The notes under the pieces are model-generated. The model made no database searches, was not told the DNA's origin, and saw only the letters and a program-made list of their open reading frames with translations. A stretch of 45,948 bases of DNA, from positions 1 to 45,948 of the forward strand of contig JAJSDS010000002.1 of assembly GCA_028580875.1 (NCBI GenBank), read 5' to 3'. The position numbers were made by a program, and so were the translations under genes. Shown piece after piece: positions 1-45,948 of this stretch; position 1 is the stretch's first letter, and each line of letters opens with the position of its first letter. Source of the stretch: Nitrosotalea sp. (GTDB lineage: Archaea > Thermoproteota > Nitrososphaeria > Nitrososphaerales > Nitrosopumilaceae).

Positions 1-1
1 T

Positions 2-493
2 TCAAGGTATGATAATTTACGGTACGGATTTGATTTTAGTATTGAAGGATATGAGTTCAAGGCATTTGTCTCAAAGGCACGAAGCAATTTTGGGCCCGAA
101 GTAACAAGAAGGATGTTGCTTGGGGCATTTGTCCTGTCTGCTGGGTATTATGGAAAATATTATCTTAAAGCCCAAAAAGTAAGGACAATGATAAAGGCAC
201 AGCTTGACGAGGCATTCAAGAATGTGGACTATCTGATTTCTCCCACAATGCCAATTTTGCCATTTAAGATAGGAGAAAAAATCGACGACCCCCTTAAACT
301 CTACCTTACAGACATTAACACTGTTACTGCAAACTTGTCTGGAATTCCTGCAATCTCGGTTCCGTTTTCAATGTCAAGTTCTGGATTGCCAATTGGCATT
401 CAACTATTTGCAAATTCGTTTAAAGAAAAAGAACTGCTCCAAGCAGCTCATGCATTACAAAAAACATCCACACTCCCGGAGATGTCGCTATGA
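2..493 (+). CDS. gatA: Asp-tRNA(Asn)/Glu-tRNA(Gln) amidotransferase subunit A, C-terminal part (5' truncated by window edge)
   Basis: Frame is open from base 2 (SRYDNLRYGFDFSIEGYEF...); amidase C-terminal motifs (SPTMPILPFKIGE, NLSGIPAISVPF, LPIGIQL); overlaps gatB by the ATGA junction. Confidence 0.93.
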   Translation, partial: SRYDNLRYGFDFSIEGYEFKAFVSKARSNFGPEVTRRMLLGAFVLSAGYYGKYYLKAQKVRTMIKAQLDEAFKNVDYLISPTMPILPFKIGEKIDDPLKLYLTDINTVTANLSGIPAISVPFSMSSSGLPIGIQLFANSFKEKELLQAAHALQKTSTLPEMSL

Positions 494-1896
494 CTAGAAT
501 AGGACTGGAAATTCACTGTCAGCTTACAAAACTTGCAAGCAAGCTCTTTTGCTCATGCAAGGCAGAATATAGAAATCTTCCACCAAATTCTAACATCTGT
601 CCAGTCTGTGCAGGTCTCCCAGGTTCACTTCCAATGCTAAACAAAAAAGCAGTAGAAAAGGCTGCAATGATTTCTCTTGCACTAGGATGCAAAGTCCCTG
701 AAAAAATTGGTTTTTTTAGAAAAAATTATTTTTACCCTGACTTGCCAAAAAACTTTCAAATCACACAGTATAATGCGTACGGTCCTACAAGCATTGGCTC
801 TGATGGAAAAATGGAGATTGAAGGAAAGGAGATTCGAATCAGACGAATTCAACTAGAAGAAGATCCTGGAAGACTGGTCTATGAGGGAACTTCTGAGAAG
901 ACAATGATAACATTGGTCGATTATAACAGAGCCGGTACACCTCTTGTTGAAATTGTGACAGAGCCAGACTTTGAAACTCCAAAACAAGTACGCAAGTTCT
1001 TGAATGTACTTGCAGATCTTGTTGAAAACATTGGGGTATCTGACCCATATCTTGAGGGTGCCATGAGAGTGGATGGCAACATATCTGAAGGGGATGGAAA
1101 CAGGGTTGAGATAAAAAACGTAGGATCTTTTAGTGATATTGAAAAAGCATTACACTTTGAAATCACAAGACAACAAAGTCTTGTAGAAAGGGGAATTGAG
1201 GTGCAGGCAGAGACACGACACTGGGATGAGGCAAGAAGAATAACTGTATCATCCCGGTCAAAAGAAGAAGAGCAAGACTATCGATACCTGCCAGAAGCGG
1301 ATATTCCAGTTGTCTTGATTAAAAACGAGTCTCTTGATAAAATAAACAAGCAAATACCTGAAAGCATTGTTGCAAGAAGAGAACGCTATGTCAAAAAATA
1401 TGGCATGCCTTCACAAGTGGCAGATGTCTTGTCTTCTGACAGGTTTTATTCTGATTTATTTGACAAATCTCACAATGAGAAAAATGCAAAGGAGGTATCG
1501 AACATCATTACCACCGATTTAATGGGCTTTGCAGATACACGTGAAAAGAAACTAGAATTAAAAATCACTCCAAAACACATATCTGATCTTGCAGACTCTA
1601 TATTAGAAAATAAACTTACGAGAAATTCTGGAAAACTTGCATTACAAGAGATGGTAAAAACTGGAAAGTCATTGTCTGATGTGATGTCAAGCCTTGACTT
1701 GGGACACGTAAGCGATGTGGGTTCTATTGAAAAAATAATTGATGAAGTATTCAAAGAAGAAGAAAAAGCAGTAGCAGAGGCAAAACAAAATCCGGACACC
1801 ATTAATTATCTAGTTGGCAAAGTCATGAGAAAAACAAAAGGAAAAGCTGATCCTGCAACAACTCTTGAAATACTAAGGAAAAAACTCTCTACGTAG
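490..1896 (+). CDS. gatB: Asp/Glu-tRNA amidotransferase subunit B
   Basis: GLEIHCQL, CPVCAGLPGSLP, FFRKNYFYPDLPKNFQITQY motifs; C-terminal YqeY-like tail. Confidence 0.96.
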   Translation: MTRIGLEIHCQLTKLASKLFCSCKAEYRNLPPNSNICPVCAGLPGSLPMLNKKAVEKAAMISLALGCKVPEKIGFFRKNYFYPDLPKNFQITQYNAYGPTSIGSDGKMEIEGKEIRIRRIQLEEDPGRLVYEGTSEKTMITLVDYNRAGTPLVEIVTEPDFETPKQVRKFLNVLADLVENIGVSDPYLEGAMRVDGNISEGDGNRVEIKNVGSFSDIEKALHFEITRQQSLVERGIEVQAETRHWDEARRITVSSRSKEEEQDYRYLPEADIPVVLIKNESLDKINKQIPESIVARRERYVKKYGMPSQVADVLSSDRFYSDLFDKSHNEKNAKEVSNIITTDLMGFADTREKKLELKITPKHISDLADSILENKLTRNSGKLALQEMVKTGKSLSDVMSSLDLGHVSDVGSIEKIIDEVFKEEEKAVAEAKQNPDTINYLVGKVMRKTKGKADPATTLEILRKKLST

Positions 1897-1941
1897 AATA
1901 AATTTTCAAGATATTTTTGTAAAAATTATACCGTATCTATC

Positions 1942-3192
1942 TTACATCTTGCCAAACTCATCTTCATCAGAATATGCACGTTCTGCGTGCTCTTCGATAT
2001 CTAGTCCTGCCTCTTCTACCTTGGCTGATACCCTGACTCCTATTAGCTTGTCTATTACCTTCATTATTGCAAATGTACCAAAGAATCCCATTACTCCTGC
2101 TACTCCTACACCAATTGCCTGGATGAGTAGCTGTTGCGGATGTCCAAACAAGAGTCCGTTTGGACCACTTGGGTTTACTAGTGTACTTGCAAATATTCCA
2201 ATTCCAAGTGAACCAATAATTCCGGCTACTCCGTGTACTGAGCTAACATCTAATGCATCGTCTATCTTGAGATGTTCCTTGAAGAACAAGACTGCAAGAT
2301 ATGATCCTATTCCTATTGCAATTCCAAGTACAAACGCATGCTCTACGCTGATGTATCCTGATGCGGGTGTAATGCCTGCAAGTCCTGCAATTGCGCCGTT
2401 GATTGCTGCAATGACACTTGGTTTACCAGTGCGCATCCATGACAATCCTACCCAAATTAATGCAGAAATTGATGATGCTATGTGAGTGTTGATTATTGTA
2501 TTTCCTGCCAAACTTCCTGATGCAAGTGCACTACCTGCATTGAACCCAAACCATCCTAGCCATAGTAGTGATGAACCCAAGACTGCAATTGGGATGCTAT
2601 GCGGAATCATGATTGATGGGCCATAGTTGAGCCTTCTACCTAGGACTAGTGCAGCTGCCAGTGCTCCCATGCCTGCACTGGTGTGTATGACTATACCTCC
2701 TGCAAAATCTACTACTCCCATTTGGCCTAACCATCCTCCGCCCCATATCCAGTGAACCAACGGGTAATAGATCAATCCACTCCATGCTACGATGAAAATA
2801 ACATATGCACTAAACTTCATCCTCTCTGCAATTGCACCAGTCAGCAACAGAGGAGTGATGACTGCAAACATCATCTGGAATTTAGCAAATAAAACACCTG
2901 GTATTGTTGGGGCATAATGCAAACCTGAATCATATGGTACATTTTTGAGGAATGTCCAGTCCATGTTTCCTGTAAGGCCCATTCCAGTATCGGGTCCAAA
3001 TGATAAGCTAAATCCAAACGTAAACCACATGACACTGAGAATTGCCAATCCGAAGAAGATTTGCATAAAAATTGAAACGGTATTCTTTCGTCGTAATAAT
3101 CCTGCTTCAAATAATCCCAAAGCTGGGATCATTAATAGTACCAGACTGGAAGCTATTAGCATCCATGCTGTGTCTCCTGTGTCAATTGGCAA
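1942..3192 (-). CDS. amt: Ammonium transporter (Amt family)
   Basis: 416 aa, multi-TM, DFAGGIVIHTSAG and ALDVSSVHGVAGIIGSLGIG motifs. Confidence 0.96.
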   Translation of the reverse strand: MPIDTGDTAWMLIASSLVLLMIPALGLFEAGLLRRKNTVSIFMQIFFGLAILSVMWFTFGFSLSFGPDTGMGLTGNMDWTFLKNVPYDSGLHYAPTIPGVLFAKFQMMFAVITPLLLTGAIAERMKFSAYVIFIVAWSGLIYYPLVHWIWGGGWLGQMGVVDFAGGIVIHTSAGMGALAAALVLGRRLNYGPSIMIPHSIPIAVLGSSLLWLGWFGFNAGSALASGSLAGNTIINTHIASSISALIWVGLSWMRTGKPSVIAAINGAIAGLAGITPASGYISVEHAFVLGIAIGIGSYLAVLFFKEHLKIDDALDVSSVHGVAGIIGSLGIGIFASTLVNPSGPNGLLFGHPQQLLIQAIGVGVAGVMGFFGTFAIMKVIDKLIGVRVSAKVEEAGLDIEEHAERAYSDEDEFGKM

Positions 3193-3304
3193 GATTTCTT
3201 ACCTAGAAAAGATGAAGTATAAAAAAATTTGTTTTTAGGTAATTATGCCAGATCGAAAATTATTCCATAAGATTTTTTAATGTGTACTTTTATTTTCTTG
3301 CATC

Positions 3305-3634
3305 TTGCTAAAGATTGAAGTAATACTCCCAGAGAATGAAGTGAAATCAATCAGTGACGCATTAAAAAAACTGTCAGTAGGTGGAATCACTGCATACAAA
3401 GGATGGGGAAGAGGTAAGACAATTGCTCGAGAAATTCATGCCTCAAAAGGAACAGAGGTCTTTACTCCTGAATTTGGGGACAGATTCATTGTAGAGGTAG
3501 TTGTTGCAGACGATAAGAAAAGTGAAATAATTGCAGCCATTAGAAGTTCTTCAAAATTTGGAAAAATATTTGTTATACCAATTTTGGAAGCATATGACAT
3601 TCAAACTCCTAAAAAAGATGAACAAGCAATCTAG
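3305..3634 (+). CDS. PII-family nitrogen regulatory protein (divergent), TTG start
   Basis: 109 aa, PII-like fold signature (LKKLSVGGITAYKGWGRGKT...GKIFVIPILEAYDIQT); divergent from amt. Confidence 0.88.
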   Translation: MLKIEVILPENEVKSISDALKKLSVGGITAYKGWGRGKTIAREIHASKGTEVFTPEFGDRFIVEVVVADDKKSEIIAAIRSSSKFGKIFVIPILEAYDIQTPKKDEQAI

Positions 3635-3682
3635 GTTCATTTTTAGAAAATATTATTTAGTACTCGATCGCTCAAGGTTTAC

Positions 3683-4012
3683 ATGATTCGCATAGATGCA
3701 ATAGTTCCACAAAATGATATTCGCGTCATAAGTGATGCGTTAAAGAAAATAAGCGTTGGTGGAATTACCATCCTGAAAGTTAGAGGTAGGGGTAAAACAG
3801 CTGGTCACGCACTACATGCGGCAAAAGGTACTGAGACATTCATTCCTGAATTTGCAGACAAGTACATTCTAACTGTAATCGTGGATGAAAAAGATGAGAA
3901 TGAAGTGGTTAGTATTGTTCGCAGTAATACAAAAGTTGGAAAGATCTTCATGTACAAGCTTTCTCGTGCAGTAGACATTGCTACTGGTGCAGAAAACGAA
4001 AAGGCAATCTAG
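3683..4012 (+). CDS. PII-family nitrogen regulatory protein (second copy)
   Basis: Paralogous to the preceding ORF (ISVGGITILKVRGRGKT...VGKIFMYKLSRAVDI). Confidence 0.88.
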   Translation: MIRIDAIVPQNDIRVISDALKKISVGGITILKVRGRGKTAGHALHAAKGTETFIPEFADKYILTVIVDEKDENEVVSIVRSNTKVGKIFMYKLSRAVDIATGAENEKAI

Positions 4013-4156
4013 AATCCAAAACAATCTTTCAATGCCATAAGAAATGCTCTGTACTGTTTTACATGTTGATAAATGCTGGATAATTGCAAAACAACTGAAA
4101 ATCACTCTTGATAATGTTAGATTATCTTAATAATGTTGAAAATATATTACATCGTA

Positions 4157-4363
4157 ATGGCTGACAGTTTTATAATCCAAGATCTATATCAGAAGCATAA
4201 CAAGAAACTTGTTAAATCTGATGTCTCACCTCTCACTTGTCATGTGTGTAAAAAAGAACTGAATGGCATCTCTATTACTGCAAAAATGTTCAAGGGAAAA
4301 ATGGTGTTTCTATGTTCACACCATTATGCGGCCAAGCCTTATCAGATTGAATTGGTGAATTAA
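4157..4363 (+). CDS. Small putative zinc-binding protein
   Basis: MADSFIIQDLYQKHN...CHVCKKEL...CSHHY; alternative upstream start at 4133. Confidence 0.6.
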   Translation: MADSFIIQDLYQKHNKKLVKSDVSPLTCHVCKKELNGISITAKMFKGKMVFLCSHHYAAKPYQIELVN

Positions 4364-4633
4364 ATGACAATATCATCTGACATAAAAACCGCAATTGAAA
4401 AAAACATGGAACTTATGATAAACCAAACCCGTGCATACTTGCCATTCTTGAAAGTAGCATTTCCTGCGGTTCGAGATATATCTGAATTAACTTTTAACAT
4501 GATGGTAGGAAATGCATTGACTGTGTTTATCTCGCAATTTGCTATGCGGATGCAGAGTCCATCGGAAGGTGATTTTGCCGAATTTGGCAAGATTGTTGAG
4601 CCATACCGAAGCAAAGTAAAAGAGATGTTCTAG
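4364..4633 (+). CDS. Hypothetical protein, 89 aa
   Basis: ATG immediately follows the previous stop; next ORF starts immediately after it. Confidence 0.65.
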   Translation: MTISSDIKTAIEKNMELMINQTRAYLPFLKVAFPAVRDISELTFNMMVGNALTVFISQFAMRMQSPSEGDFAEFGKIVEPYRSKVKEMF

Positions 4634-5077
4634 TTGATAAAAAACATTCTTGTTCCATACGACGGTTCGCCTCTTTCTAAAAAAGCACTAGATTTAGCAA
4701 AAGACATATCGCGAAATTTTAACGCAGATCTAAAACTTTTCATGGTAATTCCAAATTATTATCCTATTAGCGACTCTGTTTACTCTGGAACTGCTGTTAT
4801 GAATTATCAAAGAGTTGTTAAATCCCTTACAGAGCAAGGGGAAAAAGAGATTCAAAAAATTACTGAAAAATGTCGAGAAGAAGGATCTAAGGCCTCATAC
4901 AAAATTGTACATGATGATATATCGAATGCTATTCTAAAAGAATCTAAACGATCAAAAAGTGATTTGATTATAATGGGAAGCAGAAGGTTAACCGGAATTG
5001 CTTCTCTGAAGAGGTTGGGAAGCACTGCAAGACATGTATCCGAGCATGCCAAGTGTCCTGTTACGATAGTTCATTAG
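4634..5077 (+). CDS. Universal stress protein (UspA family), TTG start
   Basis: KNILVPYDGSPLSKKALDLA...IIMGSRRLTGIASLKRLGSTARHVSEHAKCPVTIVH. Confidence 0.93.
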   Translation: MIKNILVPYDGSPLSKKALDLAKDISRNFNADLKLFMVIPNYYPISDSVYSGTAVMNYQRVVKSLTEQGEKEIQKITEKCREEGSKASYKIVHDDISNAILKESKRSKSDLIIMGSRRLTGIASLKRLGSTARHVSEHAKCPVTIVH

Positions 5078-5153
5078 ATTTTTTTCGTGTAGGATTGTAT
5101 GGCTAGTCCTACAAATAATGAATTAATAAGTAACAACATTGGTGAAAATATGA

Positions 5154-5255
5154 TTGAAACTAAGAAAATGTGATTGTAAATGCGGTTGTACTCGAAATAT
5201 CTGGAGTAGATATTATGCTCTATGCATATTTTGCACATTGGCTAATCACAATTAG
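5154..5255 (+). CDS. Cys-rich microprotein, 33 aa (TTG start)
   Basis: Hand translation LKLRKCDCKCGCTRNIWSRYYALCIFCTLANHN*; in-frame stop directly upstream; six Cys; not in supplied ORF track. Confidence 0.45.
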   Translation: MKLRKCDCKCGCTRNIWSRYYALCIFCTLANHN

Positions 5256-5293
5256 CCTAAAAAATTATGTCCGGTCTGGTGATGTTGCAATAA

Positions 5294-5695
5294 TTATTCG
5301 ATTGGTATCTTTTTACCGTCTGCAGGTTTTGGCATAGTGATTTTCAAAATACCATTCTCGAATTTGGCAGAAATCTGTTTTGTGTTTATACCGTCCGGAA
5401 GTTTTATGGTCTTTTTGAAATAATCAAACTCTGTTATTACACTCCCCCTTGAAACACAAAATGTCTTGGTTAGTTTTGCTTTTACGGTAATGTGATCACC
5501 TGATAATGTTATGTTGATGTTTTTTTTGTCTACAAATGGTAAGTCAATCTCTAAACTCCAACTAGAATGTCTTTCCTTGAGATGTGCGAGGGGAACTAGC
5601 TCTTTGCGGATGAAATCATCGAAAAGGGCATTATCTTTGAAAAAGGAATTCATCTGTTTTTCCATAAATGATGCAAAATCATCCAATGTTATCAC
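5294..5695 (-). CDS. Hsp20/alpha-crystallin family protein
   Basis: WSLEIDLPFVDKKNINITLSGDHITVKA...FENGILKITMPKP. Confidence 0.88.
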   Translation of the reverse strand: MITLDDFASFMEKQMNSFFKDNALFDDFIRKELVPLAHLKERHSSWSLEIDLPFVDKKNINITLSGDHITVKAKLTKTFCVSRGSVITEFDYFKKTIKLPDGINTKQISAKFENGILKITMPKPADGKKIPIE

Positions 5696-6432
5696 TTGTA
5701 TATTTGTGGGGGGGTAGTTGACGATTCCTGTTGTGCTTGTAATACATTTAATGTGTCTTCCATCAGTTGTCTGTTTTGCAATCGTAGATAATCCATCTGT
5801 TTTTTAAATTCAGTTAAATCAATATTTTTCTTGGTAATCTGTGCTATTATTTTGATTGTTTGCATTGCAGCATCAGGATCAGGGAAAAAATAGTTACATT
5901 CTGTATTGAATGCAATGGTTGGCATGTGGGAATTTTTTAACTGTGCAAGAATTGTGGCATCAGGTCCGCTTATTACTCCTGAAAGAAATTTGGGAATCTC
6001 GTTATCATAGAGTATTTTTTCGAGTTTTTCATGCGTTACAAGCCCATATGTTTTTAGATTTGATATATTCCGTTCAGGAACATGGATGCCAGACATGAAA
6101 ACAATTAGATCAACATTGTTTTTCTTTGAAAACTCTATTACTGATTCTGTAAAATCTACTGCGTTATCATAATCTATTGGTATATCAGACAATATTGCAA
6201 ATAAATTGTCTTTTTTATAAATCCTAACAGGTCCCATAATTTGCCCATTATCTACAAATACGATTGTTGTAGGACTGTTTGCTATTTCTCCCACTAGATC
6301 CATCTTTAATGCATGGATAATGTATGTCGTGGTTATTGTTCCTATCAAACCTGGTCCTGGAATACCCAGAAGCAATACAGATGGACTCTCTACCAATTGA
6401 TTTTTTTTAATTTTTTTCATGGTTCTAAACAA
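5692..6432 (-). CDS. PAC2 family (proteasome assembly chaperone-like) protein
   Basis: LLGIPGPGLIGTITTTYIIHALKM... archaeal PAC2 N-terminal signature. Confidence 0.85.
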   Translation of the reverse strand: MFRTMKKIKKNQLVESPSVLLLGIPGPGLIGTITTTYIIHALKMDLVGEIANSPTTIVFVDNGQIMGPVRIYKKDNLFAILSDIPIDYDNAVDFTESVIEFSKKNNVDLIVFMSGIHVPERNISNLKTYGLVTHEKLEKILYDNEIPKFLSGVISGPDATILAQLKNSHMPTIAFNTECNYFFPDPDAAMQTIKIIAQITKKNIDLTEFKKQMDYLRLQNRQLMEDTLNVLQAQQESSTTPPQIYK

Positions 6433-6543
6433 TATGTTTGTGATTTTATCGTATAAAAAGAATCAGCAGTGATTTATCATAGTTGATTCTCATTGTTGAA
6501 AATCTCCGTATGTTATAAAACAGAATTTACAATATCCTGCGGT

Positions 6544-8181
6544 ATGGCATCAGTACAAACAACATCTGAGGGTATTCCTGTTATAGTGCTCAAAGAAGGC
6601 TCTAGGCAATCAAGAGGTCGAGATGCACAAAGAAGTAACATTGCAGCTGCAAAGTTAATCGCAGAAATTGTAAGTACAAGCCTTGGACCGCGGGGAATGG
6701 ATAAGATGTTGGTTGATTCTGTTGGTGATATTACTATTACAAATGATGGTGCTACCATACTAAAAGAGATTGATGTTCAACATCCTGCGGCAAAAATGAT
6801 GGTAGAGGTTGCAAAAGCTACTGATAGCGAAGTGGGCGATGGTACAACCTCTGCGGTAGTTTTGGCAGGTGCGTTACTTGAAAAAGCTGAAAGTCTAATT
6901 GATAATGACATCCATCCCGTCATAATTGCTGATGGTTACAAAAAGGCAGCTATGAGAGCCATTATATTATTAGGTGAAATTTCACAAAAAGTTGAACCAA
7001 AAAACAGAGAAATTCTTGAAAAAATTGCAATAACAACAATGCAAACTAAACTGATATCTGTAGAAGCGGCTGACCTTGCAAAACTTGTGGTGGATGCTGC
7101 ATTATCTGTCGTGACCCAAAAAGCTGAAGGGTATAACGTTGATCTAAATAATATCAAGGTTGAAAAAAAGGCAGGCGGTTCCGTTTTGGATAGCACTCTG
7201 ATATCTGGAATTGTTCTTGACAAAGAAGTAGTTCACAGTGGAATGCCACGAAAAGTTGAGAATGCAAAAATTGCATTAATCTCATCTCCACTTGAGATTG
7301 AAAAAACAGAGTTTGAGGCCAAGATTAACATCTCAAGTCCTGATCAAATCAAGTCATTCATGGAAGAAGAGGATAGCATTCTAAGAGGAATGGTTGAAAG
7401 AATAAAATCTTCCAAAGCAAATGTTCTTCTCTGTCAAAAAGGAATTGATGATATTGCACAACATCATCTGTCCAAGGCTGGTATACTTGCAGTACGGAGA
7501 ATAAAAGAAAGTGACATGTCAAAACTTGCAAAAGCAACTGGCGGGAGAATAGTTGGAAGTGTTAACGATCTAACTGAAAAAGATTTGGGAGAATCGGCAA
7601 CAGTAGAGGAAAAAACTATTGAAAATGATAATTGGGTGTTCATTGAAGGATGTAAAAATCCAAAAGCTGTAACTTTATTGATACGTGGAGGATCACAAAG
7701 AGTAATTGATGAGGTAGACAGATCACTTCATGATGCATTAATGGTTGTAAAAGATGTCATAGAAAAACCCATGATCGTTTATGGTGGAGGTTCGCCGGAA
7801 GCTTATGTGGCATACAAGCTTAGACTATGGGCTCAGACTTTATCTGGAAGGGAACAACTTGCTGTCGAAAAATTTGCTGAAGCATTAGAATCAATCCCTC
7901 TGGCCCTTGCAAGAAATGCTGGAATGAATCCTATTGATGCAATAACACAATTACGTTCAAGACAAAATGCAGGAGAGAAATGGGCAGGAATTGATACAAT
8001 TAACGGACAAGTTGGCAATATTGAAAAATTACAAGTCATAGAACCCACTAAGGTAAAAGAACAAGTCATAAAATCTGCAACAGAGACAGCTAACATGATT
8101 TTAAGGATAGATAATGTAGTTGCATCCTCGCGAAGTGCTGGTCCACCAAGCCCACCTCCTGGTCAAGAAATGGGAATGTAA
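6544..8181 (+). CDS. thsA: Thermosome subunit (group II chaperonin)
   Basis: NIAAAKLIAEIVSTSLGPRGMDKMLVDS, NDGATILKEIDVQHPAAKMM, VGDGTTSAVVLAG; M at 6544 (MASVQTTSEG) preferred over ORF start 6493. Confidence 0.95.
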   Translation: MASVQTTSEGIPVIVLKEGSRQSRGRDAQRSNIAAAKLIAEIVSTSLGPRGMDKMLVDSVGDITITNDGATILKEIDVQHPAAKMMVEVAKATDSEVGDGTTSAVVLAGALLEKAESLIDNDIHPVIIADGYKKAAMRAIILLGEISQKVEPKNREILEKIAITTMQTKLISVEAADLAKLVVDAALSVVTQKAEGYNVDLNNIKVEKKAGGSVLDSTLISGIVLDKEVVHSGMPRKVENAKIALISSPLEIEKTEFEAKINISSPDQIKSFMEEEDSILRGMVERIKSSKANVLLCQKGIDDIAQHHLSKAGILAVRRIKESDMSKLAKATGGRIVGSVNDLTEKDLGESATVEEKTIENDNWVFIEGCKNPKAVTLLIRGGSQRVIDEVDRSLHDALMVVKDVIEKPMIVYGGGSPEAYVAYKLRLWAQTLSGREQLAVEKFAEALESIPLALARNAGMNPIDAITQLRSRQNAGEKWAGIDTINGQVGNIEKLQVIEPTKVKEQVIKSATETANMILRIDNVVASSRSAGPPSPPPGQEMGM

Positions 8182-8245
8182 CTATTTCATACCTATTTTA
8201 CAAATTACCAGTCATGAAGAATAGTTTTTAAAAATCTGATGATTC

Positions 8246-10053
8246 CTAATGTGGACAGATGATTCCTTCACATCCTCCTCCAAACTCTGAATCTGCCACT
8301 ATCTGTTCGTTGAATTCTTTATCGCTTGGCTCTACAGTTAGTACTTGATTTGGCTTACTGCCGTATCTGTAAACTATGATGCCTTTTGATTTTAACCTGT
8401 GTGCAAGCAAGTATGCTTTTCTGACCTCATCGGGCCCAGCACTTTGAGAAAGATTTACTGTCTTACTAACTGCATTGTCGGTATATTTCTGAAATGCTGA
8501 TTGCATCTTGATGTGAACTTCTGGAGGTATGTCAAGAGCTGTAACAAATAAACTCTTGAGATTTTTTGGTATGTAAGAAATGTTTTGGATAGAACCATTT
8601 TTTGCAATTTCATGTATGATTCTCTGGGAAAAAATTTTACCCCTTCTTGCCATTTTTTCAAAATCGTGATTAGTTTCAAATAATCGAGTCCCCTCCATCA
8701 CATTTCTCACATATGATACCGCAAATAGCGGTTCTATTCCAGATGAACAGCCTGCAATGATTGAAATCGTTCCAGTGGGAGCAATGGTTGTTACAGTCGC
8801 ATTACGCATGTTATCATACTTGTTTCTCCATATGCTTTTTTCAAAATTAGGAAAATTCCCTCTTTCTTTTCCAAGTTTCTGTGAGGTTTGTGACCCTCAA
8901 CTTTAATAAATTTCATTATCTTCTCACCAATTTTAAACGCTTTTTCTGAATCATATGTAATATTCATTTTGATGAGGGCATCTGCAAATCCCATGATCCC
9001 AATTCCTATCTTTCTATTTGATTGTGTGACAAGTCTTATCTGGTCTGAGGGATACTTGTTTATATCAATCACATTGTCTAAAAATCGTACCCCCCACTGA
9101 ATCAATTTGGCCAATTTCTTCCAATTCAATCGGCAATCTACTACTACTTTTGCTAAGTTGATTGAACCTAAATTGCAAGATTCCCAATCAAGAAGTGGTT
9201 GCTCACCACACGGATTTGTTGCCTCTATGTTTCCTTGTGCCGGTGTAGGATTGTGTCGGTTTATTTCATCAATGAATATAATTCCAGGATCTCCTGTCTT
9301 CCAAGAACTTGTGACTAGGAGTTCAAACACATTTCTTGCATTTAATTTTCCAACAATCTGCCTAGTTCTGGGATTGACAAGCGAATAGTTTTGATTGTTT
9401 TTTACTGCCTTCATAAATCCGTCAGTGACTGCAACGGAGATGTTAAAATTGTTGAGAAATCCTTCTTTTGATTTGCATGCAATAAATTCCAGTATGTCTG
9501 GATGATCAACCCGAAGAATTCCCATGTTTGCACCACGTCTTTTTCCACCCTGTTTTATCACTTCAGTGGTCTTGTCAAAGATAGTCATGAATTTTACAGG
9601 ACCTGATGCAATTCCTCCTGTTGATTTTACTAGATCTCCCTGAGGACGCAATTTACTAAAATCAAAACCAGTTCCTCCGCCACTTTGATGTATGATTGCA
9701 GTCCATTTCACTGCTTCAAAAATTTCTTGTAGTGAATCTCCTACTGGTATAACAAAGCAAGCAGATAACTGCCCAACCTCAGTACCTGCATTCATTAGAG
9801 TGGGTGTGTTTGGTAGAAATTCAAGATTTAACATCATTTTGTAAAATTGGTTACTGATCTTTTTTACATCAGCATTTTGATTGTATTTTGTCTCTACGGA
9901 TGCAACTGCATTAGCAACTCTTCTGAATAATTGTGATGGTGTCTCTGTGATACGACCTTTTTTATCCTGTAGGAGATATCTCCTATGCAATATCTTGATT
10001 GCGTTAATTCCTAATCTGAGATCGTCTTTTACTCTAAAAAATTCTTGAGACAT
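8246..10053 (-). pseudogene. nrdJ: Adenosylcobalamin-dependent (class II) ribonucleotide reductase, split by an apparent 1-nt deletion
   Basis: Two ORFs (8791-10053 and 8246-8809) that together form one NrdJ; frame change at about 8884-8889 after ...KVEGHK; continuing in the other frame gives SQKLGKERGNFPNFEKSIWRNKYDNMRNATVTTIAPTGTISIIAGCSSGIEPLF. Confidence 0.85.
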
Positions 10054-10066
10054 GTGGTGAGCCTAT

Positions 10067-10291
10067 CTAGTAACCAAGATAAGTATCTGGAAGGCCTTGT
10101 TCGTCAACCCATCTATGTTTATCATTACAATTTTTACAAATCAAAACAACTCGCCAATTTTGCACAGTATCTTCACTTGTAGATGAAAGATCTGACCACA
10201 TGGAAACCTTGATTGTTGCAGGTTTTCCACAATAATAGCAAGCACCTCTATCTGATTCGTCTGTGTGAATAATGTTGTGTTTTTTATCCAT
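10067..10291 (-). CDS. Small zinc-binding protein, 74 aa
   Basis: CYYCGKPATIKV...LICKNCNDKHRW. Confidence 0.7.
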   Translation of the reverse strand: MDKKHNIIHTDESDRGACYYCGKPATIKVSMWSDLSSTSEDTVQNWRVVLICKNCNDKHRWVDEQGLPDTYLGY

Positions 10292-10452
10292 ATGTCGTCA
10301 TCCTTCTTACAACTTTGCACCTAATAAATCCGCAAAAAGATTTTCACAAGTGATAACTGCTATCCCCCGAGGTGAGCTCAAGCATATTTTATCAGTGTTA
10401 TGCCAAGATACTATCGTCTAAGGCATTGTCAAATGGCATTATCCAGGATTTT

Positions 10453-11313
10453 CTAATCTTCTGATATTGCGTTTACAATATCTGATTTTGTAATAATTCC
10501 TGTCAATAGTTTGTTATGGATAACAGGTAATCCGCTTATTTGATGACGAATCATTAGTAATGCTGCTTTGAAGATGTATTCATTTTTGTTTATTGTAACA
10601 GGATTTGGAGTCATGATATCTTCTGCTCTGAATGTAATGGCATGATCAAGACTGTTTGCATTAAACTCATTTGGCCTAGGATGGTTTTTCAACTCTTCTA
10701 GATCGTCTATCTCAGCATACTCTTGTATCCAATTAGCTGTTTTAGCAGGAAGAAAATCTCGATATGTGATAATCCCAACTGGCATTTTATTTTTCTCTAC
10801 TATAACTCTCGAAATTTTGTTATTAACAAGTACGCTCTGAACTACAAAAAGTGATTCTTTAGGACCTACTGTAATTATTTTGTGGTTCATGTATTTGGAT
10901 ACTTTCTTGTCTGTTGCACCATTGATCAAAAATGCTCCAACAAGGTCAGTTTTAGTGATAATTCCAGTAAGTGAACCATCTTCATTTATCACTATGACTG
11001 AGCTGATGCTGTTCTTTTTCATTAATTTGGCACAATCGTAAATAGAATTATTTTTCTTTACTGTTATTAGATTCTCTGACATAAAGTCTCCTACTACCAT
11101 GTCTCCTATGTCTCGTCCACTAAATGCAGATGTGGATCTTGTGAGATCTTTTTCTGTTATGATGCCTGCAGGTTTGTTGTTTTTCACTACTATTAGACGC
11201 TTTATTCTATATCGTAGTAAAAGGTCTAGTGCGGCAATCACACTTGTATTTGGGGTTACTGTGATTGCTTTTTTTAGAATAGATGTTAGTAGAATGGGGT
11301 GTTCAAACAGCAT
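10453..11313 (-). CDS. Protein with four CBS domains
   Basis: Repeated CBS motifs (IIVVKNNKPAGIITEKDL, IIVINEDGSLTGIITKTDL, IVEKNKMPVGIITYRDF, VIHNKLLTGIITKSDI). Confidence 0.9.
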   Translation of the reverse strand: MLFEHPILLTSILKKAITVTPNTSVIAALDLLLRYRIKRLIVVKNNKPAGIITEKDLTRSTSAFSGRDIGDMVVGDFMSENLITVKKNNSIYDCAKLMKKNSISSVIVINEDGSLTGIITKTDLVGAFLINGATDKKVSKYMNHKIITVGPKESLFVVQSVLVNNKISRVIVEKNKMPVGIITYRDFLPAKTANWIQEYAEIDDLEELKNHPRPNEFNANSLDHAITFRAEDIMTPNPVTINKNEYIFKAALLMIRHQISGLPVIHNKLLTGIITKSDIVNAISED

Positions 11314-11473
11314 TACCCAGTTTTTGATCTTTTCATGATAAATATATTGATGAAGAATATCATTTTTGATAATCTACACTTTAGTGTGTTAAAATAGATC
11401 TTTTTTGATGTTGATTATCAAGATTAGAAATTATACTTTGAGTTTAAATCAATTGGAATCCAAATAATATCAC

Positions 11474-11905
11474 ATGTTACAAAATAGGTTCCAGAGAATT
11501 CTTGTACCGCTTGATGGATCACTAAATTCCATTAGAGGATTAAATGAAGCAATCTCACTGGCAAGACAGAGTAATGCTGCTATAACTGGCATCTATGTCA
11601 TACCCAACTTCTCACCAAAAGTAGCTCAGATATTGAAATCATACAGGATTGTGTTGATGAAGAACGCTAAAAAGATAATGTCTCATGCAAAAACAAGTAC
11701 GGCAAGACATGGAATTGCATTCAACGAAAAAGTTGTAGTATCAGGTGATCTAGTTAAAACGATAGCCGGTTATGCAAAATCAAGTAAGTCTGATATCATA
11801 GTAATGGGCTCGCGAGGTGAGGGAAATCCACGTAAAGAATATCTTGGCAGTGTGGCTAATGGTGTACTTCATGACTCCAAGATTCCTGTACTTATAGTAA
11901 AATAA
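11474..11905 (+). CDS. Universal stress protein (UspA family)
   Basis: RILVPLDGSLNSIRGLNEAI...DIIVMGSRGEGNPRKEYLGSVANGVLHDSKIPVLIVK. Confidence 0.93.
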   Translation: MLQNRFQRILVPLDGSLNSIRGLNEAISLARQSNAAITGIYVIPNFSPKVAQILKSYRIVLMKNAKKIMSHAKTSTARHGIAFNEKVVVSGDLVKTIAGYAKSSKSDIIVMGSRGEGNPRKEYLGSVANGVLHDSKIPVLIVK

Positions 11906-12126
11906 GACAGGCAAATTTGACATCAAGGCAGATATGGAATTGGTACAGATGTATGAAATGAAAAAATTCTAAAAATGGTGTCCCATTCAAAAATATCTAA
12001 AAGACATTTGCTATACAAAAATCTTGTAGTAAATATCACTAAAATCTCTGATGACGTAAACCGATTATGTGCATTCATAAAATGACTATTAGCATCTTGA
12101 TATTTTTATAATTATGTAAAAAAAAA

Positions 12127-12615
12127 TTATTGAATGGGGATATCTCTGCTTTTAGGCTTTGGTGTTGCAGTTATTTTTGGAATTTCTACTGATAAAATTC
12201 CATTGTCTAGTTTTGCCTTGGCTTTCACAGAATCCACTTTTTCAGGCAGTGGTAAACTTCTGTGATAAGAAAATGCTTTTCTCTCTTTTCTGACGTAATT
12301 CTTGCTCTTTTCTTCCTTTTCTTCTTTATGTTCTGCAGATATTTCCACATTGTTGTCTGAGACATTGAGTTTGACTTCTTCTTTAGTAACTCCTGGCAAT
12401 TCCGCTTTTATGACATAGCGATCTCCTTCATCTAATATGTCACATGATATTGACGAAATTGACATTGGCGGAATATTCATGGCCGGAAATGACGCCATGG
12501 TTCTTTCAAAGTCTCTTCGAAAGTTATCAAACACCCTATCCAAGTCTACCCAACTTTGTCTCCAAAAGGGTACGACTGATTGACTAGAAGCCTCTGGCTT
12601 CTTGGATTTATCCAT
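12127..12615 (-). CDS. Hsp20/alpha-crystallin family protein
   Basis: DILDEGDRYVIKAELPGVTKEEVKLNVSDNNVEISAEHKEEKEEKSKNYVRKERKAFSYHRSLPLPEKV. Confidence 0.95.
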   Translation of the reverse strand: MDKSKKPEASSQSVVPFWRQSWVDLDRVFDNFRRDFERTMASFPAMNIPPMSISSISCDILDEGDRYVIKAELPGVTKEEVKLNVSDNNVEISAEHKEEKEEKSKNYVRKERKAFSYHRSLPLPEKVDSVKAKAKLDNGILSVEIPKITATPKPKSRDIPIQ

Positions 12616-12721
12616 GCCATGTGGTATACAATCTTACTTAAGATATTTTTGTAGATTATCAGATATGATATTCCATCATATTGATGTGTATCACAAATGA
12701 AATTCTGGAATTAACTTAAGT

Positions 12722-13219
12722 ATGATGTTTAATAGATATTATTTCTTGGCAGAATCAGGAATTAAAAAAATACTCGTACCGATGGATGGTTCAAAATATT
12801 CCCGAAAAGCTCTCATGCATGCCATAGGAATTGCCAAGAAATTCAAATCCAGATTGTATGTGGTCACTGTTGTGGACATATCTGATTTTCCTCCTGGTAT
12901 GTTGCTTTCTTTATTGAAAAAAGATCAGCAGTTGGAAAAATCGATTGGACAATTTGTCGTGGCTGCAAAGTCTATTGCAAGAAAAGAACTTCTTGCATAT
13001 GTGGCTGTGTGTAAATCAAAAGGTGTGTTGAATGCATACTATGATGTGGTAGCAGGGAAGCCAGTTGAATCAATTTTGAAATTTGAACGTGGTGTGCATC
13101 CTGATCTTATTGTAATAGGAAGTAAGGGATTACATGGTGTAGGTCAGTTGAAAGCACTTGGAAGCGTGAGTAGAAAAGTATCTGAACTTGCCAAATGTCC
13201 AGTCATGATTGTACATTGA
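12722..13219 (+). CDS. Universal stress protein (UspA family)
   Basis: KKILVPMDGSKYSRKALMHAI...IVIGSKGLHGVGQLKALGSVSRKVSELAKCPVMIVH. Confidence 0.93.
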   Translation: MMFNRYYFLAESGIKKILVPMDGSKYSRKALMHAIGIAKKFKSRLYVVTVVDISDFPPGMLLSLLKKDQQLEKSIGQFVVAAKSIARKELLAYVAVCKSKGVLNAYYDVVAGKPVESILKFERGVHPDLIVIGSKGLHGVGQLKALGSVSRKVSELAKCPVMIVH

Positions 13220-13245
13220 TGCCTTGTTGAAAAATCAGTCGACGT

Positions 13246-13764
13246 TTAGATTTTGAAGAATGGAGTCACTCTTGCATATAAAATTACTACTGCTAGTACA
13301 GATGCAGCAAATATTGAAATCGATAATGAACCAAACTCTGGGATTGCCAGAGTTGCATTGGTTTGATTGCCCATGCCTGAAGCTGCGGGTTGTTCACTAG
13401 GAGTAAACTCAAATGTTGTCTTTGCAGTTTTATCCGTGCTTGCATAAGTGACATCAATCTCATATGTTCCAACTGATGTCCAAAGGTTTCCGCCTGCAAC
13501 TGCCTGGGCAGAATACGTGTTGTCCGGATTTGGATTAACTTGACTGATGAACACTATGTGCTGCAATGAATCTTTGATTACTATGGATATGGGAACATTA
13601 AGTTGCTCAGATACATTTCCTGATATCAAAATTGTATTACCGTCTGAGTAGGACGTCTTGTCAGTTGTGACAGTTATTGCACCTGAATTGGTTTGACCAA
13701 AGACTGGTGATGATGCAGTTATGCTGAATAAAATCAGTAATGTGACTAGTGATTTAATTTGCAA
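13246..13764 (-). CDS. Secreted/surface protein with PEFG-CTERM sorting signal
   Basis: N-terminal signal peptide, beta-rich body, C-terminal IPEFGSLSISIFAASVLAVVILYAR. Confidence 0.85.
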   Translation of the reverse strand: MQIKSLVTLLILFSITASSPVFGQTNSGAITVTTDKTSYSDGNTILISGNVSEQLNVPISIVIKDSLQHIVFISQVNPNPDNTYSAQAVAGGNLWTSVGTYEIDVTYASTDKTAKTTFEFTPSEQPAASGMGNQTNATLAIPEFGSLSISIFAASVLAVVILYARVTPFFKI

Positions 13765-13845
13765 TATCTAGAACTTGATTTATTGTTATTTAAGATTCTC
13801 GTTTGGTATGCGGACCGTAGTTAATTTTCTGATTTTGGCATATAC

Positions 13846-14025
13846 CATACAGCTACATGAACAAATGACAATAGCATTATTCACACGGTAACTGACATGA
13901 ATGGAAAGTTTGACTCAGATCTGATTCAACCTGGTACAGGTTGGAGTTACACATTTTACAACGAAGGTGAATACACATACTACTGTACCATTCCTCCATG
14001 AATGAACGGTCTCGTAATAGTGAGT
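13846..14025 (+). pseudogene. Decayed cupredoxin (plastocyanin-like) fragment
   Basis: Reads ...HTAT*TNDNSIIHTVTDMNGKFDSDLIQPGTGWSYTFYNEGEYTYYCTIPP*MNGLVIVS; matches TWTNxD...HTVT...F...G.Y.Y.C..HP.M layout with two in-frame TGA. Confidence 0.75.
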
Positions 14026-14111
14026 TGTTTTTCAATATATTGTAATTTTAATTTTCAAAAAATTCTGGTTACCAATGATGAGAATCTTGTTTTGATTTTA
14101 TTATATTAGAT

Positions 14112-14915
14112 GTGTCAAACTTGGTGTTGGCACTCAAAACATTGGACCTTAAAGTTGCAGACTATATGAGCCCAAAACCGCTTGTTGTAAAAGATGATTC
14201 CAGTCTGGCAGATGCAATTACAATCATGGCAGATGAACAAATAGGAAATTTAGTTGTAGAAAAACGTCATAAACCTATTGGAATTCTCACTGAAAGACAA
14301 ATTCTTGAGCATTTGTCAGAACACAAAAAAATTCTATCAATTAGACTGGATAACATCAAACTCAGTCCTTTTGATATTGTGGGTATAGATACTAGAGTTA
14401 TTGATGCTGCTCAATTGATGATAAAAAAGAAAGCCAGGTTACTAGTCTTTGATGCTAGAAAACTGGTTGGAATAATAACTGCCACTGACATGGTGAGAGC
14501 ATTCCGACGAACAGCAGTAAATCCTGATCTGACAAAAGTATTGAGTACTAGACTGTATACTGTGAATTATGATGATACAATTCTGGCAGCAACAAAATTG
14601 ATGCATCAAAAAAGAATAGGAAGCGTGATTGTTCTTAAGAATAAAAAACCATATGGAATATTTACAGAGAGGGATCTGTTGGTAAATGTATTATCAAACG
14701 ATGTCGAAACTCATAATTCTGTGGGAGGATATTGCACTGTGCCTCTTGTCACATCTGGTCTTGGAATAAAAGGTAGGGATGCATCTAAGGTAATGAGTAA
14801 AAGCAAAATAAAGCGACTGGTGTTGACCAAGACTAAGACTAAAAAAATTTGTGCTATAGTTACAGCAAGAGACATTGTAGAGGCCTTTACATTGAGTTTC
14901 CCAAGTGAGGATTAG
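14112..14915 (+). CDS. CBS domain protein
   Basis: Repeated CBS motifs (VADYMSPKPLVVKDDSSLADAITIM, LVVEKRHKPIGILTERQI, ...GIFTERDLL). Confidence 0.9.
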   Translation: MSNLVLALKTLDLKVADYMSPKPLVVKDDSSLADAITIMADEQIGNLVVEKRHKPIGILTERQILEHLSEHKKILSIRLDNIKLSPFDIVGIDTRVIDAAQLMIKKKARLLVFDARKLVGIITATDMVRAFRRTAVNPDLTKVLSTRLYTVNYDDTILAATKLMHQKRIGSVIVLKNKKPYGIFTERDLLVNVLSNDVETHNSVGGYCTVPLVTSGLGIKGRDASKVMSKSKIKRLVLTKTKTKKICAIVTARDIVEAFTLSFPSED

Positions 14916-14987
14916 GTTCTTGAATTACAATATGATTATCGACACTGGAAAATTTTTCAGACAAAAGATGGGGGATGAATAAAACAC

Positions 14988-15755
14988 ATGGTGTTTGACA
15001 AACTGGAACTAAAAGTGGAAGACTATATGACACCAAATCCGATCTCGGTCAAACCAACTCTTAAGCTAAAAGATGCTATAGATATCATGGCAAAGAAAAA
15101 GATTGGAAATATGATAGTTGATGATGAAAAAGGAAGGCCGTCTGGCATTCTGACAGAGAGAGAAATTCTGACATACCTTGTAAAAGATGGAGGGATACCT
15201 GATATTGAAATGGGAGTAGTCCAGACAAAACCATTTACCATGATATCTCCTGATGAGCTAGTACTGGATGTAGCTAATACACTCTTAGAAAAAAAGAGGA
15301 GGTTGCTTGTTTTTGATGGCAAAAAACTAGTTGGAATCATCACTGCTTCAGATATGTTAAAAGGGCTTAGAACCACTGGAGGGAATCCTGACTTGGAAAA
15401 AGTTGTTAGCACTAGAGTATACAGTTGTGACTATTTTGATTCGATATTCAGATCTATAAACCTGATGTTCAAAAAAAGAATAGGGAGCGTATTGGTGGTG
15501 AAAAATAAGATTCCTTTTGGGATCTTCACTGAAAGAGACCTTCTTGGGGTATTGACAAAGAATATTCCATTACAAGAACGATTAGAAAATTATGCTACTC
15601 ATCCTCTGATAACTGCGAAATATGGCATTAAAGGAAAAGATGCAGCAGAAATAATGAACAAGAACAAGATAAAGAGACTTGCCTTGAAGAAAAATGATGC
15701 CATAGTTGCAATGGTTACTGCACGAGATATTGTTGATGCGTTTAGGATTGTGTAA
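14988..15755 (+). CDS. CBS domain protein, tandem paralog of the preceding gene
   Basis: KVEDYMTPNPISVKPTLKLKDAIDIM...GILTEREIL...GIFTERDLL. Confidence 0.9.
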   Translation: MVFDKLELKVEDYMTPNPISVKPTLKLKDAIDIMAKKKIGNMIVDDEKGRPSGILTEREILTYLVKDGGIPDIEMGVVQTKPFTMISPDELVLDVANTLLEKKRRLLVFDGKKLVGIITASDMLKGLRTTGGNPDLEKVVSTRVYSCDYFDSIFRSINLMFKKRIGSVLVVKNKIPFGIFTERDLLGVLTKNIPLQERLENYATHPLITAKYGIKGKDAAEIMNKNKIKRLALKKNDAIVAMVTARDIVDAFRIV

Positions 15756-15941
15756 TGTTGATATCATCATGTGCATACTGTGAGTTCCATATGTCATGAC
15801 TTGTTGAATATTTGTCAATTTTATAGAATGTATTACAATACTTGTATTCGATTATGTGAAAACAAATCCGAGTAAAAATAATGTAAACACTGCATCTAGT
15901 TAAATAATTTTAAAATATGATTCTATAGTTTGTATGATGAT

Positions 15942-16011
15942 AGACGGAAACGTGTTAAACCTGTCATACCTTTGTACGTCATGTTCGGGTTATTACCCCG
16001 CGTTTCCGTCT
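15942..16011. ncRNA. Candidate structured RNA or cruciform element: 11-bp perfect inverted repeat enclosing an internal hairpin
   Basis: AGACGGAAACG (15942-15952) / CGTTTCCGTCT (16001-16011); internal GGGT-TATT-ACCC; TATA-like TTTTAAAATAT at 15908-15918. Confidence 0.4.
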
Positions 16012-16078
16012 CACTTGTTATTACGTGATCATATTATTTAAAACTGATCTCAATTACTAATTGTGATTTTAACAAACC

Positions 16079-16471
16079 TTACGCCATCTCATGTAATTTT
16101 CTAACCAGATCATTCTTGTTTGTTGCAACCATGTCTGAAAATCCAATTGGCCATGGACTGGGAACTGGTTTGCTAGAAAATAAAATAATTTTTTTCTTTG
16201 CATTTTTTGCCACAAACATCTCAATTGATGTGCCAAAACTCGGTTCAGGTAATACTACTAGTACGTCTGCTTTCTTTATGCATGCAAGATCATGCTTGAT
16301 TATGTTTTTTGCAAGTATGGTTTTTTCTCTAAAATCACGTATATTGGAATAATCTTTACCCTTGGAAAATTGTTTTATCGTTTCAAAACCCTTTTCTTCT
16401 AGGAATTTTCTCATCTTCAAAATTTTAGTTATTCCATTACCTTTCATTGAACCACAAACCATTATTTTCAT
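16079..16471 (-). CDS. Nucleoside 2-deoxyribosyltransferase-like protein
   Basis: MKIMVCGSMKG...IKKADVLVVLPEPSFGTSIEMFVAKNAKKKIILF. Confidence 0.6.
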   Translation of the reverse strand: MKIMVCGSMKGNGITKILKMRKFLEEKGFETIKQFSKGKDYSNIRDFREKTILAKNIIKHDLACIKKADVLVVLPEPSFGTSIEMFVAKNAKKKIILFSSKPVPSPWPIGFSDMVATNKNDLVRKLHEMA

Positions 16472-16582
16472 AATTAGAAATTATTGTATGAAATTGTTAT
16501 AAATGATATCTGTTTCTCAAAGTTTTCTCAAATCTGGGAATGGAGAGTCATCTTAAAATAGAATATTATCTGAGGACTTACC

Positions 16583-16939
16583 ATGCAGGGGTCAAATGCG
16601 CTTGATAATTATGATGCCAAAAAAGCAGAAAAATCACTAAAAATGTTGTTTACTGACAAGAGCAACGAATTTCGAGAATTGGCACACGGTATAGGATATC
16701 CTACATCAAACAAGGACTGGGAATTGATAATTCTGAATTTCTGTCTAGATTTTAGTGATTGCTTCAAGGTCTGGTCAAGCAAAGATATTGCTGCTGATCA
16801 TATGCAGGTGCACAAGTGCAATACCATGATGAGACAGATTGGTCTTGGAAAAACCAACATGACTGAAGTCACTCATCTTGAAAATATTGCATATAGACTT
16901 GCAGAAGATTTTAAAGCAATTTACAAAAGAATCGAATAA
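16583..16939 (+). CDS. Hypothetical protein, 118 aa
   Basis: Intact ORF with archaeal codon usage; no family recognised. Confidence 0.55.
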   Translation: MQGSNALDNYDAKKAEKSLKMLFTDKSNEFRELAHGIGYPTSNKDWELIILNFCLDFSDCFKVWSSKDIAADHMQVHKCNTMMRQIGLGKTNMTEVTHLENIAYRLAEDFKAIYKRIE

Positions 16940-16996
16940 TTCTTCATAAAAATACTCTAAAATTTATGAAATATTTTTTAAAATTTTCAACCAAAA

Positions 16997-17764
16997 CTAT
17001 CCTTCAGAAGCTGATTTACCGCCGTCTACATTGAGCAGGACACCGGAAATCCATTTTGCTTCATCTGATGCAAGATATGTTACAGCATTTGCAACATCTT
17101 CTGGCTCTCCAATTCTGTTTAACGGTTGTCTGTCTTCTAGAACTTTCCTTGCTTCAGGATAATCAAGATATGATTTTATCATTCCTGCATTGACTATTCC
17201 AGGGTTGACACAATTGCAACGAATGTTTCGTCTTGCATATTCTACTGCCAATCCTTTTGTGAACATGTTTATGGCAGCTTTTGTTGTACAGTATACGGTC
17301 AAGTGAACCTTTGGTATTGCCCTTTCTGCTGAAATAGAACCAATGTTGATTATGGAACCTCCATTTTTATTTTCCAGCATTTTGACTATGACTGATTTTG
17401 TAATTCTAAAGGTGCCAAATACATTAGTGTTGACTAGAGAAGTCCAATCCTCATCTGTCATCTCATGAAAGTGTATTGGATCTGTAATCACTCCTGCATT
17501 GTTTACCAAAATATCGATTTTTCCATAATGATCAGTTATCTGATTTACAGTTTGAATGACTTGAGATTCATTTGTAATGTCACATGGAATTGCAACTGTT
17601 CGTGAAGAATAATCTTTTATTGTTTTCCTAGCTTTTTCTAACTTGGTCATATCTCTTCCCAATAATACAACGTTTGCTCCTTCATCAACAAACTTTTTGG
17701 AAATTTCTAACCCGATATCACTTGATGCGCCAGTTACAATTGCCACTTTGTCTTTTAATCGCAT
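16997..17764 (-). CDS. Short-chain dehydrogenase/reductase (SDR) family oxidoreductase
   Basis: [23 protein letters not shown] motifs. Confidence 0.95.
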
Positions 17765-18063
17765 GTATTGTATTTGAAATCATACTATATGAATAATTTT
17801 CTTATCTTAGACGGAAATGAGCGAACAAGTTAAAAACATGTTATAATTTGTTCATTACTTTTTCAGATTGTAGAATCGTACTGTATGTACACCTCACATT
17901 TTTCATAAGATTTTCACAATAAATTGGCTGATCTTATTCATTGGATTTAAAATCTAAAAAATTCGGATACACTTTAGCAATAATAGCAGTCTATTCTTTG
18001 ATTTTGTGACTATTGCAAAACCTACACTCAATTCAATAAATCCGCTAGTGTTGACATGTCTTA

Positions 18064-18519
18064 CTAGCGAACAATAACTACTGGATATTTTGCAAGTTCT
18101 GACACCTTTCTGCTAACACTTCCAAGTGTCATTATTTTTGAAATTCCTGATAATCCTCTGCTTCCTATGATTACTAGTTCAATGTCATTGTCTTGTATGA
18201 ACTTCAATAGTTTTCCAGCAACATCTCCCTCTAGAACAAATCCCTTTATCATTATGCCAGAATCCTTGTAATCTTTTTGCATTTTTTTAAGATATGATTC
18301 AGTTGAGGTTTTGATTGAGTTTTTAATCTGATCCAATGTCTTTCTAGTCTCTTTTGACCAAATTTGACCAGGCGGACTAACTGTAGTTATATCTAGTACA
18401 TTTACTAGGTATATCGAAGAGTCAAATGCTCTTGCCATTTTAATTGCCATCTTTAGAGCTTTTTGAGAATATGTTGAACCATCGTATGGAACCATGATGT
18501 TCTGATATGATTTACTCAT
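18064..18519 (-). CDS. Universal stress protein (UspA family)
   Basis: QNIMVPYDGSTYSQKALKMAIKMA...LVIIGSRGLSGISKIMTLGSVSRKVSELAKYPVVIVR; ORF track start is 18540. Confidence 0.92.
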   Translation of the reverse strand: MSKSYQNIMVPYDGSTYSQKALKMAIKMARAFDSSIYLVNVLDITTVSPPGQIWSKETRKTLDQIKNSIKTSTESYLKKMQKDYKDSGIMIKGFVLEGDVAGKLLKFIQDNDIELVIIGSRGLSGISKIMTLGSVSRKVSELAKYPVVIVR

Positions 18520-18714
18520 GATATTTTCTGATACTTTCAAGAGTTAAAAACTAGTTTATCAATTTCAGTGATGATAACATGAATTCCTTGTACGCCCGTA
18601 TTAATTATCATACCTGATAATCTTATCTTGACTTCAAATATTTTAGCATGATATACGTTGTTAATGATTTACATGATATTTTTTCTCAAAATTTTTTACT
18701 AATGTCTTATAATC

Positions 18715-18894
18715 ATGAATAAAGATACTAGGAAACAAATGCCAAGGGATGTTGTATGCACATGTAAAGTATGCAATCATGGTATTGCCAGAGATTGCAT
18801 CAAACTCAAATGTGATTGTTGTAAATACGATGATCACTCTATGGTGTTAGATGGCATGATAGGATATGGGTCGATTCACAAAAATGAAAAATGA
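18715..18894 (+). CDS. Cys-rich microprotein, 59 aa
   Basis: Hand translation MNKDTRKQMPRDVVCTCKVCNHGIARDCIKLKCDCCKYDDHSMVLDGMIGYGSIHKNEK*; below ORF-track cutoff. Confidence 0.6.
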   Translation: MNKDTRKQMPRDVVCTCKVCNHGIARDCIKLKCDCCKYDDHSMVLDGMIGYGSIHKNEK

Positions 18895-19540
18895 TCCGAC
18901 ATTTGTAGAGATACAATTGGGTTCAACTAGACTAGAAGGGAATCTTTCAATACCGATAGATTCTATTGGCATGGTACTTTTTGCACATGGCAGCGGTAGT
19001 GGCAGAAAAAGTCCACGAAATCGTTTTGTTGCTAGGGAATTGAACCAAAAAAGAATAGCCACCTTGTTGTTTGACCTATTGACTGTAAAGGAAGAAGAAC
19101 TTGACATGCAGACTGGTCATTTGAGATTTGACATATCGATGCTATCCGAAAGACTGTTGGGTGTTACCGACTGGCTTTTGAGACACTCTCTTGCATCTGA
19201 TTTGAGCATAGGTTATTTTGGTGCAAGCACTGGAGCCGCAGCCGCTTTGGTAGCTGCCGCCAAAATACCACAAACAGTAAAAGCAATAGTGTCTCGTGGC
19301 GGAAGACCAGACCTTGCTGGATCAAGTCTTGATCAAGTAAAATGTCCTACATTGCTACTGGTGGGAGGATATGATGATGTTGTCATTGATTTGAACAAAC
19401 ATGCACTATCTCAATTACAATCAGAAAAAAAACTAGTCATAATACCTGAGGCTACACATCTTTTTGAAGAACCAGGGAAATTAGAACTGGTCGCACAACA
19501 CGCAGGTAATTGGTTTGTGAAATATCTTGGAGGCTCCTGA
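18884..19540 (+). CDS. Alpha/beta hydrolase (dienelactone hydrolase-like)
   Basis: VLFAHGSGSGRKSPRNR, GYFGASTGAAAALVAAA, LLLVGGYDDVVIDLN, ATHLFEEPG; likely start 18884 (MKNDPT). Confidence 0.85.
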   Translation: MKNDPTFVEIQLGSTRLEGNLSIPIDSIGMVLFAHGSGSGRKSPRNRFVARELNQKRIATLLFDLLTVKEEELDMQTGHLRFDISMLSERLLGVTDWLLRHSLASDLSIGYFGASTGAAAALVAAAKIPQTVKAIVSRGGRPDLAGSSLDQVKCPTLLLVGGYDDVVIDLNKHALSQLQSEKKLVIIPEATHLFEEPGKLELVAQHAGNWFVKYLGGS

Positions 19541-20187
19541 TGATATTCAAAGATCGAATTGACGCTGCCAAAAAACTTGCCAAGAAATTGGAGGGAATAA
19601 AAAAAGAACACCCTGTAATTTTGGCAATTCCAAGAGGCGGTGTAGTTACCGGAGATGTCATTGCAAAAACACTCGATGCTCCACTTGATGTTGTCGTTTC
19701 ACGAAAAATTGGTTCTCCAAATAACCCTGAACTTGCAATAGGTGCAGTAATGCATGATGGTAGTTTTTTTCCAAATTCTGCTCTAATTGATGCATTGGGA
19801 GTTCAAAGGGATTATCTTGATGAACAGGTTGCTGATCAGCTAAGCGAGATACAAAGAAGATTAAAAAAATTCAGGGGCGGTATAAATTATGATTTGAAAG
19901 ACAAAACTGTTGTTCTTGTAGATGATGGTATTGCTACTGGTGCCACAGTCTTTGCAGCACTGGAGTGGATAAAAAAACAAAAACCCAAAAGAGTCATTGT
20001 GGCAATCCCGGTAGGGCCAAGAGACACAATTGAACGGCTTGCACAAGTGGCAGAAGTTGTAGTACTGTATGATCCGATAGCATTTGGCGCGGTTGGGGAA
20101 TTTTATGACTCGTTTGATCAAGTTGAAGATTCTGAAGTGATTGAAATAATGCGTAGCCATGGTTACAAATTAAATGGCATCACTTGA
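19540..20187 (+). CDS. Phosphoribosyltransferase family protein
   Basis: AIPRGGVVTGDVIAKTL, DKTVVLVDDGIATGATVFAAL (PRPP loop). Confidence 0.9.
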   Translation: MIFKDRIDAAKKLAKKLEGIKKEHPVILAIPRGGVVTGDVIAKTLDAPLDVVVSRKIGSPNNPELAIGAVMHDGSFFPNSALIDALGVQRDYLDEQVADQLSEIQRRLKKFRGGINYDLKDKTVVLVDDGIATGATVFAALEWIKKQKPKRVIVAIPVGPRDTIERLAQVAEVVVLYDPIAFGAVGEFYDSFDQVEDSEVIEIMRSHGYKLNGIT

Positions 20188-20300
20188 GCGTCCATTGCCT
20201 AATGCTGTCTTGCATGAACGCATTTGTGGGTACAAATCAAACTTCTTGTTCTGGACATAGTTTTCAGCATCGATTTTTGGCAAAACACGCGTCTATTTTA

Positions 20301-21533
20301 CTAGCGATGTTTTGACAGTTTCTGAATTTCTTGTGTGACTAGTGGCAAAAAGGCGCCCACATCAGTCACTATGCCCAATGCCTGCCATGTCCCTCTGTCC
20401 ATGAGTTTTGTTACGGTTGGTTGGCTAATGTCTACTACAATCACCTTGACATCAGCTGGTAACATGTTTCCAGTAGCAATGGAATGAAGCATAGTTGAAA
20501 CCATGATGACAAGTTTTGCATCCTTGACAATCTCTTTGTACTTTCGTTGAGCAACCGTCATATCTGTAATGACATCCGGTAACGGGCCGTCATCTCGTAG
20601 TGATCCTGCAAGTACAAATGGTACTTTATTTTTCACACATTCATACATTATTCCCTTGGTCAGCATTTTCTTTTCTACCATTTTCTGAATTGACCCTGCT
20701 TTGAAAACTGAATTTATTGCTTGCATGTGGTTTCTATGGCCCCTTACAGCAAGTGTTCCGTCTTGAACATTCATTCCAAGCGATGTTCCAAGCGTTGAAT
20801 ATTCTATATCATGAACAGCCAAAGCATTTCCAGCAAGTACTGCATTGATGAAACCAGATCTTATCAATAAAGCAATTGAATCAGATGCTCCTGTATGCAC
20901 TATGGCTGGTCCTCCCACTAGGACAATTTTTCCTCCCTGTTTTTTTATCTTGAAAATATCTTCTGCAACTTTTCTTGCAATATGCTGTGTTGGTCTTTCA
21001 CTTGAGCTCCCACTACTCATAAACTGAAATAGGTTCACTCCTTCTCTTGGTCTCTCAGGTGGGGTTACACGAATTCCTTTTTCTCCTACGATTATCTTGT
21101 CACCTTTTCTTATGTCACGTATTGGAGTGCAAAATGCACGATTTCCTTTTACTATGATACACTTGTCCATCATCATGTTTTCCACCTTGATCCATTTTCC
21201 CATGTGAAAAATTTCAGTGTGATTGTTAGTGGTACTGTAAAAATCATCTGGCATTACCATGTCTTTTTGTGCTTGCTTTAGCGAAATTGTCTGCTGAATC
21301 TTGGATGTTGCGCCTTCTCGGTATACAGCTTCTAGTATTTTGTCAAGATGATCTTGGGAGTGACCTTGAATTGAGAGTTTGGCATAACTTTCATCTTTCT
21401 TATGCTTTCCGACCTTGAATTCTTGGACCTGGAATTCGCCTTTTAGGTCCATTATGACATCAAAGATTTTGGTAAGTATCATAGAATCAATGAGATGTCC
21501 CTTTACCTCAATATCGTGGGAAAACTTTGCCAT
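20301..21533 (-). CDS. LOR/SDH-type bifunctional-like (TIGR00300 / archaeal ornithine cyclodeaminase-like) protein
   Basis: 410 aa; N-terminal FSHDIEVKGHLIDSMILTKIFDVI...; central GGKIVLVGGPAIVHTGASDSIALLIRSGFINAVLAGNALAVHDIE. Confidence 0.75.
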   Translation of the reverse strand: MAKFSHDIEVKGHLIDSMILTKIFDVIMDLKGEFQVQEFKVGKHKKDESYAKLSIQGHSQDHLDKILEAVYREGATSKIQQTISLKQAQKDMVMPDDFYSTTNNHTEIFHMGKWIKVENMMMDKCIIVKGNRAFCTPIRDIRKGDKIIVGEKGIRVTPPERPREGVNLFQFMSSGSSSERPTQHIARKVAEDIFKIKKQGGKIVLVGGPAIVHTGASDSIALLIRSGFINAVLAGNALAVHDIEYSTLGTSLGMNVQDGTLAVRGHRNHMQAINSVFKAGSIQKMVEKKMLTKGIMYECVKNKVPFVLAGSLRDDGPLPDVITDMTVAQRKYKEIVKDAKLVIMVSTMLHSIATGNMLPADVKVIVVDISQPTVTKLMDRGTWQALGIVTDVGAFLPLVTQEIQKLSKHR

Positions 21534-21601
21534 TTCCTAAAATGAATGAATTGTACTAATTTAATCTTGATGTTAATTGATGGGCAAATATCCCGATGGC
21601 A

Positions 21602-21949
21602 TTAAACTGGAAGAACTACGTCTCCTGTGTGTTCTGCTATGTTGTCTGATGTCAACCTAGCAACTATGGCATTTTTGCGTTCTGCGTCAAGACCTCGGAC
21701 CAAAGCTTTTGAGATGCCATTTTTATCGCAAATTACTATCATGTATCCAGTAGTATCTGTCAAGACATATCCTCCAACATCACTCAAGACAGCGTATAGA
21801 TTTTCTTGACCGACTGGTTCCCATACATTGGTTTTATTATCTCGCAGAGCAAGAGCTGGCATTGCCTGATCATTGCATAATGTGTTAAGATATTCGCGTG
21901 CCTCCTTGACTCTCTTCTCGCCAATCTTGAGTGCAACAAAATATTGCAT
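21602..21949 (-). CDS. Hypothetical protein, 115 aa
   Basis: Intact ORF in tight gene cluster. Confidence 0.6.
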   Translation of the reverse strand: MQYFVALKIGEKRVKEAREYLNTLCNDQAMPALALRDNKTNVWEPVGQENLYAVLSDVGGYVLTDTTGYMIVICDKNGISKALVRGLDAERKNAIVARLTSDNIAEHTGDVVLPV

Positions 21950-21969
21950 GATTGAAAAACTGATTCTTG

Positions 21970-22500
21970 TTATTTATACGATAGTGTATCAAGTATGTCT
22001 AGCAATTCTTTTGATTTGATCTCTTTTTTTGCTGAATCAATAAACAGACCGAGTTTTTCATTTGAAAATCCTTCCGAAGAATATTTCATAGCCTGTATGG
22101 CCATCTCCAACTTGTCAATATCGTGTAGTAAAACAGATTCTGCAGTATCTGCACTAGTATACTCATTCCATATGCTTTGATATTTGATTGCAATATTTTC
22201 AGGCAGTTTTGCAAGAATTTCTTGCATGGCCTCATTTTCTGCTGTTCTTTTGTTTTCTATGGATATTTCTCCTGGCATGAAATCTCCTGTAATTGATTCT
22301 GCCAGATCGTGAAGAAGTGCCATCTTGAGAATTTTTTCTGTGTCAAGATTATGTATATCTGAAAAGATCATTGCCATGAGTGCAGTTCCGTATGAGTGAT
22401 CTGCCACCGACTCTGGATGCTCTATGCCAACCTTATTCTTCCACCCGGTACGTGGTACTCTTTTTAGCTCTGATGCTATATAGAAAAAGTCAAACAGCAT
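21970..22500 (-). CDS. HD domain hydrolase (YfbR/HDDC2-like)
   Basis: ESVADHSYGTALMAMIFSD...MALLHDLAESITGDFMPG. Confidence 0.9.
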   Translation of the reverse strand: MLFDFFYIASELKRVPRTGWKNKVGIEHPESVADHSYGTALMAMIFSDIHNLDTEKILKMALLHDLAESITGDFMPGEISIENKRTAENEAMQEILAKLPENIAIKYQSIWNEYTSADTAESVLLHDIDKLEMAIQAMKYSSEGFSNEKLGLFIDSAKKEIKSKELLDILDTLSYK

Positions 22501-22607
22501 TTGTAGATTTACTCTCCTGCCTGTTTTAATCTTTGAGATGTGAAAATTTTAAAATTTTATGAATGCAAACAAGATTAAAATTGTAACAATACCACAAACA
22601 AACAGCC

Positions 22608-23144
22608 TTGAAAATTTATACGAAAACTGGGGATGATGGAACTACCGGTTTAATTGGAAATAAACGTGTGAAAAAATCAAACCCTAGAATTGCATCTTAT
22701 GGGATGGTTGACGAGTTAAATGCATCCATCGGTATAATCTTATCATCAAAAATAGGAAAGGACATTCATGACTTACTAACTAAAATACAAAATGATCTTT
22801 TTGTGGTGGGCGCAGATCTTGCAAATCCTGATTTGAAAAATAAATCAAATAGAGTTACAACTGAAATGATAACTTATTTGGAAAAAGAGATAGATCGTTT
22901 AGAAGAAAAACTATCGCCTATAACGTATTTTATTTTGCCAGGTGGAGACTTGATTGCCTCCCAAGTTCATTTGGCGCGAGCAATATGTAGAAGGGCAGAG
23001 ACAAATATGGTGAGCTTGTCAGAGATAGACGAGGTTAACAACCTGTGTTTGATTTACATGAATCGATTGTCTGATCTTCTTTTTGTTGTAGCCAGAACAA
23101 TAAACAAAAGAAAAAAAATTTCGGACATTGCTTGGAAAAAGTAA
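22608..23144 (+). CDS. Cob(I)yrinic acid a,c-diamide / cob(I)alamin adenosyltransferase (PduO type)
   Basis: MKIYTKTGDDGTTGLIGNKRVKKSNPRIASYGMVDELNASIG...FILPGGDLIASQVHLARAICRRAE. Confidence 0.95.
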   Translation: MKIYTKTGDDGTTGLIGNKRVKKSNPRIASYGMVDELNASIGIILSSKIGKDIHDLLTKIQNDLFVVGADLANPDLKNKSNRVTTEMITYLEKEIDRLEEKLSPITYFILPGGDLIASQVHLARAICRRAETNMVSLSEIDEVNNLCLIYMNRLSDLLFVVARTINKRKKISDIAWKK

Positions 23145-23185
23145 GAGACACACTTTAATTCCCCGAGAATTGGATAATGAAATGT

Positions 23186-23259
23186 GCCGCCGTAGCTCAG
23201 CCCGGGAGAGCACTCGGCTGAAGACCGAGCTGTCGCATGTTCAAGTCTTGCCGGCGGCA
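23186..23259 (+). tRNA. tRNA-Phe (GAA)
   Basis: Acceptor GCCGCCG/CGGCGGC, anticodon loop CTGAAGA, TTCAAGT T-loop, discriminator A. Confidence 0.93.
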
Positions 23260-23351
23260 CCTTTAGTTTTGATAATTGGAATAACGCTAATGTTATTTTC
23301 AAAATTCTATACTTAAAAATCACGATTTTTTCAATGCTATGATAAAATTAC

Positions 23352-23714
23352 TTATTTCGTGATAGTTTTTCGATACTGCTTTAACATGAGTCCATTTGTT
23401 ACAAGTAACAGTATTTGCAAAACGTATCCGCCAACAAATAACACAACTGCATTATAAAATGGGTTTAGTGTAGACATGATTTCCAAATGCTTTGGGGATA
23501 CCGTGTTGCCTATGATCACTACGATGGCAATAACGAAATTTGGAATGTATGCATACCTGAAATTTTTGAATGAAATTGCTGTCAATGCGATAAATGATAA
23601 TTCTAATATGATTGCCTCAGTAAAGAATTTTGGAGCCCCTAGAGGTATTCCAAAAGCGCCAACTATGCAGATTGCTGCAAGGGTAGAAACTAGATATTTT
23701 TGAACTGAGTTCAA
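23352..23714 (-). CDS. Small integral membrane protein, 120 aa
   Basis: About four hydrophobic segments. Confidence 0.7.
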   Translation of the reverse strand: MNSVQKYLVSTLAAICIVGAFGIPLGAPKFFTEAIILELSFIALTAISFKNFRYAYIPNFVIAIVVIIGNTVSPKHLEIMSTLNPFYNAVVLFVGGYVLQILLLVTNGLMLKQYRKTITK

Positions 23715-23818
23715 TTTGGTTTCAAATCGTCTATGACAATTAATAAAATTAATTATTCTAGTAGAAGTTCAAAACATGTCTTAAATAGGGTATTTTATCA
23801 AACATATCTAGACACAAA

Positions 23819-24175
23819 ATGAGCACAAATTCTACTGACATGTCTGACTATTGTAAAAAAATATTGGCACTTGATCCAAAGATTAGATTTGCAGGCAAAA
23901 TTGTAGATGAAGAGCTCGTATCTACTGCCAGAAAAGATGGGGTAATACCACTTCTTGACAAGGATCTTGCCGCTTTGGCGCATCACCAAGTCTCTGTAAA
24001 AGCAATGATGGATAAAATGTTCACAGACAAGCTGGGAAATACTGATTGGATAGTAGAATCAAAAGGTAAGGTGAAACTATTAACAATATTCCAAAAAGAT
24101 GGAATTTTAATTCTTTCAACAGAACCAACTTCTGATCATCATTCCATAATTGAAAAAATAAAAAATCTCAAGTGA
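23819..24175 (+). CDS. Hypothetical protein (distant paralog of 25525-25917)
   Basis: Shared C(K/Q)xIL.L...IR(F/Y).G...and ..IFQ(K)xGI..IS.. pattern. Confidence 0.65.
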   Translation: MSTNSTDMSDYCKKILALDPKIRFAGKIVDEELVSTARKDGVIPLLDKDLAALAHHQVSVKAMMDKMFTDKLGNTDWIVESKGKVKLLTIFQKDGILILSTEPTSDHHSIIEKIKNLK

Positions 24176-24300
24176 GGCCTCTCATTTTAACGGCACATGC
24201 GAAGATCGTCATTTTTTCTCAAAATTCGGGTATAATTATTTACTAGAGGAATAATAAGACAAGTTTAAAAGGACGATGCTACTTGTTGGATAATCGTCTT

Positions 24301-24564
24301 ATGACAAAGGACAAGAAAAAAGAAGCCAAAAAGCCTGCAAAAAAAGAGGCTCCGAAAAAGGAATCATCTAAAAAAGAAGTGACGAAAAAAGAGGCTCCTA
24401 AGGCTAAGCCAAAAGAGAAAACCAAACTCAAAGAGGATATAGTTCAGGAAGATGATGGAATAATTGTCGTAGAGGATGATACAGGTCTTGACAAAGAAGC
24501 AGAGCTAGAGGCAAGAAAAGCCTACTTGGAAGAAGCACGTTCCCAAGAAGCAAGCGACGATTAG
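24301..24564 (+). CDS. Lys/Glu/Pro-rich low-complexity protein
   Basis: MTKDKKKEAKKPAKKEAPKKESSKKEVTKKEAPKAKPKEK..., acidic C-terminus. Confidence 0.7.
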   Translation: MTKDKKKEAKKPAKKEAPKKESSKKEVTKKEAPKAKPKEKTKLKEDIVQEDDGIIVVEDDTGLDKEAELEARKAYLEEARSQEASDD

Positions 24565-24623
24565 ATTTTTCCTAGCATTCTTGATCAAAAAGACTTATCC
24601 ATGATTGCACCCTTCTAGTTGTA

Positions 24624-24872
24624 ATGAGATCACTCTGTCTGATTACTGTAAAGCCTGGCAAAGTTGATACTGTAATAGCTTCTCTGAAAAAGGCAAGAAA
24701 AATCATCAAAGAAATAATGGTTGTAACAGGAAGGGCTGACATTGCAGTTGTTTTACAAGGGACAATTGATGAAATCAATAACATCGTAATTGATTTTAAA
24801 AAGATTAAGGAAATTGTTTCAACAGAGACTCTAATTGAAGTGGAGGTAGACATGGGTTGGTCAAAGCCGTAG
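24624..24872 (+). CDS. Lrp/AsnC ligand-binding (RAM) domain stand-alone protein
   Basis: MRSLCLITVKPGKVDTVIASLKKARKIIKEIMVVTGRADIAVVLQGTIDEINNIVIDFKKIKEIVSTETLIEV. Confidence 0.85.
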   Translation: MRSLCLITVKPGKVDTVIASLKKARKIIKEIMVVTGRADIAVVLQGTIDEINNIVIDFKKIKEIVSTETLIEVEVDMGWSKP

Positions 24873-25074
24873 TACTAGTAAATCTCCAAAAAAGCTCATA
24901 GCTGCAAGATTGCGTATGGTAAAATCTGTTTATGATTCGTTTGCTGTCAGTGGTCAGTTTGATGCAGTTGCACTAATAGAAGTAAAAGAATTGTCAGCAA
25001 TAAAAGATGTCACAACAGAGATTCAAAACATAAAGGGCGTAGAGCGAACTGAAACACTAGTCCAAGTAGTCTAG
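24857..25074 (+). pseudogene. Second RAM-domain (Lrp/AsnC C-terminal-like) ORF, apparently frameshifted
   Basis: LVKAVVLVN in one frame, then SPKKLIAARLRMVKSVYDSFAVSGQFDAVALIEVKELSAIKDVTTEIQNIKGVERTETLVQVV* in another; shift near 24880. Confidence 0.65.
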
Positions 25075-25117
25075 TCGTTACCATAATCTTTTAACACTGC
25101 AAGTGTCTATTGTATGC

Positions 25118-25528
25118 ATGAATATCCGACACCTTGGTAGCGTAATTCTTGCAGTCTCGGACCTGGAGAAATCTACAAAATTTTATCATGAAGTGATTGG
25201 ATTGCCAATCAAAAATAGCAGGGAAAACTGGGTGGAATTAGCAAAAGAGGGCGCAACTGTCATACTGCATCCGGCCAGTAAACCAATCAACACTGGAACC
25301 TCGATTGAAAATGGTATAGTGATAGGATTGGTTGTAGGCGATATCGAGTCTGCAGTAAAAGAACTCAAATCAAAAAACGTTACAGTGTATAGAGATGTTG
25401 TGTCTCAAAAGGCAGGCAAAAACTGTATTGTATTGGATCCTGACAAATACATGGTGTCATTATTTGAGCCCTCATTTGATGATGGTGCAAAACAAGCTCG
25501 TGGATTCCACGGATTTGCTCCACTCTAA
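25118..25528 (+). CDS. VOC/glyoxalase family protein
   Basis: IRHLGSVILAVSDLEKSTKFYHEVIGLPIK...NCIVLDPDKYMVSLFEP. Confidence 0.9.
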   Translation: MNIRHLGSVILAVSDLEKSTKFYHEVIGLPIKNSRENWVELAKEGATVILHPASKPINTGTSIENGIVIGLVVGDIESAVKELKSKNVTVYRDVVSQKAGKNCIVLDPDKYMVSLFEPSFDDGAKQARGFHGFAPL

Positions 25529-25917
25529 ATAATTTTTTTAATTTTTGTGATTATTTGATTTACCGCATCTGGTGTTATGGATTTGTTTATTGATATGTAG
25601 TAAATCCCTTCTTTTCTTTGGAATATGACCAATGTTACTTTGTCATGCCTTATTATTGCGCTGTCCATGTTTCCAAGGGCAGAACTTGCCTTGTTTCTCA
25701 TTGCAAGCATTGTTGAAACAAGAAAGAATTCATTTCTTGCAGGCTCATTTGATAGTAAGGTATCAAGTCCTGGTCTGAATATGCCCGTCAAAGTTCTACC
25801 GTATTCATTGACAAGCCCAACATATCTAATTGATTTTGATAATTCTAAGATACTTTGACATTTTTTTCTATATTGTGTTATTTTTTCATTCCATTTTTGA
25901 TTGGGTGTCTTTTGCAC
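25525..25917 (-). CDS. Hypothetical protein, 130 aa (distant paralog of 23819-24175)
   Basis: Intact ORF; see pattern under 23819. Confidence 0.65.
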   Translation of the reverse strand: MQKTPNQKWNEKITQYRKKCQSILELSKSIRYVGLVNEYGRTLTGIFRPGLDTLLSNEPARNEFFLVSTMLAMRNKASSALGNMDSAIIRHDKVTLVIFQRKEGIYYISINKSITPDAVNQIITKIKKII

Positions 25918-25956
25918 AGTTATGATAGAATGTTCAGGGTTTATAAAAGTTGGAAA

Positions 25957-26325
25957 CTACTTTTTCTTTTCTTTTCCAAGATCAGACTTTAAGGCCAAAT
26001 TCTCTTTTCTGAGTCTCTCATTTTCTTCAGTCAATGCATCTGCTGATTTCATTGTTGCATGCATTGGATGACCTGGCACAAATCCATTTGGTGTCATGTT
26101 AAACAAGCCTGCTGCATATCTTTGAAACATTGTATGATGACCTGAAAGTTTGCTCATCATCATGTCGGCATCTTGAACAATACGGTCCTTTACCATTCCA
26201 GCACTTGCTATTCCTTGTGGAGGATTTGCTCGTGGTGGTAGTCGTGGGAATGCAAATGGTGAGTTTAGCATATCAATTGGATGTCCAAAGGCTTCCATCA
26301 TTTTTCGTACGTCATAAGGCCACAT
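25957..26325 (-). CDS. Hypothetical protein with C-terminal coiled coil
   Basis: LTEENERLRKENLALKSDLGKEKKK C-terminus. Confidence 0.6.
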   Translation of the reverse strand: MWPYDVRKMMEAFGHPIDMLNSPFAFPRLPPRANPPQGIASAGMVKDRIVQDADMMMSKLSGHHTMFQRYAAGLFNMTPNGFVPGHPMHATMKSADALTEENERLRKENLALKSDLGKEKKK

Positions 26326-26614
26326 GGATGAAATTTCGGCTGTCCTCTATTTCATGTTTACTCACAAAACCACGCGTTAGATATAGGAAAGTGTCAAGTG
26401 CTAGTCGTTTTTTATCAAATTCTGTCGATCGCCGATCCTTATAGAATGGCCAGATCGATACCAGTTTGATGTCAAAAACAATATCAATGCACTGTATAAA
26501 ATGTAAAAAGAACATTAGTTCTATGGATTTATACAAAATTGTAATGTATATTGTTGATCAAAAGTTTACAGATCATCACTATGAACATGTAGAATGCCCA
26601 GATAGATTCACTGT

Positions 26615-27409
26615 CTAGGTGTGCATCGAATAAACCCGGTAAGTCTTTCCAGTCTTCTTGTCTTGGTAGCTCCATCTGTTGTCTTGCCATTCTACTTTCT
26701 CAAAGAGACTCTTCAGTGACGGATGTAATTTTTCATACACATCTTCTCCAACCAAAATTTGGTTTGGCTTGGCAAGTGCTGTAATCTTTGCTGCAATACT
26801 CACCGCCGGTCCCAAAATGTCTACGTGAGATCTGACTTGATCAGCGCCATATCTAACAATCACATTCTCACCAAAATCCATTCCTATCTTTACACGTAAT
26901 TCTGGATAATCATATTCACTAAGTATTGGATTTATTCCACGTTCAATTACGTCTACCATTGTTCGTGCACAGTTTACTGCACTGTCGGATACAACAAGTG
27001 GGCTCTCTTCTGCAATGAAATATCCGATGACTGCATCTCCGACATATTTTAGAACATAACCTCCGTGGTGACGGATTACTGAACGCATCTCTTGCGAAAA
27101 TGAACTAATTATTATGCCAAGTTTCTCTGGGGGAAGAAGTAATGCCATATCTGTTGAGCCTACCAAATCTACAAACATGACTACCATGTGCAGTTTTTGT
27201 GCCACATGTTTTCGTAGAAATGTGTCAGATTCATCAACCGAATAATCATATTCGTATCCTTTCTTGAGCGAACTCCATACTCTTTTTTGTGTCTCCTTGA
27301 TCAAACTTTCGCTATCAAGTGTGCCAGACTTGCCACCACCTAACATCATGTCTATGATGCTGTTGGTACTGGTCTTTTCTTCTTGCTGGTTTTCAGGTTC
27401 TTCACTCAT
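26615..27409 (-). CDS. Class III adenylate/guanylate cyclase domain protein
   Basis: MVVMFVDLVGSTDMALLL, GGYVLKYVGDAVIGYF, IGMDFGENVIVRYGADQVRSHVDILGPAVSIAAKI. Confidence 0.9.
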   Translation of the reverse strand: MSEEPENQQEEKTSTNSIIDMMLGGGKSGTLDSESLIKETQKRVWSSLKKGYEYDYSVDESDTFLRKHVAQKLHMVVMFVDLVGSTDMALLLPPEKLGIIISSFSQEMRSVIRHHGGYVLKYVGDAVIGYFIAEESPLVVSDSAVNCARTMVDVIERGINPILSEYDYPELRVKIGMDFGENVIVRYGADQVRSHVDILGPAVSIAAKITALAKPNQILVGEDVYEKLHPSLKSLFEKVEWQDNRWSYQDKKTGKTYRVYSMHT

Positions 27410-27415
27410 TTTTGC

Positions 27416-27562
27416 TCACTCCAATGGGAAATTGGCGCCGCATACCGGACATACGCCTCTTTCTCCCTTGTATTTTATATCAAAGTATTGGATTATCTCT
27501 ACGTTACAATTCCAGCATATTATCTTCTTAAAAGAGGATTTTGTTCCTTTTTCACGCACCAT
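27416..27562 (-). CDS. Zinc-ribbon microprotein, 48 aa
   Basis: Hand translation MVREKGTKSSFKKIICWNCNVEIIQYFDIKYKGERGVCPVCGANFPLE*; directly upstream of the cyclase gene. Confidence 0.75.
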   Translation of the reverse strand: MVREKGTKSSFKKIICWNCNVEIIQYFDIKYKGERGVCPVCGANFPLE

Positions 27563-27674
27563 GGTCAAAAATGGTTTTATTTAGTATTTAAAGTGCATAC
27601 CGATTTTATGGGGCAGCTAATGGGAAAGACTTGTGCAGATACCTACCAGCAATCCAGACCCTTTCATAAAATCG

Positions 27675-28469
27675 ATGAGTGACAAGGCAGAGAATATCAG
27701 AACCTTGTTCTTGGAAAATATTACAACTCTTACAAATAAGGTTCCATTGAAGGTGATGCTAGGAGACGGCACGGTAACTGATCAAGAATCATTTGATCCT
27801 GCACGTGTACGACAATTCTTCGATGATCTTCTAAAAAAGATTCCCGAGTGGAACAACCAAGGAGTATCTGCAACTTCAGAAAAAGACCTGAGACGAAGTT
27901 TTATAAAATTTGAGATAAAGGAAGGGAACTATCTGCTCTCTGGACACATGTCTCTACAATATCACGCATTATTGTTCTACAAGTTAGATCATCGCGTGAT
28001 TGAAATCCAAAAAGAATTATCCGACATATCTGACATGATTACAAAACTCCAAGTTCAAGTTGGACCTGAAAATGACAAGATAATTGAAGAAAAGCTAAAA
28101 CAGGAAGGATATCAGGGCATGGATGAGCAAAAACTATTTGAAGTTTTGTTCAATCGTGAAGACATTACCCAGGACATAGTAAAATCAATCGAGGTTTCCC
28201 ACGCTGAACATACAAAACTTGTTGCAAACAGAGATAGATTATTTGGAGAACTTGACAACATGCTCATCGAAGTATATCATACAACACCTGTGCTAATTGA
28301 TGAGAACAAAATGATCGCAGCAGAAGAGGGATGTCTTTGTAATTTCAATTTAGAGTATCTAAAGAACAACACAAGACAAGGAAACATAAACTTGGCAAGA
28401 ATCTCAGAACAGACCAAGACAAACTTGCTTGCATTGCTTGATAGTATCATAAAAATTCTAAAAAATTAA
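27675..28469 (+). CDS. Hypothetical protein, coiled-coil, about 264 aa
   Basis: Intact ORF; M at 27675 (MSDKAENIRTLF) is a plausible start. Confidence 0.7.
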   Translation: MSDKAENIRTLFLENITTLTNKVPLKVMLGDGTVTDQESFDPARVRQFFDDLLKKIPEWNNQGVSATSEKDLRRSFIKFEIKEGNYLLSGHMSLQYHALLFYKLDHRVIEIQKELSDISDMITKLQVQVGPENDKIIEEKLKQEGYQGMDEQKLFEVLFNREDITQDIVKSIEVSHAEHTKLVANRDRLFGELDNMLIEVYHTTPVLIDENKMIAAEEGCLCNFNLEYLKNNTRQGNINLARISEQTKTNLLALLDSIIKILKN

Positions 28470-28476
28470 AAAATTG

Positions 28477-28483
28477 TTTATAT
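28477..28483 (+). promoter_or_regulatory. TATA-like box upstream of structured element
   Basis: TTTATAT, about 30 nt 5' of the inverted-repeat element at 28513. Confidence 0.35.
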
Positions 28484-28512
28484 CAAAGTATTTTCAAAAA
28501 TCATTAACATTT

Positions 28513-28590
28513 AGTCAAGGGGCAAGAACTGTACCATGGTGCCACAGTTTGGGGAGTAGACACCATGTGACGTCACATGACCCCTTGACT
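28513..28590. ncRNA. Candidate structured RNA/cruciform element with branched (three-way junction) potential
   Basis: Outer AGTCAAGGGG (28513-28522)/CCCCTTGACT (28581-28590); AACTGT/ACAGTT hairpin (28527-28549); perfect 16-bp palindrome CATGTGACGTCACATG (28564-28579). Confidence 0.5.
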
Positions 28591-28635
28591 TAGATCAGTC
28601 ATGTTGTCAGAATATTATTTAGCCCTTTTTGATCC

Positions 28636-28658
28636 CTGAAAATTTTATTAATTTTCAG
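28636..28658. repeat. Perfect 9-bp inverted repeat, 5-nt loop
   Basis: CTGAAAATT-TTATT-AATTTTCAG between the structured element and ilvA. Confidence 0.7.
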
Positions 28659-28772
28659 AGTAATGATGTGTTTTTTATTTAAAATGTATGATAATGATCA
28701 AAAATATGTATTAGTTTTTCAGCGTAAACTGCTCAATAAACCAAATATACCAAGATAGGGCTGAAAACTCTG

Positions 28773-29981
28773 TTGAATGTCACTTTTGACGATATAGTAC
28801 GATCACAAAAAATCCAGCGAAATGTGATCAGAAGAACTCCTCTTGAAAGTTCGCACTCATTTAGTGTGATGACTGGCTCAAAGGTTTACCTGAAATCAGA
28901 ATGTCTGCAAAAAACTGGCTCATTTAAATTTCGAGGTGCATATGCAAAGATTGCCAGTCTTTCAAAAGATGAAAAAAGAAAGGGAGTGATTGCAGCTTCT
29001 GCAGGAAATCATGCGCAAGGTGTCGCATATGCATCATCACTTGAAAAAATCCCATGTACAATTGTAATGCCTGTCACAGCTTCGCCTGCAAAAGTTTCTG
29101 CAACTAGATCATATGGTGCAAATGTGATTTTAGAGGGTACCATTTATGATGAATCTTCTGCAAAAGCTGCAGACATTGCACAAAAAACTGGAGCCACAAT
29201 GGTTCATGCTTTTGATGATGAAACGGTAATTGCTGCACAAGGTGTGATAGGGCTTGAAATCATGGAAGACCTTCCAGATGTTGACGAGATTTATGTTCCA
29301 ATAGGTGGAGGAGGTCTTGCAGCTGGAATACTAAAAGCAGTCAAGACAAAAAAACCCAAAGTCAAGGTGATTGGTGTACAATCATCTGGTTTTCCTGCAA
29401 TGAAAAAATCATTTGACATTGGCAAATTACAATCAGTTTCTGGTCACAGGACCATAGCAGACGGCATATCTGTAAAAACTCCTGGTCATTCAACATTTAA
29501 AATCATAAACGAGTTGATTGATGACATTGTTCTTGTTGATGATTCTTCCATAGTAAAAGCAATGTTTCTACTCATGGAAAGATCAAAGACAGTAGTAGAA
29601 CCAGCAGGTGCTGTGGGTCTTGCATACTTGCTTGACAAAAAGCCCGCCAAGGGCAAAAAAGTTGTCTCAATTTTATCTGGAGGAAACGTAGACATGTATT
29701 TACTGGGACAAATCGTGGCAAAGGGACTCACAGAAATGGGAAGGATGGTCAAGATCTTCATACTTTTGACCGATAAACCCGGGGCACTCAAGGAGGTAAT
29801 TGACCAGATATCATCTTTGAGTGTAAATATCGTGGATGTGATACATGACAGACTAAGCTCAAGCATACCTGCAGGCACGGCTGGAGTGACATTGAGTCTG
29901 GAAACTCAAGATTCTGAGCATGCAGAGCAGTTGATAAGATTTTTGAAAAAGAAAAATGTCCAATTCAAGGTAGTCACCTAA
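28773..29981 (+). CDS. ilvA: Threonine ammonia-lyase (threonine dehydratase) with C-terminal ACT domain, TTG start
   Basis: SECLQKTGSFKFRGAYAK, ASAGNHAQGVAYA, PIGGGGLAAGI, C-terminal ACT region. Confidence 0.93.
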   Translation: MNVTFDDIVRSQKIQRNVIRRTPLESSHSFSVMTGSKVYLKSECLQKTGSFKFRGAYAKIASLSKDEKRKGVIAASAGNHAQGVAYASSLEKIPCTIVMPVTASPAKVSATRSYGANVILEGTIYDESSAKAADIAQKTGATMVHAFDDETVIAAQGVIGLEIMEDLPDVDEIYVPIGGGGLAAGILKAVKTKKPKVKVIGVQSSGFPAMKKSFDIGKLQSVSGHRTIADGISVKTPGHSTFKIINELIDDIVLVDDSSIVKAMFLLMERSKTVVEPAGAVGLAYLLDKKPAKGKKVVSILSGGNVDMYLLGQIVAKGLTEMGRMVKIFILLTDKPGALKEVIDQISSLSVNIVDVIHDRLSSSIPAGTAGVTLSLETQDSEHAEQLIRFLKKKNVQFKVVT

Positions 29982-30003
29982 ATTTCATTTTAGGGCTGTC
30001 TTG

Positions 30004-31254
30004 TCATACGTGACTAACTAGGGAGAAAATGTTGAATGTCAAGACAATGCCTACAAAGACACATGCAATGACGGTTGTTATCTTTCTATTTACAAATTCA
30101 CCCATCAATTTTTTGTTCATTGTAAGTATGACTACAGGTATTACCGCTACTGGTATCAACAAACTCAAGACAAATTGACTGTACACAAGTATGTGCAAAG
30201 GATCAAACCCCAACAGTATTGCAACAGTGGTCGGAATTACATTGACAAATCTTGTAATTATTCTGCGCATCCATACATTGACTTTCTTTCCCAAAAATCC
30301 TTCCATTATTATCTGGCCGGCTAATGTTCCTGCAGCCGATGATGCAATGCCTGATGATAACAATGTAATCAGAAAAACTATCCCTGCAGATGCACCAAAC
30401 AATGGTACGAGTGTTTTGTATGCTTCTGCAATTGATGCAATTTGAGAATTATTTGGATAAAATGCGACTGCTGCCATTAGTAGAATGGCCGCATTTACCA
30501 AGGCAGCTATTGTGAGCAAAAATATTGTCTCAGCAAGATGTAACTTTCTCATTCTTTTCCTCTCAACTAGTGTCTTACCACTGGCTTTTTCTTTTGTAAG
30601 AAACGAGTGCAAAAATACGACATGTGGCATGACTGTTGCTCCAATTATGCCGACTGCTACAAACAATGCGTTTGCGTCTACAAAATGTGGTGACAATGAA
30701 CCTGATATGATGCCATGCATGCTCGGTGGAGCAATTATCATTTCATATGCATAGCCAAAGCTTATGACTGAAACAATAATCAAAAAGATTTGTTCCAATA
30801 GACGGAATTTTCTAGATGTAAGGGCTAGTATGATGATGACATCTGCAGCTCCAAATATTGCGGCATATATCATGGGTACGCCAAATAACAGGTTCAACGC
30901 AATCACTGTTCCAAGATACTCTGCAAGGTCTGTTGCAGCAGCTGCCACTTCAGAGCTTAACCAATAGGGTATGACAAATAATCTCCTACCAAGTTTTTCC
31001 CTCAAAATCTCTGCCAAGCTCTTTTCTGTCGCAATTCCTAATTTTCCTGATAGGTACTGCATTAGCATTGCAATTGCGCATGAAAGCCATACCACCCAGA
31101 GCAAAGAGTATCCAAATGCCGCACCTCCCTGTAGGTCCGTTCCATAATTTCCTGGATCCATGTATCCGATGCTTACAATTAACGCAGGGCCGGAATATGC
31201 AATAAATCTCCTAAGAAAACCTGTAAAATGCGATATTCTAGAATCTGGATGCAT
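30004..31254 (-). CDS. Nramp family divalent metal transporter
   Basis: GYMDPGNYGTDLQGGAAFGYSLLWVV; MPHVVFLHS motif. Confidence 0.95.
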   Translation of the reverse strand: MHPDSRISHFTGFLRRFIAYSGPALIVSIGYMDPGNYGTDLQGGAAFGYSLLWVVWLSCAIAMLMQYLSGKLGIATEKSLAEILREKLGRRLFVIPYWLSSEVAAAATDLAEYLGTVIALNLLFGVPMIYAAIFGAADVIIILALTSRKFRLLEQIFLIIVSVISFGYAYEMIIAPPSMHGIISGSLSPHFVDANALFVAVGIIGATVMPHVVFLHSFLTKEKASGKTLVERKRMRKLHLAETIFLLTIAALVNAAILLMAAVAFYPNNSQIASIAEAYKTLVPLFGASAGIVFLITLLSSGIASSAAGTLAGQIIMEGFLGKKVNVWMRRIITRFVNVIPTTVAILLGFDPLHILVYSQFVLSLLIPVAVIPVVILTMNKKLMGEFVNRKITTVIACVFVGIVLTFNIFSLVSHV

Positions 31255-31383
31255 GCTTGTGACAATCCCACGATGTTATTCTCTTCATATAAAAGTTAGC
31301 TAAGGCTAAATTATTTAGTATGATCTAATATTGAGAAATTAGGCTACACAATAATTAATAGACAATGCAATAAACGAAATTAC

Positions 31384-31818
31384 ATGACCGCAAAAAATGC
31401 ATGGAAAGGAAAATCTTTTTTGACCTGGTCTGATATTGATTCACAAGTACGTGTTCTGTGTACAAAAATAAAAAAATCAGGTTTTGAGTTTGATAAAATT
31501 GCAACCGTATCAAGGGGTGGCTTGGTGCCAGCCCGATTGGTTGCAGATAATTTTGATATCAAAAAAATACTTGTTGACAAGAAAAAAATTCCGGAAAAGA
31601 CATTGTTTGTAGATGATATTTACGATTCTGGCGATACGTTCAAGAAGATATTTCCAAAGGTTGACAAGCAGGCAAATTTTCTATACGCGACCATAATTGC
31701 AAGAACTGGGGTAAGATACCCAAAACAGTTAGTGTATGCCAAAAAAACACGTGGCTCAGAGTATGTAGTATTTCCTTGGGACAAGTTGGAATTTGAACGA
31801 AAGCATAAATCAGATTAA
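31384..31818 (+). CDS. Phosphoribosyltransferase family protein
   Basis: IATVSRGGLVPARLVAD...TLFVDDIYDSGDTFKKI. Confidence 0.88.
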   Translation: MTAKNAWKGKSFLTWSDIDSQVRVLCTKIKKSGFEFDKIATVSRGGLVPARLVADNFDIKKILVDKKKIPEKTLFVDDIYDSGDTFKKIFPKVDKQANFLYATIIARTGVRYPKQLVYAKKTRGSEYVVFPWDKLEFERKHKSD

Positions 31819-31849
31819 AGATTAAGTATTGCTGTATTGTTAAAACACC

Positions 31850-31966
31850 ATGAATCCATTTGCATGCTCTAAATGCTTTGTAGGCTACAGACCAGGTGAA
31901 CTAATATCTTGTCCCAAATGTAACCAAGAGTTCTGTGGCTCATGCTTTAAGCAACACAGTCACTAG
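31850..31966 (+). CDS. Zinc-finger microprotein, 38 aa
   Basis: Hand translation MNPFACSKCFVGYRPGELISCPKCNQEFCGSCFKQHSH*. Confidence 0.7.
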   Translation: MNPFACSKCFVGYRPGELISCPKCNQEFCGSCFKQHSH

Positions 31967-32009
31967 GCAAATCAAAAAATAAGTAGTGGTCATAGACTAA
32001 TACATTACA

Positions 32010-32468
32010 ATGGAATTTGGCGGCGACGATGTTGATACACTTGCTCTGATGTTTGATAAATTACAGTATATTTTTCGTGGATATGACCAGTACATTTCAG
32101 CATTTACTGAGATGCAAGAACTCTATAAACAAGGCAAGCTAGCAGAACGGGATTATTACTATGGTATGACTGATGCAGTTCTCAAGTATTCTGCACTAGA
32201 GTTTCTGGGACTAAAAGCCATGTTTGAGATAAAAAAGGCATTAAATCGAATGAATAATGCTTCCTCTCAATCTTCAACTGGATTGGTATCTGGGAAGATA
32301 CAGTCTGGTCCTCAAAACACTATTACCTCGTTTATTTCGGCAAAAACCCTGCCTGGAAGAGATGAAGTCATGAATACAATGTCAGGTACTGGAAACAAAT
32401 GCACATCTTGTGGAAAGACCGTATCAAATGTGGCAAAGTTTTGCACATCTTGTGGCAACAAAATGTGA
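32010..32468 (+). CDS. Hypothetical protein with C-terminal zinc ribbon
   Basis: C-terminus KCTSCGKTVSNVAKFCTSCGNKM. Confidence 0.8.
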   Translation: MEFGGDDVDTLALMFDKLQYIFRGYDQYISAFTEMQELYKQGKLAERDYYYGMTDAVLKYSALEFLGLKAMFEIKKALNRMNNASSQSSTGLVSGKIQSGPQNTITSFISAKTLPGRDEVMNTMSGTGNKCTSCGKTVSNVAKFCTSCGNKM

Positions 32469-32527
32469 ATTGATTAATCACTTGAGAAATTCAAGAACTA
32501 AATAATCCTACTTTGAAAAATAAATCT

Positions 32528-32602
32528 GGATCGGTAGTCTAGCCTGGTTAGGATATCGCACTCACACTGCGGGGGTCGCTGGTTCAAATCCGGCCCGATC
32601 CA
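32528..32602 (+). tRNA. tRNA-Val (CAC)
   Basis: GGATCGG/CCGATCC acceptor, TCGCA-CTCACAC-TGCGG anticodon arm, TTCAAAT T-loop, discriminator A. Confidence 0.95.
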
Positions 32603-32668
32603 TCCCTTTCAAACTAGAATAATTCTACACCAATTTTTTAAACCATGTCTGTCCAGTACGCATACTAG

Positions 32669-34054
32669 ATGAAAATTTTGTATCCAATGATACTTTTTCT
32701 TGCAGTCATGCCATGTCTGATAACCTTGCATGCATATGGCATACCACCCATTGCACCACAAGTTGAATATTTCAATTCTGATACTGTTCTAATAGGCAAA
32801 GTACTCACTGCAGAACCTTATTCTCCGACACAAATGAAATATCATATTCAGGTGGAACAATATCTGAAAAATCCACAGACTCAAGATATCATAACAGTGA
32901 TTGCAGACGGTACAAACAAGACGTTAGTAGAACGAGGTCTAGCACCTGATACAGTGTATGATGTTGGACAAAACGCCTTACTGTATCTGAAAAATGAGAA
33001 TGGAAATTATGTCGCATGGTATTTTTCACATTCTACTGATTCCTTATGTGATCCTGCACCTACGAAAGACGACTTGAACTTTTCTCTTTCACAGGATACT
33101 AGATTTTCAGCACTACCTGCATATTCGCCACTACGTGTGGAAACAGGAATACCAAACTTGTTTAGGGTAGATGATACCATTTTGATGCATTATGACACTT
33201 GGAACAGACATTTCACCACAAAAACGTTTGACGTAGAATTTGATGTAAAAAATGAAACTAACGGTGAACTGCTTTCTAATGTAACAAAGCAAGTAGAACT
33301 AAAACCGTGCATCGGGCACCAGACAGTGGACACAAGTTTTATTCCAAAAAAGGCTGGCACGTACGAGATTGATGTCATTTTTGACAACAGTCTTTTGGGA
33401 ACTACAGTAGAGGTAGAACACAATGTTAGCGGTGTGAAATTAGAGGCAGTTCCTCTGTCTCCCATGCAACAATTCAAAGAAGGCATAAAACCAGAATATG
33501 TTACCTGTTGGAAAGGATTGCAGTTGATTTTCAAAGCAGAAGATCAAACACCTATTTGTGTCAAGCCGGATAATGTGAAAAAACTTGTATCACGTGGATG
33601 GGCAATCCTTCATTACCATGACCCTGCTGCCAAACCCAAGATTACACTGTATGATTATTCCTATGATGGAATAGACAAGGACAATGGCACGGTATCGATC
33701 AACGATCAGACTTACTATCAAACCACGCTTAGCTATTCAGCATACAATTTACCAAAGAGAACATCAGTATCATTTCAAAATGTAACTTTTGCTTTTCCTC
33801 AAGGAAGCCTGAGCACTCCTGGTGGTGGCTTTTTGATGCTTGATATGACATTCCCAGATGGTTCTGAGGAAATCTATGGCGGGAAAGCACTAGTTCAAAA
33901 TGGTTCTGCTACAGAAATAAGCGGAATCCAAATACCAACACAATATGGACCACATTTAGCTGTAAATTCGGTCACAGTTCTTAGTAGCCATACAATTCCA
34001 CAAGCTGGAATTACCATATGCCATGACAACATCAAGCTACTTGTGAGTAAGTAA
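32669..34054 (+). CDS. Secreted protein of unknown function (paralog of 37960-39126)
   Basis: Signal peptide MKILYPMILFLAVMPCLITLHAYG; C-terminal region shared with 37960-39126. Confidence 0.8.
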   Translation: MKILYPMILFLAVMPCLITLHAYGIPPIAPQVEYFNSDTVLIGKVLTAEPYSPTQMKYHIQVEQYLKNPQTQDIITVIADGTNKTLVERGLAPDTVYDVGQNALLYLKNENGNYVAWYFSHSTDSLCDPAPTKDDLNFSLSQDTRFSALPAYSPLRVETGIPNLFRVDDTILMHYDTWNRHFTTKTFDVEFDVKNETNGELLSNVTKQVELKPCIGHQTVDTSFIPKKAGTYEIDVIFDNSLLGTTVEVEHNVSGVKLEAVPLSPMQQFKEGIKPEYVTCWKGLQLIFKAEDQTPICVKPDNVKKLVSRGWAILHYHDPAAKPKITLYDYSYDGIDKDNGTVSINDQTYYQTTLSYSAYNLPKRTSVSFQNVTFAFPQGSLSTPGGGFLMLDMTFPDGSEEIYGGKALVQNGSATEISGIQIPTQYGPHLAVNSVTVLSSHTIPQAGITICHDNIKLLVSK

Positions 34055-34078
34055 AATGAAAACTCTACTTTTCAATAG

Positions 34079-34138
34079 AAAATTAGGCACGGTGGAACGC
34101 AAAAATGCACTGTACAGTAGCGTGTCCGGCCCGGTCCA
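34079..34138 (+). repeat. tRNA-Val 3'-end-containing direct repeat, copy R1
   Basis: aaaattaggcacggtGGAACGCAAAAATGCACTGTACAGTAGCGTGTCCGGCCCGGTCCA, followed by TCCCTTT as after the tRNA. Confidence 0.9.
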
Positions 34139-34215
34139 TCCCTTTTTAAAATAGAAAAACATGTGTCACTTTTTTAGACCATGATAATGTCATAATTGCC
34201 TGGCTTCACTTGTAT

Positions 34216-34491
34216 TTATGCTACACATACAGATGTCAGATTCATGACAGATTTGACTACTGTCATATCTTGTATTTCATCATGTATCAACTCTCTCAGT
34301 TCTGATTCAGTCATATTTTCCAATTTGACTATCAAGTCGTATTTCCCATGCGTTTGATGAATCTCTTTGACTGTTTTGAGTGTTCGAAGTTTTTCAATTA
34401 CGAGTGTTTCTTTTTCAGGTTCACAAATAATAAATGAAAATGTCGGACTGGATTTATCATCAAAATACTTTGTTTCTATTTCTTGTTTCAT
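34216..34491 (-). CDS. Lrp/AsnC ligand-binding (RAM) domain stand-alone protein
   Basis: SFIICEPEKETLVIEKLRTLKTVKEIHQTHGKYDLIVKLENMTESELRELIHDEIQDMTVVKSVMNLTSVCVA. Confidence 0.85.
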   Translation of the reverse strand: MKQEIETKYFDDKSSPTFSFIICEPEKETLVIEKLRTLKTVKEIHQTHGKYDLIVKLENMTESELRELIHDEIQDMTVVKSVMNLTSVCVA

Positions 34492-34626
34492 GTTTAATTC
34501 CTCCGCATTATATTACACACTCATTGCTATTAACCGAGCTTCAGTTGGCATTTACAGCTACAAATGAGTCTGACGCATCCTATTTTGGTCATGTTTCCTT
34601 AAGTCATACCATCACGTAAGCAAGAG

Positions 34627-34845
34627 GTGAATAGAATAAACGAAAATCTGAATCATTACAAAATTACAAAACCAATAGGCAAAATTGAATTCTTGTCCTT
34701 TATTGGTCCACACAAAATGACAAAAACATCAGTTTGGAAAAAACAAGTACATACATCATTTAAAAAAGTCGTCGCATTTGATCTTCTTTTCATGATGCTT
34801 GGTGGATTAATTGGAGCGGGAATTATCACTGCAGTTCTACGATAG
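34627..34845 (+). CDS. Small protein with one C-terminal TM segment, 72 aa
   Basis: C-terminal FDLLFMMLGGLIGAGIITAVLR. Confidence 0.55.
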   Translation: MNRINENLNHYKITKPIGKIEFLSFIGPHKMTKTSVWKKQVHTSFKKVVAFDLLFMMLGGLIGAGIITAVLR

Positions 34846-34950
34846 GACTCTTTCCCCTTGTTGAAATTTCAATCAGTGTTGTTATGTTAAAATAATTGTA
34901 TTTACAAAGATTAACGCCAGTATATTAGAGACGAGGGCTATTTACTAAGC

Positions 34951-35166
34951 ATGGAATATACATCTGAAAACAGAAATCATTTCAACATGGGCAAACAACT
35001 GATTGAAAAACTTCTATTTCTGACACGCATTAGTGAGTATATTGATGGTGCGCATGAACAAGGAAATAAACAAGCAGAGATAAGTTTGCAAATACTCAGA
35101 GCTGTAGAGCAGAAGAATACAAATTTGTTACAAGACTTTCTTGTAGCAGAACAAAATACAACCTGA
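34951..35166 (+). CDS. Small helical protein, 71 aa (paralog of 35651-35866)
   Basis: Shared GNKQAE(I/M)(S/T)L(Q/R)I(L/V)(R/K)AV(E/Q)Q. Confidence 0.65.
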   Translation: MEYTSENRNHFNMGKQLIEKLLFLTRISEYIDGAHEQGNKQAEISLQILRAVEQKNTNLLQDFLVAEQNTT

Positions 35167-35299
35167 TCCTCATTTTTTAGTAAGTATTGATAAATGGGAA
35201 AATTTCTTGGTATAAAAAACTAGCACTATTTGAAGTAGATTATTATCAATTGTGGCATTTTACGCAGTATATAATATCGTGTAAAAGATATGCAAAGTA

Positions 35300-35608
35300 A
35301 TGAGTTTACGAATAATAACATCCCTTAAGAGAAAAGGCTCAGAAATTGTTGGAATTGGGATTAATGAATATGGTAAAAATTCATATCTTGATTTAAAAGA
35401 TGTATACGAGACTCAGAGTAGAATCTTTAATGAAATCAAGCAGGGCAAGCGTGACAAATCTGAAAAACCCATTTATGCACTTTGGACTGATGAGGAATTT
35501 GGATATGTTCTGATGCATGTAGATAAAAGAAACGATAAGTATGAACTACAGCCAAAAACGGACAAAGTAATTCCATTGTTGAACAGTCTTCCTAATTACA
35601 AGGAATAG
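35300..35608 (+). CDS. Hypothetical protein, 102 aa
   Basis: Intact ORF between the two 71-aa paralogs. Confidence 0.6.
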   Translation: MSLRIITSLKRKGSEIVGIGINEYGKNSYLDLKDVYETQSRIFNEIKQGKRDKSEKPIYALWTDEEFGYVLMHVDKRNDKYELQPKTDKVIPLLNSLPNYKE

Positions 35609-35650
35609 GACATTGATCTACCTTAAGTGTGATGATCACACAAATATTGC

Positions 35651-35866
35651 ATGACAAATAACTCACAAAACAAAAATTATTGTAAATCGGCAAATCAAGT
35701 AATAAAAAAACTCGATTTCTTATTACATGTTGACAACCAAATTATTGATGCCCACAATCAAGGCAACAAGCAGGCAGAGATGACATTACGCATAGTCAAA
35801 GCCGTTCAACAAAGATACACGAATTTCATGAAAGACTTTCTCATTGCAGAGGCAAGTGTAAGTTAA
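35651..35866 (+). CDS. Small helical protein, 71 aa (paralog of 34951-35166)
   Basis: See 34951-35166. Confidence 0.65.
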   Translation: MTNNSQNKNYCKSANQVIKKLDFLLHVDNQIIDAHNQGNKQAEMTLRIVKAVQQRYTNFMKDFLIAEASVS

Positions 35867-35867
35867 A

Positions 35868-36035
35868 ATGATCAAGAAATTTTCGAGGTCCCTTCAAGGT
35901 AAAACCAAAAGTGAAGAGGTAACCAAAGAGAAAGCCCAATCCGAACAAGAAGAAATGAAAGAAGAAACTCACGAGTTAGAGCAAGTTGAGCAAGATGAAC
36001 AAGAAGAAGCTAGAGAAACAGAAGATGAAGAATAA
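35868..36035 (+). CDS. Highly acidic microprotein, 55 aa
   Basis: MIKKFSRSLQGKTKSEEVTKEKAQSEQEEMKEETHELEQVEQDEQEEARETEDEE*; ATG just after previous stop. Confidence 0.55.
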   Translation: MIKKFSRSLQGKTKSEEVTKEKAQSEQEEMKEETHELEQVEQDEQEEARETEDEE

Positions 36036-36092
36036 CCATCACATCTGAAAATCGTACGTCTTCCTTAAATTTTAGTTCAAGTTCTAAACTTC

Positions 36093-36218
36093 ATGGGTAA
36101 AGGAAAAAAGATAAAATCCAAAAGTCAAAAATCTGCTGACCGCGAGAAATCCATAACTGAGCCAAAGTTTTCAAAGAGACTTCTTGGAAGGCAAAATAAA
36201 AAATCAAAATTGACATGA
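36093..36218 (+). CDS. Highly basic microprotein, 41 aa
   Basis: MGKGKKIKSKSQKSADREKSITEPKFSKRLLGRQNKKSKLT*. Confidence 0.45.
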   Translation: MGKGKKIKSKSQKSADREKSITEPKFSKRLLGRQNKKSKLT

Positions 36219-36274
36219 TTTGTAAGAAGTTTGATTTTGGTCTTGAATGGAACAAATATTCGATTCTATAGAAT

Positions 36275-36331
36275 TCTAGGCATGGATGGAACCAAAAAAT
36301 GAACTGTACAGTAGCGTGTCCGGCCCGATCA
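36275..36331 (+). repeat. tRNA-Val 3'-end-containing direct repeat, copy R2
   Basis: ctaggcatggatGGAACCAAAAAATGAACTGTACAGTAGCGTGTCCGGCCCGATCA. Confidence 0.88.
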
Positions 36332-36429
36332 TAATTCTGATCTCTAGATCGCTGGTTTGTTATTTGTAATAACTTTGTCAGCAAAACACTCTATGAAAGT
36401 ATTATAACGATGTTACAGAAAGTAGTGTA

Positions 36430-37128
36430 ATGGGAATGTTCAAAGAATTAGAATATTCTTCAATATCTGTAAAGGATCTACTTGGTCGTACATTAAATGA
36501 CGTAGAAATAAAATATGCTCCAAAAATACTTCATATAGCGGGGCCCATGGAAATTCCATTGCCAAGGCCTAGAGTGTCAATAATTGGTTCTAGAAAGGCG
36601 TCAACAAAAGGACTTGAAGCAGCCCAAACAATAACAAAAACTTTGGCAGAAAATAAAACTGTGATTGTTAGTGGACTGGCAGAGGGTATAGACACTGCTG
36701 CTCATAAGGCTGCTATTGCAACTGGAGGCAAAACCGTTGCGGTGATAGGTACTCCGTTAAACAAAGTATATCCACAAAAAAACTTTGAACTTCAAGAAGA
36801 AATTATGAATAATCATCTAGTCATTTCGCAATTTTCAATCGGTCATCCTACAACTCCAAAAGATTTTGTACTTAGAAATAGAACAATGGCATTAATCTCT
36901 GATGCTACAATAATTGTAGAAGCTGGTGACACTAGTGGTTCATTACATCAAGGGTGGGAAGCACTTCGACTGGGGAGGCCATTATTTATCTGGAAATCCA
37001 TCTTTAGTAATACCAAATTAATCTGGCCTGAAAAAATGTTACAATATGGGGCAATGGAACTTTCAGATCCTTGGGATATGTTTGAAATTCTACCATCACA
37101 TCTTGAAATTCTTGATGTATTCCAGTAA
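36430..37128 (+). CDS. DprA/Smf-like Rossmann-fold (SLOG superfamily) protein
   Basis: RVSIIGSRKASTKGLEAAQTI, VIVSGLAEGIDTAAHKAAIATGGKTVAVIGTPLNKVYPQKN, RNRTMALISDATIIVEAGDTSGSLHQGWEAL. Confidence 0.9.
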   Translation: MGMFKELEYSSISVKDLLGRTLNDVEIKYAPKILHIAGPMEIPLPRPRVSIIGSRKASTKGLEAAQTITKTLAENKTVIVSGLAEGIDTAAHKAAIATGGKTVAVIGTPLNKVYPQKNFELQEEIMNNHLVISQFSIGHPTTPKDFVLRNRTMALISDATIIVEAGDTSGSLHQGWEALRLGRPLFIWKSIFSNTKLIWPEKMLQYGAMELSDPWDMFEILPSHLEILDVFQ

Positions 37129-37136
37129 GAAATATC

Positions 37137-37790
37137 ATGCATCTTTCCGAAATTGAATTTGGGTCTCTTTTATCATATTCACCACGAGGTAATTCCGATG
37201 CTCAATGTCGTTCCAGAACTATAACTATGGCACTCAAAAATGATCAGTATGTGACAGTAGGATCAAATCAAATGTTGATGTCTGATTATATTGCAGAAAA
37301 CTTATCGACCGAGATGATTAAACTTCCTTTTGTAAATTTCTTCAACGTAAATCCAATTTTAGTTCCTGTTCCAAATAGCTCATTTAACAGAACTGGAACT
37401 CTTTGGGTTCCTCAACGTTTGGCAAATGCGTTATTTAAGAAAGGTCTTGGCACAAAAGTAGTGGAATGTCTTAAACGTGTTAAACCCTTGCCCAAGTCTG
37501 CTACAAGTTTAGCTGTAAATCGACCAAAAGCTATTGCTCACTATGATTCTCTGACAGTAGAAAAAATACTGTTTGAACCTCCTGAAATTCTTTTGATAGA
37601 TGATGTGGTAACACGGAGGGCCACTCTACTTGGTGCAGCAAATAAACTGTTAGAAGCATTCCCTAATGCCAATATCCGAGCATTTGCGGCAATTCGAACT
37701 ATTAGTTCACCGGAAGGTTTTACCAATATCTATGATCCACGTGTTGGAAAAATTACTCTTAGAGGTGACTGTACGTTTAGATCTCCATGA
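37137..37790 (+). CDS. ComF-like phosphoribosyltransferase partner of DprA-like gene
   Basis: PVPNSS..., ILLIDDVVTRRATLLGAANKLLEAFPNANIRAFAAIRT; 8 nt after the DprA-like stop. Confidence 0.8.
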   Translation: MHLSEIEFGSLLSYSPRGNSDAQCRSRTITMALKNDQYVTVGSNQMLMSDYIAENLSTEMIKLPFVNFFNVNPILVPVPNSSFNRTGTLWVPQRLANALFKKGLGTKVVECLKRVKPLPKSATSLAVNRPKAIAHYDSLTVEKILFEPPEILLIDDVVTRRATLLGAANKLLEAFPNANIRAFAAIRTISSPEGFTNIYDPRVGKITLRGDCTFRSP

Positions 37791-37837
37791 CGAAAAATTT
37801 TGATATGACTTATAGCAGTGATAATCTTCTAACGGAA

Positions 37838-37895
37838 AATTAGGCACAACGGAACCAAAAAATGCACTGTACAGTAGCATGTCCGGCCCGATCCA
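37838..37895 (+). repeat. tRNA-Val 3'-end-containing direct repeat, copy R3
   Basis: aattaggcacaacGGAACCAAAAAATGCACTGTACAGTAGCATGTCCGGCCCGATCCA, then TCTTTTTAAACTAGAAGAAT as after the tRNA. Confidence 0.9.
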
Positions 37896-37959
37896 TCTTT
37901 TTAAACTAGAAGAATCCTACCACAATTTTTTATTATATGTTAGTCCAGTACATGTGAAA

Positions 37960-39126
37960 ATGAAAACTTGGTGTCTTTCAATTGCTGTTGTTCTAACTGT
38001 TTCTGTTTTAATGTGCAATGGAAATGTCTTTGCCGATAATGCAAATCCAAACCAATGGCACAAATTATATCTTTTAGGAAAATTCACCCATGCATATCCT
38101 CCAAAACCAGATCAGATATTCGTGGTTCAATATCGTGTGACAAATGCCACATTACAATCGATTAGTGGAACTTCTACAAGTATTTCGGTTACTGCAAATA
38201 CTGATAACAGAGGATTACTTGAGATCAAGTTTCCAAGAAATATGCCTTATACTAATTTAGATCCTAATGTTCGAGATTTTTTCATACTGATAAACGGCTT
38301 TGGTTCTTGGTCATATTATCATCCTGATAGTCCCATGACTGAGGATGCAAGAAAACAACTGCTGAATACAATAACCCATCCTCCACCTTATCCTGACTCA
38401 TACTCTCGAAGCGATGATTGTTATTATTTATTCAATATTCCATTTTATACATATGCAAAAATAGATATTGAATATGGGCTAAATGGATTGATCCTTTCCC
38501 CATATCACGGTGACAATATTACATCATCCTGCAATGATATCACAATTGCAAAATTACCGCCCTTAAAACAAATTGAAGTTGGCATGTTGCCAAAAGATGT
38601 GACATGCAGTGTCGGACTTGATGTGGTAATACACCCAGATAACAAGACCATATCATGTATGAAACCATACACTATCACAAAATTAACAGAGAGAGGTAAG
38701 TGGATAAGACCTCCATTAGATCTTCACATGAGTCCAAAAATTGTACTGACAAATTCTTCCTATGTTGGAATAGACAAAGACGAAATGTCTATTGTAACAA
38801 TTAACAACCGGACGTATTACCAAACCACTCTAGGATATTCAATTGATGATTTGAAATACGGTACAATCGAAAAGTTTGAAAATGTCACTTTTGCATTTCC
38901 TCAAGGACTGGCACGTACTATTGAAGGCGGTAAGACAACACTTGATATCAAATTTCAAGACCACAGAGAAGAAATCTATGATGGAATTCCTACACGATAT
39001 GGACCATATGCCAATAATGCTATCACACTCCTTAGTAACCATATTTTACCACAAGCTGGTATCACGTATTATGATGATCAAATCAAGCTACTAGTGAGTA
39101 CAGAAAAGAATGGAACGCAAAAATGA
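37960..39126 (+). CDS. Secreted protein of unknown function (paralog of 32669-34054)
   Basis: MKTWCLSIAVVLTVSVLMCNGNVFA signal; ORF-track start 37879 reads through repeat R3. Confidence 0.8.
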   Translation: MKTWCLSIAVVLTVSVLMCNGNVFADNANPNQWHKLYLLGKFTHAYPPKPDQIFVVQYRVTNATLQSISGTSTSISVTANTDNRGLLEIKFPRNMPYTNLDPNVRDFFILINGFGSWSYYHPDSPMTEDARKQLLNTITHPPPYPDSYSRSDDCYYLFNIPFYTYAKIDIEYGLNGLILSPYHGDNITSSCNDITIAKLPPLKQIEVGMLPKDVTCSVGLDVVIHPDNKTISCMKPYTITKLTERGKWIRPPLDLHMSPKIVLTNSSYVGIDKDEMSIVTINNRTYYQTTLGYSIDDLKYGTIEKFENVTFAFPQGLARTIEGGKTTLDIKFQDHREEIYDGIPTRYGPYANNAITLLSNHILPQAGITYYDDQIKLLVSTEKNGTQK

Positions 39127-39156
39127 ACTGTATAGTAGCGTGTCCGGCCCGATCCA
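39112..39156 (+). repeat. tRNA-Val 3'-end-containing direct repeat, copy R4
   Basis: GGAACGCAAAAATGAACTGTATAGTAGCGTGTCCGGCCCGATCCA; overlaps stop codon of preceding gene. Confidence 0.9.
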
Positions 39157-39208
39157 CTACTTCAAAACAATAGTAAACCAGTAATACTTCTACTACCTCA
39201 GATAGGTA

Positions 39209-39628
39209 ATGTCTGAAAGACAAAAAATCAAAAAGATTTTGGTACCATTGGATGGTTCAAAAAATTCCATACGAGGTTTAAAGACTGGAATCCACCTTGC
39301 AAAAGAACATGAAGCATCACTAACTGTCATTCACGTAGTACACACGTCACATAGAAAAGAACTCAAGCAAAAAAAACTAGAAGAAGATATTCCTCCAGAA
39401 TTCATACTCTTTGCAAAAAGTCTTGCGGTCAAAAATGCAGTTCCATTTTACAGCAGAATACTTACAGGAGACCCAGGGTATTCCATAGTGGAATATTCCA
39501 ATACGCACAACATCGATGTTATTGTAATAGGTGCCAGAGGCTTGAGTGCTCTTAAGAAGATCTTTCTTGGAAGTGTTTCAAGTTATGTGATGCACAAGTC
39601 AAAGGTTGCAGTAATGTTGATAAAATAA
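39209..39628 (+). CDS. Universal stress protein (UspA family)
   Basis: KKILVPLDGSKNSIRGLKTGI...VIVIGARGLSALKKIFLGSVSSYVMHKSKVAVMLIK. Confidence 0.93.
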   Translation: MSERQKIKKILVPLDGSKNSIRGLKTGIHLAKEHEASLTVIHVVHTSHRKELKQKKLEEDIPPEFILFAKSLAVKNAVPFYSRILTGDPGYSIVEYSNTHNIDVIVIGARGLSALKKIFLGSVSSYVMHKSKVAVMLIK

Positions 39629-39671
39629 TTTGAAATGTTTTTGGCTTTGAATCACATATAATCAAGAAACC

Positions 39672-42191
39672 ATGTCGTTAGAAAAAACTGAAGAAGCATT
39701 TTGGCATATCCCATCGCTAGACCTGGTTCAAAAACTCAATACTTCTTTTGATGGCCTCACTGACAAAGAAGCAGAAACAAGACTTCAACATTATGGCTTT
39801 AACTCACTGAAAAAACAGAAAAGATCTGGAGGGTTTGTTCTTTTCCTTAGACAATTCAAAAGCCCAATTACTCTTATTCTTCTTGGTGCAGCAGTACTCT
39901 CATTATTTTTGTTTGATTCAACTGATGCACTGATAATATTTGTAATTATATTTTTGAGTAGTTTGTTGGGTTTTTGGCAAGAACGTCAGGCTTCAAACTC
40001 AGTCAAAAAATTACTTGCAATGATTCGTGTTACAGTACCAATAATCAGATCTCGGATACAAAAAGAAATTCCATCTGAGAATATTGTACCAGGCGATATC
40101 ATCCTTCTTTCTGCAGGCAGTAAAATCCCTGCAGACTGTGCCATCTTGGAATCAAAAGACCTCTTTATCAACGAAGCAGTATTGACAGGAGAGACATATC
40201 CAGTTGAAAAGATAATCGGAACAGTTCCATCTGATACTCAAATCTCAAAAAGAACCAACTCCCTTTTCATGGGAACATCAGTAGTAAGCGGTAGTGGAAA
40301 AGCGTTAGTAGTCAAGACAGGACAGCAGACTGAATTTGGAAATATCTCAGACAGATTACGACTTCGCGTTCCGGAGACAGAATTTGAGCGAGGCATAAAA
40401 CAATTCGGTTATTTTCTCATGCAAGTAACATTGGTCCTAGTAATTGCAATATTTGCAATTAATGTTTATTTTTCAAGACCTGTTTTAGAATCTCTTCTTT
40501 TTGCTTTGGCACTTGCAGTGGGGCTTACCCCTCAGTTACTGCCAGCTATAATTAGTGTTAACCTATCGCATGGCGCAAGGCGTATGGCTACTCAAAAGGT
40601 GATTGTAAAGAGACTGTCTTCAATCGAAAACTTTGGTAGCATGAATATTCTCTGCTCCGACAAGACTGGTACTTTGACAGAAGGAATAGTAAAGATTAGA
40701 TCATTTCTTGATACAAGCGGTGCAGAAAATGAAAAAGTGTTGTTTTATGCTTATCTTAATGCAGTTTATGAAACAGGTTTTACAAATCCAATAGACGAGG
40801 CTATTAGAATCCATAAAAAGTTTGATCTTAGCAATTGTGCAAAGCTTGACGAAGTTCCATATGACTTTAATCGTAAAAGAATAACTGTACTGATTTCTAA
40901 AGAAAATAAACATGTGATGATTAGCAAGGGTGCATTACTGAATATTCTTCCTACTTGCTCATTTGCAGAGACTCTACAAGGGATTATTGAGATAGATCAA
41001 GTAAAAGAATCGATAATTCAACAATTTGAAGAACTCAGTCAACAAGGCCTTCGTGTTTTAGGGATTTCCTATAAAGAAATTGATTCTGCAGTCATAAAAA
41101 AAATTGACGAGACAAGTATGACCTTCTTGGGTTTTCTGGTGTTACACGATCCACTAAAGGATGGGATAGCAAATACAATAAAGAGCCTGAAAGATTTGGG
41201 CATTTCTTTGAAAGTCATAACAGGAGATAACAAATTGGTTGCATCAAGTCTTGGTAGCCAAGTCGGTCTTTCAAATTCAAAAATTCTCACAGGTATAGAA
41301 CTTGCACACCTAAGTGATGAGGCATTGTATCAACAAGTAAATAACGTAGATATTTTTGCAGAGGTAGAACCAAATCAGAAAGAACGCATAGTGATGGCAT
41401 TAAAAATTTCAGGAAATGTTGTAGGTTTCATTGGTGATGGAATAAACGATTCTCCATCACTTCATGCTGCAGATGTTGGCATTTCGGTTGACAGTGCTGT
41501 TGATGTTGCTAAAGAATCGGCAGACATTGTTTTGCTAGAAAGAAATCTGGATGTACTTGTTGAAGGAGTAAAAGAGGGTCGAAGGACGTTTGCAAATACT
41601 CTCAAATATGTATTCATGGCCACCAGTGCAAATTTTGGAAATATGTTCAGCATGGCAGGCGTGTCTCTTTTTCTTTCATTTCTTCCCTTGTTGCCAAAAC
41701 AAATTCTGCTTACTAACCTACTCACGGATCTACCTGAAACAACAATCGCAACAGACAATGTAGATTTAGAGTTGGTAAGCAGGCCGCATCGCTGGAACAT
41801 AAAATTTATCAGAAAATTCATGATGATGTTTGGGATTTTGAGCTCCTTTTTTGATTTTCTTACTTTTGGAACGCTGTTGGCAATAGGTGCAACTGTAGAT
41901 GAGTTTAGAACCGCGTGGTTTTTAGAATCTGTAGTTTCTGCTTGTCTTATTGTATTAGTTGTTCGTACTAGGCAACCATTTTTTAAAAGTAGGCCGGGAA
42001 AACACCTTCTGATTTCCACCATTGCGGTTATATCAGTAACGTTGTTACTTCCTTTGACTGTATTTCGTAACGTATTTGAATTCGTGTTACCTCCAACATG
42101 GTTTCTTGGAATAATCGCAGTCATAATTGCGGCCTATATCATGTCAGCTGAAATTATGAAAAAATATTTCTACAAAAAAGTACGAGTATAG
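39672..42191 (+). CDS. P-type ATPase, MgtA-like (magnesium-translocating type)
   Basis: CSDKTGTLTEG, TGDN, GFIGDGINDSPSLHAADVGISV; N-terminal cation ATPase domain. Confidence 0.92.
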   Translation: MSLEKTEEAFWHIPSLDLVQKLNTSFDGLTDKEAETRLQHYGFNSLKKQKRSGGFVLFLRQFKSPITLILLGAAVLSLFLFDSTDALIIFVIIFLSSLLGFWQERQASNSVKKLLAMIRVTVPIIRSRIQKEIPSENIVPGDIILLSAGSKIPADCAILESKDLFINEAVLTGETYPVEKIIGTVPSDTQISKRTNSLFMGTSVVSGSGKALVVKTGQQTEFGNISDRLRLRVPETEFERGIKQFGYFLMQVTLVLVIAIFAINVYFSRPVLESLLFALALAVGLTPQLLPAIISVNLSHGARRMATQKVIVKRLSSIENFGSMNILCSDKTGTLTEGIVKIRSFLDTSGAENEKVLFYAYLNAVYETGFTNPIDEAIRIHKKFDLSNCAKLDEVPYDFNRKRITVLISKENKHVMISKGALLNILPTCSFAETLQGIIEIDQVKESIIQQFEELSQQGLRVLGISYKEIDSAVIKKIDETSMTFLGFLVLHDPLKDGIANTIKSLKDLGISLKVITGDNKLVASSLGSQVGLSNSKILTGIELAHLSDEALYQQVNNVDIFAEVEPNQKERIVMALKISGNVVGFIGDGINDSPSLHAADVGISVDSAVDVAKESADIVLLERNLDVLVEGVKEGRRTFANTLKYVFMATSANFGNMFSMAGVSLFLSFLPLLPKQILLTNLLTDLPETTIATDNVDLELVSRPHRWNIKFIRKFMMMFGILSSFFDFLTFGTLLAIGATVDEFRTAWFLESVVSACLIVLVVRTRQPFFKSRPGKHLLISTIAVISVTLLLPLTVFRNVFEFVLPPTWFLGIIAVIIAAYIMSAEIMKKYFYKKVRV

Positions 42192-42303
42192 ATTTATTAT
42201 GAAATGAACCCTCCAAGTACCGAAAAAGTAATGCGCTCACAATGGAATTTAGGTAGTTTATGGTAACTATCTTCAGTACCAAATGGCATAATTGATAATG
42301 TGT

Positions 42304-42423
42304 CTAGTCTTTGTGCTGATGTTTACCAAGTCTACAAATTGAACAAATGTATTTTCCATCCTTTTCAGGTGTCATAACGATGGAATTGCAGTGGCATTCA
42401 CTGCATTGACACTTCAGAGTCAT
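42304..42423 (-). CDS. Cys-rich microprotein, 39 aa
   Basis: Hand translation MTLKCQCSECHCNSIVMTPEKDGKYICSICRLGKHQHKD*. Confidence 0.6.
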   Translation of the reverse strand: MTLKCQCSECHCNSIVMTPEKDGKYICSICRLGKHQHKD

Positions 42424-42493
42424 TCTGACAGTATACCTGTATGATGGTTCTTAATATTTTTCATTATTTCAACAATTCTCAGTTTTGGAATCA

Positions 42494-43855
42494 TCATGAT
42501 CTTTGAGCAAGCCACTTGCCAACCTCCGGCCACAACTTCTCATGAGCTGCCTGACTAATGCAGAGCCCAACATGCCCCGTTGGAAACTCTATCAGTTTTT
42601 TATCAGAGCTACCTATAACATCCATTATGGTTTTGCTTGATGATGGAGGAACAAGATCATCCTTTGTGCCTACAATGTTCAAGACTGGTATTGTGATATC
42701 TTTCAGGTCGATGATATCTGCATCAACTCTCATCTTATTTTTTATCAGTAGATTCTGTCTATAGATTTGATCAACTATCTCGCGATACACTTCTCCTATT
42801 ATTGGCGTACTGTCATAAAGCCAAGTTTCAGTTGTGAAAAATTGCATGATTTCATCAAGTGTTCTGGGCTCGCTAAAATATTTGGGATATTTGAGTATGT
42901 TTTCGATTGGATTTCTCAAAAAGAATGCAAAATTTAAAAGCCATCCCGGAACGTTTCCAAATGTATCTACTAGATTATCTGCATTTAGGTGTGAAGCCCA
43001 GTTTTCTATAGTTGTTTTTTGCTTTTCAATATCTACTGGAGTAGCATGCAATATCAGGTTTTTTACATTATCGTGATTTGTTGCAGAATAGATTAGGGCA
43101 AAAAGTCCACCCCAGCAATAGCCAAACAAGGAAACTTTATCAGAACTAGTAATTTCCTTGATTTTTTCTACTGCATTTTCAACATACTCTTCAGCATATC
43201 TTGCAAGGCTTAGATCCTTGTCATATGATGCAGGAGTTTCCCAGTCTGTTGCATAGACATCAAAACCTTGACTCTGGAGATTCTTTATGACACTAGACTT
43301 TGGCAAAAGATCTAAAATATAATGTCTGTTGATAAGCGAGTATACAATAAGAAGTGGAGTTTTGTATTTAGAGGGAAAATCTGATTTATAGTGGAGAAGA
43401 TGGAATCTACCTCTCATCTCAATTATCTCTGACGGTGTTCGATTGATGCTATCTCTTAGAGGTTCTAGCACCCGATTTGCATACGATATAAAATTGTGAA
43501 AATTTCTAGTGAGTTCCTTGTAATCTGCAAGATTAACTAACTCAAGCCATGAATCAATGTAATCTGTCATGCTTGCTGCCATGGTATTTTCATTTAGAAG
43601 TCTCTCAAGGGTAGAATCAAAAGAGAAACTAATAGTACTCTGAATTTTTTTAACGGTGTCATTTTTTACACTCAGAAATGATTCAAATGCAGTTGCAATT
43701 GATTCGAAAAGTGCAGAATTGTATTTGGATGTAAAATTAAACCATTTTAATGCGTAATTATAGTAGAGGTTAGATTCTTCCATGTTGTTGAATCTATGCA
43801 TTGGAAAACAAGTAGTAATACCACCGAAATAATTTTTTGAAGTATTAAATCCCAT
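42494..43855 (-). CDS. phaC: Poly(3-hydroxyalkanoate) synthase subunit PhaC (class III-like)
   Basis: Lipase-like box GYCWGG, TPLLIVYSLINRHYILDL, DWETP, VGTKDDLVPPSSS, GHVGLCISQAAH. Confidence 0.9.
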   Translation of the reverse strand: MGFNTSKNYFGGITTCFPMHRFNNMEESNLYYNYALKWFNFTSKYNSALFESIATAFESFLSVKNDTVKKIQSTISFSFDSTLERLLNENTMAASMTDYIDSWLELVNLADYKELTRNFHNFISYANRVLEPLRDSINRTPSEIIEMRGRFHLLHYKSDFPSKYKTPLLIVYSLINRHYILDLLPKSSVIKNLQSQGFDVYATDWETPASYDKDLSLARYAEEYVENAVEKIKEITSSDKVSLFGYCWGGLFALIYSATNHDNVKNLILHATPVDIEKQKTTIENWASHLNADNLVDTFGNVPGWLLNFAFFLRNPIENILKYPKYFSEPRTLDEIMQFFTTETWLYDSTPIIGEVYREIVDQIYRQNLLIKNKMRVDADIIDLKDITIPVLNIVGTKDDLVPPSSSKTIMDVIGSSDKKLIEFPTGHVGLCISQAAHEKLWPEVGKWLAQRS

Positions 43856-43875
43856 GTTTTATTGCCTAATTCCAT

Positions 43876-44010
43876 CTAAAGCGATGGTCCCTTTACAATA
43901 TTGCTACATTTGGGACAAGTTCTTGACATGATTGGTTCTCCATGCTTCATAATTATATCAAACTGATTTCCGCATTTATTACACATGTATGGCACATGTA
44001 TTGTTGTCAT
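43876..44010 (-). CDS. Zinc-ribbon microprotein, 44 aa
   Basis: Hand translation MTTIHVPYMCNKCGNQFDIIMKHGEPIMSRTCPKCSNIVKGPSL*. Confidence 0.7.
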   Translation of the reverse strand: MTTIHVPYMCNKCGNQFDIIMKHGEPIMSRTCPKCSNIVKGPSL

Positions 44011-44437
44011 GCGCTACATGACTCCATTTTCCTACTAGAGTGTTTAGAAATTTCTTTATGTAAATCCATTGTACTTTCTTCAATGAATGTCAGATTACAC
44101 CTATAGCATTTCCACACTATTTTGTTCAATACTAGTCATGAGTTTCTGAAACATAATAACATCTTGGACATTCTCAATGATGGTAATGGAATTTGCTAGT
44201 TAAATACGAAGATCATTCAGTACAAACGTCTAAGAATCTGATTTGGTAAAAGTACAATCTGTTTATCGTAAAATCAGTATCAACAATCCGTGACAACAAT
44301 CAAGTCCAAACAATCAATGTATTACTTGGCATTCTAACTTTGGTTACTATTGCAACACTCTTACTACATGTAGTTACACACCAAGGCCAACTCTCTTCAG
44401 GTCAAGGGCAACAAAAAATAAAAAGGAAGGTAATTTC

Positions 44438-44908
44438 TTAGCCTCTTATCATGTCTGCCCAGAATTTTCTGGGCTCCATTGGGATGACATGTGGTCTGCC
44501 TTCTGATTTTTCCTTGATCAGGTCTAACGCATATTCTGCTTCAATTTGCAGTTTTTCTTTTAACTTTCCAGGAAAGAAGCGAGACGGACCGGAAATTGTG
44601 TAATTCATCTTGGCTTCTAGAAGCGTTGAACTTCCAAGCACAGTCAATGAAATATCCTTTGTTCCAGTAATCACTCCTTTTGTCCACTGTGTGTGAACTG
44701 ATTCTTTTGGCAAGAAAGTTATTGTCTGGCTGCATTTGTCGATTTTGTCTAGCATTATCTCACGAACTATCTCATTTTCCTTCTTCGAGGTATTTCGTAG
44801 CAATTTGGTAAGGTTCCAAAATTCGGAATCATTATCAACCTGCGATATGATATTCCAGACTTTTCCTATTGGTGCGTCAATCTGTATCTTGACTCTTATT
44901 TCTACCAT
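44438..44908 (-). CDS. SRPBCC/START-like (polyketide cyclase-like) protein
   Basis: MVEIRVKIQIDAPIGKVWNIISQVDNDSEFWNLT. Confidence 0.8.
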   Translation of the reverse strand: MVEIRVKIQIDAPIGKVWNIISQVDNDSEFWNLTKLLRNTSKKENEIVREIMLDKIDKCSQTITFLPKESVHTQWTKGVITGTKDISLTVLGSSTLLEAKMNYTISGPSRFFPGKLKEKLQIEAEYALDLIKEKSEGRPHVIPMEPRKFWADMIRG

Positions 44909-45028
44909 GTACTGTATTGGTGAAACCAGAATAAATCATGGGAGTATACATTGTAAGACAATGCTGATTCAATCACTAGCAATACGACAAGTTTATCATT
45001 TTCAGATAACAAAAGGATTCGTCATACC

Positions 45029-45565
45029 ATGAGAGAAATAACTAGCAAGAAAAAAACATCAACTATAACATTTAGATTTGATACTGAGATCATAGAAAAA
45101 CTTCAGAAAGAAGCAAAGAATCATCAAGTAACAACTAATACACTTGCAACTCAGGCCTTGAAACGATTTCTAGAGTGGGACATTTATCAACCAAGAGTAG
45201 GGCTGGTCAGCCTCAATAAACCAGTGTTTGTCAAGATCTTCCAAAACTTGAAGGAAAAAGAAATAATAGAAATTGCAAGCACTATGGGCAAGGACGAGAT
45301 GCGAGATGTTGCACTGTTCATGAAAGGAGAGATTAATCTAAACTCATTCATGGACTGGTTTGAGATGCAGATGCTAAACTCTTCTGTACATGTCAGCCAT
45401 ATGAGTGACGACGGCACACATACTTTTGTCATGAAGCATGATCTTGGTAAAAACTGGTCGTTGTACAATAAAACAATCTTGGAGTTGATATTTGAAGAAC
45501 TATTTCAAAAGAAAATTGATGTAAAATATGACAAGAACATGTTTGCTCTACGATTTTCAGAATAA
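45029..45565 (+). CDS. Protein with N-terminal ribbon-helix-helix-like segment
   Basis: KTSTITFRFDTEIIEKLQKEAKNHQVTTNTLATQALKRFLEWD followed by an unrecognised domain. Confidence 0.7.
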   Translation: MREITSKKKTSTITFRFDTEIIEKLQKEAKNHQVTTNTLATQALKRFLEWDIYQPRVGLVSLNKPVFVKIFQNLKEKEIIEIASTMGKDEMRDVALFMKGEINLNSFMDWFEMQMLNSSVHVSHMSDDGTHTFVMKHDLGKNWSLYNKTILELIFEELFQKKIDVKYDKNMFALRFSE

Positions 45566-45611
45566 TAAAAAACAAAGGGCTTGCCAGGCAACCATATTTC
45601 ACATTGCATTT

Positions 45612-45917
45612 CTATGGAAGAAATGCGTGCGTTCTCTGCTTTATTTTGACATCATAAGTTCCCATAATGTGGTCTCCTGGTGCAACGTTGTGATAAGAAC
45701 CAGTCAGCTTTACCAAGTAGTTGTCTTGCGTATCTGCCCAAACTCCACTTTGATCCACTGAAACAACCTTGACTTGTTCAGTGACGTATTGCGGAACCAG
45801 GTTCCAGACAGGCCAGACAGCTGTCATCATGACACCTATGATTGCAAAGATGATTGTCCATGCAAGCAATGGCTGTAGATTTCTGCTTGTTGTGTATTCT
45901 TTGTCCGATGTGCTCAT
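45612..45917 (-). CDS. Small membrane-anchored protein, 101 aa
   Basis: TM segment TIIFAIIGVMMTAVWPVWNLV plus small beta-rich domain. Confidence 0.65.
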   Translation of the reverse strand: MSTSDKEYTTSRNLQPLLAWTIIFAIIGVMMTAVWPVWNLVPQYVTEQVKVVSVDQSGVWADTQDNYLVKLTGSYHNVAPGDHIMGTYDVKIKQRTHAFLP

Positions 45918-45948
45918 GATATCATTACTTCATTCAAAAATATAATGA

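Follow-up and report, generated by a model that had tools for sequence, protein, structure and literature searches.

A predicted structured RNA family conserved in Nitrosopumilaceae, absent from Rfam, with an exposed CUCCCC loop

The intergenic, trans-acting small RNAs (sRNAs) of archaea such as Haloferax and Methanosarcina are short and structured, carry an exposed loop, and lack a conserved reading frame. In bacteria, the sRNAs FsrA and RsaE have C-rich loops that contain a UCCCC-like contact motif, and they occur as sibling copies. The ammonia-oxidizing archaea rank among the most abundant microbes of soil and sea, and, to our knowledge, few regulatory RNAs have been described in them. Here, we describe a predicted RNA encoded in a 45,948-nt stretch of contig JAJSDS010000002.1 from a Nitrosotalea sp., which we refer to as the window. 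In its small size, intergenic position, structure, exposed loop, and lack of a conserved reading frame, this RNA resembles the sRNAs of Haloferax and Methanosarcina; however, it was found only in the Nitrosopumilaceae, and we do not claim that the two are related in sequence or structure. It shares with FsrA and RsaE the occurrence of sibling copies and an exposed UCCCC-like motif that is a candidate contact site, whereas targeting of ribosome-binding sites is unsupported for this RNA and the organisms are unrelated. Extra copies in some genomes and stems that vary around a short, near-invariant loop motif are also reminiscent of CsrB- and 6S-type RNAs, although the RNA described here has one loop in each copy. 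Tan1 of marine Euryarchaeota is a 229-nt noncoding RNA that was detected in transcript data (PMC5069720). Both RNAs are lineage-specific archaeal noncoding RNAs to which no function has been assigned, but Tan1 belongs to another phylum and is known from transcripts, and no relation between them is claimed.

Position and range of the RNA

The RNA lies between ilvA and up278, a gene for a conserved protein of 278 amino acids. The features of the locus are given below, where A6 denotes a 50-sequence MAFFT alignment made without structure and A1 denotes a plain MAFFT alignment.

28511 to 28591, minus strand (RNA order 28591 to 28511): RNA hairpin domain, matched by covariance model R3 on the minus strand (64.6 bits, E 2.8e-15)
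28581 to 28590, minus strand: outer stem P1, RNA 5' arm AGUCAAGGGG, from covariation on A6
28513 to 28522, minus strand: outer stem P1, RNA 3' arm CCCCUUGACU, from covariation on A6 and between-genus arm permutations
28559 to 28567, minus strand: inner stem P2, 5' arm CAUGGUGUC, from pair variation in A1 and an inner stem in the minus-strand RNAalifold prediction for A1
28535 to 28543, minus strand: inner stem P2, 3' arm GGCACCAUG, from the same two lines of evidence as the 5' arm
28551 to 28556, minus strand: near-invariant exposed CUCCCC loop motif (CTCCCC kept in all copies examined except five)
28616 to 28622, minus strand: TATA-like box CTAAATA, 32 nt ahead of the start of P1 and found in nearly all copies
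28623 to 28630, minus strand: purine-rich, BRE-like AAAAAGGG, immediately upstream of the CTAAATA box and kept in aligned copies (direct reading)
28460 to 28476, minus strand: T-rich CAATTTTTTAATTTTTT, a candidate terminator downstream of the hairpin that overlaps the 3' end of up278 (read from the sequence)
27633 to 28469, plus strand: up278, conserved protein, convergent with the RNA and found in 17 of the 18 genera in the sample
28773 to 29981, plus strand: ilvA, for threonine ammonia-lyase, pointing away from the RNA (TIGR01127, 491 bits, above cut-off)
28742 to 28751, plus strand: CAAATATACC, promoter-like motif directly ahead of ilvA, with a counterpart also in genomes that lack the RNA
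28477 to 28483, plus strand: TATA-like box TTTATAT, with a plus-strand score similar to that of tRNA TATA boxes

Within the family of the RNA, up278 occurs in all sampled genera, usually upstream of ilvA, and its product has no match in Pfam, NCBIfam, or the PDB. A conserved protein with a class III adenylate/guanylate cyclase domain is encoded at 26615 to 27409 on the minus strand and adjoins up278 in many genomes.

With blastn, relatives of the RNA were detected in about 30 congeneric genomes; within the genus, the main copy sits between up278 and ilvA. An exact pattern, searched against a collection of 84,980 species, returned 29 matches, every one in a Thaumarchaeota record, whether Nitrosotalea-type or other (among them LN890280.1, "Ca. 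Nitrosotalea devanaterra"), and none in viral contigs. Among the genera, which are labelled here by number, the covariance model identified clear homologues in g6 and weaker homologues elsewhere. Matches in g3, g6, g8, g9, g11, g12, g19, and g20 are flanked by orthologues of up278 and ilvA, and the model contains no gene information; direct reading of the up278-ilvA gap added g4, g17, and g22. With the minus-strand model, 78 of 250 family genomes had matches at E ≤ 0.05, which, apart from a few chance matches near the threshold, is a lower bound because strict search filters miss copies that synteny reveals. Across 350 genomes sampled from the class, every match fell within the family except one (E 0.02, model E-values being rough), and no credible homologue was found outside the Nitrosopumilaceae in the genomes sampled. 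The RNA is absent from the up278-ilvA locus in several genomes, including the sampled genomes of g14 and g18, so it is not essential throughout the family.

Paralogues with other neighbours are present in some genomes, with up to four copies per genome. One class lies near pilus-type genes (named by eye). A third class (class C, comprising L102 and related loci) adjoins a gene that by eye resembles 3-dehydroquinate synthase II; about ten genomes of the genus carry it, in many cases alongside the ilvA-side copy. Genome G019 carries four copies, at L030, L048, L059, and L102, in a large assembly (2.5 Mb) that may be a mixture of strains.

Known classes of element were compared with the RNA. At the gathering threshold, Rfam 15 gave nothing for the element or for 15 homologous loci; an E-value scan of the element against Rfam yielded chance-level matches only, and literature searches returned no description of this RNA. 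We rejected an archaeal C/D box sRNA, as the RUGAUGA and CUGA boxes are both missing from the window's minus-strand hairpin (direct reading). For H/ACA features, there was no Rfam match, and inspection of the folds revealed no consistent two-sided pocket. A small protein gene or micro-ORF was also rejected: the frame is not kept, and hairpin lengths span all three residues modulo 3, a variation that argues against a conserved reading frame. The same holds for a MITE-like mobile inverted repeat. The initial annotation of this DNA, which proposed a candidate novel noncoding RNA, had named many dispersed copies as the mark of such a repeat; the element is present once in its own assembly, so this objection does not apply, and its syntenic position is conserved. 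The proposal of a novel noncoding RNA is borne out by the homologues, the compensatory changes, the constant position, and the lack of an Rfam match.

Fold, strand, and promoter signals

The search for homologues and covariation that the initial annotation suggested was productive: homologues were found, and P1 covaries. On A6, P1 was paired in 91.1% of cells, with both sides changed in 11 of 12 pairs; the number of cells in which both sides had changed was 54, compared with 13.9 ± 3.4 in shuffles, and slid versions of the stem were at most 56% paired. When one sequence was taken per genus, the native arms of P1 gave -14.6 kcal/mol versus -9.8 kcal/mol for permuted arms, and just 2 of 40,320 permutations, one of them the native order, were as good. 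Covariation cell counts take in related sequences, and the genus-level permutation is the control least affected by this. On A1, P1 and P2 together had 38 cells with both sides changed, against 16.9 ± 4.2.

An earlier model of the element was a three-way junction built from three inverted repeats. All three are present in the window, namely, the outer arms AGTCAAGGGG (28513 to 28522) and CCCCTTGACT (28581 to 28590), the AACTGT/ACAGTT repeat near 28527 to 28550, and the 16-bp palindrome CATGTGACGTCACATG (28564 to 28579), which is restricted to the source genome and its nearest relatives and lacks wider conservation. The GC fraction across 28509 to 28628 is 0.44, versus 0.37 in 1.2 Mb of a congener. 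The junction itself did not hold up: its inner helices were paired in only 42 to 61% of cells, with no excess over shuffles. The RNA is instead one long imperfect hairpin that exposes the near-invariant CUCCCC. Two alternative inner hairpins can form in several copies from the same genus and in the cross-genus set, depending on whether the middle strand pairs with the strand before it or the one after it. These may be a switch or may be due to chance, and the evidence for a bistable switch is mixed.

The RNA is encoded on the minus strand, as indicated by the wobble pattern and by folding energy. A rod model on the plus strand was rejected, and its high A·C count prompted a test of strand: read on the plus strand, stem variation comprised 59 A·C and 14 G·U pairs, a ratio that is reversed on the minus strand. 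In P1 of A6, which covers 50 family-wide copies, the minus-strand reading gave 47 G·U versus 10 A·C. RNAalifold on A1 gave -17.87 kcal/mol for the minus strand versus -4.16 kcal/mol for the plus strand and recovered the long outer stem on the minus strand only. Of 58 copies, 48 folded better as the minus strand than as the plus strand (mean z of -4.88 for minus versus -2.56 for plus), and the block described here, compared with dinucleotide shuffles, gave -38.1 kcal/mol (z of -5.0) on the minus strand and -30.1 kcal/mol (z of -2.5) on the plus strand. Alignment A4 was fitted to the plus-strand structure and was excluded from the strand evidence. The TTTATAT at 28477 to 28483, previously read as the plus-strand TATA box of the RNA, is a real box, but the wobble pattern and folding energies do not support that reading. 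The initial reading chose the wrong strand, and the case illustrates the need to test strand.

On the minus strand, a BRE/TATA-like GAAAAGG-CTAAATA or a variant of it lies upstream of P1 in nearly every copy; CTTTATA or TTTTATA takes the place of CTAAATA in genera g12 and g22. The TATA-like motif is 31 to 32 nt from P1 in 44 of 67 copies and 29 to 35 nt from it in 54 of 67; in some of the remaining copies, the script picked another match as the stem start. Scored against an 8-column TATA matrix from tRNA genes of a congener, the plus-strand TTTATAT exceeds the minus-strand CTAAATA, and so promoter evidence alone is indecisive on strand. A 13-column matrix from 18 tRNA genes was discarded as too noisy for separating the strands. 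Past the 3' end of the hairpin, at a distance of about 30 nt, comes the TTTATAT box, in place of which some paralogues have GTTATATCC; the box is possibly an antisense promoter.

Proposed function and rival explanations

We think that the locus probably encodes a structured small RNA that stands alone, is read from the minus strand under its own TATA-like promoter, and acts in trans through its CUCCCC loop. We infer transcription of the minus strand from the TATA-like promoter around 28622; the predicted RNA would start at the outer stem or nearby, at about 28590, and have a length of roughly 80 to 130 nt. It would fold as a long imperfect hairpin whose apical loop or asymmetric internal loop leaves (A/U)CUCCCC unpaired, and it would most likely act in trans by presenting this motif to a partner. 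The candidates are a protein that binds RNA and, in a small number of target RNAs, a short complementary stretch. A role in cis on ilvA is unlikely, because the RNA points away from ilvA and towards up278, and because paralogues occur with neither gene.

A free plus-strand RNA that starts from the TTTATAT at 28477, or an amino-acid-sensing leader of ilvA, is improbable. Such a transcript could draw on a strong TATA-like box that lies at a fairly constant distance within the genus, and ilvA is downstream in the plus direction in all orthologues. However, stem variation is wobble compatible mainly on the minus strand, folding of the plus strand is weaker, and g11 and g19, in which the end of up278 nearly touches the stem, show no apparent counterpart of the box. 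A leader or riboswitch, as the initial annotation considered for ilvA, was rejected: the RNA is transcribed from the opposite strand and away from ilvA, the promoter-like motif of ilvA lies in between and is retained in genomes where the RNA is missing, and paralogues sit at other loci without ilvA. A palindrome acting as DNA (an operator, a cruciform, or a mobile inverted repeat) with no RNA is very unlikely; perfect inverted repeats, including the 16-bp palindrome, do occur in the window, but a DNA element gives no reason why one strand should favour G·U at the expense of A·C, and neither the single copy in the assembly nor the position conserved across genera fits it.

Within the trans-acting small RNA that we favour, two modes of action can be distinguished. 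Base pairing of the CUCCCC loop with a few mRNAs is a reasonable but less than even possibility. An exposed motif common to orthologues and paralogues suggests it, and a shared exposed motif among copies is typical of sibling sRNAs. Complementary 7-mers are not enriched around start codons in "Ca. N. devanaterra", by a test that is blind to a few specific targets; complementarity to the loop was found near the starts of 18 genes, compared with 22.8 ± 12.3 for shuffled loops. Sequestration of a protein that binds the C-rich loop, with extra copies titrating more of it in the manner of CsrB- and 6S-type RNAs, is a nearly equal possibility. It would agree with a near-invariant unpaired CUCCCC on variable stems, with the presence of at most four copies per genome, and with the lack of an excess of complementary mRNA start sites; however, the candidate neighbour, up278, while adjacent and conserved, also occurs where the RNA is missing.

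Interactions with the ribosome were also considered. Complementarity of the loop to rRNA in "Ca. N. devanaterra" was not distinctive, with 23% of shuffles reaching the observed match. Pairing with helix 27 of 16S rRNA was rejected, since the 16S rRNA of this organism reads GGGAAGTACGG at the site, which breaks the match. Anti-Shine-Dalgarno action was likewise rejected: GGGGAG occurred near starts once, versus once in the control, in 1.2 Mb, and 7-mer complementarity was not enriched. The full genome with a different open reading frame cut-off gave 6 versus 1, numbers that are too small to weigh.

We give about an even chance to the broader interpretation that these RNAs form an undescribed regulatory family in the Nitrosopumilaceae, present as siblings in some genomes, and govern a process of these ammonia-oxidizing archaea via the near-invariant CUCCCC loop and a protein or RNA partner. 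Collectively, its presence across many genera of the family, its clear structure, its predicted promoter, and its near-invariant loop make the RNA a candidate for a new RNA-family entry and give RNA-seq and pull-down experiments in ammonia-oxidizing archaea a concrete target.
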